Assembly (NCBI GenBank): GCA_944323695.1
Contig: CALUTI010000003.1
Coordinates: 62,001 to 126,000, forward strand
Source: Candidatus Gastranaerophilales bacterium
Lineage (GTDB): Bacteria > Cyanobacteriota > Vampirovibrionia > Gastranaerophilales > Gastranaerophilaceae
Length of the DNA: 64,000 nt
Direction: 5' to 3'
Part shown: positions 1-64,000 of the stretch, piece after piece
How the letters are laid out: each line of letters begins with the position of its first letter
Numbering within the stretch: position 1 is the first letter of the stretch
Notes under the pieces: generated by a model
What the model saw: the letters and a program-made list of their open reading frames with translations, nothing else
The model's database searches: none
Told to the model about the DNA's origin: nothing
Program-made: the position numbers and the translations under genes

Positions 1-3000
1 GTAAATAATGGACAACTTATTACAACAAACAAAGGTGCAGATATCCTTTTTGATTCATTAGTAAATACAAGTAACATAAAAACCGGCGACAAAATTGCCA
101 TGGAAAATGGCAACATTATGATAAAAACCGACGTGCGTGACGGCGGTATAGATATCGCAGGCTTAGTAAAAAATAACGGTAAAGGTGATATTACATTAGC
201 AAATAATGGTACAAAAAACTTGAACGTTTCCGGAAAAGTTGAAAACGCTAATGGCAATATTTCTCTTGTAAACAGACAATCTAATGTCGCAATTTCCGGT
301 GACATGTCAAACTCCGGCGGCACGCTTTCAGTTGTAAATAACAAAGGACATTTACATTTAAAATCAACAGGCAGCATAACAAATGACGGAGAATTACGTC
401 TGGTAAATCGCAACGGCGAAACTTTGATGGTTAACGGCAAAGTTTCAAACGACGGTAAAATACTTATTTCAAGCAATTCCGGAAAAGTATCAATCGGCGG
501 TAAAATTGATAATAAAAACGGAACTTTAACGGTAGTAAGTAACGGTTCAGGTCTTGAAGTAACAAAAGATGCTGAAATTTCAAATAATGATGCTATTAAA
601 ATGGCAAATACCGGTAAAGATGGCTTCACAATGAACGGTACAATTAAAAACAGCGGTTCAACAGCACTTACAAACTGGTGGGGCAATTTTAAAATCGGCG
701 GAACAATTAACAATTCCGAAGGTAAAATGAATTTGTCAAATGCAGATTCAAAAATGACAATCACTAAAGACGCCAGAATAACAAATAATGGTGATTTGCA
801 AATTATTAACGCAGGCAAAGACGGTTTAACAATTGACGGCAGCGTAAATAATTCAAGCACAACAAATATCCAAAACGTAAAAGGCAACTTGGATATAAAC
901 GGTGATGTAATAAATTCAAACGGCAAATTAACCATTCAAAACAGCGGTAACGCACTTAATACCGGCAAAAATTCCACTATATCAAGCACAGCAAACACTG
1001 AAATCAAAAATTCAGGAAAAGGCGGCATGAACCTTAACGGAATGTATTTAGGCTCAGGCAATACTACAATTGATAACCAAAACGGTGACCTGAATATCAA
1101 TAATACTGTTGCACAAATCGGCAACAAGCTTGTTATTAAGAATTCCGGAAATGCTTTGAATATCAATAGCAGCGTTAAAGGTACAAAAGATGATTATATC
1201 GGTTCCGTAATAAGCAACGGTGCAGATGTAACTATTTATAACACAGGAAAAGGCGGTACAAATATTAACGGTGTTATTTCAAAAAGCAGCGATGAAACAA
1301 AAAATATTTCAATTGTAAACAGAAACGGCGGATTGAATATATTTGACGCAGACATTTTGAATACTAACGGAAATATAAGTATCTCTAATAGCGGCACCGA
1401 AGCATTAAAAATGGATGAAAATACCGTAATTGATAACAAAAACGGTCAATTGACAATCCTTAACGGTTCAGAAAAAGGTGCTCAAATTGATTCAAAAATT
1501 TCCAACAACGGAGTTACAAATATTACTAACCTTAAAGGACATATCTCAACAAATGCCATCATAACAAACAAAAATGGCAAACTTGAAATTGTTAACAACG
1601 GTTCAGGTATGACAATTGATTCCGATGCCTATATTACAAATAATACTGACGTAAAAATTGCAAATACAGGCAACGAAGGCTTGGAACTCAAGGGTAACAT
1701 TGAAAACAACGGTTCTACAGCTATTTCAAACTGGGCAGGCAAATTCAAAATAAGCGGTAAAGTTGAAAACTCAAACGGCAAAATGAATATTACAAGCGCT
1801 CAAAATAGTACAGGACTTCACTTAACCAAAGAAGGCCAGATAATTAACAATAATGACGAATTACTTGTTCAAAATACCGGAAAAGGCGGTATGATACTTG
1901 ACGGTCAGGTTAAAAATAACAGCTCAACAACTTTGTATAATACAAACGGTAATATGGAAGTTAACGGACTTGTACAAAACAAAGGTACTTTGATGATTTC
2001 CAACAGAGGTCAAAGCTTAACCGTCGGAAATGATGCAATAATCAAAAATAACGGTAAAACAACCGTTAGAAATTCCGGTGCAAGAGGAATGAACATCAAC
2101 GGCACAATCGCAAATGAAGACGGTGTACTTAACATTGAAAATAATGCAGGCGCTTTAAATATTAGTGAAGATGCCTGGATTACAAACCGTAATGATGAGA
2201 TAAACATTAAAAATAACAGCGGTTATGCAATGAATATCGACGGTAACGTATACAGTCTTGAAAGTGACAATATAAATTTAACTAACAACCACGAAAACGG
2301 CGGTATAATTATCGGCAAAAACAGCTCAATTAAAACCGACGGGAATGTAAATTTAACAAACGTTGGTAAAAAAGGATTAAAAGTCCGTGGCGCTGTTGAT
2401 GGTAAAGATATTAACGTTGATAACAGTAACTCTCATTTAGTTCTGGGTCACGCAGGAATGACTGCGGATTCCAAAGCTAATCTTACTGCTTCAAACAACA
2501 TTAATATTAAACAAAAAGATGGTTCTATCTTGAATGCAGGAACTAAAGAAACACAAATCCGTGCAGGCAAAGATTTGAGCATTAAAGTTGACAACGGTAA
2601 AATCGGTGTTGAAACCGGAACAAGCGGCGGCGGATATACTTATGGTCCTGACGGAACACAAGTTGACACCTCAAAATCAATTAACATTGATGTTAAGGGC
2701 AAAATCAATGCCGAAACTAATGACACATTAGGCACAGGCGGTGATTATGTTATCAATATGTCAAGCAAAGGTTCAAATATGAATGTTGACCACATCAAAG
2801 CTGACGGCAGAGTAATTCTGTTAACAGACTTAGATGAAAACGGCTTGACAGGTTCCATTTTGAATGCTTCAACAGATCCGACAAAAGCAAATATTGAAGC
2901 AAAAGGCTTATCTTTAATTTCCAGCGGAACAATCGGTTCTGAAGATAAAGCATTAACAGTAAACGATACAAACTATGCTTACAAATCCGATTACGAAGCA

Positions 3001-3234
3001 TTGGGTGATATTATTCTCCAGGCTCTTGATGACCAATATTCAAAAGCTGATGTAAGATATATTATCACAAGAGACGGAAAGATAAAAGCTGAATTCACAG
3101 GTAATGCACGTGTAAAAGACACCTATTCAGGTGCAGGAGTAATTGACGTTACAAACAGAACAGGCAATATGAATCTTATCAATAATGGTTCAACTCCTAA
3201 CACCGGTATAACTTATTTCAACTTTTTACAATAA
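1..3234 (+). CDS. C-terminal part of a giant repetitive adhesin-like surface protein (5' truncated by window)
   Basis: The frame is open from base 1, so the beginning lies outside the window and about 1,077 C-terminal residues are seen. The first 870 or so residues are Asn/Gly/Ser/Thr-rich repeats of roughly 40-45 residues, with elements such as 'ITNNGDLQIINAGKDGL' and 'IDGSVNNSSTTNIQN'. This spacing of short beta strands is typical of right-handed beta-helix stalks of filamentous haemagglutinin-type adhesins. I saw no cysteine. The last 200 residues lose the repeat and end 'ITYFNFLQ', with no LPXTG-like anchor or obvious autotransporter barrel. A surface-exposed adhesin is inferred from architecture only; secretion route and ligand are unknown. 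It is convergent with the prepilin gene downstream and ends just before a strong terminator. Confidence 0.75.
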   Translation, partial: VNNGQLITTNKGADILFDSLVNTSNIKTGDKIAMENGNIMIKTDVRDGGIDIAGLVKNNGKGDITLANNGTKNLNVSGKVENANGNISLVNRQSNVAISGDMSNSGGTLSVVNNKGHLHLKSTGSITNDGELRLVNRNGETLMVNGKVSNDGKILISSNSGKVSIGGKIDNKNGTLTVVSNGSGLEVTKDAEISNNDAIKMANTGKDGFTMNGTIKNSGSTALTNWWGNFKIGGTINNSEGKMNLSNADSKMTITKDARITNNGDLQIINAGKDGLTIDGSVNNSSTTNIQNVKGNLDINGDVINSNGKLTIQNSGNALNTGKNSTISSTANTEIKNSGKGGMNLNGMYLGSGNTTIDNQNGDLNINNTVAQIGNKLVIKNSGNALNINSSVKGTKDDYIGSVISNGADVTIYNTGKGGTNINGVISKSSDETKNISIVNRNGGLNIFDADILNTNGNISISNSGTEALKMDENTVIDNKNGQLTILNGSEKGAQIDSKISNNGVTNITNLKGHISTNAIITNKNGKLEIVNNGSGMTIDSDAYITNNTDVKIANTGNEGLELKGNIENNGSTAISNWAGKFKISGKVENSNGKMNITSAQNSTGLHLTKEGQIINNNDELLVQNTGKGGMILDGQVKNNSSTTLYNTNGNMEVNGLVQNKGTLMISNRGQSLTVGNDAIIKNNGKTTVRNSGARGMNINGTIANEDGVLNIENNAGALNISEDAWITNRNDEINIKNNSGYAMNIDGNVYSLESDNINLTNNHENGGIIIGKNSSIKTDGNVNLTNVGKKGLKVRGAVDGKDINVDNSNSHLVLGHAGMTADSKANLTASNNINIKQKDGSILNAGTKETQIRAGKDLSIKVDNGKIGVETGTSGGGYTYGPDGTQVDTSKSINIDVKGKINAETNDTLGTGGDYVINMSSKGSNMNVDHIKADGRVILLTDLDENGLTGSILNASTDPTKANIEAKGLSLISSGTIGSEDKALTVNDTNYAYKSDYEALGDIILQALDDQYSKADVRYIITRDGKIKAEFTGNARVKDTYSGAGVIDVTNRTGNMNLINNGSTPNTGITYFNFLQ

Positions 3235-3254
3235 AAAAATAAGTTAAACAGAAT

Positions 3255-3288
3255 AACGGGCTTGTATCAGCAAGCCCGTTGTTTTTTA
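3255..3288. terminator. Rho-independent terminator of the adhesin gene
   Basis: A perfect 10-bp stem (AACGGGCTTG / CAAGCCCGTT) with a 6-base loop is followed by GTTTTTT. It closes the plus-strand adhesin gene and overlaps the last codons of the converging prepilin gene. Confidence 0.9.
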
Positions 3289-4220
3289 TTTTAAACCCAA
3301 TGAATTTAGTCTTTGAGTTAAACTTTTGCCGTCCTTTTCTATCACAGTATACTGTCTAAATTCCTGTATACCATTCTTTGCATTTCCGTAAAAACTTATA
3401 CCATATATATCATAACCCCATTTATTCGGCCCCCTTTTACCGTTAATATCAAAAGCAAATACCGGACGACCTGCTAAATAGTTTCCTCCATATTGAATAA
3501 TATAACTCCCGTCCTGTAAAACCATTGTTGCGTAATTATTTTTAATATTACTATCCGAAAATTCACCATTAGGATTATAATTTCCGTCGGGATTTTTTTC
3601 CGCATTAACTACGTCACTTCCTTTAATGTTAGAGGGTAAACATCCGTTTGCAAGTGCATTTTTCTTGCAAACTTTTGAGACTTTCAACCTTGTATTAAAG
3701 ACTTCATTATAAAACCAGGAACACTCAGAAAATGCACCATCATAATCGGAAGGAATTGCCTGACCTGTTTCTTGACACCTGCAATTTATAACTTCATTAT
3801 ACTCATTTCTATCACAAACACCTGTACATATCCCGTTATAAGGATTTTCCTGCCAGTAAAAACACTTAATCGGACGACCTTCAAGTGTCTGAACCCCTAA
3901 AAACGCCTGCTTAAATGTGCTGTAAAATTTTTTAAACTGGTTATTCAAAACCATCTCTTGCATATTATTTAATATTGTTGGTATTGTTAATGCTGCTACT
4001 ATTCCTATTATGCCCAGTGTAATCAAAACCTCTGCCAAGGTAAAAGCTTTATTTACTCTCTTGAGATAAACAGAAACTATTTTCTCGACGACGCTCTCGC
4101 CTCCGGCTCCGCTATGGTCTCGAAAATAGCTTCTGTTTATCTTTATACCGCCAAAACCCTTGCTATTTCTATTTAGGAGAGACGCCCCCCCCCGTTTCCA
4201 GATCTTTTCATAATTTCCAT
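3286..4220 (-). CDS. Prepilin-like protein A, poly-G interrupted (OFF frame)
   Basis: A type IV/type II pseudopilin-like protein. The uninterrupted part encodes AEVLITLGIIG, the hydrophobic N-terminal helix, a Cys-rich C-terminal domain, and the motif 'FAFDINGKRGPNKWGYDIY' shared with prepilin D. No usable start lies near the prepilin signature except a TTG inside it. The likely real start is ATG at 4220, preceded by AGAAGGAG. From there the frame hits nine G (4193-4185) and stops as NGGGRLS-stop. With ten G (or seven) it runs open for 311 residues: a 59-residue leader ending NKA, then FTLAEV with the usual Glu at +5. In the window it is therefore OFF. It may be switched by slippage, rescued by transcriptional slippage, be a pseudogene, or be miscalled. 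Promoter and cassette match prepilin D. Confidence 0.75.
4065..4141. repeat. Leader palindromic module, copy 1
   Basis: Inverted arms of 19 bp (GATAAACAGAAACTATTTT against its near-complement at 4123-4141, one mismatch) flank a conserved GC-rich core (TCGACGACGC...CCGCTATGGTCTCG). It lies in-frame inside the leader of prepilin A. Similar cores at 46593, 51239 and 62992 have quite different arms. In gene sense this core has the same orientation as at 51239 and the opposite one to 46593 and 62992. Confidence 0.85.
4185..4193 (-). repeat. Poly-G9 tract in prepilin A leader
   Basis: Nine G on the coding strand, 27 bases into the ATG-initiated frame. The distance from the ATG (4220) to the prepilin frame is 182 bases, i.e. 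60 codons plus 2, so one more G restores the frame. Candidate contingency tract. Confidence 0.85.
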
Positions 4221-4245
4221 AAGCTTTTCTCCTTCTTTTGGGTTT

Positions 4246-4274
4246 ATTATACCAAATTATTTCAATTTTGGCAA
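4246..4274 (-). promoter_or_regulatory. Sigma70-type promoter of prepilin A
   Basis: On the minus strand, TTGCCA, a 17-base spacer and TATAAT lie about 25 bases upstream of the ATG at 4220. The same promoter sequence occurs before prepilin D (51422-51450). Confidence 0.75.
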
Positions 4275-4275
4275 C

Positions 4276-4306
4276 AAAAAAGCAGGTAATAAATACCTGC
4301 TTTTTT
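4276..4306. terminator. Bidirectional terminator
   Basis: GCAGGTA / TACCTGC stem with 5-base loop, flanked by A6 and T6, so it can act in both directions. It closes the GGGtGRT operon running left and separates it from the prepilin A promoter. Confidence 0.85.
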
Positions 4307-4319
4307 CTGTTTAAACAAA

Positions 4320-5321
4320 TTATGCCATAGCTTTTTCAACAGCAACTGCAACTGCAACGGTAGCACCAACCATAGGGTTGTTACCCATACCGATAACGCC
4401 CATCATTTCAACGTGAGCAGGAACAGAAGATGAACCTGCGAACTGAGCATCACCGTGCATTCTTCCCATAGTATCAGTCATACCGTAAGAAGCAGGGCCA
4501 GCAGCAACGTTATCAGGGTGAAGTGTACGACCTGTACCGCCGCCTGATGCTACTGAGAAGTATTTTCTTCCGTTTTCCCAGCACCATTTTTTGTAAGTGC
4601 CTGCAACAGGGTGTTGGAAACGAGTCGGATTAGTTGAGTTACCTGTAATAGAAACATCAACACCTTCTTTAATCATAATTGCAACACCTTCGTTAACATC
4701 ATCAGCACCGTAGCATTTAACTTTTGCTCTTTCGCCGTCGGAGAACGGAATTTCTTTTTTAACTTTAAGTTCGCCTGTTTTATAGTCATATTCAGTTTCA
4801 ACAGCGGTAAAACCGTTAATTCTTGCAATAATATAAGCAGCGTCTTTGCCAAGCCCGTTCAAGATAACTCTTAAAGGTTCTTTTCTAACTTTGTTAGCAT
4901 TTCTTGCGATACCGATTGCACCTTCAGCAGCCGCAAAAGATTCGTGACCTGCTAAAAAGCAGAAACATTTTGTTTCTTCTCTCAAAAGCATAGCTGCCAA
5001 GTTACCATGACCGATACCAACTTGTCTTCTGTCACCTACAGAACCGGGTACTGCAAAAGCTTGCAAGCCTAAGCCGATTGCTTCAGCTGCATCAGCTGCG
5101 TTTTTAATACCTTTTTTAATAGCGATAGCGCAACCCAAAGTATATGCCCAGGAAGCGTTATCAAATGCGATAGGCTGAATGCCTTTTACGATAGCATCAA
5201 CATCGATGCCTTTTGATAAACATAAATCGCGGGCTTCTTCCAAAGATTTGAACCCGTATTCGGGCAAAACTTTTTTCAAAGTAGCTTCGCGTCTGTCTTG
5301 TCCTTCAAATTTAACTGTCAT
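4320..5321 (-). CDS. GGGtGRT protein
   Basis: 333 residues matching the GGGtGRT family, named for the motif GGGTGRT seen here at about residues 260-266 within 'SVASGGGTGRTLHPDN'. Other conserved-looking stretches are 'AGHESFAAAEGAIGIARN' and the Met/Gly-rich C-terminus. The biochemical role of the family is not established to my knowledge. It is characteristically paired with a NifU-like scaffold, as here (5432-6133), which suggests a role linked to Fe-S or redox metabolism in anaerobes. Start ATG at 5321 follows AAAGGG. The pair is read as one operon, separated by 110 bases holding a palindromic repeat. Confidence 0.9.
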   Translation of the reverse strand: MTVKFEGQDRREATLKKVLPEYGFKSLEEARDLCLSKGIDVDAIVKGIQPIAFDNASWAYTLGCAIAIKKGIKNAADAAEAIGLGLQAFAVPGSVGDRRQVGIGHGNLAAMLLREETKCFCFLAGHESFAAAEGAIGIARNANKVRKEPLRVILNGLGKDAAYIIARINGFTAVETEYDYKTGELKVKKEIPFSDGERAKVKCYGADDVNEGVAIMIKEGVDVSITGNSTNPTRFQHPVAGTYKKWCWENGRKYFSVASGGGTGRTLHPDNVAAGPASYGMTDTMGRMHGDAQFAGSSSVPAHVEMMGVIGMGNNPMVGATVAVAVAVEKAMA

Positions 5322-5360
5322 ATATTTTTTCCCTTTATATTTTTTAAGTACTAAATCAAA

Positions 5361-5424
5361 CTGTCATTCCGAACTTGTTTTGGAATCTCTTTCTTTTTAG
5401 CTCCTGAAATGCGTTCAGGATGAC
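5361..5424. repeat. Intergenic palindromic repeat (TGTCATTCCGAAC family)
   Basis: An imperfect palindrome starting TGTCATTCCGAAC and ending TTCAGGATGAC, with nested stems ATTCC/GGAAT and CCTGAA/TTCAGG. It lies between the two genes of the Fe-S pair. A close copy sits at 62882-62943 inside a prepilin reading frame. This resembles the dispersed palindromic elements seen in many intracellular and host-associated bacteria. Confidence 0.8.
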
Positions 5425-5431
5425 TAAAAGT

Positions 5432-6133
5432 TTATTCTTGTCTAGGATCGATATATTTAACGGCATCAGCGAATCTGCCATAAGTACCGATATTCTTTTC
5501 ATAGGCTTCTTTAGGATCAACGCCTTTTTTAATAGCATCCATAACTTTGCCAAGGTTAACAAACTGATAACCGATAACCTCGTTATTTTTATCGAGACCC
5601 ATTTTCAAGATATAACCTTCAGTCAATGAAAGATATCTTACGCCTTTTTGTTTTGTTGAGTGAATAGTACCAACCATTGAGCAAAGTCCTTTGCCCAAAT
5701 CTTCAAGTCCTGCGCCTACGGGAAGACCGTTTTCAGAGAATGCTGATTGGGTTCTGCCATATACGATTTGCAGGAATAATTCTCTCATTGCAACGTTGAT
5801 AGCATCACAAACAAGGTCTGTATTTAATGCTTCAAGAATAGTTTTGCCCGGAAGAATCTCAGCAGCCATAGCAGCAGAGTGAGTCATGCCTGAGCATCCG
5901 ATTGTTTCAACAAGAGCTTCTTGAATAACACCTTCTTTAACGTTAAGTGTTAATTTGCAGGTACCCTGTTGAGGTGCGCAGCATCCGCAGCCGTGTGTAA
6001 GACCTGAGATGTCTTTGATTTCTTTACATTTTGTCCATTCGCCTTCTTGAGGGATTGGTGCAGGTATGCCTTTAACTCCTCGGCATACACAGCATTGATT
6101 TTCAATTTCATGTGTAATTTCTATTTTGCCCAT
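5432..6133 (-). CDS. NifU-like iron-sulfur cluster assembly scaffold protein
   Basis: 233 residues. The central part has the IscU/NifU N-domain pattern, with conserved cysteines in 'GCGCCAPQQGTC' and 'IGCSGMTHSAAMAAEIL'. The N-terminus carries an extra CCVC cluster, and a C-terminal extension of about 90 residues includes GTIHSTKQKGVRYLSL. This longer form is the type found next to GGGtGRT proteins. It probably holds or transfers Fe-S clusters. ATG at 6133 follows AAAAAGGAGG. It is the first gene of the two-gene operon with 4320-5321. Confidence 0.85.
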   Translation of the reverse strand: MGKIEITHEIENQCCVCRGVKGIPAPIPQEGEWTKCKEIKDISGLTHGCGCCAPQQGTCKLTLNVKEGVIQEALVETIGCSGMTHSAAMAAEILPGKTILEALNTDLVCDAINVAMRELFLQIVYGRTQSAFSENGLPVGAGLEDLGKGLCSMVGTIHSTKQKGVRYLSLTEGYILKMGLDKNNEVIGYQFVNLGKVMDAIKKGVDPKEAYEKNIGTYGRFADAVKYIDPRQE

Positions 6134-6223
6134 TTGGCCTCCTTTTTCATTAACTGTCTATTCCTGTAAAAAATTATACTATAAACAAAATCTCTTTTAA
6201 TATTTTTTTAGTATAATATTTTT

Positions 6224-8305
6224 ATGGATATCTTAAGCGAAATCGTTGACGAGTTTAAAAGTGAAGAGAGTATAAAGGCTATTGTTCTTGGCGGGTCATG
6301 TGCAAGCCAATATAACGATTCCGATTCCGACTATGATTTGTATATTTATTCAGATAAGCCCGTAAATGTGACAAAACGCCGTCAAATTGCAGAAAAATTT
6401 GCACAAAAGTTTGAGGTAGACAACAACTTTTTTGAAAACGGTGACGAATGGATTTTGAAAAACTCTCAAAAAGGTATTGATATTATGTACCGCTCGCCGG
6501 ATTGGATTGAGGGACAAATCAAACGTATTTGGGAAGATTACGGAGCATCTGTAGGGTATTCAACATGTTTTATTTACAATGTAAAAAATTCCAAAATTTT
6601 ATATGATACTGCCGGCTGGTACAAAAACCTTCAGGATAAAGTCAGCGGCGAATACCCCGAACAGCTCCGGAAAAACATAATTGCAAAAAATCTTCCGCTT
6701 TTGTACGGGAAAATGGCCGCGACTTTTGCCGATCAAATTATCCTTGCCGTAAAAAGAGGGGACATAAACAGTGTTAACCACCGCATAAGCGCATTTTTGG
6801 CAAGCTACTTTGATGTAATTTTTGCAATAAACAAACAACTTCACCCGGGAGAAAAAAGACTTATCAGATTTGCAAAAGAAAATTGCAATATCTTACCTGA
6901 AAACTTTGAAAAAAATATAGAAAATTTAATAACTTCAACTGAAAAAGAAAAATACTTAAACGAAATTATAAAAGAGCTTAAAAAGGAGGTCATAATGACA
7001 GGAAACACAACAGCTTTATCACAAAATCTCGGAATTTCCGCAACATTTACCGGAATAGATTTTGACAAATACTCATCAAAAGTATCAGAATTTGTAAATG
7101 AATTTTCTTCACGCGCAAATAAAAAAGGACAATTTTTGAACTGGGTAAATTTACCTCAGGAACAAATCAAACGTGTTGATGAAATTTATTCACTTGCTGA
7201 AAAATTAAAAAATCAAACAGGCGCCGAAAAATTAAGCGTACTTGGTATCGGCGGTTCAAAACACACTGTTGAACACATGTTAAGCATCAACGGTTTGAAT
7301 GTTAATCAGGATAAAATCCTTTTCTACTCAGATGTTGATTCCGCAAGTTTGGAAAGATATTTGTACAGATTAGGTGATATCACAAAATCAAATTACCTTA
7401 TCGCATCAAAATCAGGTTCAACTTTTGAAACAAAAGACGGCTTCTTGAGAGTACAAACAATGCTTGAAAACGAATACAAAGCAAAAGGCCATTCAAACTA
7501 CGAAGAATTAGCAGCAAAACACTTCATAGCCGTAACAGACGGAAATGCAGAAAAAAGTGAGCTTAGAAGAACTTCAAATGAAAAAGGCTGGCTCGGCGAT
7601 TTATACATCCATGATGATGTAGGCGGAAGATTTTCAGCATTTGATGATCATGCTTTGTTTACATTGGCTTATGCAGGAATGGCAAAATCAGATATGATAC
7701 AAATGCTTGAAGCTGCACAGGAAATCTCATCACGAGCTTTGACTGCTGATTTAGACAAAAATATTGCGCTTAAAGAAGGTATTTTCTGGGCAAACGCAAC
7801 ACTCAACGGAATTTTAACATCAGTTCATCAGTATATGGGTTCAATTTTTGAAAACACCGTATACTGGCACGCACAAATGCAAAATGAATCAGTTAAAAAC
7901 ACCTTAAAACAGGTTGCAAAAGTCCCTGATGCAATGCATCACAGTGCAGAAGCACACTTCAACCCTGCAAACAAATTTGCATTTGCACTTACAACTCCAA
8001 AAGATCATGGTGTATGCAGAGAAAATGCAGAAAGCTATATTCAGGCACTTGAAAAATCTTACGAAAGTATGGGTGCATTCTTCAATGAATCAGTTGAAAC
8101 AAAAGGAATGGGCTTAACACCTGAAGCAGCAGGCGCAATGACTCAATTAAGAGCATACGCAACAGTTTATCAGGAAATTGTTGAAAAAATTATGCAAAAT
8201 ATCGATTTTCCGGAAGTACTCGACAGCGTACTCCAGCCGCACGTTGAATATTACAAAAAGAACCTTAAAGGCGGAGTTGTTGTTCCGGGAAGAATTTCCG
8301 AATAA
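6224..8305 (+). CDS. pgi: Fused nucleotidyltransferase-like domain and glucose-6-phosphate isomerase
   Basis: 693 residues. Residues 1-257 begin with a nucleotidyltransferase-fold signature (GGSCASQYNDSDSDYDLYI, two Asp of the DxD type) and a helical region. Residues 258-693 are a glucose-6-phosphate isomerase: 'VLGIGGSKHTVEHML', the phosphosugar loop 'SKSGSTFETKDGF', 'DVGGRFSAFDDHALF', and a normal C-terminus. The isomerase interconverts glucose-6-phosphate and fructose-6-phosphate in glycolysis. No stop separates the halves, but AAGGAGGT followed by ATG at 6995 restarts exactly at the isomerase, so a free isomerase of about 436 residues may be the main product. A TATAAT box ends 6 bases before the ATG at 6224, predicting a leaderless start. 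The substrate of the first domain is unknown. Confidence 0.85.
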   Translation: MDILSEIVDEFKSEESIKAIVLGGSCASQYNDSDSDYDLYIYSDKPVNVTKRRQIAEKFAQKFEVDNNFFENGDEWILKNSQKGIDIMYRSPDWIEGQIKRIWEDYGASVGYSTCFIYNVKNSKILYDTAGWYKNLQDKVSGEYPEQLRKNIIAKNLPLLYGKMAATFADQIILAVKRGDINSVNHRISAFLASYFDVIFAINKQLHPGEKRLIRFAKENCNILPENFEKNIENLITSTEKEKYLNEIIKELKKEVIMTGNTTALSQNLGISATFTGIDFDKYSSKVSEFVNEFSSRANKKGQFLNWVNLPQEQIKRVDEIYSLAEKLKNQTGAEKLSVLGIGGSKHTVEHMLSINGLNVNQDKILFYSDVDSASLERYLYRLGDITKSNYLIASKSGSTFETKDGFLRVQTMLENEYKAKGHSNYEELAAKHFIAVTDGNAEKSELRRTSNEKGWLGDLYIHDDVGGRFSAFDDHALFTLAYAGMAKSDMIQMLEAAQEISSRALTADLDKNIALKEGIFWANATLNGILTSVHQYMGSIFENTVYWHAQMQNESVKNTLKQVAKVPDAMHHSAEAHFNPANKFAFALTTPKDHGVCRENAESYIQALEKSYESMGAFFNESVETKGMGLTPEAAGAMTQLRAYATVYQEIVEKIMQNIDFPEVLDSVLQPHVEYYKKNLKGGVVVPGRISE
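6980..6997 (+). promoter_or_regulatory. Internal ribosome binding site for free glucose-6-phosphate isomerase
   Basis: AGGAGG at 6984-6989, a 5-base spacer, then ATG at 6995 in the same frame as the upstream domain. It is among the strongest Shine-Dalgarno sequences in the window, and it sits at the domain boundary (residue 258). Confidence 0.8.
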
Positions 8306-8334
8306 CTTTAATAACATTTTATTAAGAATGTTTT

Positions 8335-8362
8335 AAAAAGCGGGCGTTATACCCGCTTTTTT
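8335..8362 (+). terminator. Terminator after pgi
   Basis: AAAGCGGG / CCCGCTTT stem around a 6-base loop, followed by a T run. Confidence 0.9.
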
Positions 8363-8396
8363 AGCAAAAATATTTTTCACAAACTTTACTAATAAT

Positions 8397-9806
8397 ATGA
8401 AAATACTGCCCATAACAGGATTTTATATACAAAGACAAACGCCTAAAAAGCAGGAACCCGGACAGCCACAAGTTTTGCAAACGACAAAAAATCTTAATTA
8501 TTATGTTCCGTTTATGGGTTACTACGGCGACAACCAGCCTGTCAAAAAATTATACTGGATTACAAGCCGCAGTAACATACCAAAACACGATAACTGGACT
8601 GATAATCATATTTATGAATACGGTTACAAAAAATGGATAAACGCATACCCCAATGAAGTCTTAAAAAGAACACCCGCCGAAACAATTAATTCCATTATGA
8701 CCTTAACCGGCAAAAAGCGCGTACCTGATTACATCCCGTCACCTGATATAGGAGGCGACATGTGGGGGCGTCACGCAAATTACATTGAGATAAATCCGCG
8801 GTTAATTGCAAAATATGAAAACGGAAAAGTTTCAGACGGTCTTTTAAATACAATGAAACTGATGACTATGATTCCGCCGTCATCCGATAATGCGGCAAAC
8901 TGTATTATTCTATCCCAGCTTTACCCGTCATTTTACGGCGACGGAACAACACAGGATGAGACACTTTATCATGTTAATTTACATGACGGAATAAGCAAAA
9001 ATCTGACAGCAAGAGGTTTGGATTACAAAATGGGAGATGACGAACAGGTCAAAGCATTCAATGATTTAGCACATCTTTTGGGTTTTAAAACAGGTATCCG
9101 CATGCCGATTTCATCAGGACAGCTGAGGGTAAAAGGGGAAGATTTTTCCTGGCAAAAGCATGAAAAATCCTACATTGATGCCTGTGTCTGGGCAATTGAA
9201 CTCGGATTTGATGCAATATATTTTGACAGCGCAAAACATATTATTGATATGAACGGCTATTGCGGCATAGGTGAGGTTCCAAACAAAGAGCAAATGGCAT
9301 ATATTTTACATAAAATAAGAGAACAAACCGGACGCAGCAATCTTGCATTTATCGGAGAAAAATGCAGTGATAATCCTGTTTATCAGCAAATGGGATTTAC
9401 TGCCGGAACTCACTGGGGAGATTCTGCAAATATTGAACATGTTAAACATGAATCAAGAAAACAAGCATGTTCACAAGATTATGCAGCAGGTCCGGAGGTT
9501 TCAAACGACAATGACTATGGCGAAAAAACTTTTGAAGAACGCTTATTAAGGCTTAATTCATGCCTCTTCGGCTATGATAATCCGAAAGATAAGCTGCCCT
9601 CATTTATGCAAATAAATGATATTTTGCCGTTCTCACCATTTATAAATACACACCAGGTCATGGAACATACAATTCAACTGAACGGATCCGATGCCTGGAC
9701 GGAATGTGAACGGCACCTGGACGGAATTTTTAGAAACGATAATGACGCAAGAAATTATACACAAAAGGTTTATCAGATATTTAGTAATGCAATGTATAAA
9801 AATTAA
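8397..9806 (+). CDS. Divergent alpha-amylase-family-like (TIM barrel) protein
   Basis: 469 residues, no signal peptide. Segments resemble the conserved regions of GH13 barrels in order: 'GFKTGIRMPISS' (about residues 232-243), 'GFDAIYFDSAKHI' (region II, putative nucleophile Asp), 'AFIGEKCSDN' (region III, putative acid/base Glu), and 'PFINTHQ' (position of the usual FxxNHD, here without Asp). Retention of Asp and Glu suggests a glycan-active barrel, but loss of the region IV Asp makes the activity uncertain. The first 55 residues are a low-complexity lead-in. It is a single gene between the pgi terminator and tRNA-Gln. Family assignment rests on motif reading only. Confidence 0.5.
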   Translation: MKILPITGFYIQRQTPKKQEPGQPQVLQTTKNLNYYVPFMGYYGDNQPVKKLYWITSRSNIPKHDNWTDNHIYEYGYKKWINAYPNEVLKRTPAETINSIMTLTGKKRVPDYIPSPDIGGDMWGRHANYIEINPRLIAKYENGKVSDGLLNTMKLMTMIPPSSDNAANCIILSQLYPSFYGDGTTQDETLYHVNLHDGISKNLTARGLDYKMGDDEQVKAFNDLAHLLGFKTGIRMPISSGQLRVKGEDFSWQKHEKSYIDACVWAIELGFDAIYFDSAKHIIDMNGYCGIGEVPNKEQMAYILHKIREQTGRSNLAFIGEKCSDNPVYQQMGFTAGTHWGDSANIEHVKHESRKQACSQDYAAGPEVSNDNDYGEKTFEERLLRLNSCLFGYDNPKDKLPSFMQINDILPFSPFINTHQVMEHTIQLNGSDAWTECERHLDGIFRNDNDARNYTQKVYQIFSNAMYKN

Positions 9807-9915
9807 AATATTAATAATTGAATTGTATTTTTTCTACTGAATTACAGGCATTTTCATCATTTTGAGACATAACAGGCTGACAAATATGTCATTTTTTCAA
9901 AACCATTACACCTAT

Positions 9916-9945
9916 TAAAAACCCCTTCAGCAAATGCTTCAGGGG
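9916..9945 (-). terminator. Terminator downstream of tRNA-Gln
   Basis: On the minus strand, CCCCT and AGGGG enclose an inner AAGC/GCTT stem, with two mismatches between the two, and TTTTT follows. The rest of 9807-9964 is AT-rich with nothing else recognisable. Confidence 0.7.
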
Positions 9946-9964
9946 ATCTTCATATATATAAACT

Positions 9965-10036
9965 CTGGGGCGGAAGGATTCGAACCTCCGGATGGCTGGA
10001 CCAAAACCAGCTGCCTTACCACTTGGCGACGCCCCA
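9965..10036 (-). tRNA. tRNA-Gln (UUG anticodon)
   Basis: 72 bases, full cloverleaf: acceptor TGGGGCG/CGCCCCA with discriminator G, D arm GCC...GGC, anticodon stem GCTGG/CCAGC with loop TTTTGGT (anticodon TTG), five-base variable loop, and T arm GGAGG-TTCGAAT-CCTTC. The CCA end is not encoded. Confidence 0.96.
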
Positions 10037-10085
10037 ATATGGTCACATCTTTTATTTTATATACTAAAACTTCATTGTCAATATT

Positions 10086-10784
10086 CTAAAAAGACTTAAA
10101 CGGGCTTTTTTCTTTTGCAAAAACTATTTGGACTTCGTATCGCAATAGTTTCAAAAATACATTCAACACAGGGATTTCGCTTTCAAAATGCCCCATATCA
10201 AACAAAACAATCGGACTTTCAACAGCTGTGTGGAACTTAATATCACCTGTTACAAAAGCATCTGCACCATTTTTTACGGCATCCCCAATAAATTCAGAGC
10301 CGCTTCCGGCACAAAACGCGATTTTTTTAATATCAAAAATATTTTTGTTATTAACTACCCTAAGATTTTGAGACATTCTGGACAATCTTTCCGTAAAATC
10401 CCTGACTGTCAAAGGGCATTCCACATATCTGACAAACGGATGTTGTTCAATTCCTGACATAACATAATCGCTTAATCCGAGTATTTTAATCAGTTCATCA
10501 GTTGTGCCGCCGGACGTTCTGTCAAGATTCGTGTGAGCGCAATAAATATTGATATCTTTGTATTCAAACGGCACAAAAAATAACGGATGATGAGAAACTA
10601 TCATATCACAACCGTTTTCTCTTGCCTGTTGTACAACATCATCAGTTACGGTAAGACAAATCATGACCTTTTGGACATCTGAAGTGCCTGAAACCTTTAC
10701 CAGCCAGCCCGAACAGTCCCATTCTTCAGCAAGACTTAACGGTGCAAAGTTCTCTATTATCTCCGCTATTTTTTTCTTGTCCAT
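10086..10784 (-). CDS. Nif3-like dinuclear metal centre protein (DUF34)
   Basis: 232 residues from ATG at 10784, chosen because GAGG precedes it by 6 bases; a start 27 bases upstream is possible. Family hallmarks include 'EEWDCSGWLV', the metal-binding 'VSHHPLFF', 'CAHTNLDRTSGGTTDELI', 'GSGSEFIGDAVKNGADAFVTGD' read in two parts, and 'LFDMGHFESE'. Homologues are hexameric metal proteins proposed to act as GTP cyclohydrolase-like or metal-insertion factors; the real function is unsettled. It overlaps the end of coaBC by 59 bases and is the last gene of gmk-coaBC-nif3. Confidence 0.88.
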   Translation of the reverse strand: MDKKKIAEIIENFAPLSLAEEWDCSGWLVKVSGTSDVQKVMICLTVTDDVVQQARENGCDMIVSHHPLFFVPFEYKDINIYCAHTNLDRTSGGTTDELIKILGLSDYVMSGIEQHPFVRYVECPLTVRDFTERLSRMSQNLRVVNNKNIFDIKKIAFCAGSGSEFIGDAVKNGADAFVTGDIKFHTAVESPIVLFDMGHFESEIPVLNVFLKLLRYEVQIVFAKEKSPFKSF

Positions 10785-11952
10785 ATATAACCTCAAAGAT
10801 TTCTTTTGCAATCACACTTTTTTCTGCACGGTCAAGCTTTTTAACAATGCCGTTTTTATCAAAAATTACGACTTCATTGTAATCACTGGAAAAACCAATG
10901 TCACTTCTTGAAATGTCATTTGCAATCAAATAGTCGCAGCCTTTTTTTTGAATTTTTTCTTTTGCATTTTGAAGTAGATTTTCACTTTCCGCGCAAAATC
11001 CTACTACTTTTTGTGTTGTTTTTCGGGAAGAAATTTCCTTCAAAATATCCGGATTTTTTACCAGCTCTATAGAAATTTCATCTTCGGATGTTTTTTTCAT
11101 TTTTTGATCTGAAATATTTTTGGCTCTGTAATCCGCAACAGCCGCCGCCATAATTACGCAATCCGCATTGTCAAATTCATTATTTACCGCATTTTGCATC
11201 TCGAGTGCGGACTTAACCTTTCTCACTTTATATCCTCGTGTTACGTCAACAGTTGAAATCAAAACAACTTCCGCACCCTCATTAAATGCGGTATCTGCAA
11301 GAGCCATCCCCATCTTTCCTGATGAATAATTTGAAATATACCTGACGGGATCAATGTTTTCAATAGTTCCGCCGGCAGTAATTACAATTTTTTTACCAAG
11401 CAGTTTTTTTTTAGAAGCCAAAATTTCAACGGTTCTGTCAAAAATTTTATCAAGACTGCAAAGCCTTCCTACGCCTTCTGTGCCGCAGGCAAGAAAACCA
11501 GTTTCCGGCTCAATAATTTCATAACCGTATTTGCGTAATTTTTCAATATTTTCCTGAATAATCCCGTTCTGCCACATATTACAATTCATAGCCGGCGCAA
11601 TTAATACAGGCTTTTTAAAAGCACTGACAACAGATGTCAAAAGATTATCGCAAATCCCGTTTGCAATTTTTCCGATAGTGTTCGCCGTTGCCGGAGCTAA
11701 CACCATAACGTCGGCTTCATCCGCATAAGAAATATGCTCGGGTTTAAAATCAGGGATTTCAAATTCTTCAATACCAACTTCATTTTGACTGAGATTTTGC
11801 AAAGTAAGCTTTGTGACAAAATTCATCGCGTTAGGGGTGCAAATCACGCGGACATTTGCATTTTGCCTTTTAAACATTCTGATAAGTTCACAAATCTTAT
11901 AGGCTGCAATCCCGCCTGATATTCCGATTAAAACCGTTTTTCCGCTAAGCAT
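10726..11952 (-). CDS. coaBC: Bifunctional phosphopantothenoylcysteine decarboxylase / phosphopantothenate-cysteine ligase
   Basis: 408 residues, full length. The N-terminal CoaC flavoprotein has 'GISGGIAAYK', the catalytic-type His in 'FKPEHISYADEAD', 'APAMNCNMW', and the substrate-clamp Cys in 'FLACGTEGVGRL'. The C-terminal CoaB ligase has 'ITAGGTIENIDPVRYISN', 'SSGKMG' and 'AAAVADYR'. It carries out two consecutive steps from 4'-phosphopantothenate to 4'-phosphopantetheine in coenzyme A synthesis. Its ATG overlaps the gmk stop by 8 bases, with AAGGAG inside gmk, so translation is probably coupled. The extreme C-terminus extends across the start of the Nif3-like gene. Confidence 0.96.
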   Translation of the reverse strand: MLSGKTVLIGISGGIAAYKICELIRMFKRQNANVRVICTPNAMNFVTKLTLQNLSQNEVGIEEFEIPDFKPEHISYADEADVMVLAPATANTIGKIANGICDNLLTSVVSAFKKPVLIAPAMNCNMWQNGIIQENIEKLRKYGYEIIEPETGFLACGTEGVGRLCSLDKIFDRTVEILASKKKLLGKKIVITAGGTIENIDPVRYISNYSSGKMGMALADTAFNEGAEVVLISTVDVTRGYKVRKVKSALEMQNAVNNEFDNADCVIMAAAVADYRAKNISDQKMKKTSEDEISIELVKNPDILKEISSRKTTQKVVGFCAESENLLQNAKEKIQKKGCDYLIANDISRSDIGFSSDYNEVVIFDKNGIVKKLDRAEKSVIAKEIFEVIYGQEKNSGDNRELCTVKSC

Positions 11953-12508
11953 TGTCGCGCTCCTTTTTAATTACATTTTCAAGCTCAATAATTGCCTTTT
12001 CTAAATCATCATTCACAATTTTGTAATCAAAATTTTCAGCCCTTTCAAGCTCGATTTTAGCCTCATTAAGGCGTTTTTGGATAGTCTGTTCGTCTTCCGT
12101 ATGACGACCGCGCAAACGATTTTCCAAAGCCTCATAGGATGGCGGACAGATAAAAATCAAAACAGCCTCAGGCATTCTCTTTTTAACCTGCAAGGCGCCT
12201 TTTGTGTCTATTTCAAGAATTATATCTTTGCCTTCTTCAAGACACTGATTAATATATTTTTTCTTAGTACCGTAAAAATTTCCGGCAAATTCAGCCCACT
12301 CAAGAAATTTATCCTTTTCTATGCAATCTTTAAACTCCTCCGGAGAGAGAAAAAAGTAATTAACACTGTCGACTTCACCGGGGCGAGGTTTTCTGGTTGT
12401 ACACGAAATTGACAGCATAAACTGCGGGTTCCTTTGCAAAAATCCCTTTAAAACAGTGCCTTTTCCGACACCGGATGAACCTGATATTACATACAATTTC
12501 TTGTTCAT
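11945..12508 (-). CDS. gmk: Guanylate kinase
   Basis: 187 residues from ATG at 12508. It phosphorylates GMP to GDP. P-loop 'SGSSGVGKGTV', GMP-binding 'SCTTRKPRPGEVDSVNYFF', 'EWAEFAGNFYGT', and the lid Arg residues in 'LRGRHTEDEQTIQKRL'. A start 12 codons upstream (12544) would place the -10 box inside the gene and add a non-homologous tail, so it was rejected. TATAAT ends 7 bases before the ATG and there is no Shine-Dalgarno sequence, so the message is probably leaderless. First gene of gmk-coaBC-nif3. Confidence 0.95.
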   Translation of the reverse strand: MNKKLYVISGSSGVGKGTVLKGFLQRNPQFMLSISCTTRKPRPGEVDSVNYFFLSPEEFKDCIEKDKFLEWAEFAGNFYGTKKKYINQCLEEGKDIILEIDTKGALQVKKRMPEAVLIFICPPSYEALENRLRGRHTEDEQTIQKRLNEAKIELERAENFDYKIVNDDLEKAIIELENVIKKERDNA

Positions 12509-12545
12509 TAAAAGTATTATACACTGAAAAAAAAATTTCTGCATT

Positions 12546-12576
12546 AAAAAAAGCGGCCTTACTTGACCGCTTTTTT
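12546..12576. terminator. Terminator of the transporter-exonuclease operon
   Basis: GCGG/CCGC stem (with flanking AAAAA/TTTTT pairs) and a 10-base loop. It has A-runs and T-runs on both sides, so it can work in either direction. Confidence 0.75.
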
Positions 12577-12580
12577 ATTA

Positions 12581-13987
12581 TTAAGCTTTTTTAGCATCCT
12601 TTTTGTACTCATCAATTGCAAGAATTGTACAAATTATCAAACAAATTATACCTGACACAAGCCAGAAATAAATTGCGCCGTCCCAGTTTTGCTGACCGTT
12701 AGACCCGAGCTTATCCACAAGGAATCCGGTTCCTGTTGCGGATAAAAACGCGCCGACGTACCCGAAAGTTCCCGTAAAGCCTGATGCAGCAGATGCAACT
12801 TTTTTGGAGCTGCTTTCAACAGCGCAAAGCCCGCCTATCATCATTTGCGGACCGTAAGTAAATGCCCCCAAAAGCCCGATAATTACATAATTCAATGAAT
12901 TAATTGTGTTAAATTTCAATGCAATTATTGCAAAAATTACACCAACAAGATAAATCAAGTTAACCGGTGCTCTTTTTCCTTTAAACAATTTATCGGAAAT
13001 CAAACCAGCACAAACTGTTCCGCAAATTCCAACCAACGGCAGTGATGCAATCATATTTGTTGCCTGATCAAGGTTTATACCTTTAGCATTTTTTAAATAC
13101 ATAATCATCCAGTCTTCAGCGCCGAATCTTATTATATAAACAAATACATAAGCAATTGCCAGAAGCCAGATTGTTTTATTACACAAAACGTATTTTTTAA
13201 ATATTTGGACGTAAGACATTCCGTCTTCTGCACTTTTTTCATCGCAGGATTTAGCTTTGACAGGTTCATTTCTGTATTCTTCAACATCCAGCAAGCCAAG
13301 TGACTGCGGTCTGTCACGTAATCTTTCAAACAACCATAATGCTGTCACAACAGCCAGAGCACCCGGTACAAGAAAAGCTGCACGCCAGCCAAAATGGGCT
13401 GCAATATGACCTGCAAGTATAAAGCTTAAAAATGTTCCCGTCTGGTGTGAACATGACCACAATGACCATTTAGTTCCGCGCTCGGAATTTGAATACCAAT
13501 ACGTCAAACTTTTCGCAACAGCGGGAAATCCGGCAGACTGAAACCATCCGCTCACACCCCATAAAAATGCCAAAACCCATAACAGAACCATCGCCGTCAT
13601 TTTTGTGCTTAAACCTAAAAGTTCAACCGCATTCGGAGCAAGTGCAAACAAAATATTTGCAATCGCAGTCATCAATAAAGCCGTCGGGAAAAATTTTCTG
13701 ACATCCGAACCGTCTGCCAAAACCCCGTTTACAAATTTACCTATACCGTAAGTTAAATATAAAGAACTCCCCAATAAACCCAATTCCGTTGCGGAATACC
13801 CGAATTCATCCATAATACCCGGCAATGCCACCGCAATATTTTTCTTGCATAAATAAAATACCGTGTATCCAATAAAACAAGCATAAAAAATTCTCAAACG
13901 CCAATGAGCATACATCGACTTAACTTTCCCCTCATCCGCAATAACAGGCTGTGCGGGAGGTTCCTTAAAAAATTCTTTCAAACCCAT
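12581..13987 (-). CDS. Organophosphate:phosphate antiporter family MFS transporter
   Basis: 468 residues with about 12 membrane segments. The N-terminal 'GYTVFYLCKKN', 'SSLYLTYGIGKFVNGVLAD', 'GWFQSAGFPAVAKSL', 'RGTKWSLWSCSHQTGTFLS' and the central cytoplasmic loop (RDRPQSLGL, then a charged stretch) match the OPA family that includes GlpT, UhpT and UhpC. It likely exchanges a phosphorylated sugar or glycerol-3-phosphate for phosphate at the inner membrane. Which substrate cannot be told from sequence. It follows the exonuclease gene by 2 bases with AAGGA before the start, so the two are co-transcribed. Confidence 0.88.
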   Translation of the reverse strand: MGLKEFFKEPPAQPVIADEGKVKSMYAHWRLRIFYACFIGYTVFYLCKKNIAVALPGIMDEFGYSATELGLLGSSLYLTYGIGKFVNGVLADGSDVRKFFPTALLMTAIANILFALAPNAVELLGLSTKMTAMVLLWVLAFLWGVSGWFQSAGFPAVAKSLTYWYSNSERGTKWSLWSCSHQTGTFLSFILAGHIAAHFGWRAAFLVPGALAVVTALWLFERLRDRPQSLGLLDVEEYRNEPVKAKSCDEKSAEDGMSYVQIFKKYVLCNKTIWLLAIAYVFVYIIRFGAEDWMIMYLKNAKGINLDQATNMIASLPLVGICGTVCAGLISDKLFKGKRAPVNLIYLVGVIFAIIALKFNTINSLNYVIIGLLGAFTYGPQMMIGGLCAVESSSKKVASAASGFTGTFGYVGAFLSATGTGFLVDKLGSNGQQNWDGAIYFWLVSGIICLIICTILAIDEYKKDAKKA

Positions 13988-13989
13988 AA

Positions 13990-14904
13990 CTATTTATTCC
14001 TTATTATTTGTATATTTCTTGTTTCAGTAAGCTCCTGACGAGCGTTTTTAATAATGTCTCTTTTTTCTTCATCAAGACTGTGACCGCAAACCAAACGATC
14101 AATAAACCCTGTATTTAACTTAACAGCCTTTTCAAAAGCCCCGATTTCGTCCAAAACTTCTTTAATTTCTGCCAAATCATAACAAAAAGACTGTTTTGAA
14201 TTGTAAGTTAAAATATCACCTGACTGTGAAGTGATAGGCGTTCCGCCCTGTTCAAAATACAGTTTAAATACTGACTTTAAATCCTGTAATTCTGATTGCA
14301 ATGTATTAACAGTCTGCTGAATTCTTAAAAATCTCTCAAACAAATATTCAACATTATCAAGCTGTTTTACTTCCCAGTCATATTTTTGGAGATACAATTT
14401 TTTTAATTTTGGATATGCAAGCGCAAGCCCCATAGCATCTGCCATTGCTCTATGATGATTATTAAGCTCAACATTGAACTTGTTAGTCAACGCCTCAAGC
14501 CCATGAGATTCCAGCTCGGGATAAACCTCTTTAAACATCTGCTGGGTGTCAATTCTTGGGTTTTCAATGCCTTTTCCGGTAACCCTGAGACTTGCTTCAT
14601 TTAAAAATGTGTAATCAAAAATCGCATTGTGCGCAACAATAGGATAATCCCCTATAAATTCAAGAATTTTCGGCATAACTTCTTCTTCCGTCGGAGCATC
14701 TTCTACCATATCGGCAGTAATTCCATGAATTGCTATACTTGATTTCCTGATATGCTGCTGGGGGTTAATAAGAGTTTGGAATTCATCTTTCACTTTGCCG
14801 TTTTCAAGTCTTACACCGGCAAATTCAACCATCTTCTCCTTAGTATAGTCCAAACCGGTAGTTTCAGTATCAAGGACTATTTCTATTACTTTTTTTCTTG
14901 TCAT
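13990..14904 (-). CDS. DnaQ-family 3'-5' exonuclease with C-terminal extension
   Basis: 304 residues. The DEDDh exonuclease domain occupies residues 1-180: Exo I 'LDTETTGL', Exo II 'VAHNAIFDYTFL', Exo III 'HHRAMADA'. It resembles the proofreading domain of PolC and the epsilon subunit, with 'INPQQHIRKSSIAIHGIT'. Residues 180-304 form a helical extension that I do not recognise, perhaps a polymerase- or DNA-contact region. It probably acts in replication proofreading or repair. First gene of an operon with the OPA transporter; no functional link is evident. Confidence 0.88.
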   Translation of the reverse strand: MTRKKVIEIVLDTETTGLDYTKEKMVEFAGVRLENGKVKDEFQTLINPQQHIRKSSIAIHGITADMVEDAPTEEEVMPKILEFIGDYPIVAHNAIFDYTFLNEASLRVTGKGIENPRIDTQQMFKEVYPELESHGLEALTNKFNVELNNHHRAMADAMGLALAYPKLKKLYLQKYDWEVKQLDNVEYLFERFLRIQQTVNTLQSELQDLKSVFKLYFEQGGTPITSQSGDILTYNSKQSFCYDLAEIKEVLDEIGAFEKAVKLNTGFIDRLVCGHSLDEEKRDIIKNARQELTETRNIQIIRNK

Positions 14905-14994
14905 TTTGTTATCCTATTGCAATCTATTAAGATAATAGCACAAAAAAAAAATCTGTGATAGAATAGCGCATGTAAAAAGGAAAAAGGAGAAGTC

Positions 14995-15318
14995 ATGTCA
15001 AATGCAATAGAAATTAATGATGCGTCATTTGAGCAAGAAGTTTTATCTTGTGAAAAGCCTGTTGTAGTAGATTTTTGGGCACCATGGTGCGGACCTTGCA
15101 GAAAACTCGGACCTATTTTGGATGAAGTTTCACAAGAATTAGGCGATAGAGTAAAAGTTGTAAAAGTTAATACCGATGAAAATTTAAAAACCGCACAAGA
15201 CTATTCAATCAGCGGTTTACCAAGTTTATTGGTTTTCAAAGACGGAAAAGCAGTAGAAAGACTTGTAGGTTTAATGCCGAAATCAACAATTCTTTCAAAT
15301 GTTGAAAAACACTTATAA
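14995..15318 (+). CDS. trxA: Thioredoxin
   Basis: 107 residues, standard length. The active site is 'FWAPWCGPCRKLGP', with the cis-Pro loop 'ISGLPSLLVFKDGK'. A cytoplasmic dithiol reductant. AAAAAGGAG lies just upstream of the ATG, and a strong terminator follows, so it is a single-gene unit. Confidence 0.97.
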   Translation: MSNAIEINDASFEQEVLSCEKPVVVDFWAPWCGPCRKLGPILDEVSQELGDRVKVVKVNTDENLKTAQDYSISGLPSLLVFKDGKAVERLVGLMPKSTILSNVEKHL

Positions 15319-15340
15319 TTAAATTTGTAAAAAATTATTT

Positions 15341-15371
15341 AAAAAGAGCTGTAAACTGCAGCTCTTTTTTT
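15341..15371 (+). terminator. Terminator after trxA
   Basis: AAAAAGAGCTG / CAGCTCTTTTT stem with a 7-base loop, followed by T. Confidence 0.92.
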
Positions 15372-15452
15372 GTTACATTGTGTAACAAAACCGCTTTTTT
15401 CTTAAAGTTTAAGAGCTTTAATACCGACAACTAATACAAAGGAAAGGTACAC

Positions 15453-18400
15453 ATGGTTCTTAAAATCACAGATTTAAGAAAGCAATACGGTCTTGATCCG
15501 ACGTTTGAAACTGAGGAAGAAGCTTTGGCGTATCAAGAAGAACGTCAGGCTGCTTATGAAGAACGTGTTGCAGCAAAGGTACAAGAACTTAAAGATTTGT
15601 ACAATTCCGACACTGATAAATATTCAAAATTCAAAAATTTTCAAGAAGAAGACTGGACAAATTATGCAAAAATTTGTCTTCAAACAGATACTGCAAGAAA
15701 CACAAAATATACATTTAAAGGTCTTCCATCAGTAAGTAATAATCCTGAAGTAGCTAAATGGGCGCAATTTAGCTATGAAGAAATTTTACAGATGGAATCA
15801 GACGGTGTACTTATTCCAAAAGAAGTACTTGCATGGGCTCACTCTATGCAAGACAGTGATGTGACTGCTTATGAACTCAATGAAGATCCTAATGCAATTG
15901 AAGAAACCGAAGAAACAGGTACCAATTCCGAGAATTCAGAGTTAAAAGAACTTCAAAAGAAAACACAGACTCTGAGCAACAAATCCGAAAACACACAATC
16001 ACAAATCAATCAAAACTATGACGCGTTTAAAGAGCTTGCCGACAAAGCTGAACAAATCAAACAAGAACAAGAAACTACCAAAAAAGATTCTCTGAAACAA
16101 ATCGAAGAATTAACAAAAGAATGGGAAGAAATTTCAGCAAAGATTAAAAAAGGTGACAAATTAACTGAATCCGAACAAAAACGCTATAAAGAATTAGGTT
16201 CAATGCTCAACGGGAAAGACGGAGAGCTTGTAACTGATATTCAGGCTTCAAGTGATGATTTACAAGCACTTATAGATTCAATGGACGGTTTGAATGATGA
16301 AATCAAAACAAGCATTGAACTTGGTGATGATACAATTGAAGCAGCAAAACAGCTTTCTTTATATGAAAAAAATTATACCAGAAAAAATACAGGCTCAAAT
16401 GATGTTATTGATGTAACAACAGGTGATGTAAAAAATGCTTTGGAAGGCAGCCAGGGTAAAGATATCGCAAAAGAAGCCCTGAATATTGGCAATAACCTTA
16501 TTGAATATTCAAATACTTTGAGTACCCAATTAATGATGAATCAATATGCATCATTATATGATTTTGCAGAAATATTTACTCAAACTTCCACAGAAACTCT
16601 TACAAATACAAAAGAAGTATTAGGCGACGATTTCAATAAAACTACAGAAGAACTTAATGAACAGGCTGATGCACTGCCTGATATGACAAACGCAGAAAAA
16701 GACCAATACAACCTTGAACAAAAAGGCGTAGGTATTATCGGTCAAGCATTATACTTTACTGAAAAAAGCCAAGGAGAAACATTAAAATCAATAGTTTCAA
16801 TGGTTGCACTTGCACTTATTCAAAGACAAGCAGAAAAAGAAACCGAAAAAAGCCAGGATTTAACAGATGTTGTTGTTGAAAAAATGACTTCCAAAAAAGA
16901 AGAAGCCGATAAATTAACTGAAAAGAAAGAAAAAGCTGAAGAAATTAAAAAAGAAACCGAAAACACTTTAGAGAATGTTGAAAACGGCGATTTAGAAGAA
17001 GCACAAAAAAAGCAGGAAGCTGAGAAAAATTCTTCTTCAGAAGAAGAATTTACAGAAGAAGATAAACAAAGACTTGACAAATTAAACAGTCAATTAGAAA
17101 GAACAGGAAGCTTTGGCCAGCAGAAACTTTCTCAATCATTGACAAAAGTCCAGGGCTATGAAAAAACATTACAAACCAATAAACTTGACGGAATAAATGC
17201 GGTAGATTACGGTACAGTAACACAGGAAATAGGTAAAAACCTGATGGATCAAGTTTCTCCGTCAATCTTTATGGTGTTCTTATATGCCATTGCAGGTATG
17301 GCAATTGCTGCAGGTAAAGCAGCAGAAGGTATCGGTAAAGAAAATAACGAATTATTTGAAGAAACAAATAATACTACAGAATCAGGAAAAGCTTCAATCG
17401 GTGCTAATCAGCTTTCAATTCAAGAGACAACAGCCGTTGAAGCAATTAACCTTGTATCAACAGCTCAAGGGGAAAACAATTCCGCTCAGGCTGAAACAAC
17501 CGATGACACAAATGCTGCAGCACAAACATCCGATGCTGCTGAAAATACAACTTCAACAGATACAAATGTTGGATCTGCTGATGTTAATAATAATGAATCT
17601 GTTGCAGAAGATACAACAGAAACCATATCTAATATTCCGACTACAGAATCTGCAACTCCGAAAGATACAACTGAATTAGCTTCTTCAACACAAAATACAA
17701 CAGATGAAGCTACAAGCCAAATAAACGGTACATCTGAACAAAATAATACTAATGAAACTTCAAAAAGCACCAATTCAAACGGAGGTTCTAAATCAAAATC
17801 CGAAGAAGCAGAAGATATGTCTCCGGAAGAAGCAACTTCTCAAGGTAAAACGCAGGCAAAAGAAGCAGATAAGGTTGACGATCAAGTTAAATCAGCAAAA
17901 AGTGAAGCTAAAACTGCACAGAAAGAATCTAAAAGTGTAAATAAAGACAGTGAAAAAACAGAAAAACAACTTGAACAAGAGATGAAAAATCTTGACAAGT
18001 TAAATGAAAAAGATACAAAAGATATAGAAAAATTAGCTAAAGATTCTGAAAAAGCACAACAAGAACAGTTAGCTCTTGCTGCAGAATTTGAAACTTTAAA
18101 TGCGCAAAATGAAGAAATTATAGCCAATCAACAGGCTAAACAAAATCAGACACCTGCTCCTGCAGCCGCACCTGCAAATGCGCAACAACAAGGCGGACTT
18201 TTAAGCCCAAAACCACAAATGATTTCAAGCACTGACAGCAGCGCTCAGACTACTCTTGATGCAAATAACACAAGAATACAAGGCATCGCATCAAGATTCA
18301 CAACCTTAAGTGCAAAAATTACTACTAACCGTACAAAAATAACTCAAAAATCAAGCTCAATAAGCCAGCGTACAAGAAAATTTGAAAAATTAGCACAACA

Positions 18401-21119
18401 AAGAATTAAAATTCAAAAGGCTGCTCAGAAAAAAGAACAAGAAAAACAAAGACGGATGGAAGTACTGACCGCAACAATAAATGTTGCAAATACTGCATTT
18501 TCTATAGTTTCATCAGTTGGTACAATAATCGGTATCGTAGGTAAAATAATGATAACCTCCGGAACAACTATGGCAACAACCGGTAAAGCTTTAATTATAG
18601 CAGGTACACCTTTATTATCCAACCCGTTTACAGCTATTGCAGGTGCCGCCATGGTTGCTACAGGTACTGCTCTAGAAATTTCAGGCGAGGCTATCACGGC
18701 ATCCGGTGGCGTTCTTGAGGGTACTGGTGAAACTCTTAATACCGTAGGTCTTGTTGGAGTCGCAGCTTGCGGCGTGGCCAAAGCAGGTGTCATGGCTGCA
18801 AATGGTGACATCAAAGGTGCATTAACATCTCTTGGAACAACCATAATTTCTATAGCAACATCATTTATTCCTGGTGCAGGAGCAGGTGCTCAGGCAGGTA
18901 TAAGTACTGCTCAAGCAGCTTTACAAATTACATCTGCGTCAGCTAATATAGTAAGCTCAACCGCTAACATGGCAGCTTCAGCACAAACTCTTGCAGGCAA
19001 AGAACAAAGCGGGTGGTTAAACACAGTTTCTCAAGTCGCAGGTTTGGTATCAACTGCTACAAGTGTTGGAAGTGGTTTTGCAGGCGGAAAAGATGCCGCA
19101 GGGAATAATACACCATCAGCATTTAAGCAGGCAAGCACTTTCGGAAAAGTTATGCAGATTACTCAGGCAACCGGTACAGCTCTCAGCATGACATCTCAAG
19201 CAAGCACTCTCATTAAACAGGCAAACGGTAAAGAAACCGGCGATTTCGAAAACATATTGAATACTGTAGGCTTCTCATTAACAACCGCAGCTTCTTTAGG
19301 CCAAATCGGCGTTAGAATTTCCGATGCAGCTAAAGAAGGCAAAGAAGCTACTGATAATACAGACTTAGAATCAACTGATAAAAAAGACAAAAAAGATAAA
19401 GTTGAAAACGGTAAAAAATCCGATGATAAAGTTGCAGATGATAAAGCTTCTAAAGAAGATGACAGCATTGATGATGCATCAAATACTAATAATACAGGTG
19501 CCGAATCAACTGATGAAAATGACAGCGTTGAAGATAACAATGCTTCTGAAGAAGACGACAAGGTTGACGATGCTTCAAATACTAATAATGACGGCAGTAC
19601 AACCATAGCAACAGATAATGTTGAAAACACTCCTGAAGTTCAAGAACAACAAGAAATGGTTCAAGCAGCAGAGGAAGCTGCAGAAGCAGTAACAAATCCG
19701 GAAACAGAAGTTGATTCAGAAGTAGCAGAAGAAATTCAGACTGCAAATGTTGATAATGACTCAGAAAACGTTGAAGAAACACCTGCAGATGAAGCTGATA
19801 AAACTGTTCAGGCAGCTTCTGAATCCGGCGACAAATCAGAACAGGGTACAACAGAAAAACAGTCTCGTCAAGAACGTCGCGAAGCAAGACAAACCGAAAG
19901 AGCTGAAAAGAAACAATCAAGAATAGCTGCAAGAGAAGAAAGACAAAAAACAAGAGCTGCTGAAAAAGCCGAAAGACAAGCTCAAAAAGACGCGGACAAA
20001 ACCGACAAAGAAACTGATGATGAAAAAAGCCTGGAAGAACTTTTTGAAGAAAGCATGCGAAAAAATGACGGATTCAAAAAAGAGCAATCAGAATTTCTCT
20101 CCGGTGAAAGCTCTGCTAAATCTCTAATTGAAAGCGCAATCAGAGAAGGCACTGGCGCATTGAAAATAGACAGTATAAGTGGAGATAAATATATTATTGT
20201 AAATTATGATCAAGCTACAAATAAATTTACATATAATGACCAATCTTATACACAAGACGAATTACAAAAAGTATTACAGAATGACTTATCTTTGATCGCC
20301 CCAAATTCTGGCACAACTACAATTGAAAATACTCAACAAATAATTGAAGGTGATGCAAATACAGTTGAGCAAATTGCACAAAATTCTGATGGTACTCCTG
20401 CAGAAAATATTGTAAACGAAGCTCAAAAAACAATTTCTGAAAACGAAGATGCAATTGATGCGGTTGCAGAAAACAATGACAACAATTCTTCAGAAAATAC
20501 ATCAGAAGAAGTTGATTCTATAGCAGAATCAAACGAACAAGCCGCTCAAGAAGCAGAAAAAGCTGTAAACACCACTGTAACGGCAACTGAAAGAGAAGCC
20601 ATTCTTGCAGAAGAAAATTCCGATTTAGCTGCTGTTGAAGAGATTGTAGCAGAATTTGATGAAAATGTTGATGCTTCTAATCTTGATAAAACTGAAGCTA
20701 CAATCAACGAAGCCATTTCACAAGCAGAACAAGAAACCGGCGCTGATAACCAAAATCAGGAAGAATCCGACAAACTTGAAAAAATAGATGGAGCTCAAGA
20801 AATACTAGATAAAGAAATGGATAGAGCATTAAGCGTAGATAAAGGCGAAATTAAAACACGTGAACCAGAAAAAACTGATGCACAAATCAAATTTGAAAGA
20901 CAACAAAAAATGGAAAAAGCAGTTGATATCGGCAGTACAATATTAGAAGCAGGCAGCCAGGGCTTACAAACTTATTCCGCAATCCAAAACTTAATGGCTT
21001 CACCGGAACAAGAAGACCAAAGAAATGTACTTCATTTATCAAATATGAAAAAAGGTAAATCCTTAATCAGAAAAATTAAAAAACGCAGAGCAGCATTTTA
21101 CGGTTATGCTACAAAATAA
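15453..21119 (+). CDS. Unrecognised 1,888-residue coiled-coil and hydrophobic-block protein
   Basis: I do not recognise this protein. It has no signal peptide. Visible layout: N-terminal domain (1-140); Glu/Lys/Gln-rich coiled coils (about 160-300 and 450-590); a short hydrophobic segment 'SIFMVFLYAIAGMAIAAG' near 610-630; a Thr/Asn/Ser linker (640-790); another coiled coil (800-910) followed by a Gln/Ala/Pro stretch; a long Gly/Ala/Thr/Ile hydrophobic block (about 1010-1200); acidic linkers with a duplicated 'DDASNTNN'; an Arg/Glu helix near 1475-1530; a small folded-looking segment 'GDKYIIVNYDQATNKFTYN'; and a basic tail ending KKRRAAFYGYATK. The mix of coiled coils and a central hydrophobic block could insert in a membrane. 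Function unknown. It is monocistronic, preceded by AAAGGAAAGG and followed by a terminator. Confidence 0.85.
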   Translation: MVLKITDLRKQYGLDPTFETEEEALAYQEERQAAYEERVAAKVQELKDLYNSDTDKYSKFKNFQEEDWTNYAKICLQTDTARNTKYTFKGLPSVSNNPEVAKWAQFSYEEILQMESDGVLIPKEVLAWAHSMQDSDVTAYELNEDPNAIEETEETGTNSENSELKELQKKTQTLSNKSENTQSQINQNYDAFKELADKAEQIKQEQETTKKDSLKQIEELTKEWEEISAKIKKGDKLTESEQKRYKELGSMLNGKDGELVTDIQASSDDLQALIDSMDGLNDEIKTSIELGDDTIEAAKQLSLYEKNYTRKNTGSNDVIDVTTGDVKNALEGSQGKDIAKEALNIGNNLIEYSNTLSTQLMMNQYASLYDFAEIFTQTSTETLTNTKEVLGDDFNKTTEELNEQADALPDMTNAEKDQYNLEQKGVGIIGQALYFTEKSQGETLKSIVSMVALALIQRQAEKETEKSQDLTDVVVEKMTSKKEEADKLTEKKEKAEEIKKETENTLENVENGDLEEAQKKQEAEKNSSSEEEFTEEDKQRLDKLNSQLERTGSFGQQKLSQSLTKVQGYEKTLQTNKLDGINAVDYGTVTQEIGKNLMDQVSPSIFMVFLYAIAGMAIAAGKAAEGIGKENNELFEETNNTTESGKASIGANQLSIQETTAVEAINLVSTAQGENNSAQAETTDDTNAAAQTSDAAENTTSTDTNVGSADVNNNESVAEDTTETISNIPTTESATPKDTTELASSTQNTTDEATSQINGTSEQNNTNETSKSTNSNGGSKSKSEEAEDMSPEEATSQGKTQAKEADKVDDQVKSAKSEAKTAQKESKSVNKDSEKTEKQLEQEMKNLDKLNEKDTKDIEKLAKDSEKAQQEQLALAAEFETLNAQNEEIIANQQAKQNQTPAPAAAPANAQQQGGLLSPKPQMISSTDSSAQTTLDANNTRIQGIASRFTTLSAKITTNRTKITQKSSSISQRTRKFEKLAQQRIKIQKAAQKKEQEKQRRMEVLTATINVANTAFSIVSSVGTIIGIVGKIMITSGTTMATTGKALIIAGTPLLSNPFTAIAGAAMVATGTALEISGEAITASGGVLEGTGETLNTVGLVGVAACGVAKAGVMAANGDIKGALTSLGTTIISIATSFIPGAGAGAQAGISTAQAALQITSASANIVSSTANMAASAQTLAGKEQSGWLNTVSQVAGLVSTATSVGSGFAGGKDAAGNNTPSAFKQASTFGKVMQITQATGTALSMTSQASTLIKQANGKETGDFENILNTVGFSLTTAASLGQIGVRISDAAKEGKEATDNTDLESTDKKDKKDKVENGKKSDDKVADDKASKEDDSIDDASNTNNTGAESTDENDSVEDNNASEEDDKVDDASNTNNDGSTTIATDNVENTPEVQEQQEMVQAAEEAAEAVTNPETEVDSEVAEEIQTANVDNDSENVEETPADEADKTVQAASESGDKSEQGTTEKQSRQERREARQTERAEKKQSRIAAREERQKTRAAEKAERQAQKDADKTDKETDDEKSLEELFEESMRKNDGFKKEQSEFLSGESSAKSLIESAIREGTGALKIDSISGDKYIIVNYDQATNKFTYNDQSYTQDELQKVLQNDLSLIAPNSGTTTIENTQQIIEGDANTVEQIAQNSDGTPAENIVNEAQKTISENEDAIDAVAENNDNNSSENTSEEVDSIAESNEQAAQEAEKAVNTTVTATEREAILAEENSDLAAVEEIVAEFDENVDASNLDKTEATINEAISQAEQETGADNQNQEESDKLEKIDGAQEILDKEMDRALSVDKGEIKTREPEKTDAQIKFERQQKMEKAVDIGSTILEAGSQGLQTYSAIQNLMASPEQEDQRNVLHLSNMKKGKSLIRKIKKRRAAFYGYATK

Positions 21120-21120
21120 A

Positions 21121-21149
21121 AAAACGGGTTTGAAACCCGTTTTTTTTTT
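21121..21149. terminator. Terminator between the giant protein and the signalling operon
   Basis: AAACGGGTTT / AAACCCGTTT near-perfect stem followed by a long T run on the plus strand. It overlaps the end of the converging pentapeptide gene. Confidence 0.9.
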
Positions 21150-21678
21150 AATAATCACTTAGTTGAACATCATCGTCATCTTTTAACGAAGATAAGTCCT
21201 CATGACTGGTTACATCAAAATCTTCCGGCAACAACTCATCATCAGGCCAAATTGTATCCGAATCATATCTTGATGAATGCAAATTATATGATGTCGTAAA
21301 ATCTGAATTACTCAAATCAGACTCTGAAAATATACATCCTGCAAGGTCGCAATCCGTAAAGTTACAATAAGTCATTTCCGCATAACTGCAATCAGCACCT
21401 GTCATTAAACTTTCAGTAAAATCACATTCCAAAACCCTTGCTCTGGTAAAATCAACAGAGGTTAAATCAGCATTGGTAAAATTAACAAAAGATAAGCTGC
21501 AATCCGCAAATGAACTTGAATTTAAGTCCACATCAGAAAAGTCAATTTCTCTTAAAACAATTCCGGAAAAGTCTGTTTCACTCAAATCAACTTCTTCCTG
21601 CTCAAGTTTCCATTCATTAAATTTTTCCGGATTTCTTCTTAATAAATCAACTAATTCTTCTTTTGTATAATCTATCAT
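21148..21678 (-). CDS. Pentapeptide repeat protein
   Basis: 176 residues. From about residue 31 to 130 there are tandem five-residue repeats of the A(D/N)LxX type, e.g. 'VDLSETDFSGIVLREIDFS', 'ADLTSVDFTRARVLECDF', 'CDLAGCIFSESDLSNSDF'. These build a right-handed quadrilateral beta helix. The C-terminus is very acidic (KDDDDVQLSDY). Role unknown; some relatives mimic DNA or act as adaptors. Last gene of the operon led by the GAF-HD-GYP protein, 11 bases after the response regulator. Confidence 0.85.
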   Translation of the reverse strand: MIDYTKEELVDLLRRNPEKFNEWKLEQEEVDLSETDFSGIVLREIDFSDVDLNSSSFADCSLSFVNFTNADLTSVDFTRARVLECDFTESLMTGADCSYAEMTYCNFTDCDLAGCIFSESDLSNSDFTTSYNLHSSRYDSDTIWPDDELLPEDFDVTSHEDLSSLKDDDDVQLSDY

Positions 21679-21688
21679 TCTATTCTCC

Positions 21689-22300
21689 TTAATTTTTTAT
21701 CAAATTCATCTGAATTGCCAGTAAAACCGCCTGGGTTCTGTTTGTTACCTTTAGTTTCTTAAAGATACTATTCATGTGACTTTTTACGGTAACCTCACTT
21801 AAAACTAATTTTTCAGCTATTTCTTTATTGTTAGCCCCTTTTGCTGCCATTTGCAAAACTTCTTTTTCGCGTGAAGTTAAGGTTTGCAGGGGTTTGTCAG
21901 GAGATGTAAAAGGCAATTCTTTGGGTAAATTTTCCTGACGTCTTGAGCGCCTCAAGACAGCTTCCATTCTGGCTAAAAGGTTTTGCAGTATAAACGGTTT
22001 TATTATATAGTCATCGGCTCCGTTTCTAAGCCCTGCGACCATTTTTTGTTCTTCATCTACTGCTGTAATCATTATAACAGGAACATCTTTTGTTTCAACA
22101 TGTTTTCTTATTTCTTTTAATGTATCCCAGCCGTTCATATTAGGCATCATAACATCAAGTAAAATAATATCAAATTTATTTTGAGATAATATTTTCAGTG
22201 CCTGAATACCGTCCGCAGCGGTAAAAACATCATATCCGTAATAGGGAAGTGCGTCTTTTAGATATTTAGGGTTGTCGTCAACCAGTAATACAGTTGTCAT
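21689..22300 (-). CDS. LuxR/NarL-type response regulator (second of pair)
   Basis: 203 residues. Receiver domain 1-120 with acidic pocket 'VDDN', phospho-acceptor Asp49 in 'LLDVMMPNMNGWD', and Lys in 'DDYIIKPF'. LuxR-type HTH domain at about 140-200 ('LTSREKEVLQMAAKGANNKEIAEKL' read in parts; 'SEVTVKSHMNSIFKKLKV'). It binds DNA when phosphorylated. No histidine kinase is in the window. It follows the other regulator by 9 bases in the same operon; the two are only distantly similar, so they probably have different partners or targets. Confidence 0.93.
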   Translation of the reverse strand: MTTVLLVDDNPKYLKDALPYYGYDVFTAADGIQALKILSQNKFDIILLDVMMPNMNGWDTLKEIRKHVETKDVPVIMITAVDEEQKMVAGLRNGADDYIIKPFILQNLLARMEAVLRRSRRQENLPKELPFTSPDKPLQTLTSREKEVLQMAAKGANNKEIAEKLVLSEVTVKSHMNSIFKKLKVTNRTQAVLLAIQMNLIKN

Positions 22301-22309
22301 ATAATCCTT

Positions 22310-22951
22310 TTAAACAATTTTATTTTTAAGTGCTTTTAAGGCCGCCTGAAGTCTGTCATCAACTTCAAGTTTTTGCAGAATATTTGCAACATGAGCTTTT
22401 GTTGTATTAATACTTATAACAAGCATTTGCGCAATTTCCATGTTACTGTATCCTTCTGTCATAAGTTTAAGTATCTGCGCCTCACGGGTGGTTAAATCGT
22501 AATCTTTACGGTTATTATCAGTATCAAAGTTAGGAGAATTAGCACTTGCTTTCAACACAATATGTGCAACACTCGGGTCAAACCATGCAGCGCCGTCCGC
22601 TACAGATTGTACCACTTGAACAAGTCTTTGCGGGTTAATTTCTTTTGAGCAATAGGCATTTGCACCGGCTTTTAGACTGTTTAAAACTTCCTTCTCGTCA
22701 TTATGTGATGTAAGCATAATAATTTTAACATCTTTATTTGAGGTCTTAATATGTTTTGTTGCCTCAATACCGTTCATCTTCGGCAATCCGAGATCCATAA
22801 TTATTACATCAATATGATTATTATTAAAAATATCAATAGCGGCTTCAGCAGACTCAGCCTCAAAAATCTCGTCGACATAGTCGACACCTTCAAATGTCGT
22901 TTTCAAACCAAATCGTGTAAGCTCATGATCTTCTACAATAAGTATGTTCAT
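22310..22951 (-). CDS. LuxR/NarL-type response regulator (first of pair)
   Basis: 213 residues. Receiver with 'VEDHELTRFGLK', phospho-acceptor Asp53 in 'IIMDLGLPKMNGIEAT', Thr/Ser switch 'IMLTSHND'. Here the conserved Lys region reads 'ANAYCSKEIN'. C-terminal LuxR HTH 'LTTREAQILKLMTEGYSN' and 'ISINTTKAHVANILQKLEV'. The ATG overlaps the stop of the TPR gene by 4 bases, so translation is coupled. It shares the operon with a cyclic-di-GMP phosphodiesterase-like protein. Confidence 0.93.
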   Translation of the reverse strand: MNILIVEDHELTRFGLKTTFEGVDYVDEIFEAESAEAAIDIFNNNHIDVIIMDLGLPKMNGIEATKHIKTSNKDVKIIMLTSHNDEKEVLNSLKAGANAYCSKEINPQRLVQVVQSVADGAAWFDPSVAHIVLKASANSPNFDTDNNRKDYDLTTREAQILKLMTEGYSNMEIAQMLVISINTTKAHVANILQKLEVDDRLQAALKALKNKIV

Positions 22952-24486
22952 ATACTCAATTCCTCTTTTGCAGGTGTATAATCAGGATTCAACATAATAC
23001 TTTTTCTAAAACTTCTTTTGGCATCGCCTGCCAGACCCTTGTTTTTATAAACAAGTCCTTGATAATAATAATATCTAAAATCGTTTTCGTCAATATATTT
23101 TGCAATTGCAAGATAATTCGACGCGATATTAAGTTTATTGTTCTCAATTGCAGTTCTTGCCAAATCTATCCAACCGTCTTTAAATTGGGAATTAATTGCC
23201 ACAGATTTTTTGAGATAAGCTACCTCGCGGCTTTTATCCAACAAGGCCATATTATAATAAGCTTCATAGCAATCGGAACGTGTCTTTAAGATTTTAGAAT
23301 AAATATCAAGTGCCTTTTTATCTTTCCCCAGCTTTTGACAAGCACCGGCAAGACGTATTTCCGGAATATAGGTTTGATTTTCTTTGGCAGCGGCATCTGC
23401 ATAATATTTCAAAGCCGTCTCAAAATCATTCTCCCTGTATGCCAAATCCCCAAGAACAAGCAAAGCTATGACATTTGATTTATCAAGCTTATAGGCTTTC
23501 AGGGCATTATCTTCAGCTTTTTCATATTCTTTTAAATCATAATATACACGGGACAATAAGGCATAAACATTCTTGTTATTACTTTTTTTCGTATTAAATG
23601 CAGTCTGGAGTGTTCGCATTGATTTATTCAACTCATTTTCGTAATAAAAGTAATAAGCAAGATGATATTTCTTTTCAAACTCATTCTTTTTCGTTTTATA
23701 GAGCGTATATTCCTCAATAGATTTAACTTTTCTTTGGAATTCGGTTGTCAAAAGATTTTGTCTTTTAATTTCTTCCACAACTTTAATTGCATTTTGCGGT
23801 TTTTTAGATTGTGCCAGAATTTCCGCTTTCAGCTTTTTATAATTCAAATTTTTAGGGTTTTTACTTATAGCAATATCAATATACTTTTCAGCCTCAACAA
23901 TATTATTTGATTTCAAATAACCCAATGCTGCAATATAGTTAGCATAATCATATTTTTCAAAAAGCGCCGTATTTTTAACGAGTTCGGCCGTAACTTCACG
24001 GCTCTGGTCATTATAAACTATATTTGAATACATTTCCGCAAGATAAATTTCATCATTTTTAGAAAGTTTTACGGCGGGGAAATAAAAATGTTTGACATCT
24101 TCAGACAACATGTAAGAAATATCTTCATCAGAAAGCTTTGACATAGAAAGCTCGGATAGGTTAAAAAATCCGAGATCCGCCATTTTTTCCGCCATTTGAA
24201 GATAAACGTAATCAAGCGGAGAAATACTTTCTATTAAAACTTCAAAATCCGAATATGAAGATTTGACGTTACTTTGGATATATTTATTCAAAGCAATTGC
24301 ATACTGGTTATGGATATCGTTTTTAGTCAGTGTAGCTTTTTGCGGAACCGAAATAATTTCACGGTCAACTGGGAATTTTGTTTCCAGAGGGTTTGCCGGT
24401 TTTATAAGGTCATTAATATTTACGGCATAAGCACTTAGCGTACATGCCGAAAATATCGCTGTTAAACTGACCAACTTTTTTATCAT
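22948..24486 (-). CDS. Exported TPR-repeat protein
   Basis: 512 residues. Signal peptide 'MIKKLVSLTAIFSACTLSA' followed by AYA, giving export across the inner membrane; the Cys at 15 makes a lipoprotein conceivable but the lipobox is weak. The C-terminal half (about 290-512) has consecutive TPR units such as 'NVYALLSRVYYDLKEYEKA' and 'VIALLVLGDLAYRENDFET', ending with 'AKRSFRKSIMLNPDYTPA'. Likely a periplasmic scaffold. Start and stop overlap its operon neighbours by 4 bases each. Confidence 0.85.
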   Translation of the reverse strand: MIKKLVSLTAIFSACTLSAYAVNINDLIKPANPLETKFPVDREIISVPQKATLTKNDIHNQYAIALNKYIQSNVKSSYSDFEVLIESISPLDYVYLQMAEKMADLGFFNLSELSMSKLSDEDISYMLSEDVKHFYFPAVKLSKNDEIYLAEMYSNIVYNDQSREVTAELVKNTALFEKYDYANYIAALGYLKSNNIVEAEKYIDIAISKNPKNLNYKKLKAEILAQSKKPQNAIKVVEEIKRQNLLTTEFQRKVKSIEEYTLYKTKKNEFEKKYHLAYYFYYENELNKSMRTLQTAFNTKKSNNKNVYALLSRVYYDLKEYEKAEDNALKAYKLDKSNVIALLVLGDLAYRENDFETALKYYADAAAKENQTYIPEIRLAGACQKLGKDKKALDIYSKILKTRSDCYEAYYNMALLDKSREVAYLKKSVAINSQFKDGWIDLARTAIENNKLNIASNYLAIAKYIDENDFRYYYYQGLVYKNKGLAGDAKRSFRKSIMLNPDYTPAKEELSI

Positions 24487-26201
24487 TGAACCTCGCTGCC
24501 TGAATAGTAATGATTAAACAATTCCACAATATTTTTATTATTTGAATTCTCATCATTCATAAAATTATATATATCCAAAAGATTATAATGACTCAATAGC
24601 TCTTTGTCCTCATCTTTGAAAACAATGTGGCTTTCAGTCAAAAACACATTGATAACTTTATCAAGCGATATTGATAAAAAGACATCAACAATATTCTTAT
24701 CAAAATGAGAACCTGAATCATTAATTAAAATCTTAATAACATTTGCGATAGGCATTTTATCACGATAATGGCGGCGGGAAGTTATTGCATCAAAGACATC
24801 AGAAACCGCAAGAATTCTTCCGCCATACGGGATTTCTTCGCCTTTCAAATGTCTGTAATATCCTGAACCGTCCCATTTTTCATGATGAGAGCACGCAATA
24901 TCAGTTATTAGTTTAAAATCATCTGACATGTGAATTTTTTCCAGAATATCATGAGTAATTTTCACATGCTGCTGGATATGCGCATATTCTTCGGGGGTTA
25001 ACTTACCTTCTTTTTGCAAAACTGCATCACGGATGCCGATTTTACCTATATCATGCAATATTGCTGCTTTTTCAATAATTTCTTTATCATGCGGCTCCAT
25101 ATTTAATGCATCCACAATAAGCATAGCATATAATTTAACCCTGCTTGAATGCCCTGAAGTAATTTTGTCTCGTGCATCAATAGAGGTTGCAAGTGTGTCT
25201 ATAAAGCTGTTGAACAGTTCTTTTTGTTCTTTATAAAGTTCTTTTTGCTGTTCGAAAAGCTGTGCATTTTCTAAAGCTATACTTGCACTTCCGCCTATTG
25301 CCACAAGCAAATCTTCATCATTTTTTGTAAACACTCCGTCAAGTTTATTCAAAACTTGAAAAGCGCCTATTATTTCCTGATTGTTATTTTTAATAGGCAT
25401 ACAAAGAATAGATTTAGTGTGATAACCTGATTTGCTGTCAACATCTTTGTTAAATCTCGGGTCACTGTATGCATCTGCAATATTTACGCTTTCGCCGGTC
25501 TGCACGACGTAACCCGCAAGTCCCTTATCGGCAGGAAAACGTATCTCTTGACTTTCCATACCCAAAGCAATCTTAGACCAGAGTTCATTTTTTTCTTTGT
25601 CAAAAAGAAAAACCGTACATCTGTCAGCCTGAATTGCATTTTTTGTTTCTTCAGCGATAACCTTCAATAACACATTTATATCAGTCAATGCCGTAATTGA
25701 ACGCCCGATTTTTACCAGAGAAACAAGAGGATCACTTTTCATCGGAAGTGAAAATTCCATACCGTTTTCCACCTGATTAATTCTGGCATTTATGTAATCC
25801 AGCATTAAGAATTCATCATTTTCCAGCGCAAAGTCTTTAGCGTTGTTGTAATGCAAAAGCGCCACGTCATTATTTTTTTCATCAAAATTTATATTTCCAA
25901 GCGCGATTTCTGAAAAAAGTTTTGCCGTATTGCTTTTTGAATATTGAGCCATATAAGCCGCATCTTCAATAGCCTGCAAAACAGCTTTGTGCGAATTTTT
26001 ATCCAAAAAATAAGATGTCATAGCCGCCAAACTCATACAAACAGAAATATATTCAGACAACTTCATTGCCGTGAATTTTTTCTGTGCTTCCAAAAAGCTG
26101 TATTTAGCGCTTTCATAATTCTTATCATTAAGTTCGCTTATGCCTTTTCTGATAAGGTCTTTACCCTCTAACACTAATTGAGTATCTAACACTTCAGTCA
26201 T
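24483..26201 (-). CDS. TPR-GAF-HD-GYP protein, putative cyclic-di-GMP phosphodiesterase
   Basis: 572 residues. Residues 1-160 are helical, TPR-like. A GAF sensor domain occupies about 175-320 ('ITALTDINVLLKVIAEET', 'DKGLAGYVVQTGESVNIAD'). An HD-GYP domain occupies about 345-520: 'GHSSRVKLYAMLI', catalytic 'AAILHDIGKIGI', 'HHEKWDGSGYY', 'RILAVSDVFDAITSRRHYR'. HD-GYP enzymes hydrolyse cyclic-di-GMP. The HD metal ligands are present, but GYP reads GYY, so activity may be altered. It leads the operon and its stop overlaps the TPR gene by 4 bases, suggesting that second-messenger turnover, a periplasmic scaffold and two regulators work together. Confidence 0.9.
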   Translation of the reverse strand: MTEVLDTQLVLEGKDLIRKGISELNDKNYESAKYSFLEAQKKFTAMKLSEYISVCMSLAAMTSYFLDKNSHKAVLQAIEDAAYMAQYSKSNTAKLFSEIALGNINFDEKNNDVALLHYNNAKDFALENDEFLMLDYINARINQVENGMEFSLPMKSDPLVSLVKIGRSITALTDINVLLKVIAEETKNAIQADRCTVFLFDKEKNELWSKIALGMESQEIRFPADKGLAGYVVQTGESVNIADAYSDPRFNKDVDSKSGYHTKSILCMPIKNNNQEIIGAFQVLNKLDGVFTKNDEDLLVAIGGSASIALENAQLFEQQKELYKEQKELFNSFIDTLATSIDARDKITSGHSSRVKLYAMLIVDALNMEPHDKEIIEKAAILHDIGKIGIRDAVLQKEGKLTPEEYAHIQQHVKITHDILEKIHMSDDFKLITDIACSHHEKWDGSGYYRHLKGEEIPYGGRILAVSDVFDAITSRRHYRDKMPIANVIKILINDSGSHFDKNIVDVFLSISLDKVINVFLTESHIVFKDEDKELLSHYNLLDIYNFMNDENSNNKNIVELFNHYYSGSEVQ

Positions 26202-26347
26202 TTATTATCCTCTTTTTTTTAATTGTACAATATTTCTATGAATTTTTCAAAAATAGTTACATTTTTTCAAAAAAATAATTTAATTATATGAGGAAAATTC
26301 ACCTCAATATGATAATCTTTTAAAGGTAGAGAAAAACGAGGTAAAAA

Positions 26348-26863
26348 ATGGCAGACAATTTTAAAACATTAAAGTGTCCGGCATGCCAGAAGGAAATGAC
26401 AAAAGTTTTTGTACCTTCAGAAGGCGTCAATGTCGACATCTGTCTTGACGGATGCGGCGGAATATACTTTGACACACGCGAATTCAAATATTTTGATGAA
26501 CAGGATGAAAATATTGAAGAAATTATAAAAGCCGCTGAAGGCAAAACGTTCCAGCCGGTTAATCAAGATTTTCCGAGAACCTGCCCTGTATGCGGTGCAA
26601 GAATGGTTAAAAATTTTGCAAGTGTAAAAAAAGAAGTTCAAATAGATGAATGCTATGCCTGCGGCGGAAAATTTCTTGACCACGGCGAGCTTGAAAAAAT
26701 CAGAGCACAATATGCAACGGAAGAAGAAAGAAGTGCTGATATGATGAAAGCCGTTTACGATACTGTCGGAGTCGAAATCAAAAGACTTGAGGCAGAAAAC
26801 GCTCAGCTTCGTGCGAACCGCTCCTGGACAAAGAAATTGTTTGACAAAATGATTTACGGATAA
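26348..26863 (+). CDS. Double TFIIB-type zinc-ribbon protein
   Basis: 171 residues with two zf-TFIIB-like modules: 'KCPACQKEM...CLDGCGGIYFD' (about 9-43) and 'TCPVCGARM...CYACGGKFLDHGEL' (about 78-118). Each keeps the CxxC plus C(x)2-3C arrangement that binds zinc. A coiled-coil C-terminus follows ('VEIKRLEAENAQLRANRS'). Role unknown. ATG preceded by GAGG. It is divergent from the GAF-HD-GYP operon across 146 AT-rich bases. Confidence 0.85.
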   Translation: MADNFKTLKCPACQKEMTKVFVPSEGVNVDICLDGCGGIYFDTREFKYFDEQDENIEEIIKAAEGKTFQPVNQDFPRTCPVCGARMVKNFASVKKEVQIDECYACGGKFLDHGELEKIRAQYATEEERSADMMKAVYDTVGVEIKRLEAENAQLRANRSWTKKLFDKMIYG

Positions 26864-26894
26864 AAAAAAGACCGCTTCGGCGGTCTTATTTTTT
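26862..26894. terminator. Shared convergent terminator with UUCG tetraloop
   Basis: AAGACCGC-TTCG-GCGGTCTT perfect stem, flanked by A8 and a T-rich tail. It serves the zinc-ribbon gene and the converging phosphohexomutase gene. Confidence 0.92.
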
Positions 26895-28250
26895 AAACTT
26901 TTCAATTTTATCCAAACTGTCGCTTTCAAAATAAATTCTTAATAACGGCTCCGTACCGCTCGGACGGACAAGTACCCAGCTTGTATTGTCCTCCAGATAA
27001 AGTTTTACACCGTCCTTAAAATCTTTTTTTATAACTCTCATGCCGGCGAATTCATCGGTTGTTTTGAACTTATCTATAACTTTTTCGATTTCTTCACGGG
27101 TTTCAAGCTTTAAATCCACTCTGTCATTATAGAATTTACATCCCGCGAGCGCGGATAATTCTTCCTGAAGCCGAACAAGAGTTTTATTTTCATAAGCCAT
27201 AGCCTCCAGCACAAGAAGATTAGCAAGTATTCCGTCCTTTTCAGGAATATGACCTCTAATACTCAAGCCGCCGGATTCTTCTCCGCCGATAATCGGGTTA
27301 AACTTTCTCATAGCTTCCCCCACATGCTTAAATCCTACGGCAGTTTCAATAACTTCCACCCCGCATTTTTCCGCAACTTTATCCAGCATAAGACTTGCAC
27401 CGACGGTTTTTACAATACAGCCGTCCATATTCTTATGTTTCTTTAAATGCAGCATTAAAATCGCAATAATTTCGTTTGGAGTAACGTAGTCGCCGTTTTC
27501 ATTTATAACCCCGAACCTGTCACCATCGCCGTCATTTGCAAACCCCACGGCATTAGGTGTTTTTTTAACCATCTCAATCAAATCCTGCATAAATTGAGGC
27601 TTAGGTTCAGGCATTCCCCCGCCAAAAAGCGGATCATGACGCATTTTAATTGCATCAAATTTTATATCTTCACTGCAAAGTATTTTGTCAAAATACCCGA
27701 TTGTCGCCGAATAAAGCCCGTCAAAAATAATATTTTTGTTGAATTCACGTATTTTATCAAAATTAATCAAAGATTTTATATGCTCAAAATATTTAGGTGC
27801 AAAATCAAATTCTTTTACGGAACCCTGTATTTTCGGCTCAAATTCAGCCCCGAGATTTGCAACAATTTCATCAGTAATATCACTTGTTGCAGGTCCCGCA
27901 TAATCAGGAATAAATTTTATTCCCAAATATTCCGGCGGATTATGAGATGCAGTAAACATAATAGCACAGGCATCTTTAATTTTTGCATTATAGGCAAGAA
28001 CAGGCGTCGGAATAACTTTATTACTTAATAAAACTCTAAAACCGAATCCGGCAAGACTATCCGCGCATTGTTTTGCAAATTCTTTTGCCATATTCCTCGG
28101 GTCATAACCCACAAGAATTTTTTTGTAAATTCCGAAATTATCAAAAATGTATTTTGCGATTGCCTTTGTCACAATCTCTACATTTTCACCTGTAAAATCA
28201 ACCCCTGTCACAGCTCTCCAGCCGTCGGTTCCAAACTTAATATTTGCCAT
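26886..28250 (-). CDS. Phosphoglucomutase/phosphomannomutase family enzyme
   Basis: 454 residues. All four signature loops of the alpha-D-phosphohexomutases are present: phosphoserine loop 'TASHNPPEYLGIK', metal loop 'NDGDGDRFGV', sugar-specificity loop 'GGEESGG', and phosphate-binding 'RPSGTEPLLRIYF'. The N-terminal 'KFGTDGWRA' is typical. It interconverts 1- and 6-phosphosugars (glucose, mannose or glucosamine); the GEESGG loop favours glucose/mannose but does not settle it. Divergent from pheA. Confidence 0.92.
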   Translation of the reverse strand: MANIKFGTDGWRAVTGVDFTGENVEIVTKAIAKYIFDNFGIYKKILVGYDPRNMAKEFAKQCADSLAGFGFRVLLSNKVIPTPVLAYNAKIKDACAIMFTASHNPPEYLGIKFIPDYAGPATSDITDEIVANLGAEFEPKIQGSVKEFDFAPKYFEHIKSLINFDKIREFNKNIIFDGLYSATIGYFDKILCSEDIKFDAIKMRHDPLFGGGMPEPKPQFMQDLIEMVKKTPNAVGFANDGDGDRFGVINENGDYVTPNEIIAILMLHLKKHKNMDGCIVKTVGASLMLDKVAEKCGVEVIETAVGFKHVGEAMRKFNPIIGGEESGGLSIRGHIPEKDGILANLLVLEAMAYENKTLVRLQEELSALAGCKFYNDRVDLKLETREEIEKVIDKFKTTDEFAGMRVIKKDFKDGVKLYLEDNTSWVLVRPSGTEPLLRIYFESDSLDKIEKFKK

Positions 28251-28311
28251 TTGTCTTGCCCTTTTTCTTTATTATGTTATAATTTTAACTGAAATACGGA
28301 GTTTAGTAAAT

Positions 28312-29166
28312 ATGGAATTTAAAAACGTCCTGAATATTGCATACCTGGGTCCTGAGGCATCATTTTCAGAAATGGCGCGCGACGTTTTTTGCCAAAAGTA
28401 TAACATTAATACTTTTTCAACTCCTTTAAAGACAATTCCGGATGTTGTGGAATTTGTAGACAAAAATCCGTTTACACTCGGTGTCATTCCTGTTGAAAAC
28501 TCCATTGACGGTACTTTACGGGCATCATTAGACAGCCTTATGATGACTCAAAATCCTAATATAAAAATTTTATCCGAAGTTGTTCTGCCGATTGAATACT
28601 GTCTTTTGTCCAGAACCACGGAATTTTACAGCATAACAGGAATAATCGGCACACCGTATCTTTTGGGTAAATGTCAGGAATTTATAAAACATGAACTTCC
28701 GCTGCATTTGAATATTATAGAAAACACAACAATGTCTGAATGCGCAAGAAATCTTTCAAATTACAACCTTACATACGGCGCCATAGGCAACAGAAAAACC
28801 GCGGAAACTTACAGACTAAATATTCTCAAAGAAAACATTAATGATGACAAAACAAACCGGACCCGATACATTTTAATCGGAAATTTTGAAACTCCGGTTA
28901 CGGGAAATGACAAAACCACAATAGCTTTTGCAACAAATAACACACCCGGTGCTTTGCTTGAAGTTTTGAAAATATTTTTGGAAAATGATATAAATCTCAC
29001 ATATATTTCTTCACAACCCTCAAGAGACGATATGGAAGAATACATATTTGTAGTTAATTTTAACGGTCATATAAAAGACAAAAATACAGCCGATGTCTTA
29101 AATTCAATCAAATCCAGAACAATATTTTACAGATTTTTAGGCTCTTATGAAAAAAGTCAGGCATAA
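28312..29166 (+). CDS. pheA: Prephenate dehydratase
   Basis: 284 residues from ATG at 28312 (CGGAG upstream); a longer frame from 28147 is unsupported because it overlaps the divergent gene and lacks homologous residues. Catalytic domain 1-185: 'IAYLGPEASFSEMA', 'GVIPVENSIDGTL', and 'NRTRYILIG' (the TRF motif reads TRY). ACT regulatory domain about 200-280 with 'NNTPGALLEVLKIF' and 'INLTYISSQPSRDD', a relaxed ESRP. It converts prephenate to phenylpyruvate in phenylalanine synthesis and is usually feedback-inhibited by phenylalanine through the ACT domain. tyrS follows after 39 bases. Confidence 0.92.
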   Translation: MEFKNVLNIAYLGPEASFSEMARDVFCQKYNINTFSTPLKTIPDVVEFVDKNPFTLGVIPVENSIDGTLRASLDSLMMTQNPNIKILSEVVLPIEYCLLSRTTEFYSITGIIGTPYLLGKCQEFIKHELPLHLNIIENTTMSECARNLSNYNLTYGAIGNRKTAETYRLNILKENINDDKTNRTRYILIGNFETPVTGNDKTTIAFATNNTPGALLEVLKIFLENDINLTYISSQPSRDDMEEYIFVVNFNGHIKDKNTADVLNSIKSRTIFYRFLGSYEKSQA

Positions 29167-29205
29167 ATCCCATTTTTTTGTTATAATCAAACGAGAGGGA
29201 AAATT

Positions 29206-30426
29206 ATGGAAATAAGAGAAGAATTTATAGAACAGGCAAAGAAATTATCACGCGGGGCGGAGATTTTACCCGGCGGAATTGAAGAATTAGCTGCAAAATT
29301 GCAGCATGCAAAAGATACAAATACCCCGTTAAGGGTAAAACTCGGTATGGATCCGACAAGACCGGATTTGCATCTGGGGCATACGGTTGTAATGCGTAAA
29401 TTAAGAGAATTCCAAAGACTCGGACACAAAGTTGTTTTGATTGTCGGCGGCGCAACCGCAATGGTCGGAGATCCTTCCGGAAAATCAGAAACCAGACCTT
29501 CTTTGACAAAAGAACAGGTTGAAGAAAATGCAAAATCATATTTTGAACAAATGTCAAAAGTAGTTGACGTAGAAAAAGCAGAAGTTGTAAACAATGCCGA
29601 TTGGCTTCACAAAATGAGCTTTACGGAACTTTTAAAGCTTGCGGCGCAAATGACGGTAGCGCAAATGATGACACGCGACGATTTCGCAAAACGTTATGCA
29701 GAAGGCAGACCGATTTCTGTTCATGAATTTTTCTATCCGTTAATGCAGGCTTATGACTCTGTTGTAATCGATGCTGATATAGAACTTGGCGGGACTGACC
29801 AGAGATTTAACACGCTTTTAGGACGCCAGATTCAAGAGGCTTACGGCAAAAAATATCCGCAAATGGTTATGCTTTTGCCTTTAATTGAAGGCACCGACGG
29901 ACTTGTTAAGATGTCAAAAACCTATCCTGAGCATTGTATTTCACTGACAGACAGTGCAAAAGATATGTTCGGAAAATTAATGAGTATTCCTGATACTTTA
30001 ATAGTTAAATATTTTACATTGCTGACGGATATTTCTGACGAAGAATTAAAAGACATTGAAGAAAAGCTTAAAAATCCTGAGGTTAACCCGAGAGATTTGA
30101 AGCTTAAACTGGCTTACACAATCACCGAAGAATATCACGGCAAAGACGGAGCAGAACATGCTCAGGCTGAATTCATAAATGTTGTATCAAATAAGGGAAT
30201 TCCGGAAGATATTCCTGAAGTTAAAGTAGAAAACGGCAAAGGAATTCTTGATTTGCTTGTAGAATTAAAGTTTGTTCAGTCAAAAGGCGAAGCAAAACGC
30301 TTAATTCAAGGCGGCGGAGTTAAAATAGACGGTGAAAAAATCGCCGATATGACTTATACCCTGAATTTTGATGAAAGTGTAATATTGCAGGCAGGTAAAA
30401 GAAAATTTGCAAAACTGGTTAAATGA
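29206..30426 (+). CDS. tyrS: Tyrosyl-tRNA synthetase
   Basis: 406 residues. Class I signatures 'DLHLGHTVVM' (HIGH) and 'LVKMSKTYPEH' (KMSKS, here KMSKT), tyrosine-pocket 'QAYDSVVIDADIELGGTDQ', and a C-terminal S4 RNA-binding domain ('SKGEAKRLIQGGGVKIDG'). It charges tRNA-Tyr. A TATAAT promoter lies at 29181-29186 and GAGAGGG is the Shine-Dalgarno sequence. Confidence 0.96.
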   Translation: MEIREEFIEQAKKLSRGAEILPGGIEELAAKLQHAKDTNTPLRVKLGMDPTRPDLHLGHTVVMRKLREFQRLGHKVVLIVGGATAMVGDPSGKSETRPSLTKEQVEENAKSYFEQMSKVVDVEKAEVVNNADWLHKMSFTELLKLAAQMTVAQMMTRDDFAKRYAEGRPISVHEFFYPLMQAYDSVVIDADIELGGTDQRFNTLLGRQIQEAYGKKYPQMVMLLPLIEGTDGLVKMSKTYPEHCISLTDSAKDMFGKLMSIPDTLIVKYFTLLTDISDEELKDIEEKLKNPEVNPRDLKLKLAYTITEEYHGKDGAEHAQAEFINVVSNKGIPEDIPEVKVENGKGILDLLVELKFVQSKGEAKRLIQGGGVKIDGEKIADMTYTLNFDESVILQAGKRKFAKLVK

Positions 30427-30429
30427 TTT

Positions 30430-30498
30430 TTCCTCTCCCAAAGGGAGAGGATAGAATTTCTTAACGAGCACAAGCGAGTTTAGAAATTCGGGTGAGGG
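30430..30498. repeat. Palindromic repeat (CCTCTCCCAAAGGGAGAGG family)
   Basis: Contains the perfect hairpin CCTCTCCCAAAGGGAGAGG (30432-30450), an inner pair GAATTTCTTAA / TTTAGAAATTC around an ACGAGCACAAGCGAG loop, and ends GGTGAGGG. A degenerate relative is at about 47748-47793. The terminal GGTGAGGG doubles as the ribosome binding site of cysE. Confidence 0.8.
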
Positions 30499-30504
30499 TT
30501 GCTT

Positions 30505-31155
30505 ATGTTCAAACTTATAAAACGCGGAATAATAAAAGTAAAAGAAGATATTCAGGTAATTTATGACAAAGATCCGGCGGCAACAAATATTCTTGAAGTT
30601 TTGTTGTGCTATCCGGGATTGCACGCATTAATTGCATACCGCTTTGCACACAGACTTTACAAATGGCACATCCCGCTAATTCCAAGAATAATTTCATACA
30701 TAACAAGAATTATCACCGGTATAGAAATCCACCCAGGTGCAAGAATCGGCAGAAGATTTTTTATAGATCATGGTGAAGGTGTTGTAATCGGAGAGACTAC
30801 AACTATCGGCAATGATGTATTAATTTATCAGCAGGTAACCCTCGGCGGAACAGGGAAAGAACACGGCAAACGCCACCCGACATTAGGTAATAATGTTATA
30901 GTAGGCGCAGGTGCAAAGGTTCTCGGTAATATTACCCTTGGAGATTTTGTAAGAGTCGGTGCCGGTTCCGTAGTAATTGAGGATGTACCTGAATATTCAA
31001 CAGTTGTGGGCGTGCCGGGAAGAATTGTCCACCGCAAAATCCGCGACGAAAACGGAGTATTGATGCACAACAGAATACCGGATCCCGTAAGATGCGAGCT
31101 CAACAGGCTTAAATATGAAGTTCAGGAGCTTAAAGAAAAGCTTAACGAAAATTGA
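30505..31155 (+). CDS. cysE: Serine O-acetyltransferase
   Basis: 216 residues from ATG at 30505, preceded by GAGGG within a palindromic repeat. N-terminal helical domain, then left-handed beta-helix hexapeptides: 'IEIHPGARIGRRFFIDHGEG', 'IGETTTIGNDVLIYQQVTLG', 'TLGNNVIVGAGAKVLGNI', with the catalytic 'IDHGEGVVIGE' His. It makes O-acetylserine, the precursor of cysteine. Short form of the EpsC/CysE type. It is followed at once by the promoter of prepilin B. Confidence 0.94.
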   Translation: MFKLIKRGIIKVKEDIQVIYDKDPAATNILEVLLCYPGLHALIAYRFAHRLYKWHIPLIPRIISYITRIITGIEIHPGARIGRRFFIDHGEGVVIGETTTIGNDVLIYQQVTLGGTGKEHGKRHPTLGNNVIVGAGAKVLGNITLGDFVRVGAGSVVIEDVPEYSTVVGVPGRIVHRKIRDENGVLMHNRIPDPVRCELNRLKYEVQELKEKLNEN

Positions 31156-31180
31156 CTAAATCGGTAATAAGTTATATAAT
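31152..31180 (+). promoter_or_regulatory. Sigma70-type promoter of prepilin B
   Basis: TTGACT, a 17-base spacer and TATAAT, about 32 bases before the ATG at 31212. It overlaps the cysE stop codon. Confidence 0.8.
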
Positions 31181-31211
31181 AAAACTGTTACAGAATATTT
31201 GGAGGTTAAAA

Positions 31212-32358
31212 ATGGGCGCAAATTCACGCTATAACTACATTTCCACTAGGGGGGGGCAGTAGCTTAACCTCCTGTAATACAGTTTTCCGTCATTGCGAGG
31301 GTGCTACGCACGTAGGTATGTGTGACAACGTCCGTAGATGTGCCTTTACTTTGGCAGAAGTTCTGATTACCTTAGCTATTATCGGTGTGGTTGCTGCCAT
31401 GACTATTCCGACTTTAGTGCAAAATTATCAGAACAAGGCTTGGCAAACTTCTTCTGAAGTCTTTGAAAGAAAATTAGAAGAAGCATTAAAAACCATGAAT
31501 ACTCAGCAAACTCTGGCTGGTTATTCTGATACTATGGATTTTGTAAATGAATTATCAAAACATTTAAAAATAACCAAAATATGTGACAAAAATGATATTT
31601 TATCATGCTTCGAAGATAAAGTTATATGGGGAACAGAACAAGAAGAAGTCGATATGTCAAAAATAAAAAGTGCTTCACATTTGGGGCAAGACGAATGGAA
31701 TACTGAAACTGTTGGTGTCCAATTTGCTAATGGAGTAACAGGAATTATAGCATATAATCCTGAATGTAAGCAAAATCCTTTTTCAAATCAAATGACTGGT
31801 ACAAGCTGTTTAGCAATTCTTTATGATACCGATGGATTTAAAAAACCTAATACATCATCTAAAGACCTAAGAAGTATAAATGTTACTGGATTAGGAAAAG
31901 GTTGTTATGCCGAATTTGACAATTTATGTATTATGGCAGAGGCATTTGTGCCAGCACCAGTTACATATAACGAATGTGAACAGCTTAAAACAGATGGTTA
32001 TCCAATACCAAATTGTGGTCTAGATGAAGACTATTGGGCAGGTGGAGTTAAACAATGCACAGACATGGGTGGGAGATTGCCGACCAAGTCTGAGCTGTCC
32101 CAAATGGCAAATTACGTTTACAATACAACAGGATTGGAGAACAAAATGTATCAAGCAAGCGGGTTAACATTGGATCAAACAAAATTTAAAGAACTTGGAC
32201 TAAAACGTGACGTATGGTCTAGTGAAGAATATAATTTTAAAGAATATGTTGGTAAAAGTGCTTATTCCCGCTATTTTTATCCTACTTTTACTAGCGGCAC
32301 TTATAGTGGTAGAGAAAATAAAAATACCTCAAGCTATTCCATACTTTGCATAAAATAA
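31212..32358 (+). CDS. Prepilin-like protein B, poly-G interrupted (OFF frame)
   Basis: Pseudopilin-like protein with 'CAFTLAEVLITLAIIG' and a C-terminal domain resembling lectin-like/DUF1566-type modules ('GGRLPTKSEL', 'DVWSSEEYNF'). GGAGG precedes ATG at 31212. Eight G at 31249-31256 lead to a TAG at once. With seven or ten G the frame is open for about 381 residues, with a 44-residue leader ending RCA before FTLAEV. An in-frame ATG at 31318 lacks a Shine-Dalgarno sequence but could give a short 9-residue leader. The leader overlaps a different palindromic repeat (GTCATTGCGAGGG, from 31290). The first 180 residues of the mature part are about as similar to prepilin C as recent duplicates, whereas the C-termini differ. 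Confidence 0.75.
31249..31256 (+). repeat. Poly-G8 tract in prepilin B leader
   Basis: Eight G after CCACTA, 37 bases into the ATG frame. ATG to the prepilin frame is 106 bases (35 codons plus 1), so loss of one G or gain of two restores it. Confidence 0.85.
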
Positions 32359-32423
32359 ATAGGATAATCTGCATATCTTAAATGACTAGTTTGTCATTTT
32401 AAAGTTTAAACGTATTAATTTGT

Positions 32424-32447
32424 AGGTTGGGCATACCTGCCCAACCT
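32424..32447. repeat. Perfect palindrome GGTTGGGCA-TACC-TGCCCAACC downstream of prepilin B
   Basis: Ten-base perfect stem (AGGTTGGGCA / TGCCCAACCT) with TACC loop. A second copy with an 8-bp stem is at 47714-47733 after prepilin C. No strong T run follows, so it may be a repeat element, an mRNA-stabilising hairpin or a weak terminator. Confidence 0.8.
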
Positions 32448-32510
32448 GAATAAGCATTTTTATTATTTAACTTTTTTATGTTAAAATTTACTCATAAGGA
32501 GTAAAAATAA

Positions 32511-33476
32511 ATGAAAGCTGTAGTATTTGATAAAGAATTAAAGTTAATAAAAGATTACAAAAAACCCGTTCCGCAAAAGGGTGAAGCGTTAATCCGCGTG
32601 ACTTTAGGCGGGATTTGTAACACTGATTACGAAATCACAAAAGGATATATGGGCTATGTCGGTGTTTTAGGACATGAAGCCGTCGGGATTGTTGAAGAAA
32701 TTAATGATCCGGATCAATCACTTTTAGGCAAACGTGTTGTATCTGAAATAAGTTACGGTTGCAAAGAACCCGACTGTCCGTATTGTGCGGAAAAACTATA
32801 CCGTCACTGCCCCGGGCGCCATACGTTAGGAATTTGGAGAAAAGACGGCTGTTTTGCCGAATACTTCACAATGCCTTTGGAAGTTTTGTTTAAAGTGCCT
32901 GACAACGTTCCGGACGAACAGGCTGTTTTTGTTGAGCCGCTTGCCGCAGCTTGCGAAATAACAGAACAGTTACATATCAAGCCTTTTGAAAAAGTTGTTG
33001 TACTTGGTGACGGCAAATTGGGACTTATTACGGCACTTACACTTAACGCGCAAAATATTGACGTGATTTTGGTCGGAAAACACCAAAATAAACTCGATAT
33101 TGCAAAAGCTCAAGGCGTTGAAACACACATTCTGAATGATTTTGCTATTGAGAAAAAATATGACGTTGTTGTTGAGGCAACCGGATCAATTTCCGGTTTT
33201 GAAACAGCCCTTGCACTTACCAAACCACGCGGAACACTTGTTTTGAAAAGCACGGTTGCAGCGTCTAAAGAATTCAATCTCGCGCCTATTGTAATTGATG
33301 AAATTACTGTTCTGGGCTCTCGCTGCGGACAGTTCGGCGCGGCATTAAGGCTTTTAAAATCCGAAAAAATTGATTTTTCACCGCTTATTTCAGCAACTTA
33401 TTCTGTTGATGACGCAATTGAAGCGTTTGAAAAAAATAAAGAAAAAGATACTTTGAAAGTCTTAATTAAATTCTGA
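32511..33476 (+). CDS. Zinc-type medium-chain alcohol dehydrogenase family protein
   Basis: 321 residues. Catalytic-zinc ligands 'GGICNTDYE' and 'GVLGHEAVGIV', a structural-zinc-like cluster 'CKEPDCPYCAEKLYRHC', and the dinucleotide fold 'VVVLGDGKLGLITA'. An NAD(P)-dependent dehydrogenase for an alcohol or polyol; substrate unknown. AAGGAG precedes the ATG, and TAAAAT at about 32483 is a likely -10 box. Confidence 0.88.
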   Translation: MKAVVFDKELKLIKDYKKPVPQKGEALIRVTLGGICNTDYEITKGYMGYVGVLGHEAVGIVEEINDPDQSLLGKRVVSEISYGCKEPDCPYCAEKLYRHCPGRHTLGIWRKDGCFAEYFTMPLEVLFKVPDNVPDEQAVFVEPLAAACEITEQLHIKPFEKVVVLGDGKLGLITALTLNAQNIDVILVGKHQNKLDIAKAQGVETHILNDFAIEKKYDVVVEATGSISGFETALALTKPRGTLVLKSTVAASKEFNLAPIVIDEITVLGSRCGQFGAALRLLKSEKIDFSPLISATYSVDDAIEAFEKNKEKDTLKVLIKF

Positions 33477-33513
33477 TTTGCTTAAATCAATTTTTTAGAA
33501 TAAAATAAAAAAT

Positions 33514-34638
33514 ATGTTGGACAATGTGATAAACAAGTTAAGAAATATAACTCTGCTGGATAAATACATCCTCAAACAGGTTATTGAAATGTTTTTGATG
33601 GGAGTATGCGTATTCACATCAATCATATTTGCGTCCGACACCTTCATTACGCTTATCAAACAGATATCACTATTTGGAATTCCGTTTAAAGTAGCGCTAA
33701 TGATGATTATCTTAAACCTTCCGTCAGTTGTGGTAATGACTATACCTATGGGTGTGCTTCTGGCAACGGTTATGACGCTAAATGATTTGAGCTTAAAATC
33801 AGAAATCACGGTTATGAGAGCATGCGGAATCGGTTTAAACAGAATTGCCAAGCCAATTTTTATATTTGCGATTGTAATGTCAATTTTCAGTTTCTTTATC
33901 AACGAAAGCATTGTACCTGTTATGACAAAACAGTCAAAGGATCTTGCATTATGGGCTCTGGGACAGAAAAACATTCCGGATGGCAAACAGAACTTTGTTT
34001 TTAAAGAGCTTAACGACCACGGATTTTTGAAAAGATTATTCTATGTTGGCTACTGTGAGGACAAAACCCTGCACAACATAACAGTTCTTGATACATCAAA
34101 AGAAGGAACTATTCAAGTTTTACAGGCAAGAGAGGGCGAGACATCCCCTAAGGGCTGGAATTTTGAAAAAGGTGCGATTTATACGGTTGACAGTGAAGGA
34201 AAAGTTTTGAACACAACACTTTTTGACGATTTGAATGCTCAATTTGGTGTTGATATGTCAAAAGAATTGAACAAAAACGTTGCAAAAGAAATGAATTTTC
34301 CAAAACTTGTCAAATATTTAGCAACCACTAAAATTGATATTGAACAAAAACGAGTACTTGTGATTGAACTTTTTGATAAAATAGCACTGCCGGTAACAAC
34401 AATTGCTCTTGTATTAATCGGTGTACCGCTTGCGATTACCCCGCCAAGAGTACGCTATAACCGCGGATTTTTATTCAGTATTTTAATAATTTTTATATAT
34501 TATCTAATCCGGGCGCTTTCCATATCGTTTGGTGAATCCGGCAAGCTTGAGCCATTTTTAGCAGCATGGATGCCGAATATTGTTTTGACAATATGGGGTA
34601 TGATTTTGTATTACAAAAAAGTGTTTACCATTGAATAA
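33514..34638 (+). CDS. LptF/LptG family permease
   Basis: 374 residues. N-terminal 'LLDKYILKQVIEMFLMG' and membrane segments to about residue 130, a soluble beta-jellyroll-like middle (130-270), then three more membrane segments, the YjgP/YjgQ arrangement. These permeases, with an LptB-type ATPase, extract lipopolysaccharide or a related lipid from the inner membrane. The gene therefore supports a diderm envelope. TAAAAT ends 7 bases before the ATG and TTGCTT lies 17 bases further upstream: a leaderless promoter. Confidence 0.9.
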   Translation: MLDNVINKLRNITLLDKYILKQVIEMFLMGVCVFTSIIFASDTFITLIKQISLFGIPFKVALMMIILNLPSVVVMTIPMGVLLATVMTLNDLSLKSEITVMRACGIGLNRIAKPIFIFAIVMSIFSFFINESIVPVMTKQSKDLALWALGQKNIPDGKQNFVFKELNDHGFLKRLFYVGYCEDKTLHNITVLDTSKEGTIQVLQAREGETSPKGWNFEKGAIYTVDSEGKVLNTTLFDDLNAQFGVDMSKELNKNVAKEMNFPKLVKYLATTKIDIEQKRVLVIELFDKIALPVTTIALVLIGVPLAITPPRVRYNRGFLFSILIIFIYYLIRALSISFGESGKLEPFLAAWMPNIVLTIWGMILYYKKVFTIE

Positions 34639-34690
34639 ATTCCTCTTTTTGCAGGTGAAAAATTTTGTATTTTTATCGTAAAATGAGGTT

Positions 34691-35368
34691 ATGGATAATA
34701 ATCGTAACTTTTTTAACGTAAGCCCGATAAATTCTGTTAAACAAAACCCGTTTAACAGCTCCGAGAATATTTTAGAGGAGCCGAAATCCGCGGTTTCAAA
34801 TCCTATGCAAAACAGGCTTAACGGTTACGATTCCGCAATTCTTAACGACAAAACATTACCAAATGGCGAGAGCGAAAAGCTTAAACTTGAATATAAAATT
34901 TCCGAAAAGCAAAAAGCCTTGACCGATATTAACGGAAAAATCCGAAATGCAGAGCTTTACGGCACCCAGACAGAAGTGTTGAGCCTTAGGGTGCGTAAAC
35001 AAAGGCTTGAACAGGAATTGTTAGAACTAAACCGTGAATATGCAAATTCAAATAAAAGGATTAAAACCCCGACAGGCGAAGTGATTAATTTGCCGTGGGT
35101 TAAAAAAGCACAGACATTTTTTTCACGTAAAGTGCTTGCAAAAGTGTCAAAAAAGTTTAATTCCATAGTATTTTTGGGAGATTCTCTGGAAAAATTATCC
35201 GCGATAAACAAAAGTGTGGATGCGTTGATAGAAATGAAGGTTCCGTACGGAGAGAAAAACGACAACTACGAAAAGCTGACAGAATACCTGTATCAAGCAA
35301 ACCAGCTTCACTCACAAATTTCCAAAACCCTCGGGAACATGAACAATCAGCCCAAACGCGGCGCTTAA
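34691..35368 (+). CDS. Coiled-coil protein of unknown function
   Basis: 225 residues, no signal peptide or membrane segment. Asn-rich N-terminus, a coiled coil at about 60-118 ('SEKLKLEYKISEKQKALTD', 'LRVRKQRLEQELLELNRE'), then a basic 'LPWVKKAQTFFSRKVLAKV' and a helical end. I do not recognise the family. TAAAAT ends 6 bases before the ATG; the intervening GAGGTT could also serve as a poor Shine-Dalgarno sequence. Confidence 0.7.
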   Translation: MDNNRNFFNVSPINSVKQNPFNSSENILEEPKSAVSNPMQNRLNGYDSAILNDKTLPNGESEKLKLEYKISEKQKALTDINGKIRNAELYGTQTEVLSLRVRKQRLEQELLELNREYANSNKRIKTPTGEVINLPWVKKAQTFFSRKVLAKVSKKFNSIVFLGDSLEKLSAINKSVDALIEMKVPYGEKNDNYEKLTEYLYQANQLHSQISKTLGNMNNQPKRGA

Positions 35369-35435
35369 ACCATGCCTAGACCGTTTATACCTTCATAGCA
35401 AAAGCCCACTAAAAGGTAGCCGCACCTTTAAAATA

Positions 35436-35711
35436 TTACTTATCGCCCAACCTAAAATCAGAGCCGAGCTCTTTTTCCAGAGCTATAATAATATCGGACA
35501 ATTTGACGCCAATAGCTTCGGCAACCATCCAGACATTAGAAATTCTGCTGTCGATAATACCGTTTTCCATTCTGCAAAGATTGCCTTTGTCCATACCGTG
35601 GTCATCCGCGAGCTTAGCGGAAGTACAATTAGCTTTGGTGCGTCTGAAGGTTTTAAGAATCTCACCTAATTTTTTATTAAAATATCTGGTTTTATCCGTT
35701 TTCTGTCTCAT
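35436..35711 (-). CDS. XRE-family helix-turn-helix regulator
   Basis: 91 residues. Cro/C1-type HTH: 'LGEILKTFRRTKANCTSAKL', recognition part 'MDKGNLCRMENGIIDSRI', 'VWMVAEAIGVKLSDII'. A small DNA-binding repressor-like protein; target unknown. The next 200 bases upstream hold the decayed end of a second copy. Confidence 0.88.
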   Translation of the reverse strand: MRQKTDKTRYFNKKLGEILKTFRRTKANCTSAKLADDHGMDKGNLCRMENGIIDSRISNVWMVAEAIGVKLSDIIIALEKELGSDFRLGDK

Positions 35712-35818
35712 AGGTAAATTATAATCAAAAGTTCATAATAATGCAAGAAAGTTTAACAAAATTTTAAAAATATTTACATAAATTAGCAAGCCGAGCCGTA
35801 TAAATCAAGGATTTTGAC

Positions 35819-35910
35819 TTATTCGTCAATAAGCTTGAAGTCTTCTCCAAGTTCATCTTCCAGAAATTTCGAAAATTCCGAAAACTTTAAGCCCTATTGG
35901 AAATAGCTAC
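35819..35910 (-). pseudogene. Remnant of a second XRE-type regulator
   Basis: On the minus strand the codons from 35893 to 35819 read 'GLKFSEFSKFLEDELGEDF' and KLIDE-stop, aligning with the C-terminus of the intact regulator (GVKLSDIIIALEKELGSDF, RLGDK). An in-frame TAG precedes it at 35896-35894, and a piece 'VAISN' resembling VAEAI lies in another frame. So it is a truncated, frame-broken duplicate. Confidence 0.65.
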
Positions 35911-36317
35911 TTCTGCACCAAAAACTGCGCCATACAAAGCGTTTTTTGAGGATTGTCTTTTGAAAACACCTTCATAATATACAATCCCGGCTCCGATATA
36001 ACCACATAATCGTCGTAATAATACATCTGATCGTCTTTCAATACCGCCGAATAACTCCAGTAAAGTTTATAGCCTAATGTCATATAATTATTGTCTTTTT
36101 TTATAACCTGAATATTTATAGCACGGGTTTTAATCTTTTTCGGAATAATTACAATGTAATATATACGGTCATTCGGATGAAATGCAGTGCTGTAATTCAT
36201 TACGTTTGCCGCGGTTATTTTTTCACGGTTAAAAAGTATCGCAGCCTTTTCACGGTTGCAGCCGCATGTGCAAGAAACAATTAAAAACATCACAAAACAA
36301 AGAACTAATTTCTTCAT
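35907..36317 (-). CDS. Putative lipoprotein of unknown function
   Basis: 136 residues. 'MKKLVLCFVMFLIVSCTCGC' is a signal sequence with Cys residues suited to lipidation (lipobox around LIVSC or SCTCGC). The remainder is beta-rich with many Tyr ('YMTLGYKLYWSYS', 'DDQMYYYDDYVVIS'), resembling an immunoglobulin-like or copper-binding-type sandwich, not identified. Its ATG overlaps the stop of the upstream TPR gene (ATGA), so the two are coupled and probably act together in the envelope. Confidence 0.75.
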   Translation of the reverse strand: MKKLVLCFVMFLIVSCTCGCNREKAAILFNREKITAANVMNYSTAFHPNDRIYYIVIIPKKIKTRAINIQVIKKDNNYMTLGYKLYWSYSAVLKDDQMYYYDDYVVISEPGLYIMKVFSKDNPQKTLCMAQFLVQK

Positions 36318-38347
36318 TTTTCCAAACTTCTTATTTTTTCCTGAACCTGAGCCACATTATCAGCGTCTTTGTTGTATTGAAGGAATAGTTTGTAATACTT
36401 CAGAGCTTCGGGTTTGTTGTTTTCCGTCTCGTAAGCAATTGCCAGTGCATAATAAGCATATGCATACTGCGGATTTATTTCAATTACTTTTGAAAAAGAG
36501 TTCTTCGCCTCTGAGTAATTTTTTTCATTAGCGTACGCTAAACCGAGATTAAACCAGCCGTCCGCATAATCCGGTTTTACAACAATTGCACGTTTATAAA
36601 ACTCTGCGGCAGTCTTGTTGTCATTTTTCATACCGTAAATGTTACCGATTTTTAGCAAAGTAACTTCGTCACCCGGATTTATTGTCAAAGCCTCCTGATA
36701 GTTCTGAATAGCTAAGTCAAAATCCTTCTTCCGGTAATTTTCATCGCCTAATGCAATTAAATCCTTATTCTTTGACATATCAGCAGGCTTTTGCTGCTGC
36801 TGAATATCACCATCAGAATTAAGTGCAATTTCCGGCAAATCGTCATCACCTGTTGCACTGACAACCGGCTGCTGACTGTATAATGCTGATATAAAATCTC
36901 CGTATTCGCTGCTGTATAAAGCTTTTTCAGGATTCAGGGCAATTGCCTTTTCATACATTTCTGCGGCTTTTTCATTCAATTCCAATCCTCTATAAGCCTT
37001 TGCCAACCCGTAATATGCGTAATCATCGGCAGAATCCCGTGCTACAGCTTTTTGGAAATATTCGGACGCCTTTGAATAATTTTTTGCATTCAATGAAACA
37101 AAACCCTGTGCGACAATTGCCTTTGTTAAATTAGCACTAACCGTAGGATTATCCTTTACACCCAAAACTTCTTCATATAGTGCAATTGCCTCATCATATT
37201 GATCCAATGCGTGAAGCGCAAAAGCCTTATTGGTTTTTGCCTCGATATCATCAGGTTTTACCTTTAAGACTTCGTCATAATATTTTAAAGCTGATATGTA
37301 ATCCTTTTTGGCATGGTAACATTCTGCCAAATCCTTTTTTACATCAATATCATCTGACTTTAGGGTAAGCGATTTTTCAAAATTTGTTATGGCGGAATCC
37401 ACATCGTTCATACGCTTATATACAATTGCCATATTTTTATAAGCTCTTGCATCGTTGGGGTAATTTTGAGCATAAATTTTATATTGTTCAACAGCTTCCG
37501 GATTTTTTTTCATATCAGCAAGAAGGTTTGCATAATCCAATCTTATTGAATGAAGATTTGGCAGCTGCTTAAATACAACCCCGTATTGCTCAAGCGCCAA
37601 ATCGTTATTACCAAGCTCCTGATAAGCAAGTGCAAGACTTATGTGGCATGAAGTATTTTCAGGATCCAATTCAACAGCTTTTTCCAAAATCTCGGAACCT
37701 TTTGAATAGTCACCGGTTTTTACAAGTGCTATGCCGTAATTTGCATAATCCTTAAAGGTTGAAGTGTTTTTGTTATAAAGAGTTGTGTATTCCTTGACGG
37801 CTTTTTCCGGCATATCCAAAACCAGATAAGCTGAAGCCAAGTTTTCACGCGCCTCTTTGTGCTGAGGATAAATCTCCAAAAATTTGCTGTAACTTTTGAC
37901 AGCGGATTTGTAATCCTGCATTTTGTATTGAACGTTAGCTATGTTTAAAAAATTATATTTGTATTCCGGAAAAATCTGTATTGATTTATTATAAGCCGCC
38001 AGAGCCTCCTGATATTTTCCTTGTGTTTCATAAATGCTTCCGACGCTTATATAAACAAATGCATCATCAGGCTTAAGTTCCAAAACCTTTGAATAAGCCT
38101 GCAATGCCAAATCATATTCCCCCAAGTCAGAATAAATTCCGGCAAGCTTTGTATAAAGCATACTGTCATTACCGGCAAGTGCAATTGCCTGCTTCAATTT
38201 TTCAATTGCATCCGGCAAATTATTCTGATATTCAGCAGAACATGCCTGCTGGTATAACGCGTTAACTTGAGGCGTCATCGCCGCATGCGCATTAATCCCC
38301 GTCAAACTTAAAGCTATAATTGATGATATTAAAAGATGCTTTTTAAT
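36314..38347 (-). CDS. Exported TPR-repeat protein, probable ATT start
   Basis: 677 residues if started at ATT (38347). The frame from the first conventional start, TTG at 38305, would omit half the signal peptide. Upstream in frame the codons read IKKHLLISSIIALSL, then TGINAHA, a good signal peptide, and AGGAG lies 8 bases before the ATT. A TGA in frame sits just above, and no ATG, GTG or TTG lies between. The mature protein is almost wholly TPR repeats (at least a dozen, e.g. 'LYTKLAGIYSDLGEYDLA', 'ADGWFNLGLAYANEKNYSE') with a short Gln-rich break near 'GDIQQQQKPAD'. A periplasmic protein-interaction scaffold is likely. Coupled to the lipoprotein downstream. Confidence 0.85.
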   Translation of the reverse strand: MKKHLLISSIIALSLTGINAHAAMTPQVNALYQQACSAEYQNNLPDAIEKLKQAIALAGNDSMLYTKLAGIYSDLGEYDLALQAYSKVLELKPDDAFVYISVGSIYETQGKYQEALAAYNKSIQIFPEYKYNFLNIANVQYKMQDYKSAVKSYSKFLEIYPQHKEARENLASAYLVLDMPEKAVKEYTTLYNKNTSTFKDYANYGIALVKTGDYSKGSEILEKAVELDPENTSCHISLALAYQELGNNDLALEQYGVVFKQLPNLHSIRLDYANLLADMKKNPEAVEQYKIYAQNYPNDARAYKNMAIVYKRMNDVDSAITNFEKSLTLKSDDIDVKKDLAECYHAKKDYISALKYYDEVLKVKPDDIEAKTNKAFALHALDQYDEAIALYEEVLGVKDNPTVSANLTKAIVAQGFVSLNAKNYSKASEYFQKAVARDSADDYAYYGLAKAYRGLELNEKAAEMYEKAIALNPEKALYSSEYGDFISALYSQQPVVSATGDDDLPEIALNSDGDIQQQQKPADMSKNKDLIALGDENYRKKDFDLAIQNYQEALTINPGDEVTLLKIGNIYGMKNDNKTAAEFYKRAIVVKPDYADGWFNLGLAYANEKNYSEAKNSFSKVIEINPQYAYAYYALAIAYETENNKPEALKYYKLFLQYNKDADNVAQVQEKIRSLEK

Positions 38348-38603
38348 TTTTACTACTCCTCAATTAATTTACATTTTAGCAAAAAATTTATTCCATGTAA
38401 AGTTGACATTAAGTTCTCAAAACTTTTCAGTAACAATTTTTACAAATTCTCCTTCTATAAAATTAATTCTCCGGAATTATTAATTTTAATCAATATAATT
38501 CTTTAGCAAATTCTTTACAAAAATTTACAATTAAATTCCTTATCCCGCGCAAGTTTTTATTTTCTTGGCTTTTATACTACTAGAAAAATTTCAACTAACG
38601 TGA

Positions 38604-38609
38604 TATAAT
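38604..38609 (+). promoter_or_regulatory. -10 box of the 52-residue small gene
   Basis: TATAAT with a likely start point near 38616, giving a roughly 42-base untranslated leader. The rest of 38363-38603 is AT-rich with no other element I can name. Confidence 0.6.
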
Positions 38610-38658
38610 ATACACGAAGTTATAGAAATATAACTGAAGAAAAAAGGAGTAGGATTCT

Positions 38659-38817
38659 ATGGCAACACTCGTAACAAAGACCGAAGAAAAGAAGGTCAAA
38701 TCCAAATTCAATGACGAGTTCGAAAACTATTTGAAAGCTCAATGTCTAAAGACAACTTTTAATGGTTTAGAATTAGAAACATTTTCATGGTACAAAAAAG
38801 TTTTAGGACTCGCTTAA
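38659..38817 (+). CDS. 52-residue small protein
   Basis: Small gene. ATG at 38659 is preceded by AAAAAAGGAG with good spacing, and the frame is open for 52 codons. It begins MATLVTKTEEKKVKSKFNDE and ends ETFSWYKKVLGLA. Charged N-terminus, amphipathic middle, aromatic end; no signal peptide. Own promoter and a terminator 30 bases after the stop make it a free-standing unit. I do not recognise it. Regulatory RNA is an alternative, but codon structure and the Shine-Dalgarno sequence favour a protein. Confidence 0.75.
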   Translation: MATLVTKTEEKKVKSKFNDEFENYLKAQCLKTTFNGLELETFSWYKKVLGLA

Positions 38818-38844
38818 ACAAAACTAAATAGAAAAATTATCTTA

Positions 38845-38876
38845 AAAGTCGGCTGTCATCGAAAGCCGATTTTTTA
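38845..38876 (+). terminator. Terminator of the small gene
   Basis: TCGGCT / AGCCGA stem with a 9-base loop and T6 tail, extended by AA/TT pairs. Confidence 0.88.
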
Positions 38877-38879
38877 GTA

Positions 38880-40631
38880 TCAAGACAATTCGCGAATAAG
38901 TTCATGCGCCTCTTCACAGTCAGGGAAAATTTCCACCGCCTGCTCAAGAGCCTTCAGTGCGGAATCTTTATCATCAAGTTTTGCATAACATTTTGCACTG
39001 TTAAGCAGAATATTTATATTCATCGGACTTTTTTCCAGCAAATTTTTAAAGATGGAATTTGCCTGCTCGTAATTACCGAGTTCATAATAACAAAGCCCTA
39101 ACAGATTTTCACAGTCGTTTGTTTTATCGCCTTCGTATGATTTAATCAAAAAATGTTTAGCATCTTCAAAATCTTTTAACAAAAATCTTATTTTACCGGC
39201 AATAAATAACAAAAACGGCTGATCATTTGCAAATTTCAATGCAGCATCAATTTGTTCTTTTGCTTTATCCAAATCCTGAAGCTGAATTTTATTCAAAGCT
39301 GAAAAGCCGAGTGCGTTAGGATTTTCTGGTTCAAGAGAAAGAGCTTTTTGATACATTTCATCAGCTTTTTTGAAATCTGTTGTTGCATGAAGGTAATTTG
39401 CATATTCAAAAATTATTGAATAATTTTCCGGAGCAAGTTCATAAGCTTTTTCAAATTCATCTTTTGCATAATCAAATAAACGTTTTGTAAGATAGATAAC
39501 TCCCAGATCTTTATGTGCGGGAGCATATTCCGGATTAAGCTCAATTACTTTTTTCAAAATCTTTTCCGCCTTGTCAAAGTCATTAGTCATAATGCAAACA
39601 TGGGCGAATTCATAGTAAAGTTCAAAAGATACATTACCCTGAATTAAAATCTTTTCAAAAATCTGTTTTGCATATTGCGGCTGATTAAGTTTCAAATAGA
39701 GATTTGCCAGCTTATGTGCCATATTAACGGATTTCGGATTCATCATTACAAGATTTTGCAATATATTCACAGCAAGCTGATATTCCCCGACTAATTCATA
39801 ACAGCAAACCAAATTATACTGGAAGTTATGTTTTGCCGGAAACTGTACCACTAAATGTTTATAATGCTCAATTGCGGCCTGAATATCGCCTGATTTGACC
39901 TCTGAAAGCGCCAACGCCACAAGATAGCTGTCCAAAGCTTCTTTTTCATAAGCTTTCTTAAAGTATTCACAAGCTTCTTTATGTTTATTTTGGATTTGTA
40001 AAACAGAACCGATATTGAAATATGTAAGGGAATTGTCAGGGTCGAATTCGCTGGCCTTCAGATAATTTTCATAAGCCTTATCGAGATTCCCTATTGTAAC
40101 ATAGCAGGTCCCGAGATTATTATAAAGCTGTGAATGCTCAGGATTAAGTGCCAGAGCCCGTTCAAGATAGTAAACGCTTTCTTCAAACTTTTTCAAAGAC
40201 ATACTTGCCGTACCGATTATGTAAAATAAGGTATAATCTTCGCCTACAAGTTCAAGCGCTTTTTTTCCGAGTTCTATAGCCTTTTCCGCCTCGTTGGATT
40301 TAACATAAACCACACAGAGGTTTTTATAAGCATCAATATATTCAGGTCTGAGTTTTATAACCTCCTGATAGGCTGTTTTAGCATGCAAAAGATCTTCAAG
40401 ATTATCATAGCAATTTGCAAGATAAAACCAGCTTGAGGCATCATCAGGCATATATTTTACAACAGTTTCAAAAACGCTTTTGCCTTCTTTGTACTGTTCC
40501 AAATTAACATGACAAAGCCCCAAAAGTTTCAAGGCTTCAATATTTTTCTTGTCGTCTTTCAAAAGTTCTTCTAACTTTTCTTTTGCCTGTTCAAATTTAT
40601 TATCTGCAATAAGCTCGTTTATTTCTTCCAT
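38880..40631 (-). CDS. Cytoplasmic TPR-repeat protein
   Basis: 583 residues made almost entirely of TPR units from residue 1 ('MEEINELIADNKFEQAKEKL', 'LYNNLGTCYVTIGNLDKAYE', 'APAHKDLGVIYLTKRLFDYA'). It has no signal peptide, unlike the two exported TPR proteins here. Likely a scaffold for protein complexes, perhaps envelope assembly; partner unknown. TATAAT ends 7 bases before the ATG and there is no Shine-Dalgarno sequence. Divergent from mnmE, which has the same leaderless arrangement on the other strand, only 44 bases away. Confidence 0.88.
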   Translation of the reverse strand: MEEINELIADNKFEQAKEKLEELLKDDKKNIEALKLLGLCHVNLEQYKEGKSVFETVVKYMPDDASSWFYLANCYDNLEDLLHAKTAYQEVIKLRPEYIDAYKNLCVVYVKSNEAEKAIELGKKALELVGEDYTLFYIIGTASMSLKKFEESVYYLERALALNPEHSQLYNNLGTCYVTIGNLDKAYENYLKASEFDPDNSLTYFNIGSVLQIQNKHKEACEYFKKAYEKEALDSYLVALALSEVKSGDIQAAIEHYKHLVVQFPAKHNFQYNLVCCYELVGEYQLAVNILQNLVMMNPKSVNMAHKLANLYLKLNQPQYAKQIFEKILIQGNVSFELYYEFAHVCIMTNDFDKAEKILKKVIELNPEYAPAHKDLGVIYLTKRLFDYAKDEFEKAYELAPENYSIIFEYANYLHATTDFKKADEMYQKALSLEPENPNALGFSALNKIQLQDLDKAKEQIDAALKFANDQPFLLFIAGKIRFLLKDFEDAKHFLIKSYEGDKTNDCENLLGLCYYELGNYEQANSIFKNLLEKSPMNINILLNSAKCYAKLDDKDSALKALEQAVEIFPDCEEAHELIRELS

Positions 40632-40675
40632 AACTTTTATTATACATTAAAAAAGTTTTCATGTATAATTCAAAT

Positions 40676-42013
40676 ATGAATATACTTCAGGAATTTGATA
40701 CAATAACCGCAATTGCAACACCACTTGGAACGGGTGGTGTAGGTGTTATAAGGATTTCCGGTAATGAAAGCTTTGACATAGCAGAAAAAATTTTTAAAGG
40801 TCAGCCGCTAATTCCGGGTCATATTTCCCACGGCTGGATAGAAGATGACGGAACAAAAATAGATGAAGTGCTTATACTGGCATTCAAAAACCCGAACAGC
40901 TACACAGGTGAAGATGTCATAGAAATTCAATGCCATGGCGGTGTGAATGTTGTCAGAAACATTCTTGACCTTGTCCTAAAAAACGGCGCAAGAATGGCCG
41001 AACGCGGCGAATTTACCAAAAGAGCTTTTCTGAATAAAAAAATGGATCTGTCTCAAGCAGAAGCCGTTGCGGATTTAATCCATGCAAAAACACAGAATTT
41101 TGCAAAACAATCTGCCAAAAATCTTTCCGGTATGCTGCACAGAAAAGTAAACGAAATCCGCGGCAAAATTTTTAACAGCCTATCACTTATTATTGCGGCA
41201 ATAGATTTTCCGGAAGATGTTCACGAGCCTTCCTATGATGTGTTAATTAAAGAATTTGAAGAAACAATAAAAGAAGTTGACGAGGTTCTTGCATGCGCAA
41301 AATCCTCCGACATATTAAGGCAAGGGGTAAAAGTCGCAATTGTCGGAAAACCCAATGTCGGTAAATCCTCGCTTTTCAACAAATTACTGAACACAAAACG
41401 CGCAATTGTAACAGATATAGCAGGAACCACACGGGATGTTTTAACAGAAACTCTTGATATGGATGTTGCAGTAACCCTTATTGACACAGCAGGTATAAGA
41501 AACACTGATGAAGTCGGACAGGTTGAGGGAATCGGAATAGAATTTTCAAAACAATCCGCACAGGAAGCAGATTTGATACTGTTTATTTATGATGCGGAAA
41601 AAGGGTTAAATAAAGAAGATACGGAAATTTATGACCTGATAAAAAATAAAAAACACCTTGTTGTAGCAAACAAATGCGACTTAACCCAAAAACGCGAGGA
41701 TAAAAACGCTGTCTACATTTCAACCTTAACAGGTGAAGGACTTGAGGACTTAAGGAACAAAATTAAAGATATTGTATGTAATTTTTCTGCCGAAGAAACA
41801 GAATTTATTACAAATAAACGTCAGGCGGATTGCCTGATCAAATGCCGCGAGAGTCTGATGAGAGCACTGGAAGGCGCCAAAAGACAAGAATTGCAGGATT
41901 TGATTTGTATTGACATAAAGTCAGCACTGTTATTTTTAGACGAAATCACCGGCGAAGTTATAACAGATGAGATTTTGAATAATATTTTTGACCATTTTTG
42001 CATAGGTAAATAG
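40676..42013 (+). CDS. mnmE: tRNA uridine-5-carboxymethylaminomethyl modification GTPase
   Basis: 445 residues from ATG at 40676; a start at 40661 would place the TATAAT box inside the gene. N-terminal folate-binding domain ('DTITAIATPLGTGGVGVIRI', 'SYTGEDVIEIQCHGG'), G domain with P-loop 'GKPNVGKSSL', 'DIAGTTRD', 'DTAGIR', 'NKCDL', and the C-terminal 'FCIGK' whose Cys is catalytic. With MnmG it modifies the wobble uridine of several tRNAs. TATAAT ends 6 bases before the ATG. Confidence 0.96.
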   Translation: MNILQEFDTITAIATPLGTGGVGVIRISGNESFDIAEKIFKGQPLIPGHISHGWIEDDGTKIDEVLILAFKNPNSYTGEDVIEIQCHGGVNVVRNILDLVLKNGARMAERGEFTKRAFLNKKMDLSQAEAVADLIHAKTQNFAKQSAKNLSGMLHRKVNEIRGKIFNSLSLIIAAIDFPEDVHEPSYDVLIKEFEETIKEVDEVLACAKSSDILRQGVKVAIVGKPNVGKSSLFNKLLNTKRAIVTDIAGTTRDVLTETLDMDVAVTLIDTAGIRNTDEVGQVEGIGIEFSKQSAQEADLILFIYDAEKGLNKEDTEIYDLIKNKKHLVVANKCDLTQKREDKNAVYISTLTGEGLEDLRNKIKDIVCNFSAEETEFITNKRQADCLIKCRESLMRALEGAKRQELQDLICIDIKSALLFLDEITGEVITDEILNNIFDHFCIGK

Positions 42014-42014
42014 A

Positions 42015-42338
42015 TTAATAAGTAAAATATCTGTCAAAATCCACATCATCAAAACTGCAAAGCAATTTGAATATATCGTCATGCTCATCCATCCGCTGAA
42101 AATTATATTCATCAAACTTCCAGAACTTCGGATTAATCCCTTTAACACGTACTATTCCGGCATCTTTTAAAATATTGAGTTTCTTTTTTACAGTCTCAAC
42201 AGGCAGCTCAACAAGCTTTGCCAATTCAACGGCAGTAATCCCGTCAGCTTTTTCACATTTTTCGGGCGTCATAAACATCAGCTCCAGACCGACTTTTTTG
42301 AGCTCCTTGTCTTCATATTCCAATTCGTACTCGTACAT
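42015..42338 (-). CDS. Small winged-helix DNA-binding protein
   Basis: 107 residues. Residues 33-75 read as a helix-turn-helix and wing: 'ITAVELAKLVELPVETVKKK', 'LNILKDAGIVRVKG'. The C-terminus is aromatic and acidic ('MDEHDDIFKLLCSFDDVDF'). Probably a transcriptional regulator; target unknown. Tail to tail with mnmE with one base between stop codons. TAAAAT ends 6 bases before the ATG, so the start is predicted leaderless. Confidence 0.7.
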   Translation of the reverse strand: MYEYELEYEDKELKKVGLELMFMTPEKCEKADGITAVELAKLVELPVETVKKKLNILKDAGIVRVKGINPKFWKFDEYNFQRMDEHDDIFKLLCSFDDVDFDRYFTY

Positions 42339-42372
42339 AAAAATATTTTACTCAAAGGTATAAAATTTTTTA

Positions 42373-43554
42373 TCATATTTCTGGTGGAAATATCTTTACA
42401 GCTCTTGGCAAAATTCCGAGGCAATATGAAATTACAACGCCGTAATTTGTTATCGGGATGTTTTTCTCATTTGCAATTAAAATTCTTGATAAAACCTCAC
42501 GACGGTTTGTCATACACGCCCCGCAATGTATTATAAGCTTGTACGGGGTTATGTCGGGAAAATCATGACCCGAATAATTTTCAATAATCAAATCTTTACC
42601 GGTCTTTTGCTTAAGCCAGTTCGGGATTTTAACCCTTCCGATATCGTCATCAATTGCATGATGTGAACAGCTTTCAAGTATCAAAACTTTATCGCCGTCC
42701 TGTAAATTTTCAATAGCCTGCGCACCTTTGACGAATTCATTAAGATCGCCTTTTAATCTTGCAAAAAGTATCGAAAAAGAAGTTAACGGAATATCGTCAG
42801 GAACAATTTCCGCAACTTTTTTAAATGCCTGAGAATCCGTTACTACAAGTGCCGGCGGTGTTTTTAAATTATCCAGTGCATCTTTTAATTCAGTCTCTTT
42901 CACAACATAAGGAAGGCAGTTACTATCAAGCAAATCCCTTATTGTCTGCACCTGCGGGAGAATAATTCTGCCTTTCGGAGCTTCTTTATCAATCGGTACA
43001 ACAAGAATTACCGTGCTTTTTTCAGGAACAAGATCGCCTGCGATTTTCGGAGTGTTTACAAAATCCTCGGGCAAAAGCCTTACAAGTGCTTCCTTAAACC
43101 GGAATACAATATCTTTATCACTGACAGTTGACGTATATAAAACATTTTCATAATCTGCAAGTGAAATCCGTTTTACATCGCATTTATTAACAACAATTAA
43201 ATACGGTATATTAAGCTCTTTGAACTTTTCAATCAATTCTTCTTCATATTCATCAATTCCGTTATAATCACAGACAACAACCGCAACATCACAACGGTTA
43301 ATAATTTTCACTGTTTTTTCAATACGCTTTTCTGCCAAATCGGTTTTGTCATCAAGCCCTGCCGTGTCTAAAAAAGTCACCGGACCAATCGGCAAAAGCT
43401 CCATTGATTTTTCTACAACATCTGTTGTCGTTCCTGCAATATCCGAAACTATAGAAATACTTTGATTGGAAATTTTGTTTAATAAGGAAGATTTTCCGAC
43501 ATTAGTTTTGCCGAAAATTCCTATGTGAAGTCTCATTGATTTTAGTGTTTTCAT
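42373..43554 (-). CDS. hydF: [FeFe]-hydrogenase H-cluster maturation GTPase
   Basis: 393 residues from ATG at 43554 (GGGG upstream); earlier starts add non-homologous sequence. GTPase domain with 'FGKTNVGKSSLLNKI', 'DIAGTTTD', 'DTAGLDD', 'NKCDV'. The C-terminal cluster-binding domain holds 'ILESCSHH' and 'HCGACM', the His/Cys set that marks HydF. It is the scaffold that delivers the 2Fe subcluster to HydA. hydE, hydG and hydA are not in the window. Its presence implies hydrogen metabolism and an anaerobic life. Confidence 0.93.
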   Translation of the reverse strand: MKTLKSMRLHIGIFGKTNVGKSSLLNKISNQSISIVSDIAGTTTDVVEKSMELLPIGPVTFLDTAGLDDKTDLAEKRIEKTVKIINRCDVAVVVCDYNGIDEYEEELIEKFKELNIPYLIVVNKCDVKRISLADYENVLYTSTVSDKDIVFRFKEALVRLLPEDFVNTPKIAGDLVPEKSTVILVVPIDKEAPKGRIILPQVQTIRDLLDSNCLPYVVKETELKDALDNLKTPPALVVTDSQAFKKVAEIVPDDIPLTSFSILFARLKGDLNEFVKGAQAIENLQDGDKVLILESCSHHAIDDDIGRVKIPNWLKQKTGKDLIIENYSGHDFPDITPYKLIIHCGACMTNRREVLSRILIANEKNIPITNYGVVISYCLGILPRAVKIFPPEI

Positions 43555-43657
43555 ATTAATTCCCCAGAGCCATTTTAACACAAAATCAAATAAACATTTA
43601 CAAGTTCTTATTTTTGTCATACAATTTTTTCATAAAGATAGCTTTTAAGGAGAAAAT

Positions 43658-45121
43658 ATGAACGAGCTTTTAAGAAAAACGGCAACAGAGCAATCTAAAG
43701 CCTTGAAGAATAAAGAAGTTTCCGCTGTTGAGCTTACAAAAGCAGCATTGGAAAGAATAAAAGATATTGACGAAAAATTAGGTGCTTTTAATTCTTTAAC
43801 AGAAGAAACAGCGCTTGAGACAGCTAAAAAAGTTGACGAAAAAATTGCGCGCGGTGAAGAATTACCGCTTCTTGCAGGTATTCCGCTTGCATTAAAAGAT
43901 AACATGAATCTGGTAGGTTCAAGAACAACCGCTTCAAGCAAAATTTTAGAAAATTTTGTGTCACCGTTTAACGCAACAATTTCACAAAAATTACTTAATA
44001 ACCTCGTTCCTATTTTAGGAAAAGCTAACTTAGACGAATTTGCAATGGGTTCATCAAACGAAAACTCAGCATTTAAAAAAGTTCATAACCCGTGGGATTT
44101 AAACAAAGTTCCGGGAGGTTCATCAGGCGGTTCTGCCGCAAGTGTTGCCTCATGTGAAGTTACACTTTCACTAGGCTCTGATACAGGCGGATCTATTCGT
44201 CTTCCGGCATCTTTCTGCGGGATTGTAGGTATGAAACCAACTTACGGACGTGTTTCAAGATACGGGTTGATTGCGTTTGCATCATCTCTTGATCAAATCG
44301 GACCTTTCGCAAGAACAGTTGAAGATGCTGCAAATTTATTGGAAGTAATTTCAGGTCATGACCCGAAAGATTCAACATCATTGAACCTTCCTGTAGAACA
44401 CTATGCCGCAAGCCTGAATAATGATATCAAAGGCTTAAGAGTCGGTGTTATAAAAGAATTAATGTCTGAAGGTTTATCGGAAGATGTTCAAAAGGCTGTT
44501 GAAAATGCAATTGAATGCTACAAAAAATTAGGTGCTGAAATTGTTGAAATTTCTTTGCCAAACCTTAAGCATTCAATCGGAATTTATTATATCCTTGCAA
44601 CAGCAGAATGCTCATCAAACCTTGCACGCTTTGACGGTGTAAAATACGGTTACAGAACACCTGATGCTAAAAATCTTCTTGAAATGTATACAAAAACACG
44701 TGCAGAAGGTTTCGGGCCGGAGGTTAAACGCCGTATAATGCTTGGAACTTATGCTTTAAGCTCCGGCTATTATGATGCTTACTATAAAAAAGCACAGCAG
44801 ATGAGAGCATTGGTAACGCAGGATTTTGTTGAAGCCTTCAAAAAAGCTGATATATTGATTTCACCTACATGCCCGAACACGGCATTTGAACTCGGGGCGA
44901 AATCAAATGATCCGCTTGCTATGTATTTGACAGATATTGCAACAATCAGCGCAAACCTTGCAGGTATTCCCGGTTTGAGTGTTCCTGCAGGATTTGACAG
45001 AGACGGTATGCCGATAGGCTTGCAAATTCTTGCACCGCAATTGCAGGAAGCAAGACTTTTCAATGCCGCTCACAAATTTGAAAGAGCAAACGATTACTAT
45101 ACAAAACTTGCAAACATTTAA
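43658..45121 (+). CDS. gatA: Glutamyl-tRNA(Gln) amidotransferase subunit A
   Basis: 487 residues. Amidase signature with the Ser-cisSer-Lys triad: Lys in 'PLALKDNMN', and 'VPGGSSGGSAASVAS' with 'SLGSDTGGSIRLPAS'. With GatB and GatC it converts Glu-tRNA(Gln) to Gln-tRNA(Gln), so the tRNA-Gln at 9965 is probably charged indirectly. AAGGAG precedes the ATG. gatB and gatC are not adjacent. A HepT/MntA-type pair follows 11 bases later and may be co-transcribed. Confidence 0.96.
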   Translation: MNELLRKTATEQSKALKNKEVSAVELTKAALERIKDIDEKLGAFNSLTEETALETAKKVDEKIARGEELPLLAGIPLALKDNMNLVGSRTTASSKILENFVSPFNATISQKLLNNLVPILGKANLDEFAMGSSNENSAFKKVHNPWDLNKVPGGSSGGSAASVASCEVTLSLGSDTGGSIRLPASFCGIVGMKPTYGRVSRYGLIAFASSLDQIGPFARTVEDAANLLEVISGHDPKDSTSLNLPVEHYAASLNNDIKGLRVGVIKELMSEGLSEDVQKAVENAIECYKKLGAEIVEISLPNLKHSIGIYYILATAECSSNLARFDGVKYGYRTPDAKNLLEMYTKTRAEGFGPEVKRRIMLGTYALSSGYYDAYYKKAQQMRALVTQDFVEAFKKADILISPTCPNTAFELGAKSNDPLAMYLTDIATISANLAGIPGLSVPAGFDRDGMPIGLQILAPQLQEARLFNAAHKFERANDYYTKLANI

Positions 45122-45132
45122 CGGGGTTCTCA

Positions 45133-45546
45133 ATGACAATTAATACCGAATATCTTGAAAGATGTATTGAAACGCTTGAAAAATCATATCAATTAATTAA
45201 AACTGTCCCGGAAGGTTCAATTGACTATGAAATGTATCGCAATTCTTTGGTAAAAAGTTTTGAAATTACACTTGAACAAAGCGGAAAACTTTTAAGAAAA
45301 AAATTAACACCGTTTTTTGCAAGTAAAAAGGCGGTTGATACTTTGACTTTTAAAGATTTATTCAGAGAAGCGCATAAGCATTCTCTTTTGAATGAGGATG
45401 AAGTAAGCCGCTGGATGAAATACCGTGATAACCGAAACAATACCGCGCACGATTACGGAAAAGCTTTTGCGGAAGAAACATTGACGCTTATGGACAATTT
45501 TATTAAAGATGTCTACCACCTTAAGGATGTTATAAATAATGACTGA
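45133..45546 (+). CDS. HEPN-domain protein, HepT-like toxin candidate
   Basis: 137 residues, all helical. The HEPN hallmark R-x4-H appears as 'RDNRNNTAHDYGKAF'. It is immediately followed by, and overlaps by 8 bases, a minimal nucleotidyltransferase. In HepT/MntA (HI0074/HI0073-type) systems the HEPN protein is an RNase toxin and the nucleotidyltransferase AMPylates and neutralises it. Some such pairs have other roles. Toxicity here is inferred from family and pairing. It is expressed right after gatA. Confidence 0.75.
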   Translation: MTINTEYLERCIETLEKSYQLIKTVPEGSIDYEMYRNSLVKSFEITLEQSGKLLRKKLTPFFASKKAVDTLTFKDLFREAHKHSLLNEDEVSRWMKYRDNRNNTAHDYGKAFAEETLTLMDNFIKDVYHLKDVINND

Positions 45547-45832
45547 ATTGTTTATAAAACCTGAATATTTAAAAATTTTAAAAGACATCTTTAATTCATA
45601 CTGCCCGAATGCTGAAATATGGGCTTACGGCAGCAGAATTAAAGGTGAAGCTCATCCGGGCAGCGATTTGGATCTTGTGGTTAAAGATTTTCACGACGAA
45701 AGTAAAAATATTTTTGAATTAAAAGAACTAATCAATAACAGTAATATACCGTTTATTGTGGATATACAAGCATTTGACCGGCTTCCGGAATCTTTCCGAA
45801 AAGAAATTGAAAAGAATTATATTTGCCTTTAA
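45539..45832 (+). CDS. Minimal nucleotidyltransferase, MntA-like antitoxin candidate
   Basis: 97 residues. Pol-beta-type nucleotidyltransferase signature 'GSRIKGEAHPGSDLDLVV' with the GSx10DxD pattern complete, and a third acidic residue in 'FIVDIQAF'. Size and pairing fit MntA, which adds AMP to a Tyr of its HEPN partner. Start ATG lies inside the HEPN gene, so translation is coupled. Confidence 0.8.
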   Translation: MTELFIKPEYLKILKDIFNSYCPNAEIWAYGSRIKGEAHPGSDLDLVVKDFHDESKNIFELKELINNSNIPFIVDIQAFDRLPESFRKEIEKNYICL

Positions 45833-45887
45833 ATCTTTACGTTTTTTAGCTGATTGATTTTGCATAAAAATTTATTAAAATAAGGTT

Positions 45888-46451
45888 ATGAGAAAAATTC
45901 TTATAACCTTATTTTTAATGATATTTGCTTTATCGACTGCTGCAAAAGAAGTTGATTACGAACAAATATACAGAGATTTGCCGGTGCCTGAACATAAATA
46001 TGTTCATAATCTGGATCCCGGTGAATTCTATGACATAAAAGATACCTCATGGTCTCCATATCCGTTATTTCGTCTGACAGGTCCTTTGTTTTTCAAAACA
46101 ATAACAATAGAGCCGGGGTATTATCTTTTAACTCCGAGAGAACACGAAGGGCAATGGTATATGCTTTTTAAAGTTCAAGGGAAAATTAAATACATAATTC
46201 CTGTTTACGAAAGAGATATCACACCGGAATTTTTCTATGACGAGAATCTGCCCAAGCCTCAATTAACTTGGTCGCAAAGCGTACATATCAAGTTTCTTGA
46301 TTTTGTAGGGAAGCACTTCCAAAATTCCAAAAGAAAACCTGCCCCGCAAACCTATCTTGAAGCAACAGATTTGGATAACAACTTTTTATCACTTGTTGTC
46401 TACTGGGGTGCGCACAGATATTACATGATATTCAGAACCGTAGGTTTATAA
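45888..46451 (+). CDS. Exported protein of unknown function
   Basis: 187 residues. Signal peptide 'MRKILITLFLMIFALSTAA' with cleavage near AAK. The mature part is Tyr/Pro/Phe-rich ('FYDIKDTSWSPYPLFRL', 'FLSLVVYWGAHRYYMIF'). No known domain recognised. TAAAAT ends 6 bases before the ATG; AAGGTT lies between and may be a weak Shine-Dalgarno sequence. Confidence 0.75.
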   Translation: MRKILITLFLMIFALSTAAKEVDYEQIYRDLPVPEHKYVHNLDPGEFYDIKDTSWSPYPLFRLTGPLFFKTITIEPGYYLLTPREHEGQWYMLFKVQGKIKYIIPVYERDITPEFFYDENLPKPQLTWSQSVHIKFLDFVGKHFQNSKRKPAPQTYLEATDLDNNFLSLVVYWGAHRYYMIFRTVGL

Positions 46452-46458
46452 TATCCTC

Positions 46459-46487
46459 TTGACAAAATATGCAAAATAATATTTAAT
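46459..46487 (+). promoter_or_regulatory. Sigma70-type promoter of prepilin C
   Basis: TTGACA, 17-base spacer, TTTAAT; AAAAAAGGAGG follows just before the ATG at 46510. Confidence 0.7.
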
Positions 46488-46509
46488 AGAGAAAAAAGGA
46501 GGATTAAAT

Positions 46510-47706
46510 ATGTTGGAAAAGGTTGTTACAAAAGCGGTTCAGATACTCGCCCCCCCCCCGAGATTAGCTCTGTATGCTGATTTTAGTTCGTCGGGTATTA
46601 GAAAATTATTTTCTCGACGACGCTGTCTTGGTCGCTCGCATGAAACGGCGTTACGGTCTTTGCCTGCGCAAAGCCCTTCAGCCTCTGCTCGCTCTCACCT
46701 CCGGCACCACTATGGTCTCGAAAATAATTTTCCAATACCCGCATTTACTTTGGCGGAGGTTTTGATTACCCTTGGTATTATCGGCATAGTCGCTGCTATG
46801 ACTATTCCTACTCTCGTCGCTAACTACCAGAACAAAGCCTGGAGTACTTCCGCATCTGTCTTTGAACGTAAACTTGAAGAAGCTCTCAAAACCATGAATA
46901 CTCAACAAACTCTTGCAGGATACAAAAATACCGCTGATTTTGTTGCGGAATTAGGTAAACACTTCAAGATTACTAAAGTTTGTCAAAATGATGACATTAT
47001 GTCTTGTTTTGAAGATAAAGTTACATGGGGCGACGAAGAAGTTGACATGACTAATATTAAAAACGCTTCTAATTTTGGTCAGGATGATTGGGATACCGAG
47101 CTTATCGGTGTTCAATTCGGTAACGGTACTTCAGGTATTATTGCTTACAACACTGAATGTAAAGAACAGCCTTTTACCAATCAATTCAACGGCACTTCTT
47201 GTTTAGCTTTACTTTATGATACTGACGGGTTTAAAAAGCCTAATACCCAACAAAAAGATTTGCGTTCTATAAACGTACTAAGCCTAGGTGGGAGAAACTG
47301 TGCAATAGAACTTAGTGACGGAACCTGCTTCACTGCTCCGTTCACACCTATCCCTACACACCATCAACCTTCAGACGATTACCGCAGCGATGATTATTGG
47401 GAGGGCGCAGTTGAAGCATGTGGTGGTATCAATAAAATGCCAACACAAGCACAGCTAACAGCGCTTGCTGAAGAAGTTTACGGATCATCCATATCAAATT
47501 CAGGAATTACATCAGACTTAAAATGGAACAAAGACAAACTTGACGAGATGGGATTTGACACATCTTCAGGATTTGTTTACGTTTGGTCCAACGAGATATA
47601 TAGCGGCTTTAACGCATCTTACCGCAGCTTTGAACCTACTAGGACATACGCGACTTTCTATGATCGTGGCAGTAAATTTCACCAGGCAATTTGTCTTGCT
47701 GACTAG
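46510..47706 (+). CDS. Prepilin-like protein C, poly-C tract in frame (ON)
   Basis: 398 residues in one open frame from an ATG with an excellent GGAGG. The leader is 78 residues, crosses ten C (46550-46559, read as APPPR), and carries the palindromic module before 'FPIPAFTLAEVLITLGIIG'. The mature part is a pseudopilin: hydrophobic helix, then 'FERKLEEALKTMNTQQTLAG', conserved with prepilin B, then a different C-terminal domain ('DYWEGAVEACGGINKMPTQA', 'VYVWSNEIYSGF'). It is probably processed by a prepilin peptidase before Phe (Ala at -1, Glu at +5) and assembled into a pilus or pseudopilus. It is the only one of the five whose reading frame is intact, so it shows what the ON state looks like. 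Confidence 0.85.
   Translation: MLEKVVTKAVQILAPPPRLALYADFSSSGIRKLFSRRRCLGRSHETALRSLPAQSPSASARSHLRHHYGLENNFPIPAFTLAEVLITLGIIGIVAAMTIPTLVANYQNKAWSTSASVFERKLEEALKTMNTQQTLAGYKNTADFVAELGKHFKITKVCQNDDIMSCFEDKVTWGDEEVDMTNIKNASNFGQDDWDTELIGVQFGNGTSGIIAYNTECKEQPFTNQFNGTSCLALLYDTDGFKKPNTQQKDLRSINVLSLGGRNCAIELSDGTCFTAPFTPIPTHHQPSDDYRSDDYWEGAVEACGGINKMPTQAQLTALAEEVYGSSISNSGITSDLKWNKDKLDEMGFDTSSGFVYVWSNEIYSGFNASYRSFEPTRTYATFYDRGSKFHQAICLAD
46550..46559 (+). repeat. Poly-C10 tract in prepilin C leader
   Basis: Ten C on the coding strand, 40 bases after the ATG, in a length that keeps the full frame open. Loss or gain of one base would end translation within the leader. Confidence 0.85.
46593..46740. repeat. 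Leader palindromic module, copy 2 (long form)
   Basis: 21-bp inverted arms (GGGTATTAGAAAATTATTTTC against 46720-46740, one mismatch) around core ends TCGACGACGCT and CCACTATGGTCTCG. Between the core ends there is an extra stretch of about 65 bases with its own hairpin CTTTGC-CTGC-GCAAAG (46658-46673). Confidence 0.82.
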
Positions 47707-47713
47707 TCTGTAA

Positions 47714-47793
47714 GTTGGGCATACCTGCCCAACAATCTACTTTGCCCCGCCCCCGAATTTCTAAGTTCGCTTTGCTCCTCAAGGGGTGGGGGT
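47714..47793. repeat. Intergenic hairpin repeats after prepilin C
   Basis: GTTGGGCA-TACC-TGCCCAAC (47714-47733), matching the palindrome after prepilin B, then CCCCGCCCCCGAATTTCTAA...CAAGGGGTGGGGG, related to the repeat before cysE. A partial GTCATCCCGGACTCTGGGAT element lies at 47861-47880. No gene is seen in 47707-47912. Confidence 0.7.
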
Positions 47794-47912
47794 AGTATTT
47801 TAGTCTTCCCTGAGTGCCAAAGGCACGATAACATGCTTGACTTGATTGGTAACTATTCTTGTCATCCCGGACTCTGGGATCTTTCTCTTATCTTTTTTTA
47901 AATGCAGCAATT

Positions 47913-47937
47913 AAGGGGATCAATGATCCCCTTTTTA
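47913..47937. terminator. Terminator downstream of 47938-48318 and prepilin C
   Basis: AAGGGGATC-AAT-GATCCCCTT perfect stem followed by TTT on the plus strand and by a partial T run on the minus strand. Confidence 0.75.
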
Positions 47938-48318
47938 TTATTCTTCACTTTCTTCGTCGTCTGAATCTTCTGTTTTAATCTTATCAACAACCATTTTTGC
48001 CATTTCTTTTGCAATAACGTGTTGTGTTGCCTCAGGACAGTTCTGTAACATATTCATTGCAGTTCTTAATGTTGTATCAATATCGTACCAGCGGCCTTTT
48101 CTGTTATCTTCAATCCCCGCGCCCACCGCATTGATAATATCTTCAACTGCTTCAAATTTTTCATCCTCAATATTGTGCTCGATAATAATTTTAATCAAAT
48201 TCAAAGCAATTCTGATTTGAGTTTGATCATCACTGTGTTCAAGTGTGCTTACTGCCTGTGACAATACAGGATCTTTGTCATACCAGCGTCTCTGGTGATT
48301 GCTGTATTCTTCTTTCAT
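47938..48318 (-). CDS. Small acidic protein with duplicated RWYDxD motif
   Basis: 126 residues, helical, acidic tail (EDSDDEESEE). Two related halves: 'RRWYDKDPVLSQAVSTLEHS' (about 10-29) and 'GRWYDIDTTLRTAMNMLQNC' (about 75-94), so it arose by internal duplication. No known function recognised. It lies 14 bases after fixX and may be part of that operon. Confidence 0.75.
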   Translation of the reverse strand: MKEEYSNHQRRWYDKDPVLSQAVSTLEHSDDQTQIRIALNLIKIIIEHNIEDEKFEAVEDIINAVGAGIEDNRKGRWYDIDTTLRTAMNMLQNCPEATQHVIAKEMAKMVVDKIKTEDSDDEESEE

Positions 48319-48332
48319 CTTTCCGTCTCCTT

Positions 48333-48623
48333 TTATCCTAATTTAAACGTAACTCCTTTTGTGCCTTTTGGATATTCCCATTTCAAACTCTGTTTTGCGC
48401 AGCAAATCCTGCAGGCGCCGCATTCAAGACAGTTTTCAAAATTTACGATAAGTTTTTGGTGCGTTTCATCCCACTCATAAACATTTGCGGGACAAATTGT
48501 TGTACAAACCCTGTTTGTACAAATTTTACACATTTCATTATCCGGTGTCAAATGAGAAACCGTATCAGGTGTATATTTAACTGTAAACAACTTGTCTTCT
48601 AGTACCATTTTAGGATGCTCCAT
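48333..48623 (-). CDS. fixX: Ferredoxin-like protein FixX
   Basis: 96 residues. Cysteine pattern for [4Fe-4S] binding in 'CKICTNRVCTTICP' and 'CLECGACRICC', the C-terminal ferredoxin type that partners FixC. It overlaps the fixC stop by 25 bases. It is expected to pass electrons between FixC and FixAB or another acceptor; fixA and fixB are not in the window. Confidence 0.9.
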   Translation of the reverse strand: MEHPKMVLEDKLFTVKYTPDTVSHLTPDNEMCKICTNRVCTTICPANVYEWDETHQKLIVNFENCLECGACRICCAKQSLKWEYPKGTKGVTFKLG

Positions 48624-49906
48624 ATAAGCCTTATGCCATGCCAGATATCACTTATTATATTCAAAAACTTCCGTTCCTTAAAGAAATTTCCGATAAAATT
48701 ATAATATTTTTGACGTTTCGGAATGCTGTCAACTGATGTAAACATCTTAAAGAAAGAATTTACCGTTCTCAAGTAATAATCCAAAAACGCGTCACTCTTT
48801 TTATGAGCAATATCCATCAAATCTTTATAAGTTACCAAATCCTTCATGACGAAAGAATTTTTTAGTTTTTCTTCATATCTTTGAAGGGATTTTGCGGAAA
48901 AATCATTTTTATTAAAAGCTTCAATTGCAGTTTCAGCGGCAAGTTTTCCGCTAATCATAGCAAGGTTTGTACCTTCCCAATGAAGATTATTAACAAGCAT
49001 TGCAGCATCGCCAACAACCATAACGCCATCTGCAAAAAGTTTCGGAACCTTTTTATACCCGCCTTCCGGAATCAAATGAGCCGAATACTCCTCTAATTCA
49101 CCATCTTTTATTAATGGTGCAATTGTCGGGTGAGATTTTAATTTTTCCAGCAAATCATACGGACGAATTCCCCGCTCGACAAGTTCACTAAGGGTAATAC
49201 CAAGCCCGATTGTAACGGAATTCCGGTTTGTATACATAAACCCTAATCCAAGCATTCCAAGCATCGGACCGCCAAAGATTTCATATATACAGCCTTCGTC
49301 ATCTGATATATTAAACCTGTCGTTAATTTTTTCCTTATCAAGTTTTATAACTTCTTTTACGCTAAGCGCAACATCCTTTGGCTGAATATCTTCACGCAAC
49401 CCTATTTGTTTTGCCAGAAGGGAATTTACTCCGTCCGCAAGAACAACAATATCCGCATAATAATCTTCAAGCTCCGTCCTGACGCCCGTGACCTTGCCGT
49501 TTTCTGTTAGAAGTTCACGAACAACTGTTTTTTCAACAAGATAAACTCCGGCTTTTTTAGCTTCTTCCGCCATCCAGCGGTCAAATTTACCTCGAATTAC
49601 TGTATAACTTCCGCAGATTTCGGTTTTATTTTTATAAGAAACAACGGTACTGTCATCTTCGCCAAGGATTGCAAATTTATGCTCTACATTACGTCTTTCA
49701 AGCGGGGCGGAAATTTCAAAATCAGGGAATATTTCTTTGGTCGGCCGGGTATAAATCGCACCGCCAAAAACATTTTTACTGCCCGCAAAACTGCCGCGCT
49801 CAATCAAAACAACCTTTTTACCGGCTCTTGCAAGCGTAATAGCGCAGGAAATTCCACCTGGACCTGCACCAACGACTATTACCTCTGTCTTATTATTTTC
49901 TGTCAT
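48599..49906 (-). CDS. fixC: FixC-like flavoprotein (ETF-quinone oxidoreductase family)
   Basis: 435 residues from ATG at 49906 (GGAGAGG upstream); an earlier GTG would put the TATAAT box in the coding sequence. FAD-binding Rossmann motif 'VIVVGAGPGGISCAITLARA', 'GAIYTRPTKEIFP', 'LADGVNSLLAKQIG', and 'VMVVGDAAMLVNNLHWEGTN'. With FixX it forms part of an electron-bifurcating or quinone-reducing complex. Divergent from rsmD. Confidence 0.9.
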   Translation of the reverse strand: MTENNKTEVIVVGAGPGGISCAITLARAGKKVVLIERGSFAGSKNVFGGAIYTRPTKEIFPDFEISAPLERRNVEHKFAILGEDDSTVVSYKNKTEICGSYTVIRGKFDRWMAEEAKKAGVYLVEKTVVRELLTENGKVTGVRTELEDYYADIVVLADGVNSLLAKQIGLREDIQPKDVALSVKEVIKLDKEKINDRFNISDDEGCIYEIFGGPMLGMLGLGFMYTNRNSVTIGLGITLSELVERGIRPYDLLEKLKSHPTIAPLIKDGELEEYSAHLIPEGGYKKVPKLFADGVMVVGDAAMLVNNLHWEGTNLAMISGKLAAETAIEAFNKNDFSAKSLQRYEEKLKNSFVMKDLVTYKDLMDIAHKKSDAFLDYYLRTVNSFFKMFTSVDSIPKRQKYYNFIGNFFKERKFLNIISDIWHGIRLIWSILKWY

Positions 49907-49962
49907 TTCCTCTCCGTAATATTGATTATACACTAAATTTTATTCGTTGTAAAATAGTTAAT

Positions 49963-50481
49963 ATGATTATAACTGCAGGAAAATATAAAGGACAAAAGAT
50001 TACCGCACCGGACGAAAATATTACCCGCCCGACGCTGTCTAAGGTACGGATGAGTGTATTTAACACTTTGCAGTCAATGATTGATTTTGATGGTAAAAGT
50101 TTTCTTGATATGTATGCAGGATCAGGCATTATGGGGTTAGAGGCAATCTCAAGAGGATTTGAATATGCTGCATCAATAGAAAAAAATCCCAAAGCCGCTG
50201 CAATTATAAAAAATAATTTTAAAAAATTTGATAAAGCACCTGAATTATTTGTTGGTGACAGCTTAAAAGTCTGCTCCAAATTTAACCGCAAATTCGACGT
50301 AATCTATATTGATCCGCCCTATTTTGCAGGGATTTATGAAAAAAGTTTGGAGGCAATAAAAAATATTGCCTCTGATATAATAATTCTTGAACATGTTGAT
50401 GAAATTGATTTTTGCGGTTACAAACAAATTAAACAGAAAAAATACGGCGATAAATTTATAACATTCCTTTCAGCTATTTAA
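49963..50481 (+). CDS. rsmD: 16S rRNA (guanine(966)-N2)-methyltransferase
   Basis: 172 residues. 'ITAGKYKGQKI', 'RPTLSKVRMSVFNTL', SAM-binding 'FLDMYAGSGIMGLEAISRG', catalytic 'IYIDPPYF'. It methylates 16S rRNA in the small subunit. TAAAAT ends 7 bases before the ATG with no Shine-Dalgarno sequence. Its end overlaps the converging prepilin D gene by 8 bases. Confidence 0.93.
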   Translation: MIITAGKYKGQKITAPDENITRPTLSKVRMSVFNTLQSMIDFDGKSFLDMYAGSGIMGLEAISRGFEYAASIEKNPKAAAIIKNNFKKFDKAPELFVGDSLKVCSKFNRKFDVIYIDPPYFAGIYEKSLEAIKNIASDIIILEHVDEIDFCGYKQIKQKKYGDKFITFLSAI

Positions 50482-51396
50482 AGCATTCATCATACATTTC
50501 TTGAAAATCTTTTCCGCCGTCTTCAATTACAGGAGCTATACCTCCTAATTCAAATTTACCGTTCTTATTACCTCTAATACGGAATGAAAATATATCATGG
50601 CCCCATTTATTTGGGCCTTTATGACCGTTTATATCAACAACAAAAGCAGGCATAGGGATAGGATATCTCGCATAACCTATAATATAGGTTCCATCCGCAA
50701 GTACAAACACAGGATAATTGTTTTTTATTAGGGCATCTGAAAAATTAGCATTCGGATCATAATTCCCATCAGGATCCATTTCTGATTTGACTTTATCCAC
50801 ACCCCTGAAATCTTCAGGCAAACATCCTTGTTCATATGCATTATCTTTGCATATTTTTGTTGTTTTTAATGTATTCAAAAACATTTCTTCCGTAAATGTT
50901 GAACATTCTGTCATTGGACCGTTATAATCACTCGGCAAAGCTTCACCATTATCACATTGCCATCTTTGACATGTTCCATATTCATTAGCTTCTACGCATA
51001 CTGCCGTGCAAGGAAACTCTCCTGAAAACCAATAATGACATTTCAGCGGAGACCCATGCCTTGTGTTCGTGGCCAATAAGGCTTGATAAAAAGTACTATA
51101 AAACTTCTTAAATTGATTTTTTAATACTGCATGCTGTATATTATGTGAAATAGTCGGTATCGTCATTGCAGCTACTACTCCGATTATTCCTAACGTTATT
51201 AAAACTTCCGCTAACGTAAATGCCCTATTTATTCTTACGCGATAGACAGGAATTATTTTCTCGACGACGCTCCCGCCGCTGGCTCCGCTATGGTCTCGAA
51301 AATAATTCCTGTCTATCGCTATCCCTTCAAAACCCTTGCTATTTCTATTTAGAGGAGACGCCCCCCCCCGTTTCTCAGTTTTTCCATAATTTTCAT
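50474..51396 (-). CDS. Prepilin-like protein D, poly-G interrupted (OFF frame)
   Basis: Paralogue of prepilin A over the whole length: same Cys-rich domain, 'NQFKKFYSTFYQALLA', and 'FVVDINGHKGPNKWGHDIF'. The start is ATG at 51396 behind AGAAGGAG. The tract of nine G (51369-51361) sends the frame to a stop after NGGGRLL. With ten G it gives 307 residues: a 59-residue leader ending INRA, then FTLAEVLITLGIIG. The conventional internal ATG (51166) starts inside the hydrophobic helix and would lack the peptidase site, so it cannot be the real start. Promoter, Shine-Dalgarno sequence and tract are nearly identical to prepilin A. Confidence 0.75.
51239..51319. repeat. Leader palindromic module, copy 3
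   Basis: Perfect 22-bp inverted arms (GCGATAGACAGGAATTATTT, then TC) around the conserved core TCGACGACGC...CCGCTATGGTCTC. It lies inside the prepilin D leader. Confidence 0.88.
51361..51369 (-). repeat. Poly-G9 tract in prepilin D leader
   Basis: Nine G in the coding sense. ATG 51396 to the prepilin frame needs one extra base, the same offset as prepilins A and E. Confidence 0.85.
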
Positions 51397-51421
51397 AAGC
51401 TGTTCTCCTTCTTTTGGGTTT

Positions 51422-51450
51422 ATTATACCAAATTATTTCAATTTTGGCAA
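51422..51450 (-). promoter_or_regulatory. Sigma70-type promoter of prepilin D
   Basis: TTGCCA-N17-TATAAT on the minus strand, identical in layout and nearly in sequence to the prepilin A promoter. Confidence 0.75.
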
Positions 51451-51451
51451 T

Positions 51452-51481
51452 AAAAAAGAGCCGATCATAATTGACCGGCTC
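51452..51481 (-). terminator. Terminator of the HU gene
   Basis: On the minus strand GAGCCG...CGGCTC stem with inner TCA/TGA pairs, followed by T6. Confidence 0.85.
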
Positions 51482-51503
51482 ATCAACTTATTTTTTCAAA
51501 AAA

Positions 51504-51776
51504 CTATTTTACTAATTCTTTGAATTTTTTACCAGCTGAGAATGCAGGAACTGTTTTAGCAGCAATTTTCAATACTGCACCAGTTTGCGGGTTTCTACCA
51601 GTTCTGGCAGCTCTCTTACGCGGTTCAAAAGTACCAAAGCCTACTAAAGTAACTTTTTTGCCTTTAGCAACAGTTTTTTGAATAGTTTCTAAAGTAGCTG
51701 CGATAACATCAGCAGATGCTTTTTGAGAAACTTTTGCTTTTTTTGATACTTCTTTTACTAATTCTTCTTTGTTCAT
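51504..51776 (-). CDS. DNA-binding protein HU
   Basis: 90 residues, standard size. 'MNKEELVKEVSKKAKVSQKA', 'LVGFGTFEPRKRAARTGRNP' with the DNA-binding arm, and 'PAFSAGKKFKELVK'. Nucleoid architecture. GGAGG precedes the ATG. Confidence 0.97.
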   Translation of the reverse strand: MNKEELVKEVSKKAKVSQKASADVIAATLETIQKTVAKGKKVTLVGFGTFEPRKRAARTGRNPQTGAVLKIAAKTVPAFSAGKKFKELVK

Positions 51777-51853
51777 TACGAACCTCCTTCTTCCTTTTGC
51801 CTACGGTAAATAAGAAACCATTTTCCGCATGCTTTTGTATATCGACAAAACTT

Positions 51854-51881
51854 ATTATAGCACTTTTTTTGGTTTTGGCAA
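51854..51881 (-). promoter_or_regulatory. Promoter of the HU gene
   Basis: TTGCCA, 16-base spacer, TATAAT on the minus strand, about 78 bases upstream of the HU start. The stretch 51885-51977 is AT-rich and otherwise unremarkable. Confidence 0.65.
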
Positions 51882-51977
51882 GCTTTTTTTCAAAAAAATT
51901 TTAAATATATAGTGCATATCCACCGATATATATAGTAAAAAAGCTTGTAGCATAAGCGTTTTAGACACAAAAAAGCT

Positions 51978-52856
51978 CTAATGATAATACTCTGGATTTA
52001 TACGGGCAAACTTAACATTTTTGTAAAAATATTGTAAAATTTGGTATGCATTATAGCCTTGTTTTGCCAAATTATTGGCACCATGCTGTGACATACCCAC
52101 ACCATGCCCGTTTTTTTTGACATTATCATCGTAAGACGGAACCGATCTTATAAAAGGCAGGTCACTACCCCAAACATCTGATGAATTTATAGTTTGCCCG
52201 CCCGCTGATGCCGAATAATACGCAGGAATAATTTTTAAATCATAGGTTAATACCAGACCTTTTGTATCATCAACAATTTGGTTTGTCTTATAAGTTTCAA
52301 CAGCTGCGCCGCCATATACCTGATCTTCTGTTGTATCGTTCAAATCATATCCAAATTTTGCACGTTTACCCAAATTTGCAAGTGCAAAACTTCTTGCGGC
52401 AATTGCCTGTGCTTTTAAAGCTTCCGGCTCCCAGCCTGACGGCATCTCGGATGGCACAACACCTTTTATGTAATCTTCTATATTAACGTTATTTATTACG
52501 GTTAATCTGCCGTCTTTATTTTGTATCATTAAATTACCGCGGTACCATTTGTTTTTTACGCTTACAAAACCTTCTTTTTCAGTTTTCAAAACAACGTTAT
52601 CACTGTCAATTTTATAGTATTTACCGTTATATTTTATGGCAATTTTATTTCTATACGGGCGCATCTCATAGCCTCTCATAGCATCAATAGAACAAACACT
52701 TTTATTGGTATTTGCATCTATAATAACAGCCTCGGTACTTGCTCCGATACCTATTTCTTTCACAGCTGTTTGAAGTCCTATTTTTATAGCAAAACACGGA
52801 CTTTGAGCTATTAGATTTATTACAAGAATAAAACAAGCTATAATAATCTTTTTCAT
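51978..52856 (-). CDS. SpoIID/LytB-domain exported protein
   Basis: 292 residues from ATG at 52856; the longer frame to 52931 is rejected because TATAAT ends 7 bases before this ATG. Signal peptide 'MKKIIIACFILVINLIAQ', then PCFA. SpoIID domain: 'NIEDYIKGVVPSEMPSGW' (catalytic-type Glu), 'KAQAIAARSFAL', 'DTTEDQVYGG', 'YYSASAGGQT', 'GHGVGMSQHGA'. Relatives are lytic transglycosylases acting on denuded peptidoglycan or amidase enhancers; the conserved Glu and GHGVGMSQ loop suggest an active enzyme in cell-wall remodelling. It is unlikely to mean sporulation. Confidence 0.9.
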   Translation of the reverse strand: MKKIIIACFILVINLIAQSPCFAIKIGLQTAVKEIGIGASTEAVIIDANTNKSVCSIDAMRGYEMRPYRNKIAIKYNGKYYKIDSDNVVLKTEKEGFVSVKNKWYRGNLMIQNKDGRLTVINNVNIEDYIKGVVPSEMPSGWEPEALKAQAIAARSFALANLGKRAKFGYDLNDTTEDQVYGGAAVETYKTNQIVDDTKGLVLTYDLKIIPAYYSASAGGQTINSSDVWGSDLPFIRSVPSYDDNVKKNGHGVGMSQHGANNLAKQGYNAYQILQYFYKNVKFARINPEYYH

Positions 52857-52891
52857 ATAAACTATTATAGCATATTTAAAAATATGTTTGC

Positions 52892-53446
52892 TTAAGCCAT
52901 TTGATTGATTTTTGCAGGTTCTTTTGCCCAATTCAGCTTAACTTCATCCGCCATATTTGTACCGAGCTTTTCGCCTGCAGAATAAGAGGCAATAGAAGCT
53001 CCAACGAACAACAAACCTTGTATTATAGCTCCGGCTTTACTTCCCACCGGAAGTTTTTCAATAAGTTTAGGTAAAGCCTTTTTAGCAATTCCCTCACCTG
53101 CAAACATTGTAGATAATGCAGCAACTTCTTTAATAGCAGTTGAAGTTTTATCATCAGACATCGCAACTTTTATACCACCTGAAACACAAATCAACGGGTT
53201 AACATTTTTCGTTGCCCACTTTACGCCTTTTACAGCATAGTCAACAGGTTTGCTCTTTTTAGCCAAATTTTCAAAAACACTGACAGCAGCATCTGTTCCT
53301 TGAGCAATAGCTTTGTTATATTTTGAAACCTGATTAAGAACATTTATACTTTGAGCTGCCGCAACAGGAGCTCTGCCGATTTCGCCGTTTTCGGTCTTAT
53401 TAACGTTTCTGCATGCAAATATTAATGATGAAACTGCATTGGACAT
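52892..53446 (-). CDS. Hypothetical protein with hydrophobic segments
   Basis: 184 residues from ATG at 53446 (AGGTG upstream). Ala/Val/Lys-rich with weakly hydrophobic helices ('VNPLICVSGGIKVAM', 'AGAIIQGLLFVGASIASYSA'). No clear signal peptide. Family not recognised. It stands alone between the SpoIID gene and the divergent exported protein at 53598. Confidence 0.65.
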   Translation of the reverse strand: MSNAVSSLIFACRNVNKTENGEIGRAPVAAAQSINVLNQVSKYNKAIAQGTDAAVSVFENLAKKSKPVDYAVKGVKWATKNVNPLICVSGGIKVAMSDDKTSTAIKEVAALSTMFAGEGIAKKALPKLIEKLPVGSKAGAIIQGLLFVGASIASYSAGEKLGTNMADEVKLNWAKEPAKINQMA

Positions 53447-53597
53447 AATTGTACACACCTAAACACTATACACATTTATATAAAGTATTTTTTAAAATAA
53501 GAATTGCGTATGTTTAGAAAATGTTTACAATTGTAATATTTAATTCACATATGCAAGATTTATTGATATTTTCCAAAAAACTGTTATAATAACAATT

Positions 53598-54206
53598 ATG
53601 AGAAAATTTCTTGCGGCCTTACTTTTAATATTCGGACTAAGTTCTTTTTCTTTGGCGGAAGAATTTGACAATATACAGCTTCCAATGAGAGATTACGACG
53701 GAATAGAACTCCCTACGGGAACATTTATTCCTATCATAAATGCCCAGGACATTTCTACCGAATACTGCCCCGAAGGTTATAAGGTAAAATTTATAGCTTC
53801 CAACGATTTATTCTTACATGAAACTAATATAATTCCGAAGGGCACAGAATTTACCGGGTATGTTGAAGAAATTCATGAACCTGTTGTTGGTACAAATGCG
53901 TCAATGAAAATTCGTATTAACAAAATGCTTTTGTCTGACACATTTGAAATTCCTATAAAAGGATACATCTATACTTCAAATGACAATTTAATAGGCGGTG
54001 GGCTTTCCGCACCGGCAGAATATGTAAAAGTTCCACATTATCAGCAAAGGTTTCAGGGACGTTTCTGGTCGCACAGAGGGCCTACGCTTCAGATAAGACC
54101 GGGAGGCAAACGTTTAATGGGTGAACATACGAGGGTAAATGCAGGTGAAGAAGGTCTTATAATTCTTACAGCGCCTGCATACATAACACATACCTTAACA
54201 AATTGA
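53598..54206 (+). CDS. Exported protein, first of a pair before the TonB operon
   Basis: 202 residues. Signal peptide 'MRKFLAALLLIFGLSSFSLA'. Beta-rich: 'LPTGTFIPIINAQDISTEY', 'IIPKGTEFTGYVEEIHEP', 'FEIPIKGYIYTSND'. The layout (low-threshold gate of surface-tuning strands then 'G.EF.G.V.EI') resembles the next protein and, loosely, VirB10/TrbI-like beta domains; not identified. TATAAT ends 7 bases before the ATG, with TTGATA 16 bases further upstream. It lies 52 bases upstream of 54259. Confidence 0.7.
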   Translation: MRKFLAALLLIFGLSSFSLAEEFDNIQLPMRDYDGIELPTGTFIPIINAQDISTEYCPEGYKVKFIASNDLFLHETNIIPKGTEFTGYVEEIHEPVVGTNASMKIRINKMLLSDTFEIPIKGYIYTSNDNLIGGGLSAPAEYVKVPHYQQRFQGRFWSHRGPTLQIRPGGKRLMGEHTRVNAGEEGLIILTAPAYITHTLTN

Positions 54207-54258
54207 CAACATACTAAGAATAAAATACAATGTAAAATAAAGAAAGGGGAGAAAACTT

Positions 54259-55005
54259 ATGTTAAAGAAAATCAATTTGGCTGTTACAGCTCTACTTTTA
54301 ACCGGAACAGCCGTATTTGCAGCAGCGAACTATGATTACACACAAAATACTCCTGCACCGCTTTATCAACCGAATTATTATCAACAAAATAACTATAATT
54401 ACAATAACGGAACGCTAAAAGGCAGTGTTGTTACAGTACCTGCCGGACAACAGTTTAAAACAGTTGTTACAACACCTTTGAGTTCACAAAATTTAACCTT
54501 AGGTCAAAATGTAACGCTGGCTCTTGGATCTGACTTTTACTATGGCAATAATCTGATAGCGCCTGCAGGAAGCTCTGTTACAGGAACAGTTCTTGAGGTT
54601 TCAAAAGCAAAACGCGGAAGCATGAACGGTAAACTTCTTGTAAGATTCACACAAATCACAACTCCTTACGGCATACAAATTCCTATATCAGCCGTTATCA
54701 AAACCGATGACAATACCGGTATTCTTCTGGGCGGAACGAAATTAGACGTAACTAAAGAATATACAAAAGATTTAACAGTCGGTGCAGGTGCCGGAGCACT
54801 TTCAGGTGTTGTATTCGGTGCATTAGCAGGAGGCAGTGTCGGTAAAGGTGCAGCTTTAGGTACCGCAGTCGGCGCTGGCGGCGGTCTGGTTAAATCCATC
54901 TGGGATAAAGGCAATGATGTAGAAATTCCTGCAAACGCATCTATCGATTTGGTACTTACCCAGCCAATCACTGTCAATCCCGCACTTTATCAGACTAATT
55001 ATTAG
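54259..55005 (+). CDS. Exported protein with glycine-zipper segment
   Basis: 248 residues. Signal peptide 'MLKKINLAVTALLLTGTAVF', then AAA. Tyr/Asn/Gln-rich linker (25-50); beta domain with 'VVTVPAGQQFKTVVTTPLSS', 'LIAPAGSSVTGTVLEVSKA', 'IQIPISAVIKTDD'; then a Gly-rich helix 'VGAGAGALSGVVFGALAGG' that could insert in a membrane. Similar pattern to the preceding gene. Probably an outer-membrane or periplasmic partner of the TonB system; inference from position. AAAGGGGAG precedes the ATG. Confidence 0.75.
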   Translation: MLKKINLAVTALLLTGTAVFAAANYDYTQNTPAPLYQPNYYQQNNYNYNNGTLKGSVVTVPAGQQFKTVVTTPLSSQNLTLGQNVTLALGSDFYYGNNLIAPAGSSVTGTVLEVSKAKRGSMNGKLLVRFTQITTPYGIQIPISAVIKTDDNTGILLGGTKLDVTKEYTKDLTVGAGAGALSGVVFGALAGGSVGKGAALGTAVGAGGGLVKSIWDKGNDVEIPANASIDLVLTQPITVNPALYQTNY

Positions 55006-55071
55006 TAAATCAGGTAATAATTTTATTTTAAGTTTAAAATAGAATTGTTACTGAAAATATCAAAGGGAAAA

Positions 55072-56214
55072 ATGTCTATCTTAGGAAAATACACAGACAA
55101 TTTAATAGAAGAAGATGAGCAAACAAGTAACGGCTATACCACTCCGGCGGTTTTAAGAGAATACAAAGATGAATTAAGCTTAAAAAAATCTATAGTCCTC
55201 TCAACAATATTACACCCGTCGGTTTTAGGTGCAGCCTGGCTTGCTTTTTTAATTCTGGCATTTTTCGGGATAAATTTTGCTTTATTCGAGCGACCAAAAC
55301 CGAAAATGAATGACATTGAATTTGTCCTTGTGGATAAAGAAGATACTCCATTAAATAAAAATACACCATACCGTTCTGACAGAAATTCCAGAACCGGCGG
55401 TATAAATGATCCGACAAAAAGAGTTTCAATGCCGTCACCATCACCTTCAAAGGCGCAACCGGCACAGGCACCTGCAGCAAGTGCACCTGCGAAAAAACCA
55501 ACACCTTCGCAGCCGCAAAAAGCAATGCAGCCTAAACATAAATCAACTCCTACCGCGCAGCCGGCACAGCCTAAAGCATCACAGCAGGCAAAACCACAAC
55601 CGCCGACAGCTCGTCCGTCTTTAAAACCGCCAATGACACCTAAAGTTGCACAAAAACCGTCATCGGCATTTAAAGTTCCGGTACCTTCAGGCGGTACAAA
55701 ATCCGGCAGTTATTCTACAGGCCCTATCAGCAGTTCAGGCACGACTTCAAAAGGCGGAGGCGGAAGTTCAGCACCTGCACCTTCACTTGCACCTACAGGA
55801 GGCGGCTCATCTTCAGGAACCCGCCTTGCAAAAGGTTCAGGAGGCGGAGCCGGCACAGGTAATATAGGAAATCCGGGAGGCGGAGGCGGCAGACCTGGCA
55901 TTGATGCAATAAGAGAACCTGATTTCGGACCTTATATGAGAGATCTGCAAAGAAGAATTAAAATGAATTGGGATCCGCCAAAAGGTAACGAAAGTAAACG
56001 AGTTGTCCTTTTATTCAAAATTGCAAAAGACGGAAGACTGCTTTCATGCAGCGTATTCAAATCGTCCGGACTCCCAAGCGCGGATAAAGCTGCTTTGAAT
56101 GCCGTTCAATTAACGGCACCATTCAGACCGCTTCCCGCAGAATATAAAGGAGCAAGCATTGATATTCAATTTACGTTTGACTATAACGTATTTGGCGCAT
56201 CAGGATATAATTAG
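55072..56214 (+). CDS. TonB/TolA-like energy transducer
   Basis: 380 residues from ATG at 55072 (AAAGGG upstream). Cytoplasmic N-terminus, one membrane helix ('AAWLAFLILAFFGINFALF', about 60-80), long Pro/Ala/Lys/Gln periplasmic linker, Gly-rich segment, and a C-terminal TonB-type domain ('YMRDLQRRIKMNWDPPKGNE', 'LLFKIAKDGRLLSCSVFKSS', 'AALNAVQLTAPFRPLP'). It links proton motive force to the outer membrane. Operon with ExbB and two ExbD genes. Confidence 0.9.
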   Translation: MSILGKYTDNLIEEDEQTSNGYTTPAVLREYKDELSLKKSIVLSTILHPSVLGAAWLAFLILAFFGINFALFERPKPKMNDIEFVLVDKEDTPLNKNTPYRSDRNSRTGGINDPTKRVSMPSPSPSKAQPAQAPAASAPAKKPTPSQPQKAMQPKHKSTPTAQPAQPKASQQAKPQPPTARPSLKPPMTPKVAQKPSSAFKVPVPSGGTKSGSYSTGPISSSGTTSKGGGGSSAPAPSLAPTGGGSSSGTRLAKGSGGGAGTGNIGNPGGGGGRPGIDAIREPDFGPYMRDLQRRIKMNWDPPKGNESKRVVLLFKIAKDGRLLSCSVFKSSGLPSADKAALNAVQLTAPFRPLPAEYKGASIDIQFTFDYNVFGASGYN

Positions 56215-56236
56215 TACATAAAAAGAGGATAAAACT

Positions 56237-56884
56237 ATGGAATTATTATTACACTCAATTAAACTGGACTGGCCGGTATTACTGCCCATTTTAATATGCT
56301 CAATACTGGTTGTGGCAGTAGTTATCAACAGATTTTCATTTTACAAAAGAAACAAAAGGGATGTTGTTCTTTTTATCCCTAAATTGCAAAAAGAACTTGC
56401 AAAGAATAACCTTCAAGGCGCACAAAGCCTTGCTGTTCAATGCGGCGGCGTAATCGGTGAAGTAACTGAAGAAGCTGTCAGAATATTTTCAGAACAAAGA
56501 AACGGTTTTTCACGTTCATTTGATATTGCAGCAGCTCTTGCAACAAGAAAACTTGAAAGCCACTTGACAATTCTAGGTACAATCGGTGGTGTTGCACCGT
56601 TTTTAGGTTTGTTCGGTACAGTTGTAAGAATTTTGTATACCTTCCAGGATTTGGCGGTACAAGGTAACCAATCAGCCGCAGTTGCAATGGGTATTGGTTC
56701 AGCGTTGATTGCAACAGCTTTCGGTCTTGGGGTTGCGATTGTTGCGGTTATCTTCTATAACTCTTTCCAATCAGTGGTTAAGCGTTATGAAGATGATTTT
56801 CAATTAATCAAATTGCTTTTCTTAAGCTTTGTTGATTCTGAAGATGAAACAACAATTACATCTCCTACATCTAATGCTATATAA
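56237..56884 (+). CDS. exbB: ExbB/TolQ-family proton channel protein
   Basis: 215 residues with three membrane segments, including 'LPILICSILVVAVVINRF' and the conserved 'LGTIGGVAPFLGLFGTVVRI' followed by 'MGIGSALIATAFGLGVAI'. It forms the motor with ExbD and drives TonB. Directly downstream of the TonB-like gene. Confidence 0.93.
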   Translation: MELLLHSIKLDWPVLLPILICSILVVAVVINRFSFYKRNKRDVVLFIPKLQKELAKNNLQGAQSLAVQCGGVIGEVTEEAVRIFSEQRNGFSRSFDIAAALATRKLESHLTILGTIGGVAPFLGLFGTVVRILYTFQDLAVQGNQSAAVAMGIGSALIATAFGLGVAIVAVIFYNSFQSVVKRYEDDFQLIKLLFLSFVDSEDETTITSPTSNAI

Positions 56885-56897
56885 GGATTAATGAAAA

Positions 56898-57347
56898 ATG
56901 GCAATGAATTCAAAAAAGGGAAAACTTTTTACAGAAATAAATATAACACCGCTGACAGATATTTTTCTTGTTCTGTTGATTATAATGATGGTTATTGCAC
57001 CTTCGTTCCAATCAATAGACAATACGATTACCGTGCCGGAAATTAACAGCGGCATTGCCATTGAACAAAATAAAGCTGAAGTTGCAATTACTAAAGAAGG
57101 CTTGATGTTTATAAACGGAAAACAAATTACTCCGGACCAGCTGGTAGATGAACTTCTGGCAATAAGAGAAAGCTTAGAAAAACCGGAAGTTGTTGTCAAA
57201 GCTGATTCGCAGGTAAAAAGCTCCGAAATAATGCAGGTTATGAATGCCGCACAAGATGCCGAATACAAAAAGCTTATTGTAGCAGGCGAACCCTTAACTA
57301 AAAAAGAACAAAAAGAACTTAAAGAAGAAAATGAACTCAAAGGGTAA
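56898..57347 (+). CDS. exbD: ExbD/TolR-family protein (first copy)
   Basis: 149 residues. 'INITPLTDIFLVLLIIMMV' is the single membrane helix with the proton-carrying Asp, and a periplasmic beta/alpha domain follows. It has a Lys/Glu-rich C-terminal tail. Shares 62 identical bases (56940-57001) with the next gene. Confidence 0.92.
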   Translation: MAMNSKKGKLFTEINITPLTDIFLVLLIIMMVIAPSFQSIDNTITVPEINSGIAIEQNKAEVAITKEGLMFINGKQITPDQLVDELLAIRESLEKPEVVVKADSQVKSSEIMQVMNAAQDAEYKKLIVAGEPLTKKEQKELKEENELKG

Positions 57348-57352
57348 TAATA

Positions 57353-57745
57353 ATGTCCAGAAATCGTGATACATTCAATGAAATTAATATAACACCGCTG
57401 ACAGATATTTTTCTTGTTCTGTTGATTATAATGATGGTTATTGCACCGCTATTGGATCAGCAGGGCTTGAACCTGACCGTACCGGAAATGGTTGATCAGG
57501 AACAGGTTAAAAATGATGAAACCAAAATATTATCAGTTACAGTTTCAGCAGACGACAGGTATTATATTGACGGGGAAGAAGTTGCGGCAGACAGTTTAGA
57601 GACCACCCTAAAACAACTTGCAAAAGATTATCCGGACGGCTTGATGATAGAATCAGACGGAGATGCAACTCACGGTGCCGTTGTTAAATTAATGGATAAT
57701 GCCAGAAATTCAGGTATAACAAGTATTTCTGTCACGGAAATTTAA
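57353..57745 (+). CDS. exbD: ExbD/TolR-family protein (second copy)
   Basis: 130 residues. Same membrane helix as the first copy, including the Asp, but a quite different periplasmic domain ('SADDRYYIDGEEVAADSLE'). The two may form a hetero-oligomer or alternate in the motor. It follows by 5 bases and ends the operon. Confidence 0.92.
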   Translation: MSRNRDTFNEINITPLTDIFLVLLIIMMVIAPLLDQQGLNLTVPEMVDQEQVKNDETKILSVTVSADDRYYIDGEEVAADSLETTLKQLAKDYPDGLMIESDGDATHGAVVKLMDNARNSGITSISVTEI

Positions 57746-57797
57746 AAAACTTTACAAACTGACAATTTTCTTTTTCATCTGATTTATAATTATTGTT

Positions 57798-58244
57798 ATG
57801 TTATCACCAATAAAATCAATAAATTATAACAGACATTCTAATACAATATATTTTCGCGCAAATAATAATTTTAAAAGTAATCCAGCTATGAACCAAGCAG
57901 TGACTATAGCAAGAGTTCTGGAAAAAAACGGATACAAAAAAACTGAAGAGGACTACTATAATTTTTTGAACTCAGAAATAGAAGAACTAAAGGCTGCCAA
58001 AAAGAATAATAATTATGAAAATATGAAAGAAGAAGCCGGTGATGTCATATTTAATGCAATAATGCTGGCTGATCACTATGGAATATCTCCTGTAGAAGCT
58101 CTTTTGGCGACAAACAGAAAACTTTCAAGCAGAATTACAATTGCACAATATATTGCCGAAAAACCACTCATCGAATATCCCTTAGATGAACGATTGAAAT
58201 TTTGGAGTAAAGCCAAATTATCACTTCGCCAAAATGAGTCATAG
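57798..58244 (+). CDS. MazG-like nucleotide pyrophosphohydrolase
   Basis: 148 residues. MazG-type metal motif: 'LNSEIEELKAAKK' (ExxE) and 'MKEEAGDVIFNAI' (ExxD). About 35 N-terminal residues precede the domain. It probably hydrolyses NTPs or a damaged nucleotide to NMP and pyrophosphate. TATAAT ends 7 bases before the ATG: leaderless. Confidence 0.8.
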   Translation: MLSPIKSINYNRHSNTIYFRANNNFKSNPAMNQAVTIARVLEKNGYKKTEEDYYNFLNSEIEELKAAKKNNNYENMKEEAGDVIFNAIMLADHYGISPVEALLATNRKLSSRITIAQYIAEKPLIEYPLDERLKFWSKAKLSLRQNES

Positions 58245-58296
58245 CATTTTTTATTTTTTTGCATTATAATAAGAGATATAGAGAGGTTAATATAAA

Positions 58297-60180
58297 ATGA
58301 ATAAAAGTCAATCTGCAGGTATGTATATAGTATTAGCTATTGTTGTTCTGGTCTTTGTATCATCAGTATTTATGGCAGGTCCGGTAACAAGCACAAGCGA
58401 AATTTCCTATTCAAGCTTTATTGAAAAACTTGCGAATAAGGAATTCAAAAAAGTTGAAAAAGCAGATGACTATTTAATTGCAATTCCGGTGAACCAGCCG
58501 GCAGCAGAACAAACCGTAAAAGAACAAAGTCCGTTTGGCATGGTTGAAAAAAAACTTCCGCAGGTTCAATATAAAGTATTAACTCCAAACGATCCGGATT
58601 TGATGAAAAAACTTGAAGCGGCAGATGTTGAAATTGAAGTTAAAAAACCTGCCGAATCTTCCCAGCTTTTAGGGATTTTAGGCTCATTACTTTTGCCGTT
58701 GTTATTTATAGTTTTTCTGGTAGTAATGGCAAAAAGTATTCAGGCAGGCGGTTCACAGGCAATGTCCTTTGGCAAAAGCAAAGCTAAGATGCTTTTGGAC
58801 AGTAAGGTAAAAACAACCTTTAAAGATGTTGCAGGTATTGACGAGGAGAAAAAAGAGCTTGAAGAAATCGTAGACTTTTTAAAACATGGCGAAAAATATA
58901 TTAAACTCGGTGCAAAAATTCCAAAAGGAGTACTCCTTGTAGGGTCTCCCGGTACCGGTAAAACGTTAATGGCAAAAGCAGTTGCAGGAGAAGCAGGCGT
59001 TCCTTTCTTTTCAATAAGCGGCTCTGACTTTGTTGAAATGTTTGTCGGTGTTGGTGCAAGCCGTGTGAGAGATTTGTTTGAGCAGGCTAAAAAACACCAG
59101 CCATGTATAATTTTTATTGATGAAATTGATGCTGTAGGCCGTCAGCGCGGAGCAGGCCTGGGCGGAGGTCATGACGAAAGAGAACAAACTCTTAACCAGT
59201 TACTTGTTGAGATGGACGGGTTTGATGAAAATGTTAATATAATTGTAATAGCTGCAACCAACAGACCTGATATCTTGGATAATGCTCTTTTAAGACCGGG
59301 AAGATTTGACAGACAAATCGTAATAAACCGTCCTGATATTTTAGGAAGGGAACAAATCCTTCAGGTTCATGCAAAAAATAAGCCGCTTGCAAGTGATGTT
59401 GAGCTTAAAGTGCTTGCAAAACGCACTCCCGGCTTTACCGGTGCTGATTTGCAGAATTTATTAAACGAAGCTGCACTTCTTGCAGCCCGCCATGACCAAA
59501 AAGAAATTACAATGGAAAATCTTGAAGAAGCTATTGATAAAGTTATGGCAGGACCGGAAAAGAAAAGCAGAATTATTTCTGATGAAGAAAAGGAAAATAC
59601 AGCTTACCATGAAGTTGGTCACGCACTTTTGGCAAAACTTTTGAAAAACACCGATCCTTTGCATAAAGTATCAATAATTCCGAGAGGCATGGCTCTTGGT
59701 GTTACAATGACGCTTCCTGAAAAAGATCATTTGACGATGAAAAAATCCCAATTGCTGGATAGAATCACAATGACGCTCGGCGGACGTGTTGCAGAAGAAA
59801 TTGTTTACGGCAAAGATTCCATTACAACAGGTGCATCAAATGATTTGGAAAAAGTAACTTCACTTGCAAGAAATATGGTTACAACTTACGGTATGTCTGA
59901 AAAAATGGGCAACCTCCAATATGGTAAAAGTGAAGAACACGTATTTATGGGACGTGATTTCGGTCATACAAGAGACTTTTCAGAAGAAATAGCTGCAGAA
60001 ATTGATAAAGAAGTCAAAAAGATTGTTGATGAACGTTATGATATAGCGAAAAAACTTCTTCTGGAAAACAGAGATATGCTTGAATACATTTCAAAAACTT
60101 TACTGGATGAAGAAACTATTGACGAAAAACGTTTCGTGGAATTAATGGAAAAAGTACAAAGTGAAAGGGAAAATTCATAA
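58297..60180 (+). CDS. ftsH: ATP-dependent zinc metalloprotease FtsH
   Basis: 627 residues. Two membrane segments ('[18 protein letters not shown]' and '[20 protein letters not shown]'), AAA domain with '[19 protein letters not shown]', '[15 protein letters not shown]' and second-region-of-homology '[19 protein letters not shown]', and protease zinc site '[10 protein letters not shown]'. Membrane-protein quality control. AGAGAGG precedes the ATG. The next gene overlaps its end by 20 bases. Confidence 0.97.
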
Positions 60181-60934
60181 AACTCTTTATGCGCTTGAGA
60201 TAAATATCTTCAATCCTGAAGATAATTTTCAAATCGCAAAAGATTTCTTTCGTACAAACAAAAAGGGGTTATTGATTGAAAAAGCACAATCAAGTGCTTG
60301 CGATATTTTGTGCCTGAAATTCAATATAAAAAATAAAACAGATATTCCCAAATCCTCAAGGATATTAAAAGCGCTTTTGCCTAAAATAACAAAACCCTTA
60401 ATGATAAACGGCGTATATGATAATAATCTGAATAGAGAGCTTTTACCGGCGCTTATAAGTGTTTTGGACAGAAAATGCATAATATCTTCCGCAAATGAAC
60501 AAACCTATAGAGAAATCCTTCCGCATGTAATAAAAGGCAAACACAAACTCGTTCTTAAAAGTCCTATTGATATAAATTTGTGCAGAGAATTAAATATATT
60601 AGTTACGGATTCCGGACTTCCGCTCAATCAATTAATCATTGATACAGATATAGGCGGACTTGGCTACGGTCTGGATTACGGATATAGCATAATTGAAAAG
60701 ATTAAACTTGAAGATGACGAATATTTGAATTTGCCTATTATAAGTTTTGTCGCACAGGAAAGTTTACGAACAAAAGAAGCCCAATATGATACTTTTTCAA
60801 AAAGCTGGGGGGATTTGAAAACCCGTGCAAAAATGTTTGAAATTGCATCTGCCGCGGCCGTAAAAGCTGCCGGAGCGGATATTATAGTTCTTTACAATCC
60901 GGATAGTATAAAAGTTATGAAAGGATTAGCGTAA
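60161..60934 (+). CDS. Corrinoid iron-sulfur protein small subunit-like (AcsD/CdhD family)
   Basis: 257 residues, probable GTG start at 60161 inside ftsH. TIM-barrel-like order with '[18 protein letters not shown]' and a C-terminal '[20 protein letters not shown]', matching acetyl-CoA decarbonylase/synthase delta subunits. Shorter than the family norm. It is joined to the gamma-like gene by TAATG, so the two form one complex. CO dehydrogenase/acetyl-CoA synthase catalytic subunits are not in the window. Family assignment is from motif reading. Confidence 0.65.
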
Positions 60935-62067
60935 TGAAACTTTCAGGACTTGAAATTTTTAAATACTTACCCGGCGCGAAAAAAGCCGCACACACAAATT
61001 GCAAAGAATGCGGCTGCCCTACATGTATGGCATTTGCAATTAAACTTGCGCAAAAACAGATAACACACGACAGATGCAAATATATGTCAGAAGAACTTAA
61101 GAATTTATGCTTAAAAAATCTAAAAGCGCCGCAAAAAACCGTAAAAATTGACGGGTTAAAAATCGGCGGAGAAAACGTCTTATACCGTCACGAAAAAAAA
61201 TTCATAAATAAAACGGTATTTGCTGTTGTTGTTGACTGTAAAGCACCTGATTTTAAAGAAAAATTAAAACGGATTAAAAACTTTGAGATAAATCGTGTAA
61301 ACGAAAAAATGAAGGTTGATCTTGTTATTTTAAAAAATGCCGAAAAGTATGAATTAAAAAACTTATGTGATGAAACAGTTTACATTGAAGAAAAGGATTT
61401 TTTAAAGCTTTCATTAAAAAGAATAGAAGATAACAATTTCAAAAAAACTGTTGATAAGTTAGTAACAACCCGCAAAAAAGCAATTATAGAGCGTGACGAA
61501 AGGTATTGCGATCCTGTATATGTATATTTCAAATCAACTGCGGATAAATATAATTTATGTGCGAGAGCGGGGTATTATTTGTGTAAGTATGCCAATATGC
61601 TTGTTTTTGAGGACTTTGACGAAAGTCTTTTTGCGACACTAATGACTTTACGCCAAAATATCTATACTGACCCTCAAAAGCCTTTACAGGTTGAGGCAAA
61701 AATTTATGAATTCAACAACCCCGATGAAAATTCACTGGTATTTATGACCACAAACTTTGCGCTGACCTTCTTTGCTGTTGCCAATGAGCTGGAGAACTTA
61801 AAAATTCCTTCCTATCTTGTAGTAACACCAGCCGGCGGAATGAGTGTATTAACAGCCTTTTCAGCAGAAAAATTCACATCAAAAATGGTTGCCAAAACCC
61901 TGAAAAAATTCGATTTAGCAAATAAAGTTAAGACACGAAAAATAATAATTCCGGGGCTTCTTGCCCCAATGAAAAACGAGCTTGAAAAGGCATTACCGGA
62001 ATTTGAAATAATCGTCGGCACAATAGAGGCCTATTCCATAGGTGAATTCGTAAAAAAAATCATATAA
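60934..62067 (+). CDS. Corrinoid iron-sulfur protein large subunit-like (AcsC/CdhE family)
   Basis: 377 residues. N-terminal [4Fe-4S] module 'TNCKECGCPTCMAFAIKLA' and a further Cys in 'HDRCKYM'. The C-terminal corrinoid-binding part reads 'FMTTNFALTFFAVANELE', 'VTPAGGMSVLTAFSAEKF', 'IIPGLLAPMKNELEKALPEF', 'VGTIEAYSIGEFV'. This is the typical order of CFeSP gamma subunits, though the middle barrel is shortened. It carries a methyl group on cobalamin. ATG overlaps the upstream stop by one base. Confidence 0.8.
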   Translation: MKLSGLEIFKYLPGAKKAAHTNCKECGCPTCMAFAIKLAQKQITHDRCKYMSEELKNLCLKNLKAPQKTVKIDGLKIGGENVLYRHEKKFINKTVFAVVVDCKAPDFKEKLKRIKNFEINRVNEKMKVDLVILKNAEKYELKNLCDETVYIEEKDFLKLSLKRIEDNNFKKTVDKLVTTRKKAIIERDERYCDPVYVYFKSTADKYNLCARAGYYLCKYANMLVFEDFDESLFATLMTLRQNIYTDPQKPLQVEAKIYEFNNPDENSLVFMTTNFALTFFAVANELENLKIPSYLVVTPAGGMSVLTAFSAEKFTSKMVAKTLKKFDLANKVKTRKIIIPGLLAPMKNELEKALPEFEIIVGTIEAYSIGEFVKKII

Positions 62068-62090
62068 AACTCCCTTAAAGGGAGCTTTTT
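62066..62090. terminator. Terminator after the corrinoid protein genes
   Basis: CTCCC/GGGAG stem with a short TTAAA-type loop and T5; it converges with prepilin E. Confidence 0.8.
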
Positions 62091-62096
62091 AAAAGT

Positions 62097-63142
62097 CTAT
62101 TCAGGATAGTCGTCCGGAAACTTCCAACCGTTCAATTGAATTACAGCACCACAGGTCTGGCCATAACCTTGTAGATTGCATGAAGGATGTATGTTGGCAG
62201 TATCATTATCATGAATAACAAAATTAGGTTCCATCATTTCTTCTGCAGTAAAACCACTTCCCTCACCATATAATTTTAAGCCATATCCTATATTAAAGGT
62301 TTTTCCGGAATCTACGACTTCACCGTCATCATTTTCATTTCCGGCGTTTTTCCCAGGATTACCGGGTGAAAAATACAATGCAAAAACATCTTTTCCCAAA
62401 ACATTTGGTTTCGACTTACCATTTGTATCAACATAAATCCAAACATGTTTATAATATGCGTCACCACCTGTCCAAGAATATATAGAAGTACCGTCATTTA
62501 AAAGAAAACAAGCACTATTTGTATATAAAATTTTATAACCGTTAAGTCCTTTTATAACCTCACCACATTCATATGCTGTGTCCGGAATGTACTTTTTAGC
62601 CACTTTTAAATGCGGCAGTATATAATTTTCCCAAAAATATTGCTCGCGTGAATTATAACTGGAAGGATATTGATTCCATGACCATGTTTCGTAATCCCCG
62701 TGCTCAACTTTTGCAAGTTCAAACGCGTTCTTTAAAGTCGCATAAGCTTTTTGTAAACGTGTTATAGTCGACTTTTCCTGATAATTACTTATTAATGTAG
62801 GGATAGTCATTGCCGCCACAACGCCAATTATTCCTAAGGTTATTAACACCTCTGCTAATGTAAAGGCTGCTTTAACTTTTTTGTCATTCCGAACTTGTTT
62901 CGGAATCTCTATATGGGATCCTGAAATAAATTCAGGATGACAAATACCTTTTTGACATTTACTAATCTTCTCTCCAACTTCAGGTATCTCACAAGGGGAA
63001 TATGTCTTTGAGACCATAGCGGAGCCGGAGGTGAGAGCGTCGTCGAAAAGACATATTCCCCTTGCGGCTTTCTCAAAACCCTTGCTATTTCTATTTAGAG
63101 GAGACGCCCCCCCCCGTTTCTGAACTTCCTCATAATTTCCAT
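62097..63142 (-). CDS. Prepilin-like protein E, poly-G interrupted (OFF frame)
   Basis: Pseudopilin-like: 'AAFTLAEVLITLGIIG', then a soluble domain with 'VDTNGKSKPNVLGKDVF' (variant of the A/D motif). Start ATG at 63142 behind AGAAGGAG. Nine G (63115-63107) lead to a stop after NGGGRLL. With ten G the frame gives 348 residues with a 93-residue leader ending VKAA. An internal ATG (63017) is in frame but has no Shine-Dalgarno sequence. The leader contains both a palindromic module and a TGTCATTCCGAAC repeat translated as 'CHPEFISGSH' and 'PKQVRNDKK'. Domain A/D-type C-terminus differs strongly from B and C. Confidence 0.75.
62882..62943. repeat. TGTCATTCCGAAC palindromic repeat inside prepilin E
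   Basis: Near match to 5361-5424 with ends TGTCATTCCGAAC and TTCAGGATGACA. It is read through in frame in the prepilin leader, as in Rickettsia-type palindromic elements inserted in genes. Confidence 0.85.
62992..63064. repeat. Leader palindromic module, copy 4 (opposite orientation)
   Basis: Perfect 18-bp inverted arms CAAGGGGAATATGTCTTT / AAAGACATATTCCCCTTG around the core GAGACCATAGCGG...GAGCGTCGTCGA. Relative to its gene the core is reversed compared with copies 1 and 3. Confidence 0.88.
63107..63115 (-). repeat. Poly-G9 tract in prepilin E leader
   Basis: Nine G in coding sense; the flanks AAAC and CGTCTCCTCTAAATAG match prepilin D, and prepilin A closely. One more G restores the frame. 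Confidence 0.85.
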
Positions 63143-63170
63143 AAGCTTTTCTCCTTCTTTTTATAGAAGA

Positions 63171-63199
63171 ATTATAGCAATTTTTGTTAATTTAGTCAA
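63171..63199 (-). promoter_or_regulatory. Sigma70-type promoter of prepilin E
   Basis: TTGACT, 17-base spacer, TATAAT on the minus strand, about 28 bases before the ATG. Confidence 0.8.
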
Positions 63200-63221
63200 C
63201 AAATTCTCATGCAAAATGGGT

Positions 63222-64000
63222 CTATTTAAGCTCAAATTCATTTACAAGCAAAACCTGAATTTCACCGGGCATAAGATTTACTTTAAATTTATCTTTTTCA
63301 GAAATCGGTGCCGTATCCATTTCTATAGGAATAGTTAAAAATGAATCATTATAATGCGGAACTTTAATAACAGCCTCATTATTAGCTCTAAAATTCATAT
63401 TACCAAACACCAGCACAGTCGTTTTATTGTAAGATAATCCGTATGCAAAAACTGAAGAATTGTTAGATTTCAGCTCAACAAACTTTCCGTTAGCAATAAC
63501 AGGTGCAATAAACCGCTTAAAGCTATTTGCCATTACAAAATCTCTTTTAAAATTAGTATTTTTCCCGCCCGGTTGACGTGAAAAGTTGAATATATCAAGT
63601 TTTCCTCTGTGTACAAAATAATATTCATCATCCGTATAAGTCGTACGAGCCTTCTTATTTCCCCATAAATAAATATAATTATCCGCCGTATCAAAGCCGT
63701 CCACATAATAAGAATTCACAGGCAGAGTTGAATTTAACCATAAAATCATGTTACTATACGGCTGCCCGTTAATCAAAACAGGGCTTAATTCATCGTGAGT
63801 CGTAAAACTTCCGATAACCGCCTTAGGCTCACTATATTTATTTTTTATGGAATTGGTAAATTTAATATGCTCCATTAATTCAGATGCAGTGCGCCAGTCT
63901 TTCATATTAAAGTAGCTGCCGTAAAATCCGTCAAACCCAGCTTCCAGCAATTTATCATAAGGAGTAAAGACAGCATCCTGTGATACAGCTTCGGTCCAGG
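63222..64000 (-). CDS. C-terminal part of an alpha-amylase-family-like protein (5' truncated by window)
   Basis: The frame is open through base 64000, so the N-terminal barrel part is missing; about 258 residues are seen. It starts in the window at 'WTEAVSQDAVFTPYDKLLEA', with a Glu in a plausible acid/base position, followed by 'GFDGFYGSYFNMKDW', 'VIGSFTTHDELSPV' (region IV-like, T-HDE) and a C-terminal beta sandwich ending 'LMPGEIQVLLVNEFELK'. A glycoside hydrolase or transferase acting on alpha-glucans is likely. Apparent start TTG at 63950 is internal and not real. Confidence 0.65.
   Translation of the reverse strand, partial: WTEAVSQDAVFTPYDKLLEAGFDGFYGSYFNMKDWRTASELMEHIKFTNSIKNKYSEPKAVIGSFTTHDELSPVLINGQPYSNMILWLNSTLPVNSYYVDGFDTADNYIYLWGNKKARTTYTDDEYYFVHRGKLDIFNFSRQPGGKNTNFKRDFVMANSFKRFIAPVIANGKFVELKSNNSSVFAYGLSYNKTTVLVFGNMNFRANNEAVIKVPHYNDSFLTIPIEMDTAPISEKDKFKVNLMPGEIQVLLVNEFELK

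Follow-up and report, generated by a model that had tools for sequence, protein, structure and literature searches.

The window analysed here, a stretch of 64,000 nucleotides from a Candidatus Gastranaerophilales bacterium, carries on its forward strand a single open frame that runs from ATG to TAA at 6224-8305 (693 codons). In the encoded protein a nucleotidyltransferase (residues 1-257) is joined directly to a protein of the phosphoglucose isomerase (PGI) fold that starts at Met258. The first-pass annotation had described a 77-kDa fusion; the single frame stands, and its computed mass is 78.3 kDa. The features of the locus are the following:

5432..6133, minus strand: NifU-like scaffold protein, divergent neighbour (weak NifU_N match, under the Pfam cut-off)
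6205..6217, plus strand: conserved -10-like element TTTTTAGTATAAT, 6 nt upstream of the transferase ATG
6224..6994, plus strand: nucleotidyltransferase half, 257 codons, with a Pol-beta/MNT-like catalytic domain and a DUF4037 (HEPN-like, ANT C-terminal) domain
6983-6997, plus strand: internal Shine-Dalgarno (SD) and start AAGGAGGTCATAATG, read as K-E-V-I-M in the fused frame, with the preceding A
6995..8305, plus strand: PGI-like half, 436 codons and stop, a free protein if translation starts at Met258

The NifU-like neighbour is a landmark for where the transferase gene lies in the genus, and is found likewise in L092, L096 and L044. Elsewhere in the window, a 1044-aa repetitive Asn/Gly-rich ORF (100-3234) appeared by eye to be filamentous surface- or adhesin-like, and a 469-aa ORF with neither a Pfam match nor an SD lies downstream of the fused gene (8397-9806); L092 has a related ORF after its fused gene.

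The transferase half matched three Pfam models over residues 4-211 (Polbeta, 3.9e-8; NTP_transf_2, 7e-7; DUF4037, 5e-6), and its DUF4037 score of 27.7 bits lies above the Pfam cut-off of 22.1. The catalytic motif GS...DxD...D is complete, with GGS at 23-25, D36-x-D38 and D86, and G24, S25, D36, D38 and D86 are invariant in 16 relatives. The motifs had been described as GGS-DSD-type; the actual motif, D36-x-D38...D86, is slightly different from DSD. When modelled separately (AF2, pLDDT 94), the transferase half found its nearest PDB folds, over its full length, in ANT(4') (kanamycin/neomycin), KNTase (1kny) and LinB (3jyy), with E-values of 3e-8 to 3e-7 and TM-scores of 0.55-0.63. It shares with the aminoglycoside and lincosamide nucleotidyltransferases both the GS..DxD..D motif and the combination of a Pol-beta domain with a DUF4037/HEPN-like C-terminal domain; a survey of HEPN domains lists DUF4037 alongside the Aminoglycoside_NT_C domain (PMC3710099). 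In contrast to those enzymes, to which it is just 12-16% identical, it is here fused to a PGI-like protein, and it had no match among the NCBIfam antibiotic-resistance models. By analogy with ANT(4') and LinB, this half probably acts by nucleotide transfer to a small molecule. Membership of the type VII toxin-antitoxin MntA was rejected, given a score of 24 bits against a model cut-off of 60 and a PGI-like neighbour; no HEPN toxin gene was seen beside the transferase. A defence system was also rejected, as PADLOC returned weak matches only (E 0.006-0.02).

The isomerase half retrieved PDB PGIs both by sequence and by fold, and PGIs were its best PDB matches in the fold search (E 5e-18). PGI family models match it over residues 278-560; with NCBIfam PGI models the score reaches 80 bits, far under every equivalog cut-off, so the reaction that it catalyses is uncertain. 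PF00342 gave no match to this half at E-values up to 10, whereas two paralogs from its own family do match that model, at 41 and 56 bits. The first-pass annotation had taken the fusion partner to be the glucose-6-phosphate isomerase of glycolysis. That identity was rejected, since the same genome encodes a separate canonical PGI (G000:C2, at about 219 kb; PF00342, 150 bits) and the fused half lacks the PF00342 match; the fused half is a divergent PGI paralog. It has the same fold as PGI (3ff1, 3ifs, 1c7r and 7ntg; TM to target about 0.7-0.8) and keeps the phosphate-binding, Arg, Glu, His and Lys positions of the active site (S395-K396-S397-G398..T400, R469, E555, H572 and K678), which we take to correspond to the catalytic positions of the canonical enzyme. 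R469, E555, K678, K396-G398 and T400 align to canonical PGI and show no variation among 44 paralogs; H572 does not vary among them either, its pairing with the canonical His being made by motif, across an alignment gap. Unlike PGI, to which it is about 20% identical among solved structures and about 30% in its own genome, the fused half has lineage-specific conserved residues (H347, D474, D475, E576 and N583). It probably interconverts an aldose/ketose phosphate pair other than, or besides, glucose 6-phosphate. In the full-length AlphaFold model most of the PGI part has a pLDDT of about 90, and the low confidence of the transferase half and the linker is probably due to partial rows in the mixed alignment.

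G005, G007, G010, G011 and G012 (L052-L056) encode an additional PGI paralog with 63-66% identity to the fused half, and others, 31-43% identical, occur throughout the family. These PGI-like paralogs beside the canonical PGI look like a lineage-specific expansion. G014 has two copies of the PGI-like gene (C15 and C42; L048 and L049), each with a promoter-like element and an SD, which could instead be two strains binned together.

As the first-pass annotation had proposed, the fusion was sought in related genomes, and it is present in seven of the 16 species genomes that form our sample of the genus (Ca. Gastranaerophilales): G000, G008, G009, G010 and G012, and, across contig ends, G001 and G007. 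The seven, assembled with several pipelines, form one clade on the tree of the PGI-like gene (support 99/98). The remaining genomes show other arrangements. G003 and G013 have adjacent transferase and isomerase genes with a stop codon and a spacer between them; in G006 the transferase frame continues without a stop past the start of the isomerase, giving an out-of-frame overlap of about 70 nt (L043:7100-7930); in G004 and G005 the two genes are about 1.3-1.8 kb apart. By eye, the G005 gap (L044:6829-8579) holds two small helix-turn-helix-like and two small exported-protein-like ORFs. In G002, G011, G014 and G015, no transferase adjoins the isomerase gene. When the leaders of G015 and G003 were compared (19 of 2000 shuffles), the result hinted that G015 may have lost the transferase by deletion; the same comparison of G011 with G003 did not support a deletion, and G011 retains a 3' fragment of the transferase elsewhere in its genome.

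These arrangements bear on whether the fused frame could be a sequencing or assembly artefact, that is, a missed stop or a frameshift between two genes, a possibility raised at the outset. Relatives with two genes and a stop do exist (G003 and G013), which had been named as the observation that would speak against the fusion; however, theirs is likely the older state, and the junction is near-identical in seven species genomes produced with different assemblers. Moreover, the spacer of G003 and G013 is missing from the fused junction, so that one missed base could not create the fusion, and purifying selection is seen all along the fused gene. An artefact is hardly conceivable, and sequencing error was rejected on the recurrence of the frame across species. 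The in-frame fusion of transferase and PGI-like protein is real, inherited and fixed in one Gastranaerophilales clade. The earlier suggestion of a stop lost recently holds in part: the loss of a stop fits the relatives, but it was not recent, since the fusion is older than the split between the two fused subclades, whose isomerase halves differ by a dS of about 0.7-0.8.

The internal ATG at residue 258 (position 6995), which had been singled out as a strong start, opens the isomerase part behind a near-perfect SD, and the fused genomes bear this out. The computed SD/anti-SD duplex has -12.8 kcal/mol in the fused genomes, and in most of the genus its strength is similar; non-fused relatives carry the same PGI-like start with its SD. 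The genome makes little use of the junction codons AAG GAG GTC ATA (product of codon frequencies 0.0005), and the junction contains a run of 8 unchanged codons, in length second only to one of 10 within the fused gene. The rare SD codons and the unchanged run fit an old internal start that predates the fusion and is still in use.

At the 5' end the signals are of another kind. The duplex at the transferase start is +0.6 in six of the seven fused genomes, which amounts to no SD, and the seventh (G008) has a moderate SD upstream of the transferase. An SD is present in the non-fused G004, G005 and G013 and apparently missing in the non-fused G003 and G006, so weak initiation is not tied to the fusion. 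In the fused genomes a conserved TATAAT lies 6-8 nt before the transferase ATG, where it would likely place the transcript start at the ATG itself; together with the lack of an SD, this suggests that the transferase mRNA is probably leaderless. Since neither a -35 consensus nor a sigma-70 prediction was found at this element, its reading as a -10 box draws on conservation and spacing. Bacteria can use leaderless starts; our literature search found no useful study of leaderless mRNA or PGI in Gastranaerophilales. On these sequence features, the view that the gene may plausibly yield two products, the fusion and a free isomerase-like protein, is well founded, and its output would most likely be mainly the free protein, plus some fusion.

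The missing SD, with a -10 box so close to the ATG, would also agree with a transferase ORF that is a decaying or barely translated leader, the free isomerase-like protein being the sole product, and so would the transferase's recurrent absence from members of the genus and its faster divergence (about 78% identity against 96% for the isomerase half). Against this, dN/dS within the fused clade is 0.07-0.17 for the transferase and 0.01-0.08 for the isomerase: both domains are under purifying selection, with all catalytic residues kept. Given also that leaderless starts are usable, we regard a decaying leader as very unlikely.

The frame is kept in all seven fused genomes, over a long divergence and although a 6-nt indel, itself in frame, occurs in the tail, and this could reflect selection for the fused protein. 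In such a fusion the transferase domain might modify the isomerase domain or be tethered to it, or both might act on a shared small-molecule pathway, with the free form from the internal start setting the ratio; retention of the catalytic residues in both halves and the adjacency of the same pair in the non-fused G003 and G013 are in keeping with it. However, a stop or frameshift would have to fall within a short stretch to break the fusion, which makes frame retention weak evidence, the G006 junction is frameshifted, and the transferase is missing in four of the 16 genus genomes (one with a 3' remnant) in which the isomerase-like gene stays. The wider family also speaks against such selection: outside the genus, none of the 27 family genomes for which both gene positions were listed has the two genes within 10 kb, as judged by eye. 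We therefore consider a selected fusion rather unlikely. A more specific version, in which an ANT-like transferase and a PGI-fold isomerase act together on one sugar-phosphate or glycoside pathway and the balance between fused and free isomerase is set at the internal start, is unlikely too.

Across the family, the transferase is present in 180 of 383 genomes and, among the matches listed, is fused in this genus only. Many genera of the family share the PGI-like protein at 72-82% identity, and the transferase is often missing where the isomerase-like gene is retained. Close matches to the query also occur in other families of the phylum (G540, G506, G546 and G595; best E 6e-63 to 4e-71); that in G540 is 47% identical to the transferase half, and for the other three the listing does not specify which half matched. 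Sequence comparison suggests that the transferase may have been transferred horizontally. It had been proposed that the transferase regulates the isomerase by adding AMP or GMP. Since the two genes lie apart in those cases from the wider family that were checked, nucleotide addition to the isomerase is unsupported; the nearest structures of the transferase, moreover, are of the antibiotic type, and it is frequently absent.

We thus favour as likely, taken as a whole, a fusion born of a deletion, which yields mostly free isomerase-like protein and has no specific regulatory role. An accessory ANT-type nucleotidyltransferase gene would have lain upstream of a conserved PGI paralog, and a deletion would have taken out the transferase stop codon together with the spacer and the promoter of the paralog itself, joining the two frames by chance and leaving the paralog's SD and ATG inside the joint frame. 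One mRNA would then be made from the transferase promoter, for which conservation argues. Its weak, probably leaderless 5' start would give the 78-kDa fusion, and the strong internal start a 49-kDa free isomerase-like protein as the majority product. Co-transcription and tethering are probably without specific regulatory meaning.

Genes within genes with an internal in-frame start are described for Rpn L/S (PMC10327210), where a C-terminal product is likewise translated separately within the same gene; here, by contrast, the internal start came first, having been the original start of a complete enzyme gene. The locus is a candidate gene within a gene, and its internal SD and start are conserved across relatives. 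Deletions that join two genes in frame are reported in PMC12803068; in contrast to those, here two complete, adjacent genes are joined and both are still intact. The bifunctional transaldolase/phosphoglucose isomerase (NCBIfam PRK09533) is also a fusion that contains a PGI domain, but its partner domain and PGI subfamily differ. Our literature search found no earlier report of a transferase paired with a PGI-like domain.

The genus keeps several states of one gene pair, with the genes apart, adjacent with a stop, overlapping out of frame or fused, and so documents in nature how a fusion that arose by stop loss can endure, thanks to a downstream gene that has retained a start of its own. The locus should not be annotated as 'the' glucose-6-phosphate isomerase, and it draws attention to a group of PGI paralogs, without an assignment in the sources searched, that shows strong conservation across one gut-bacterial family.
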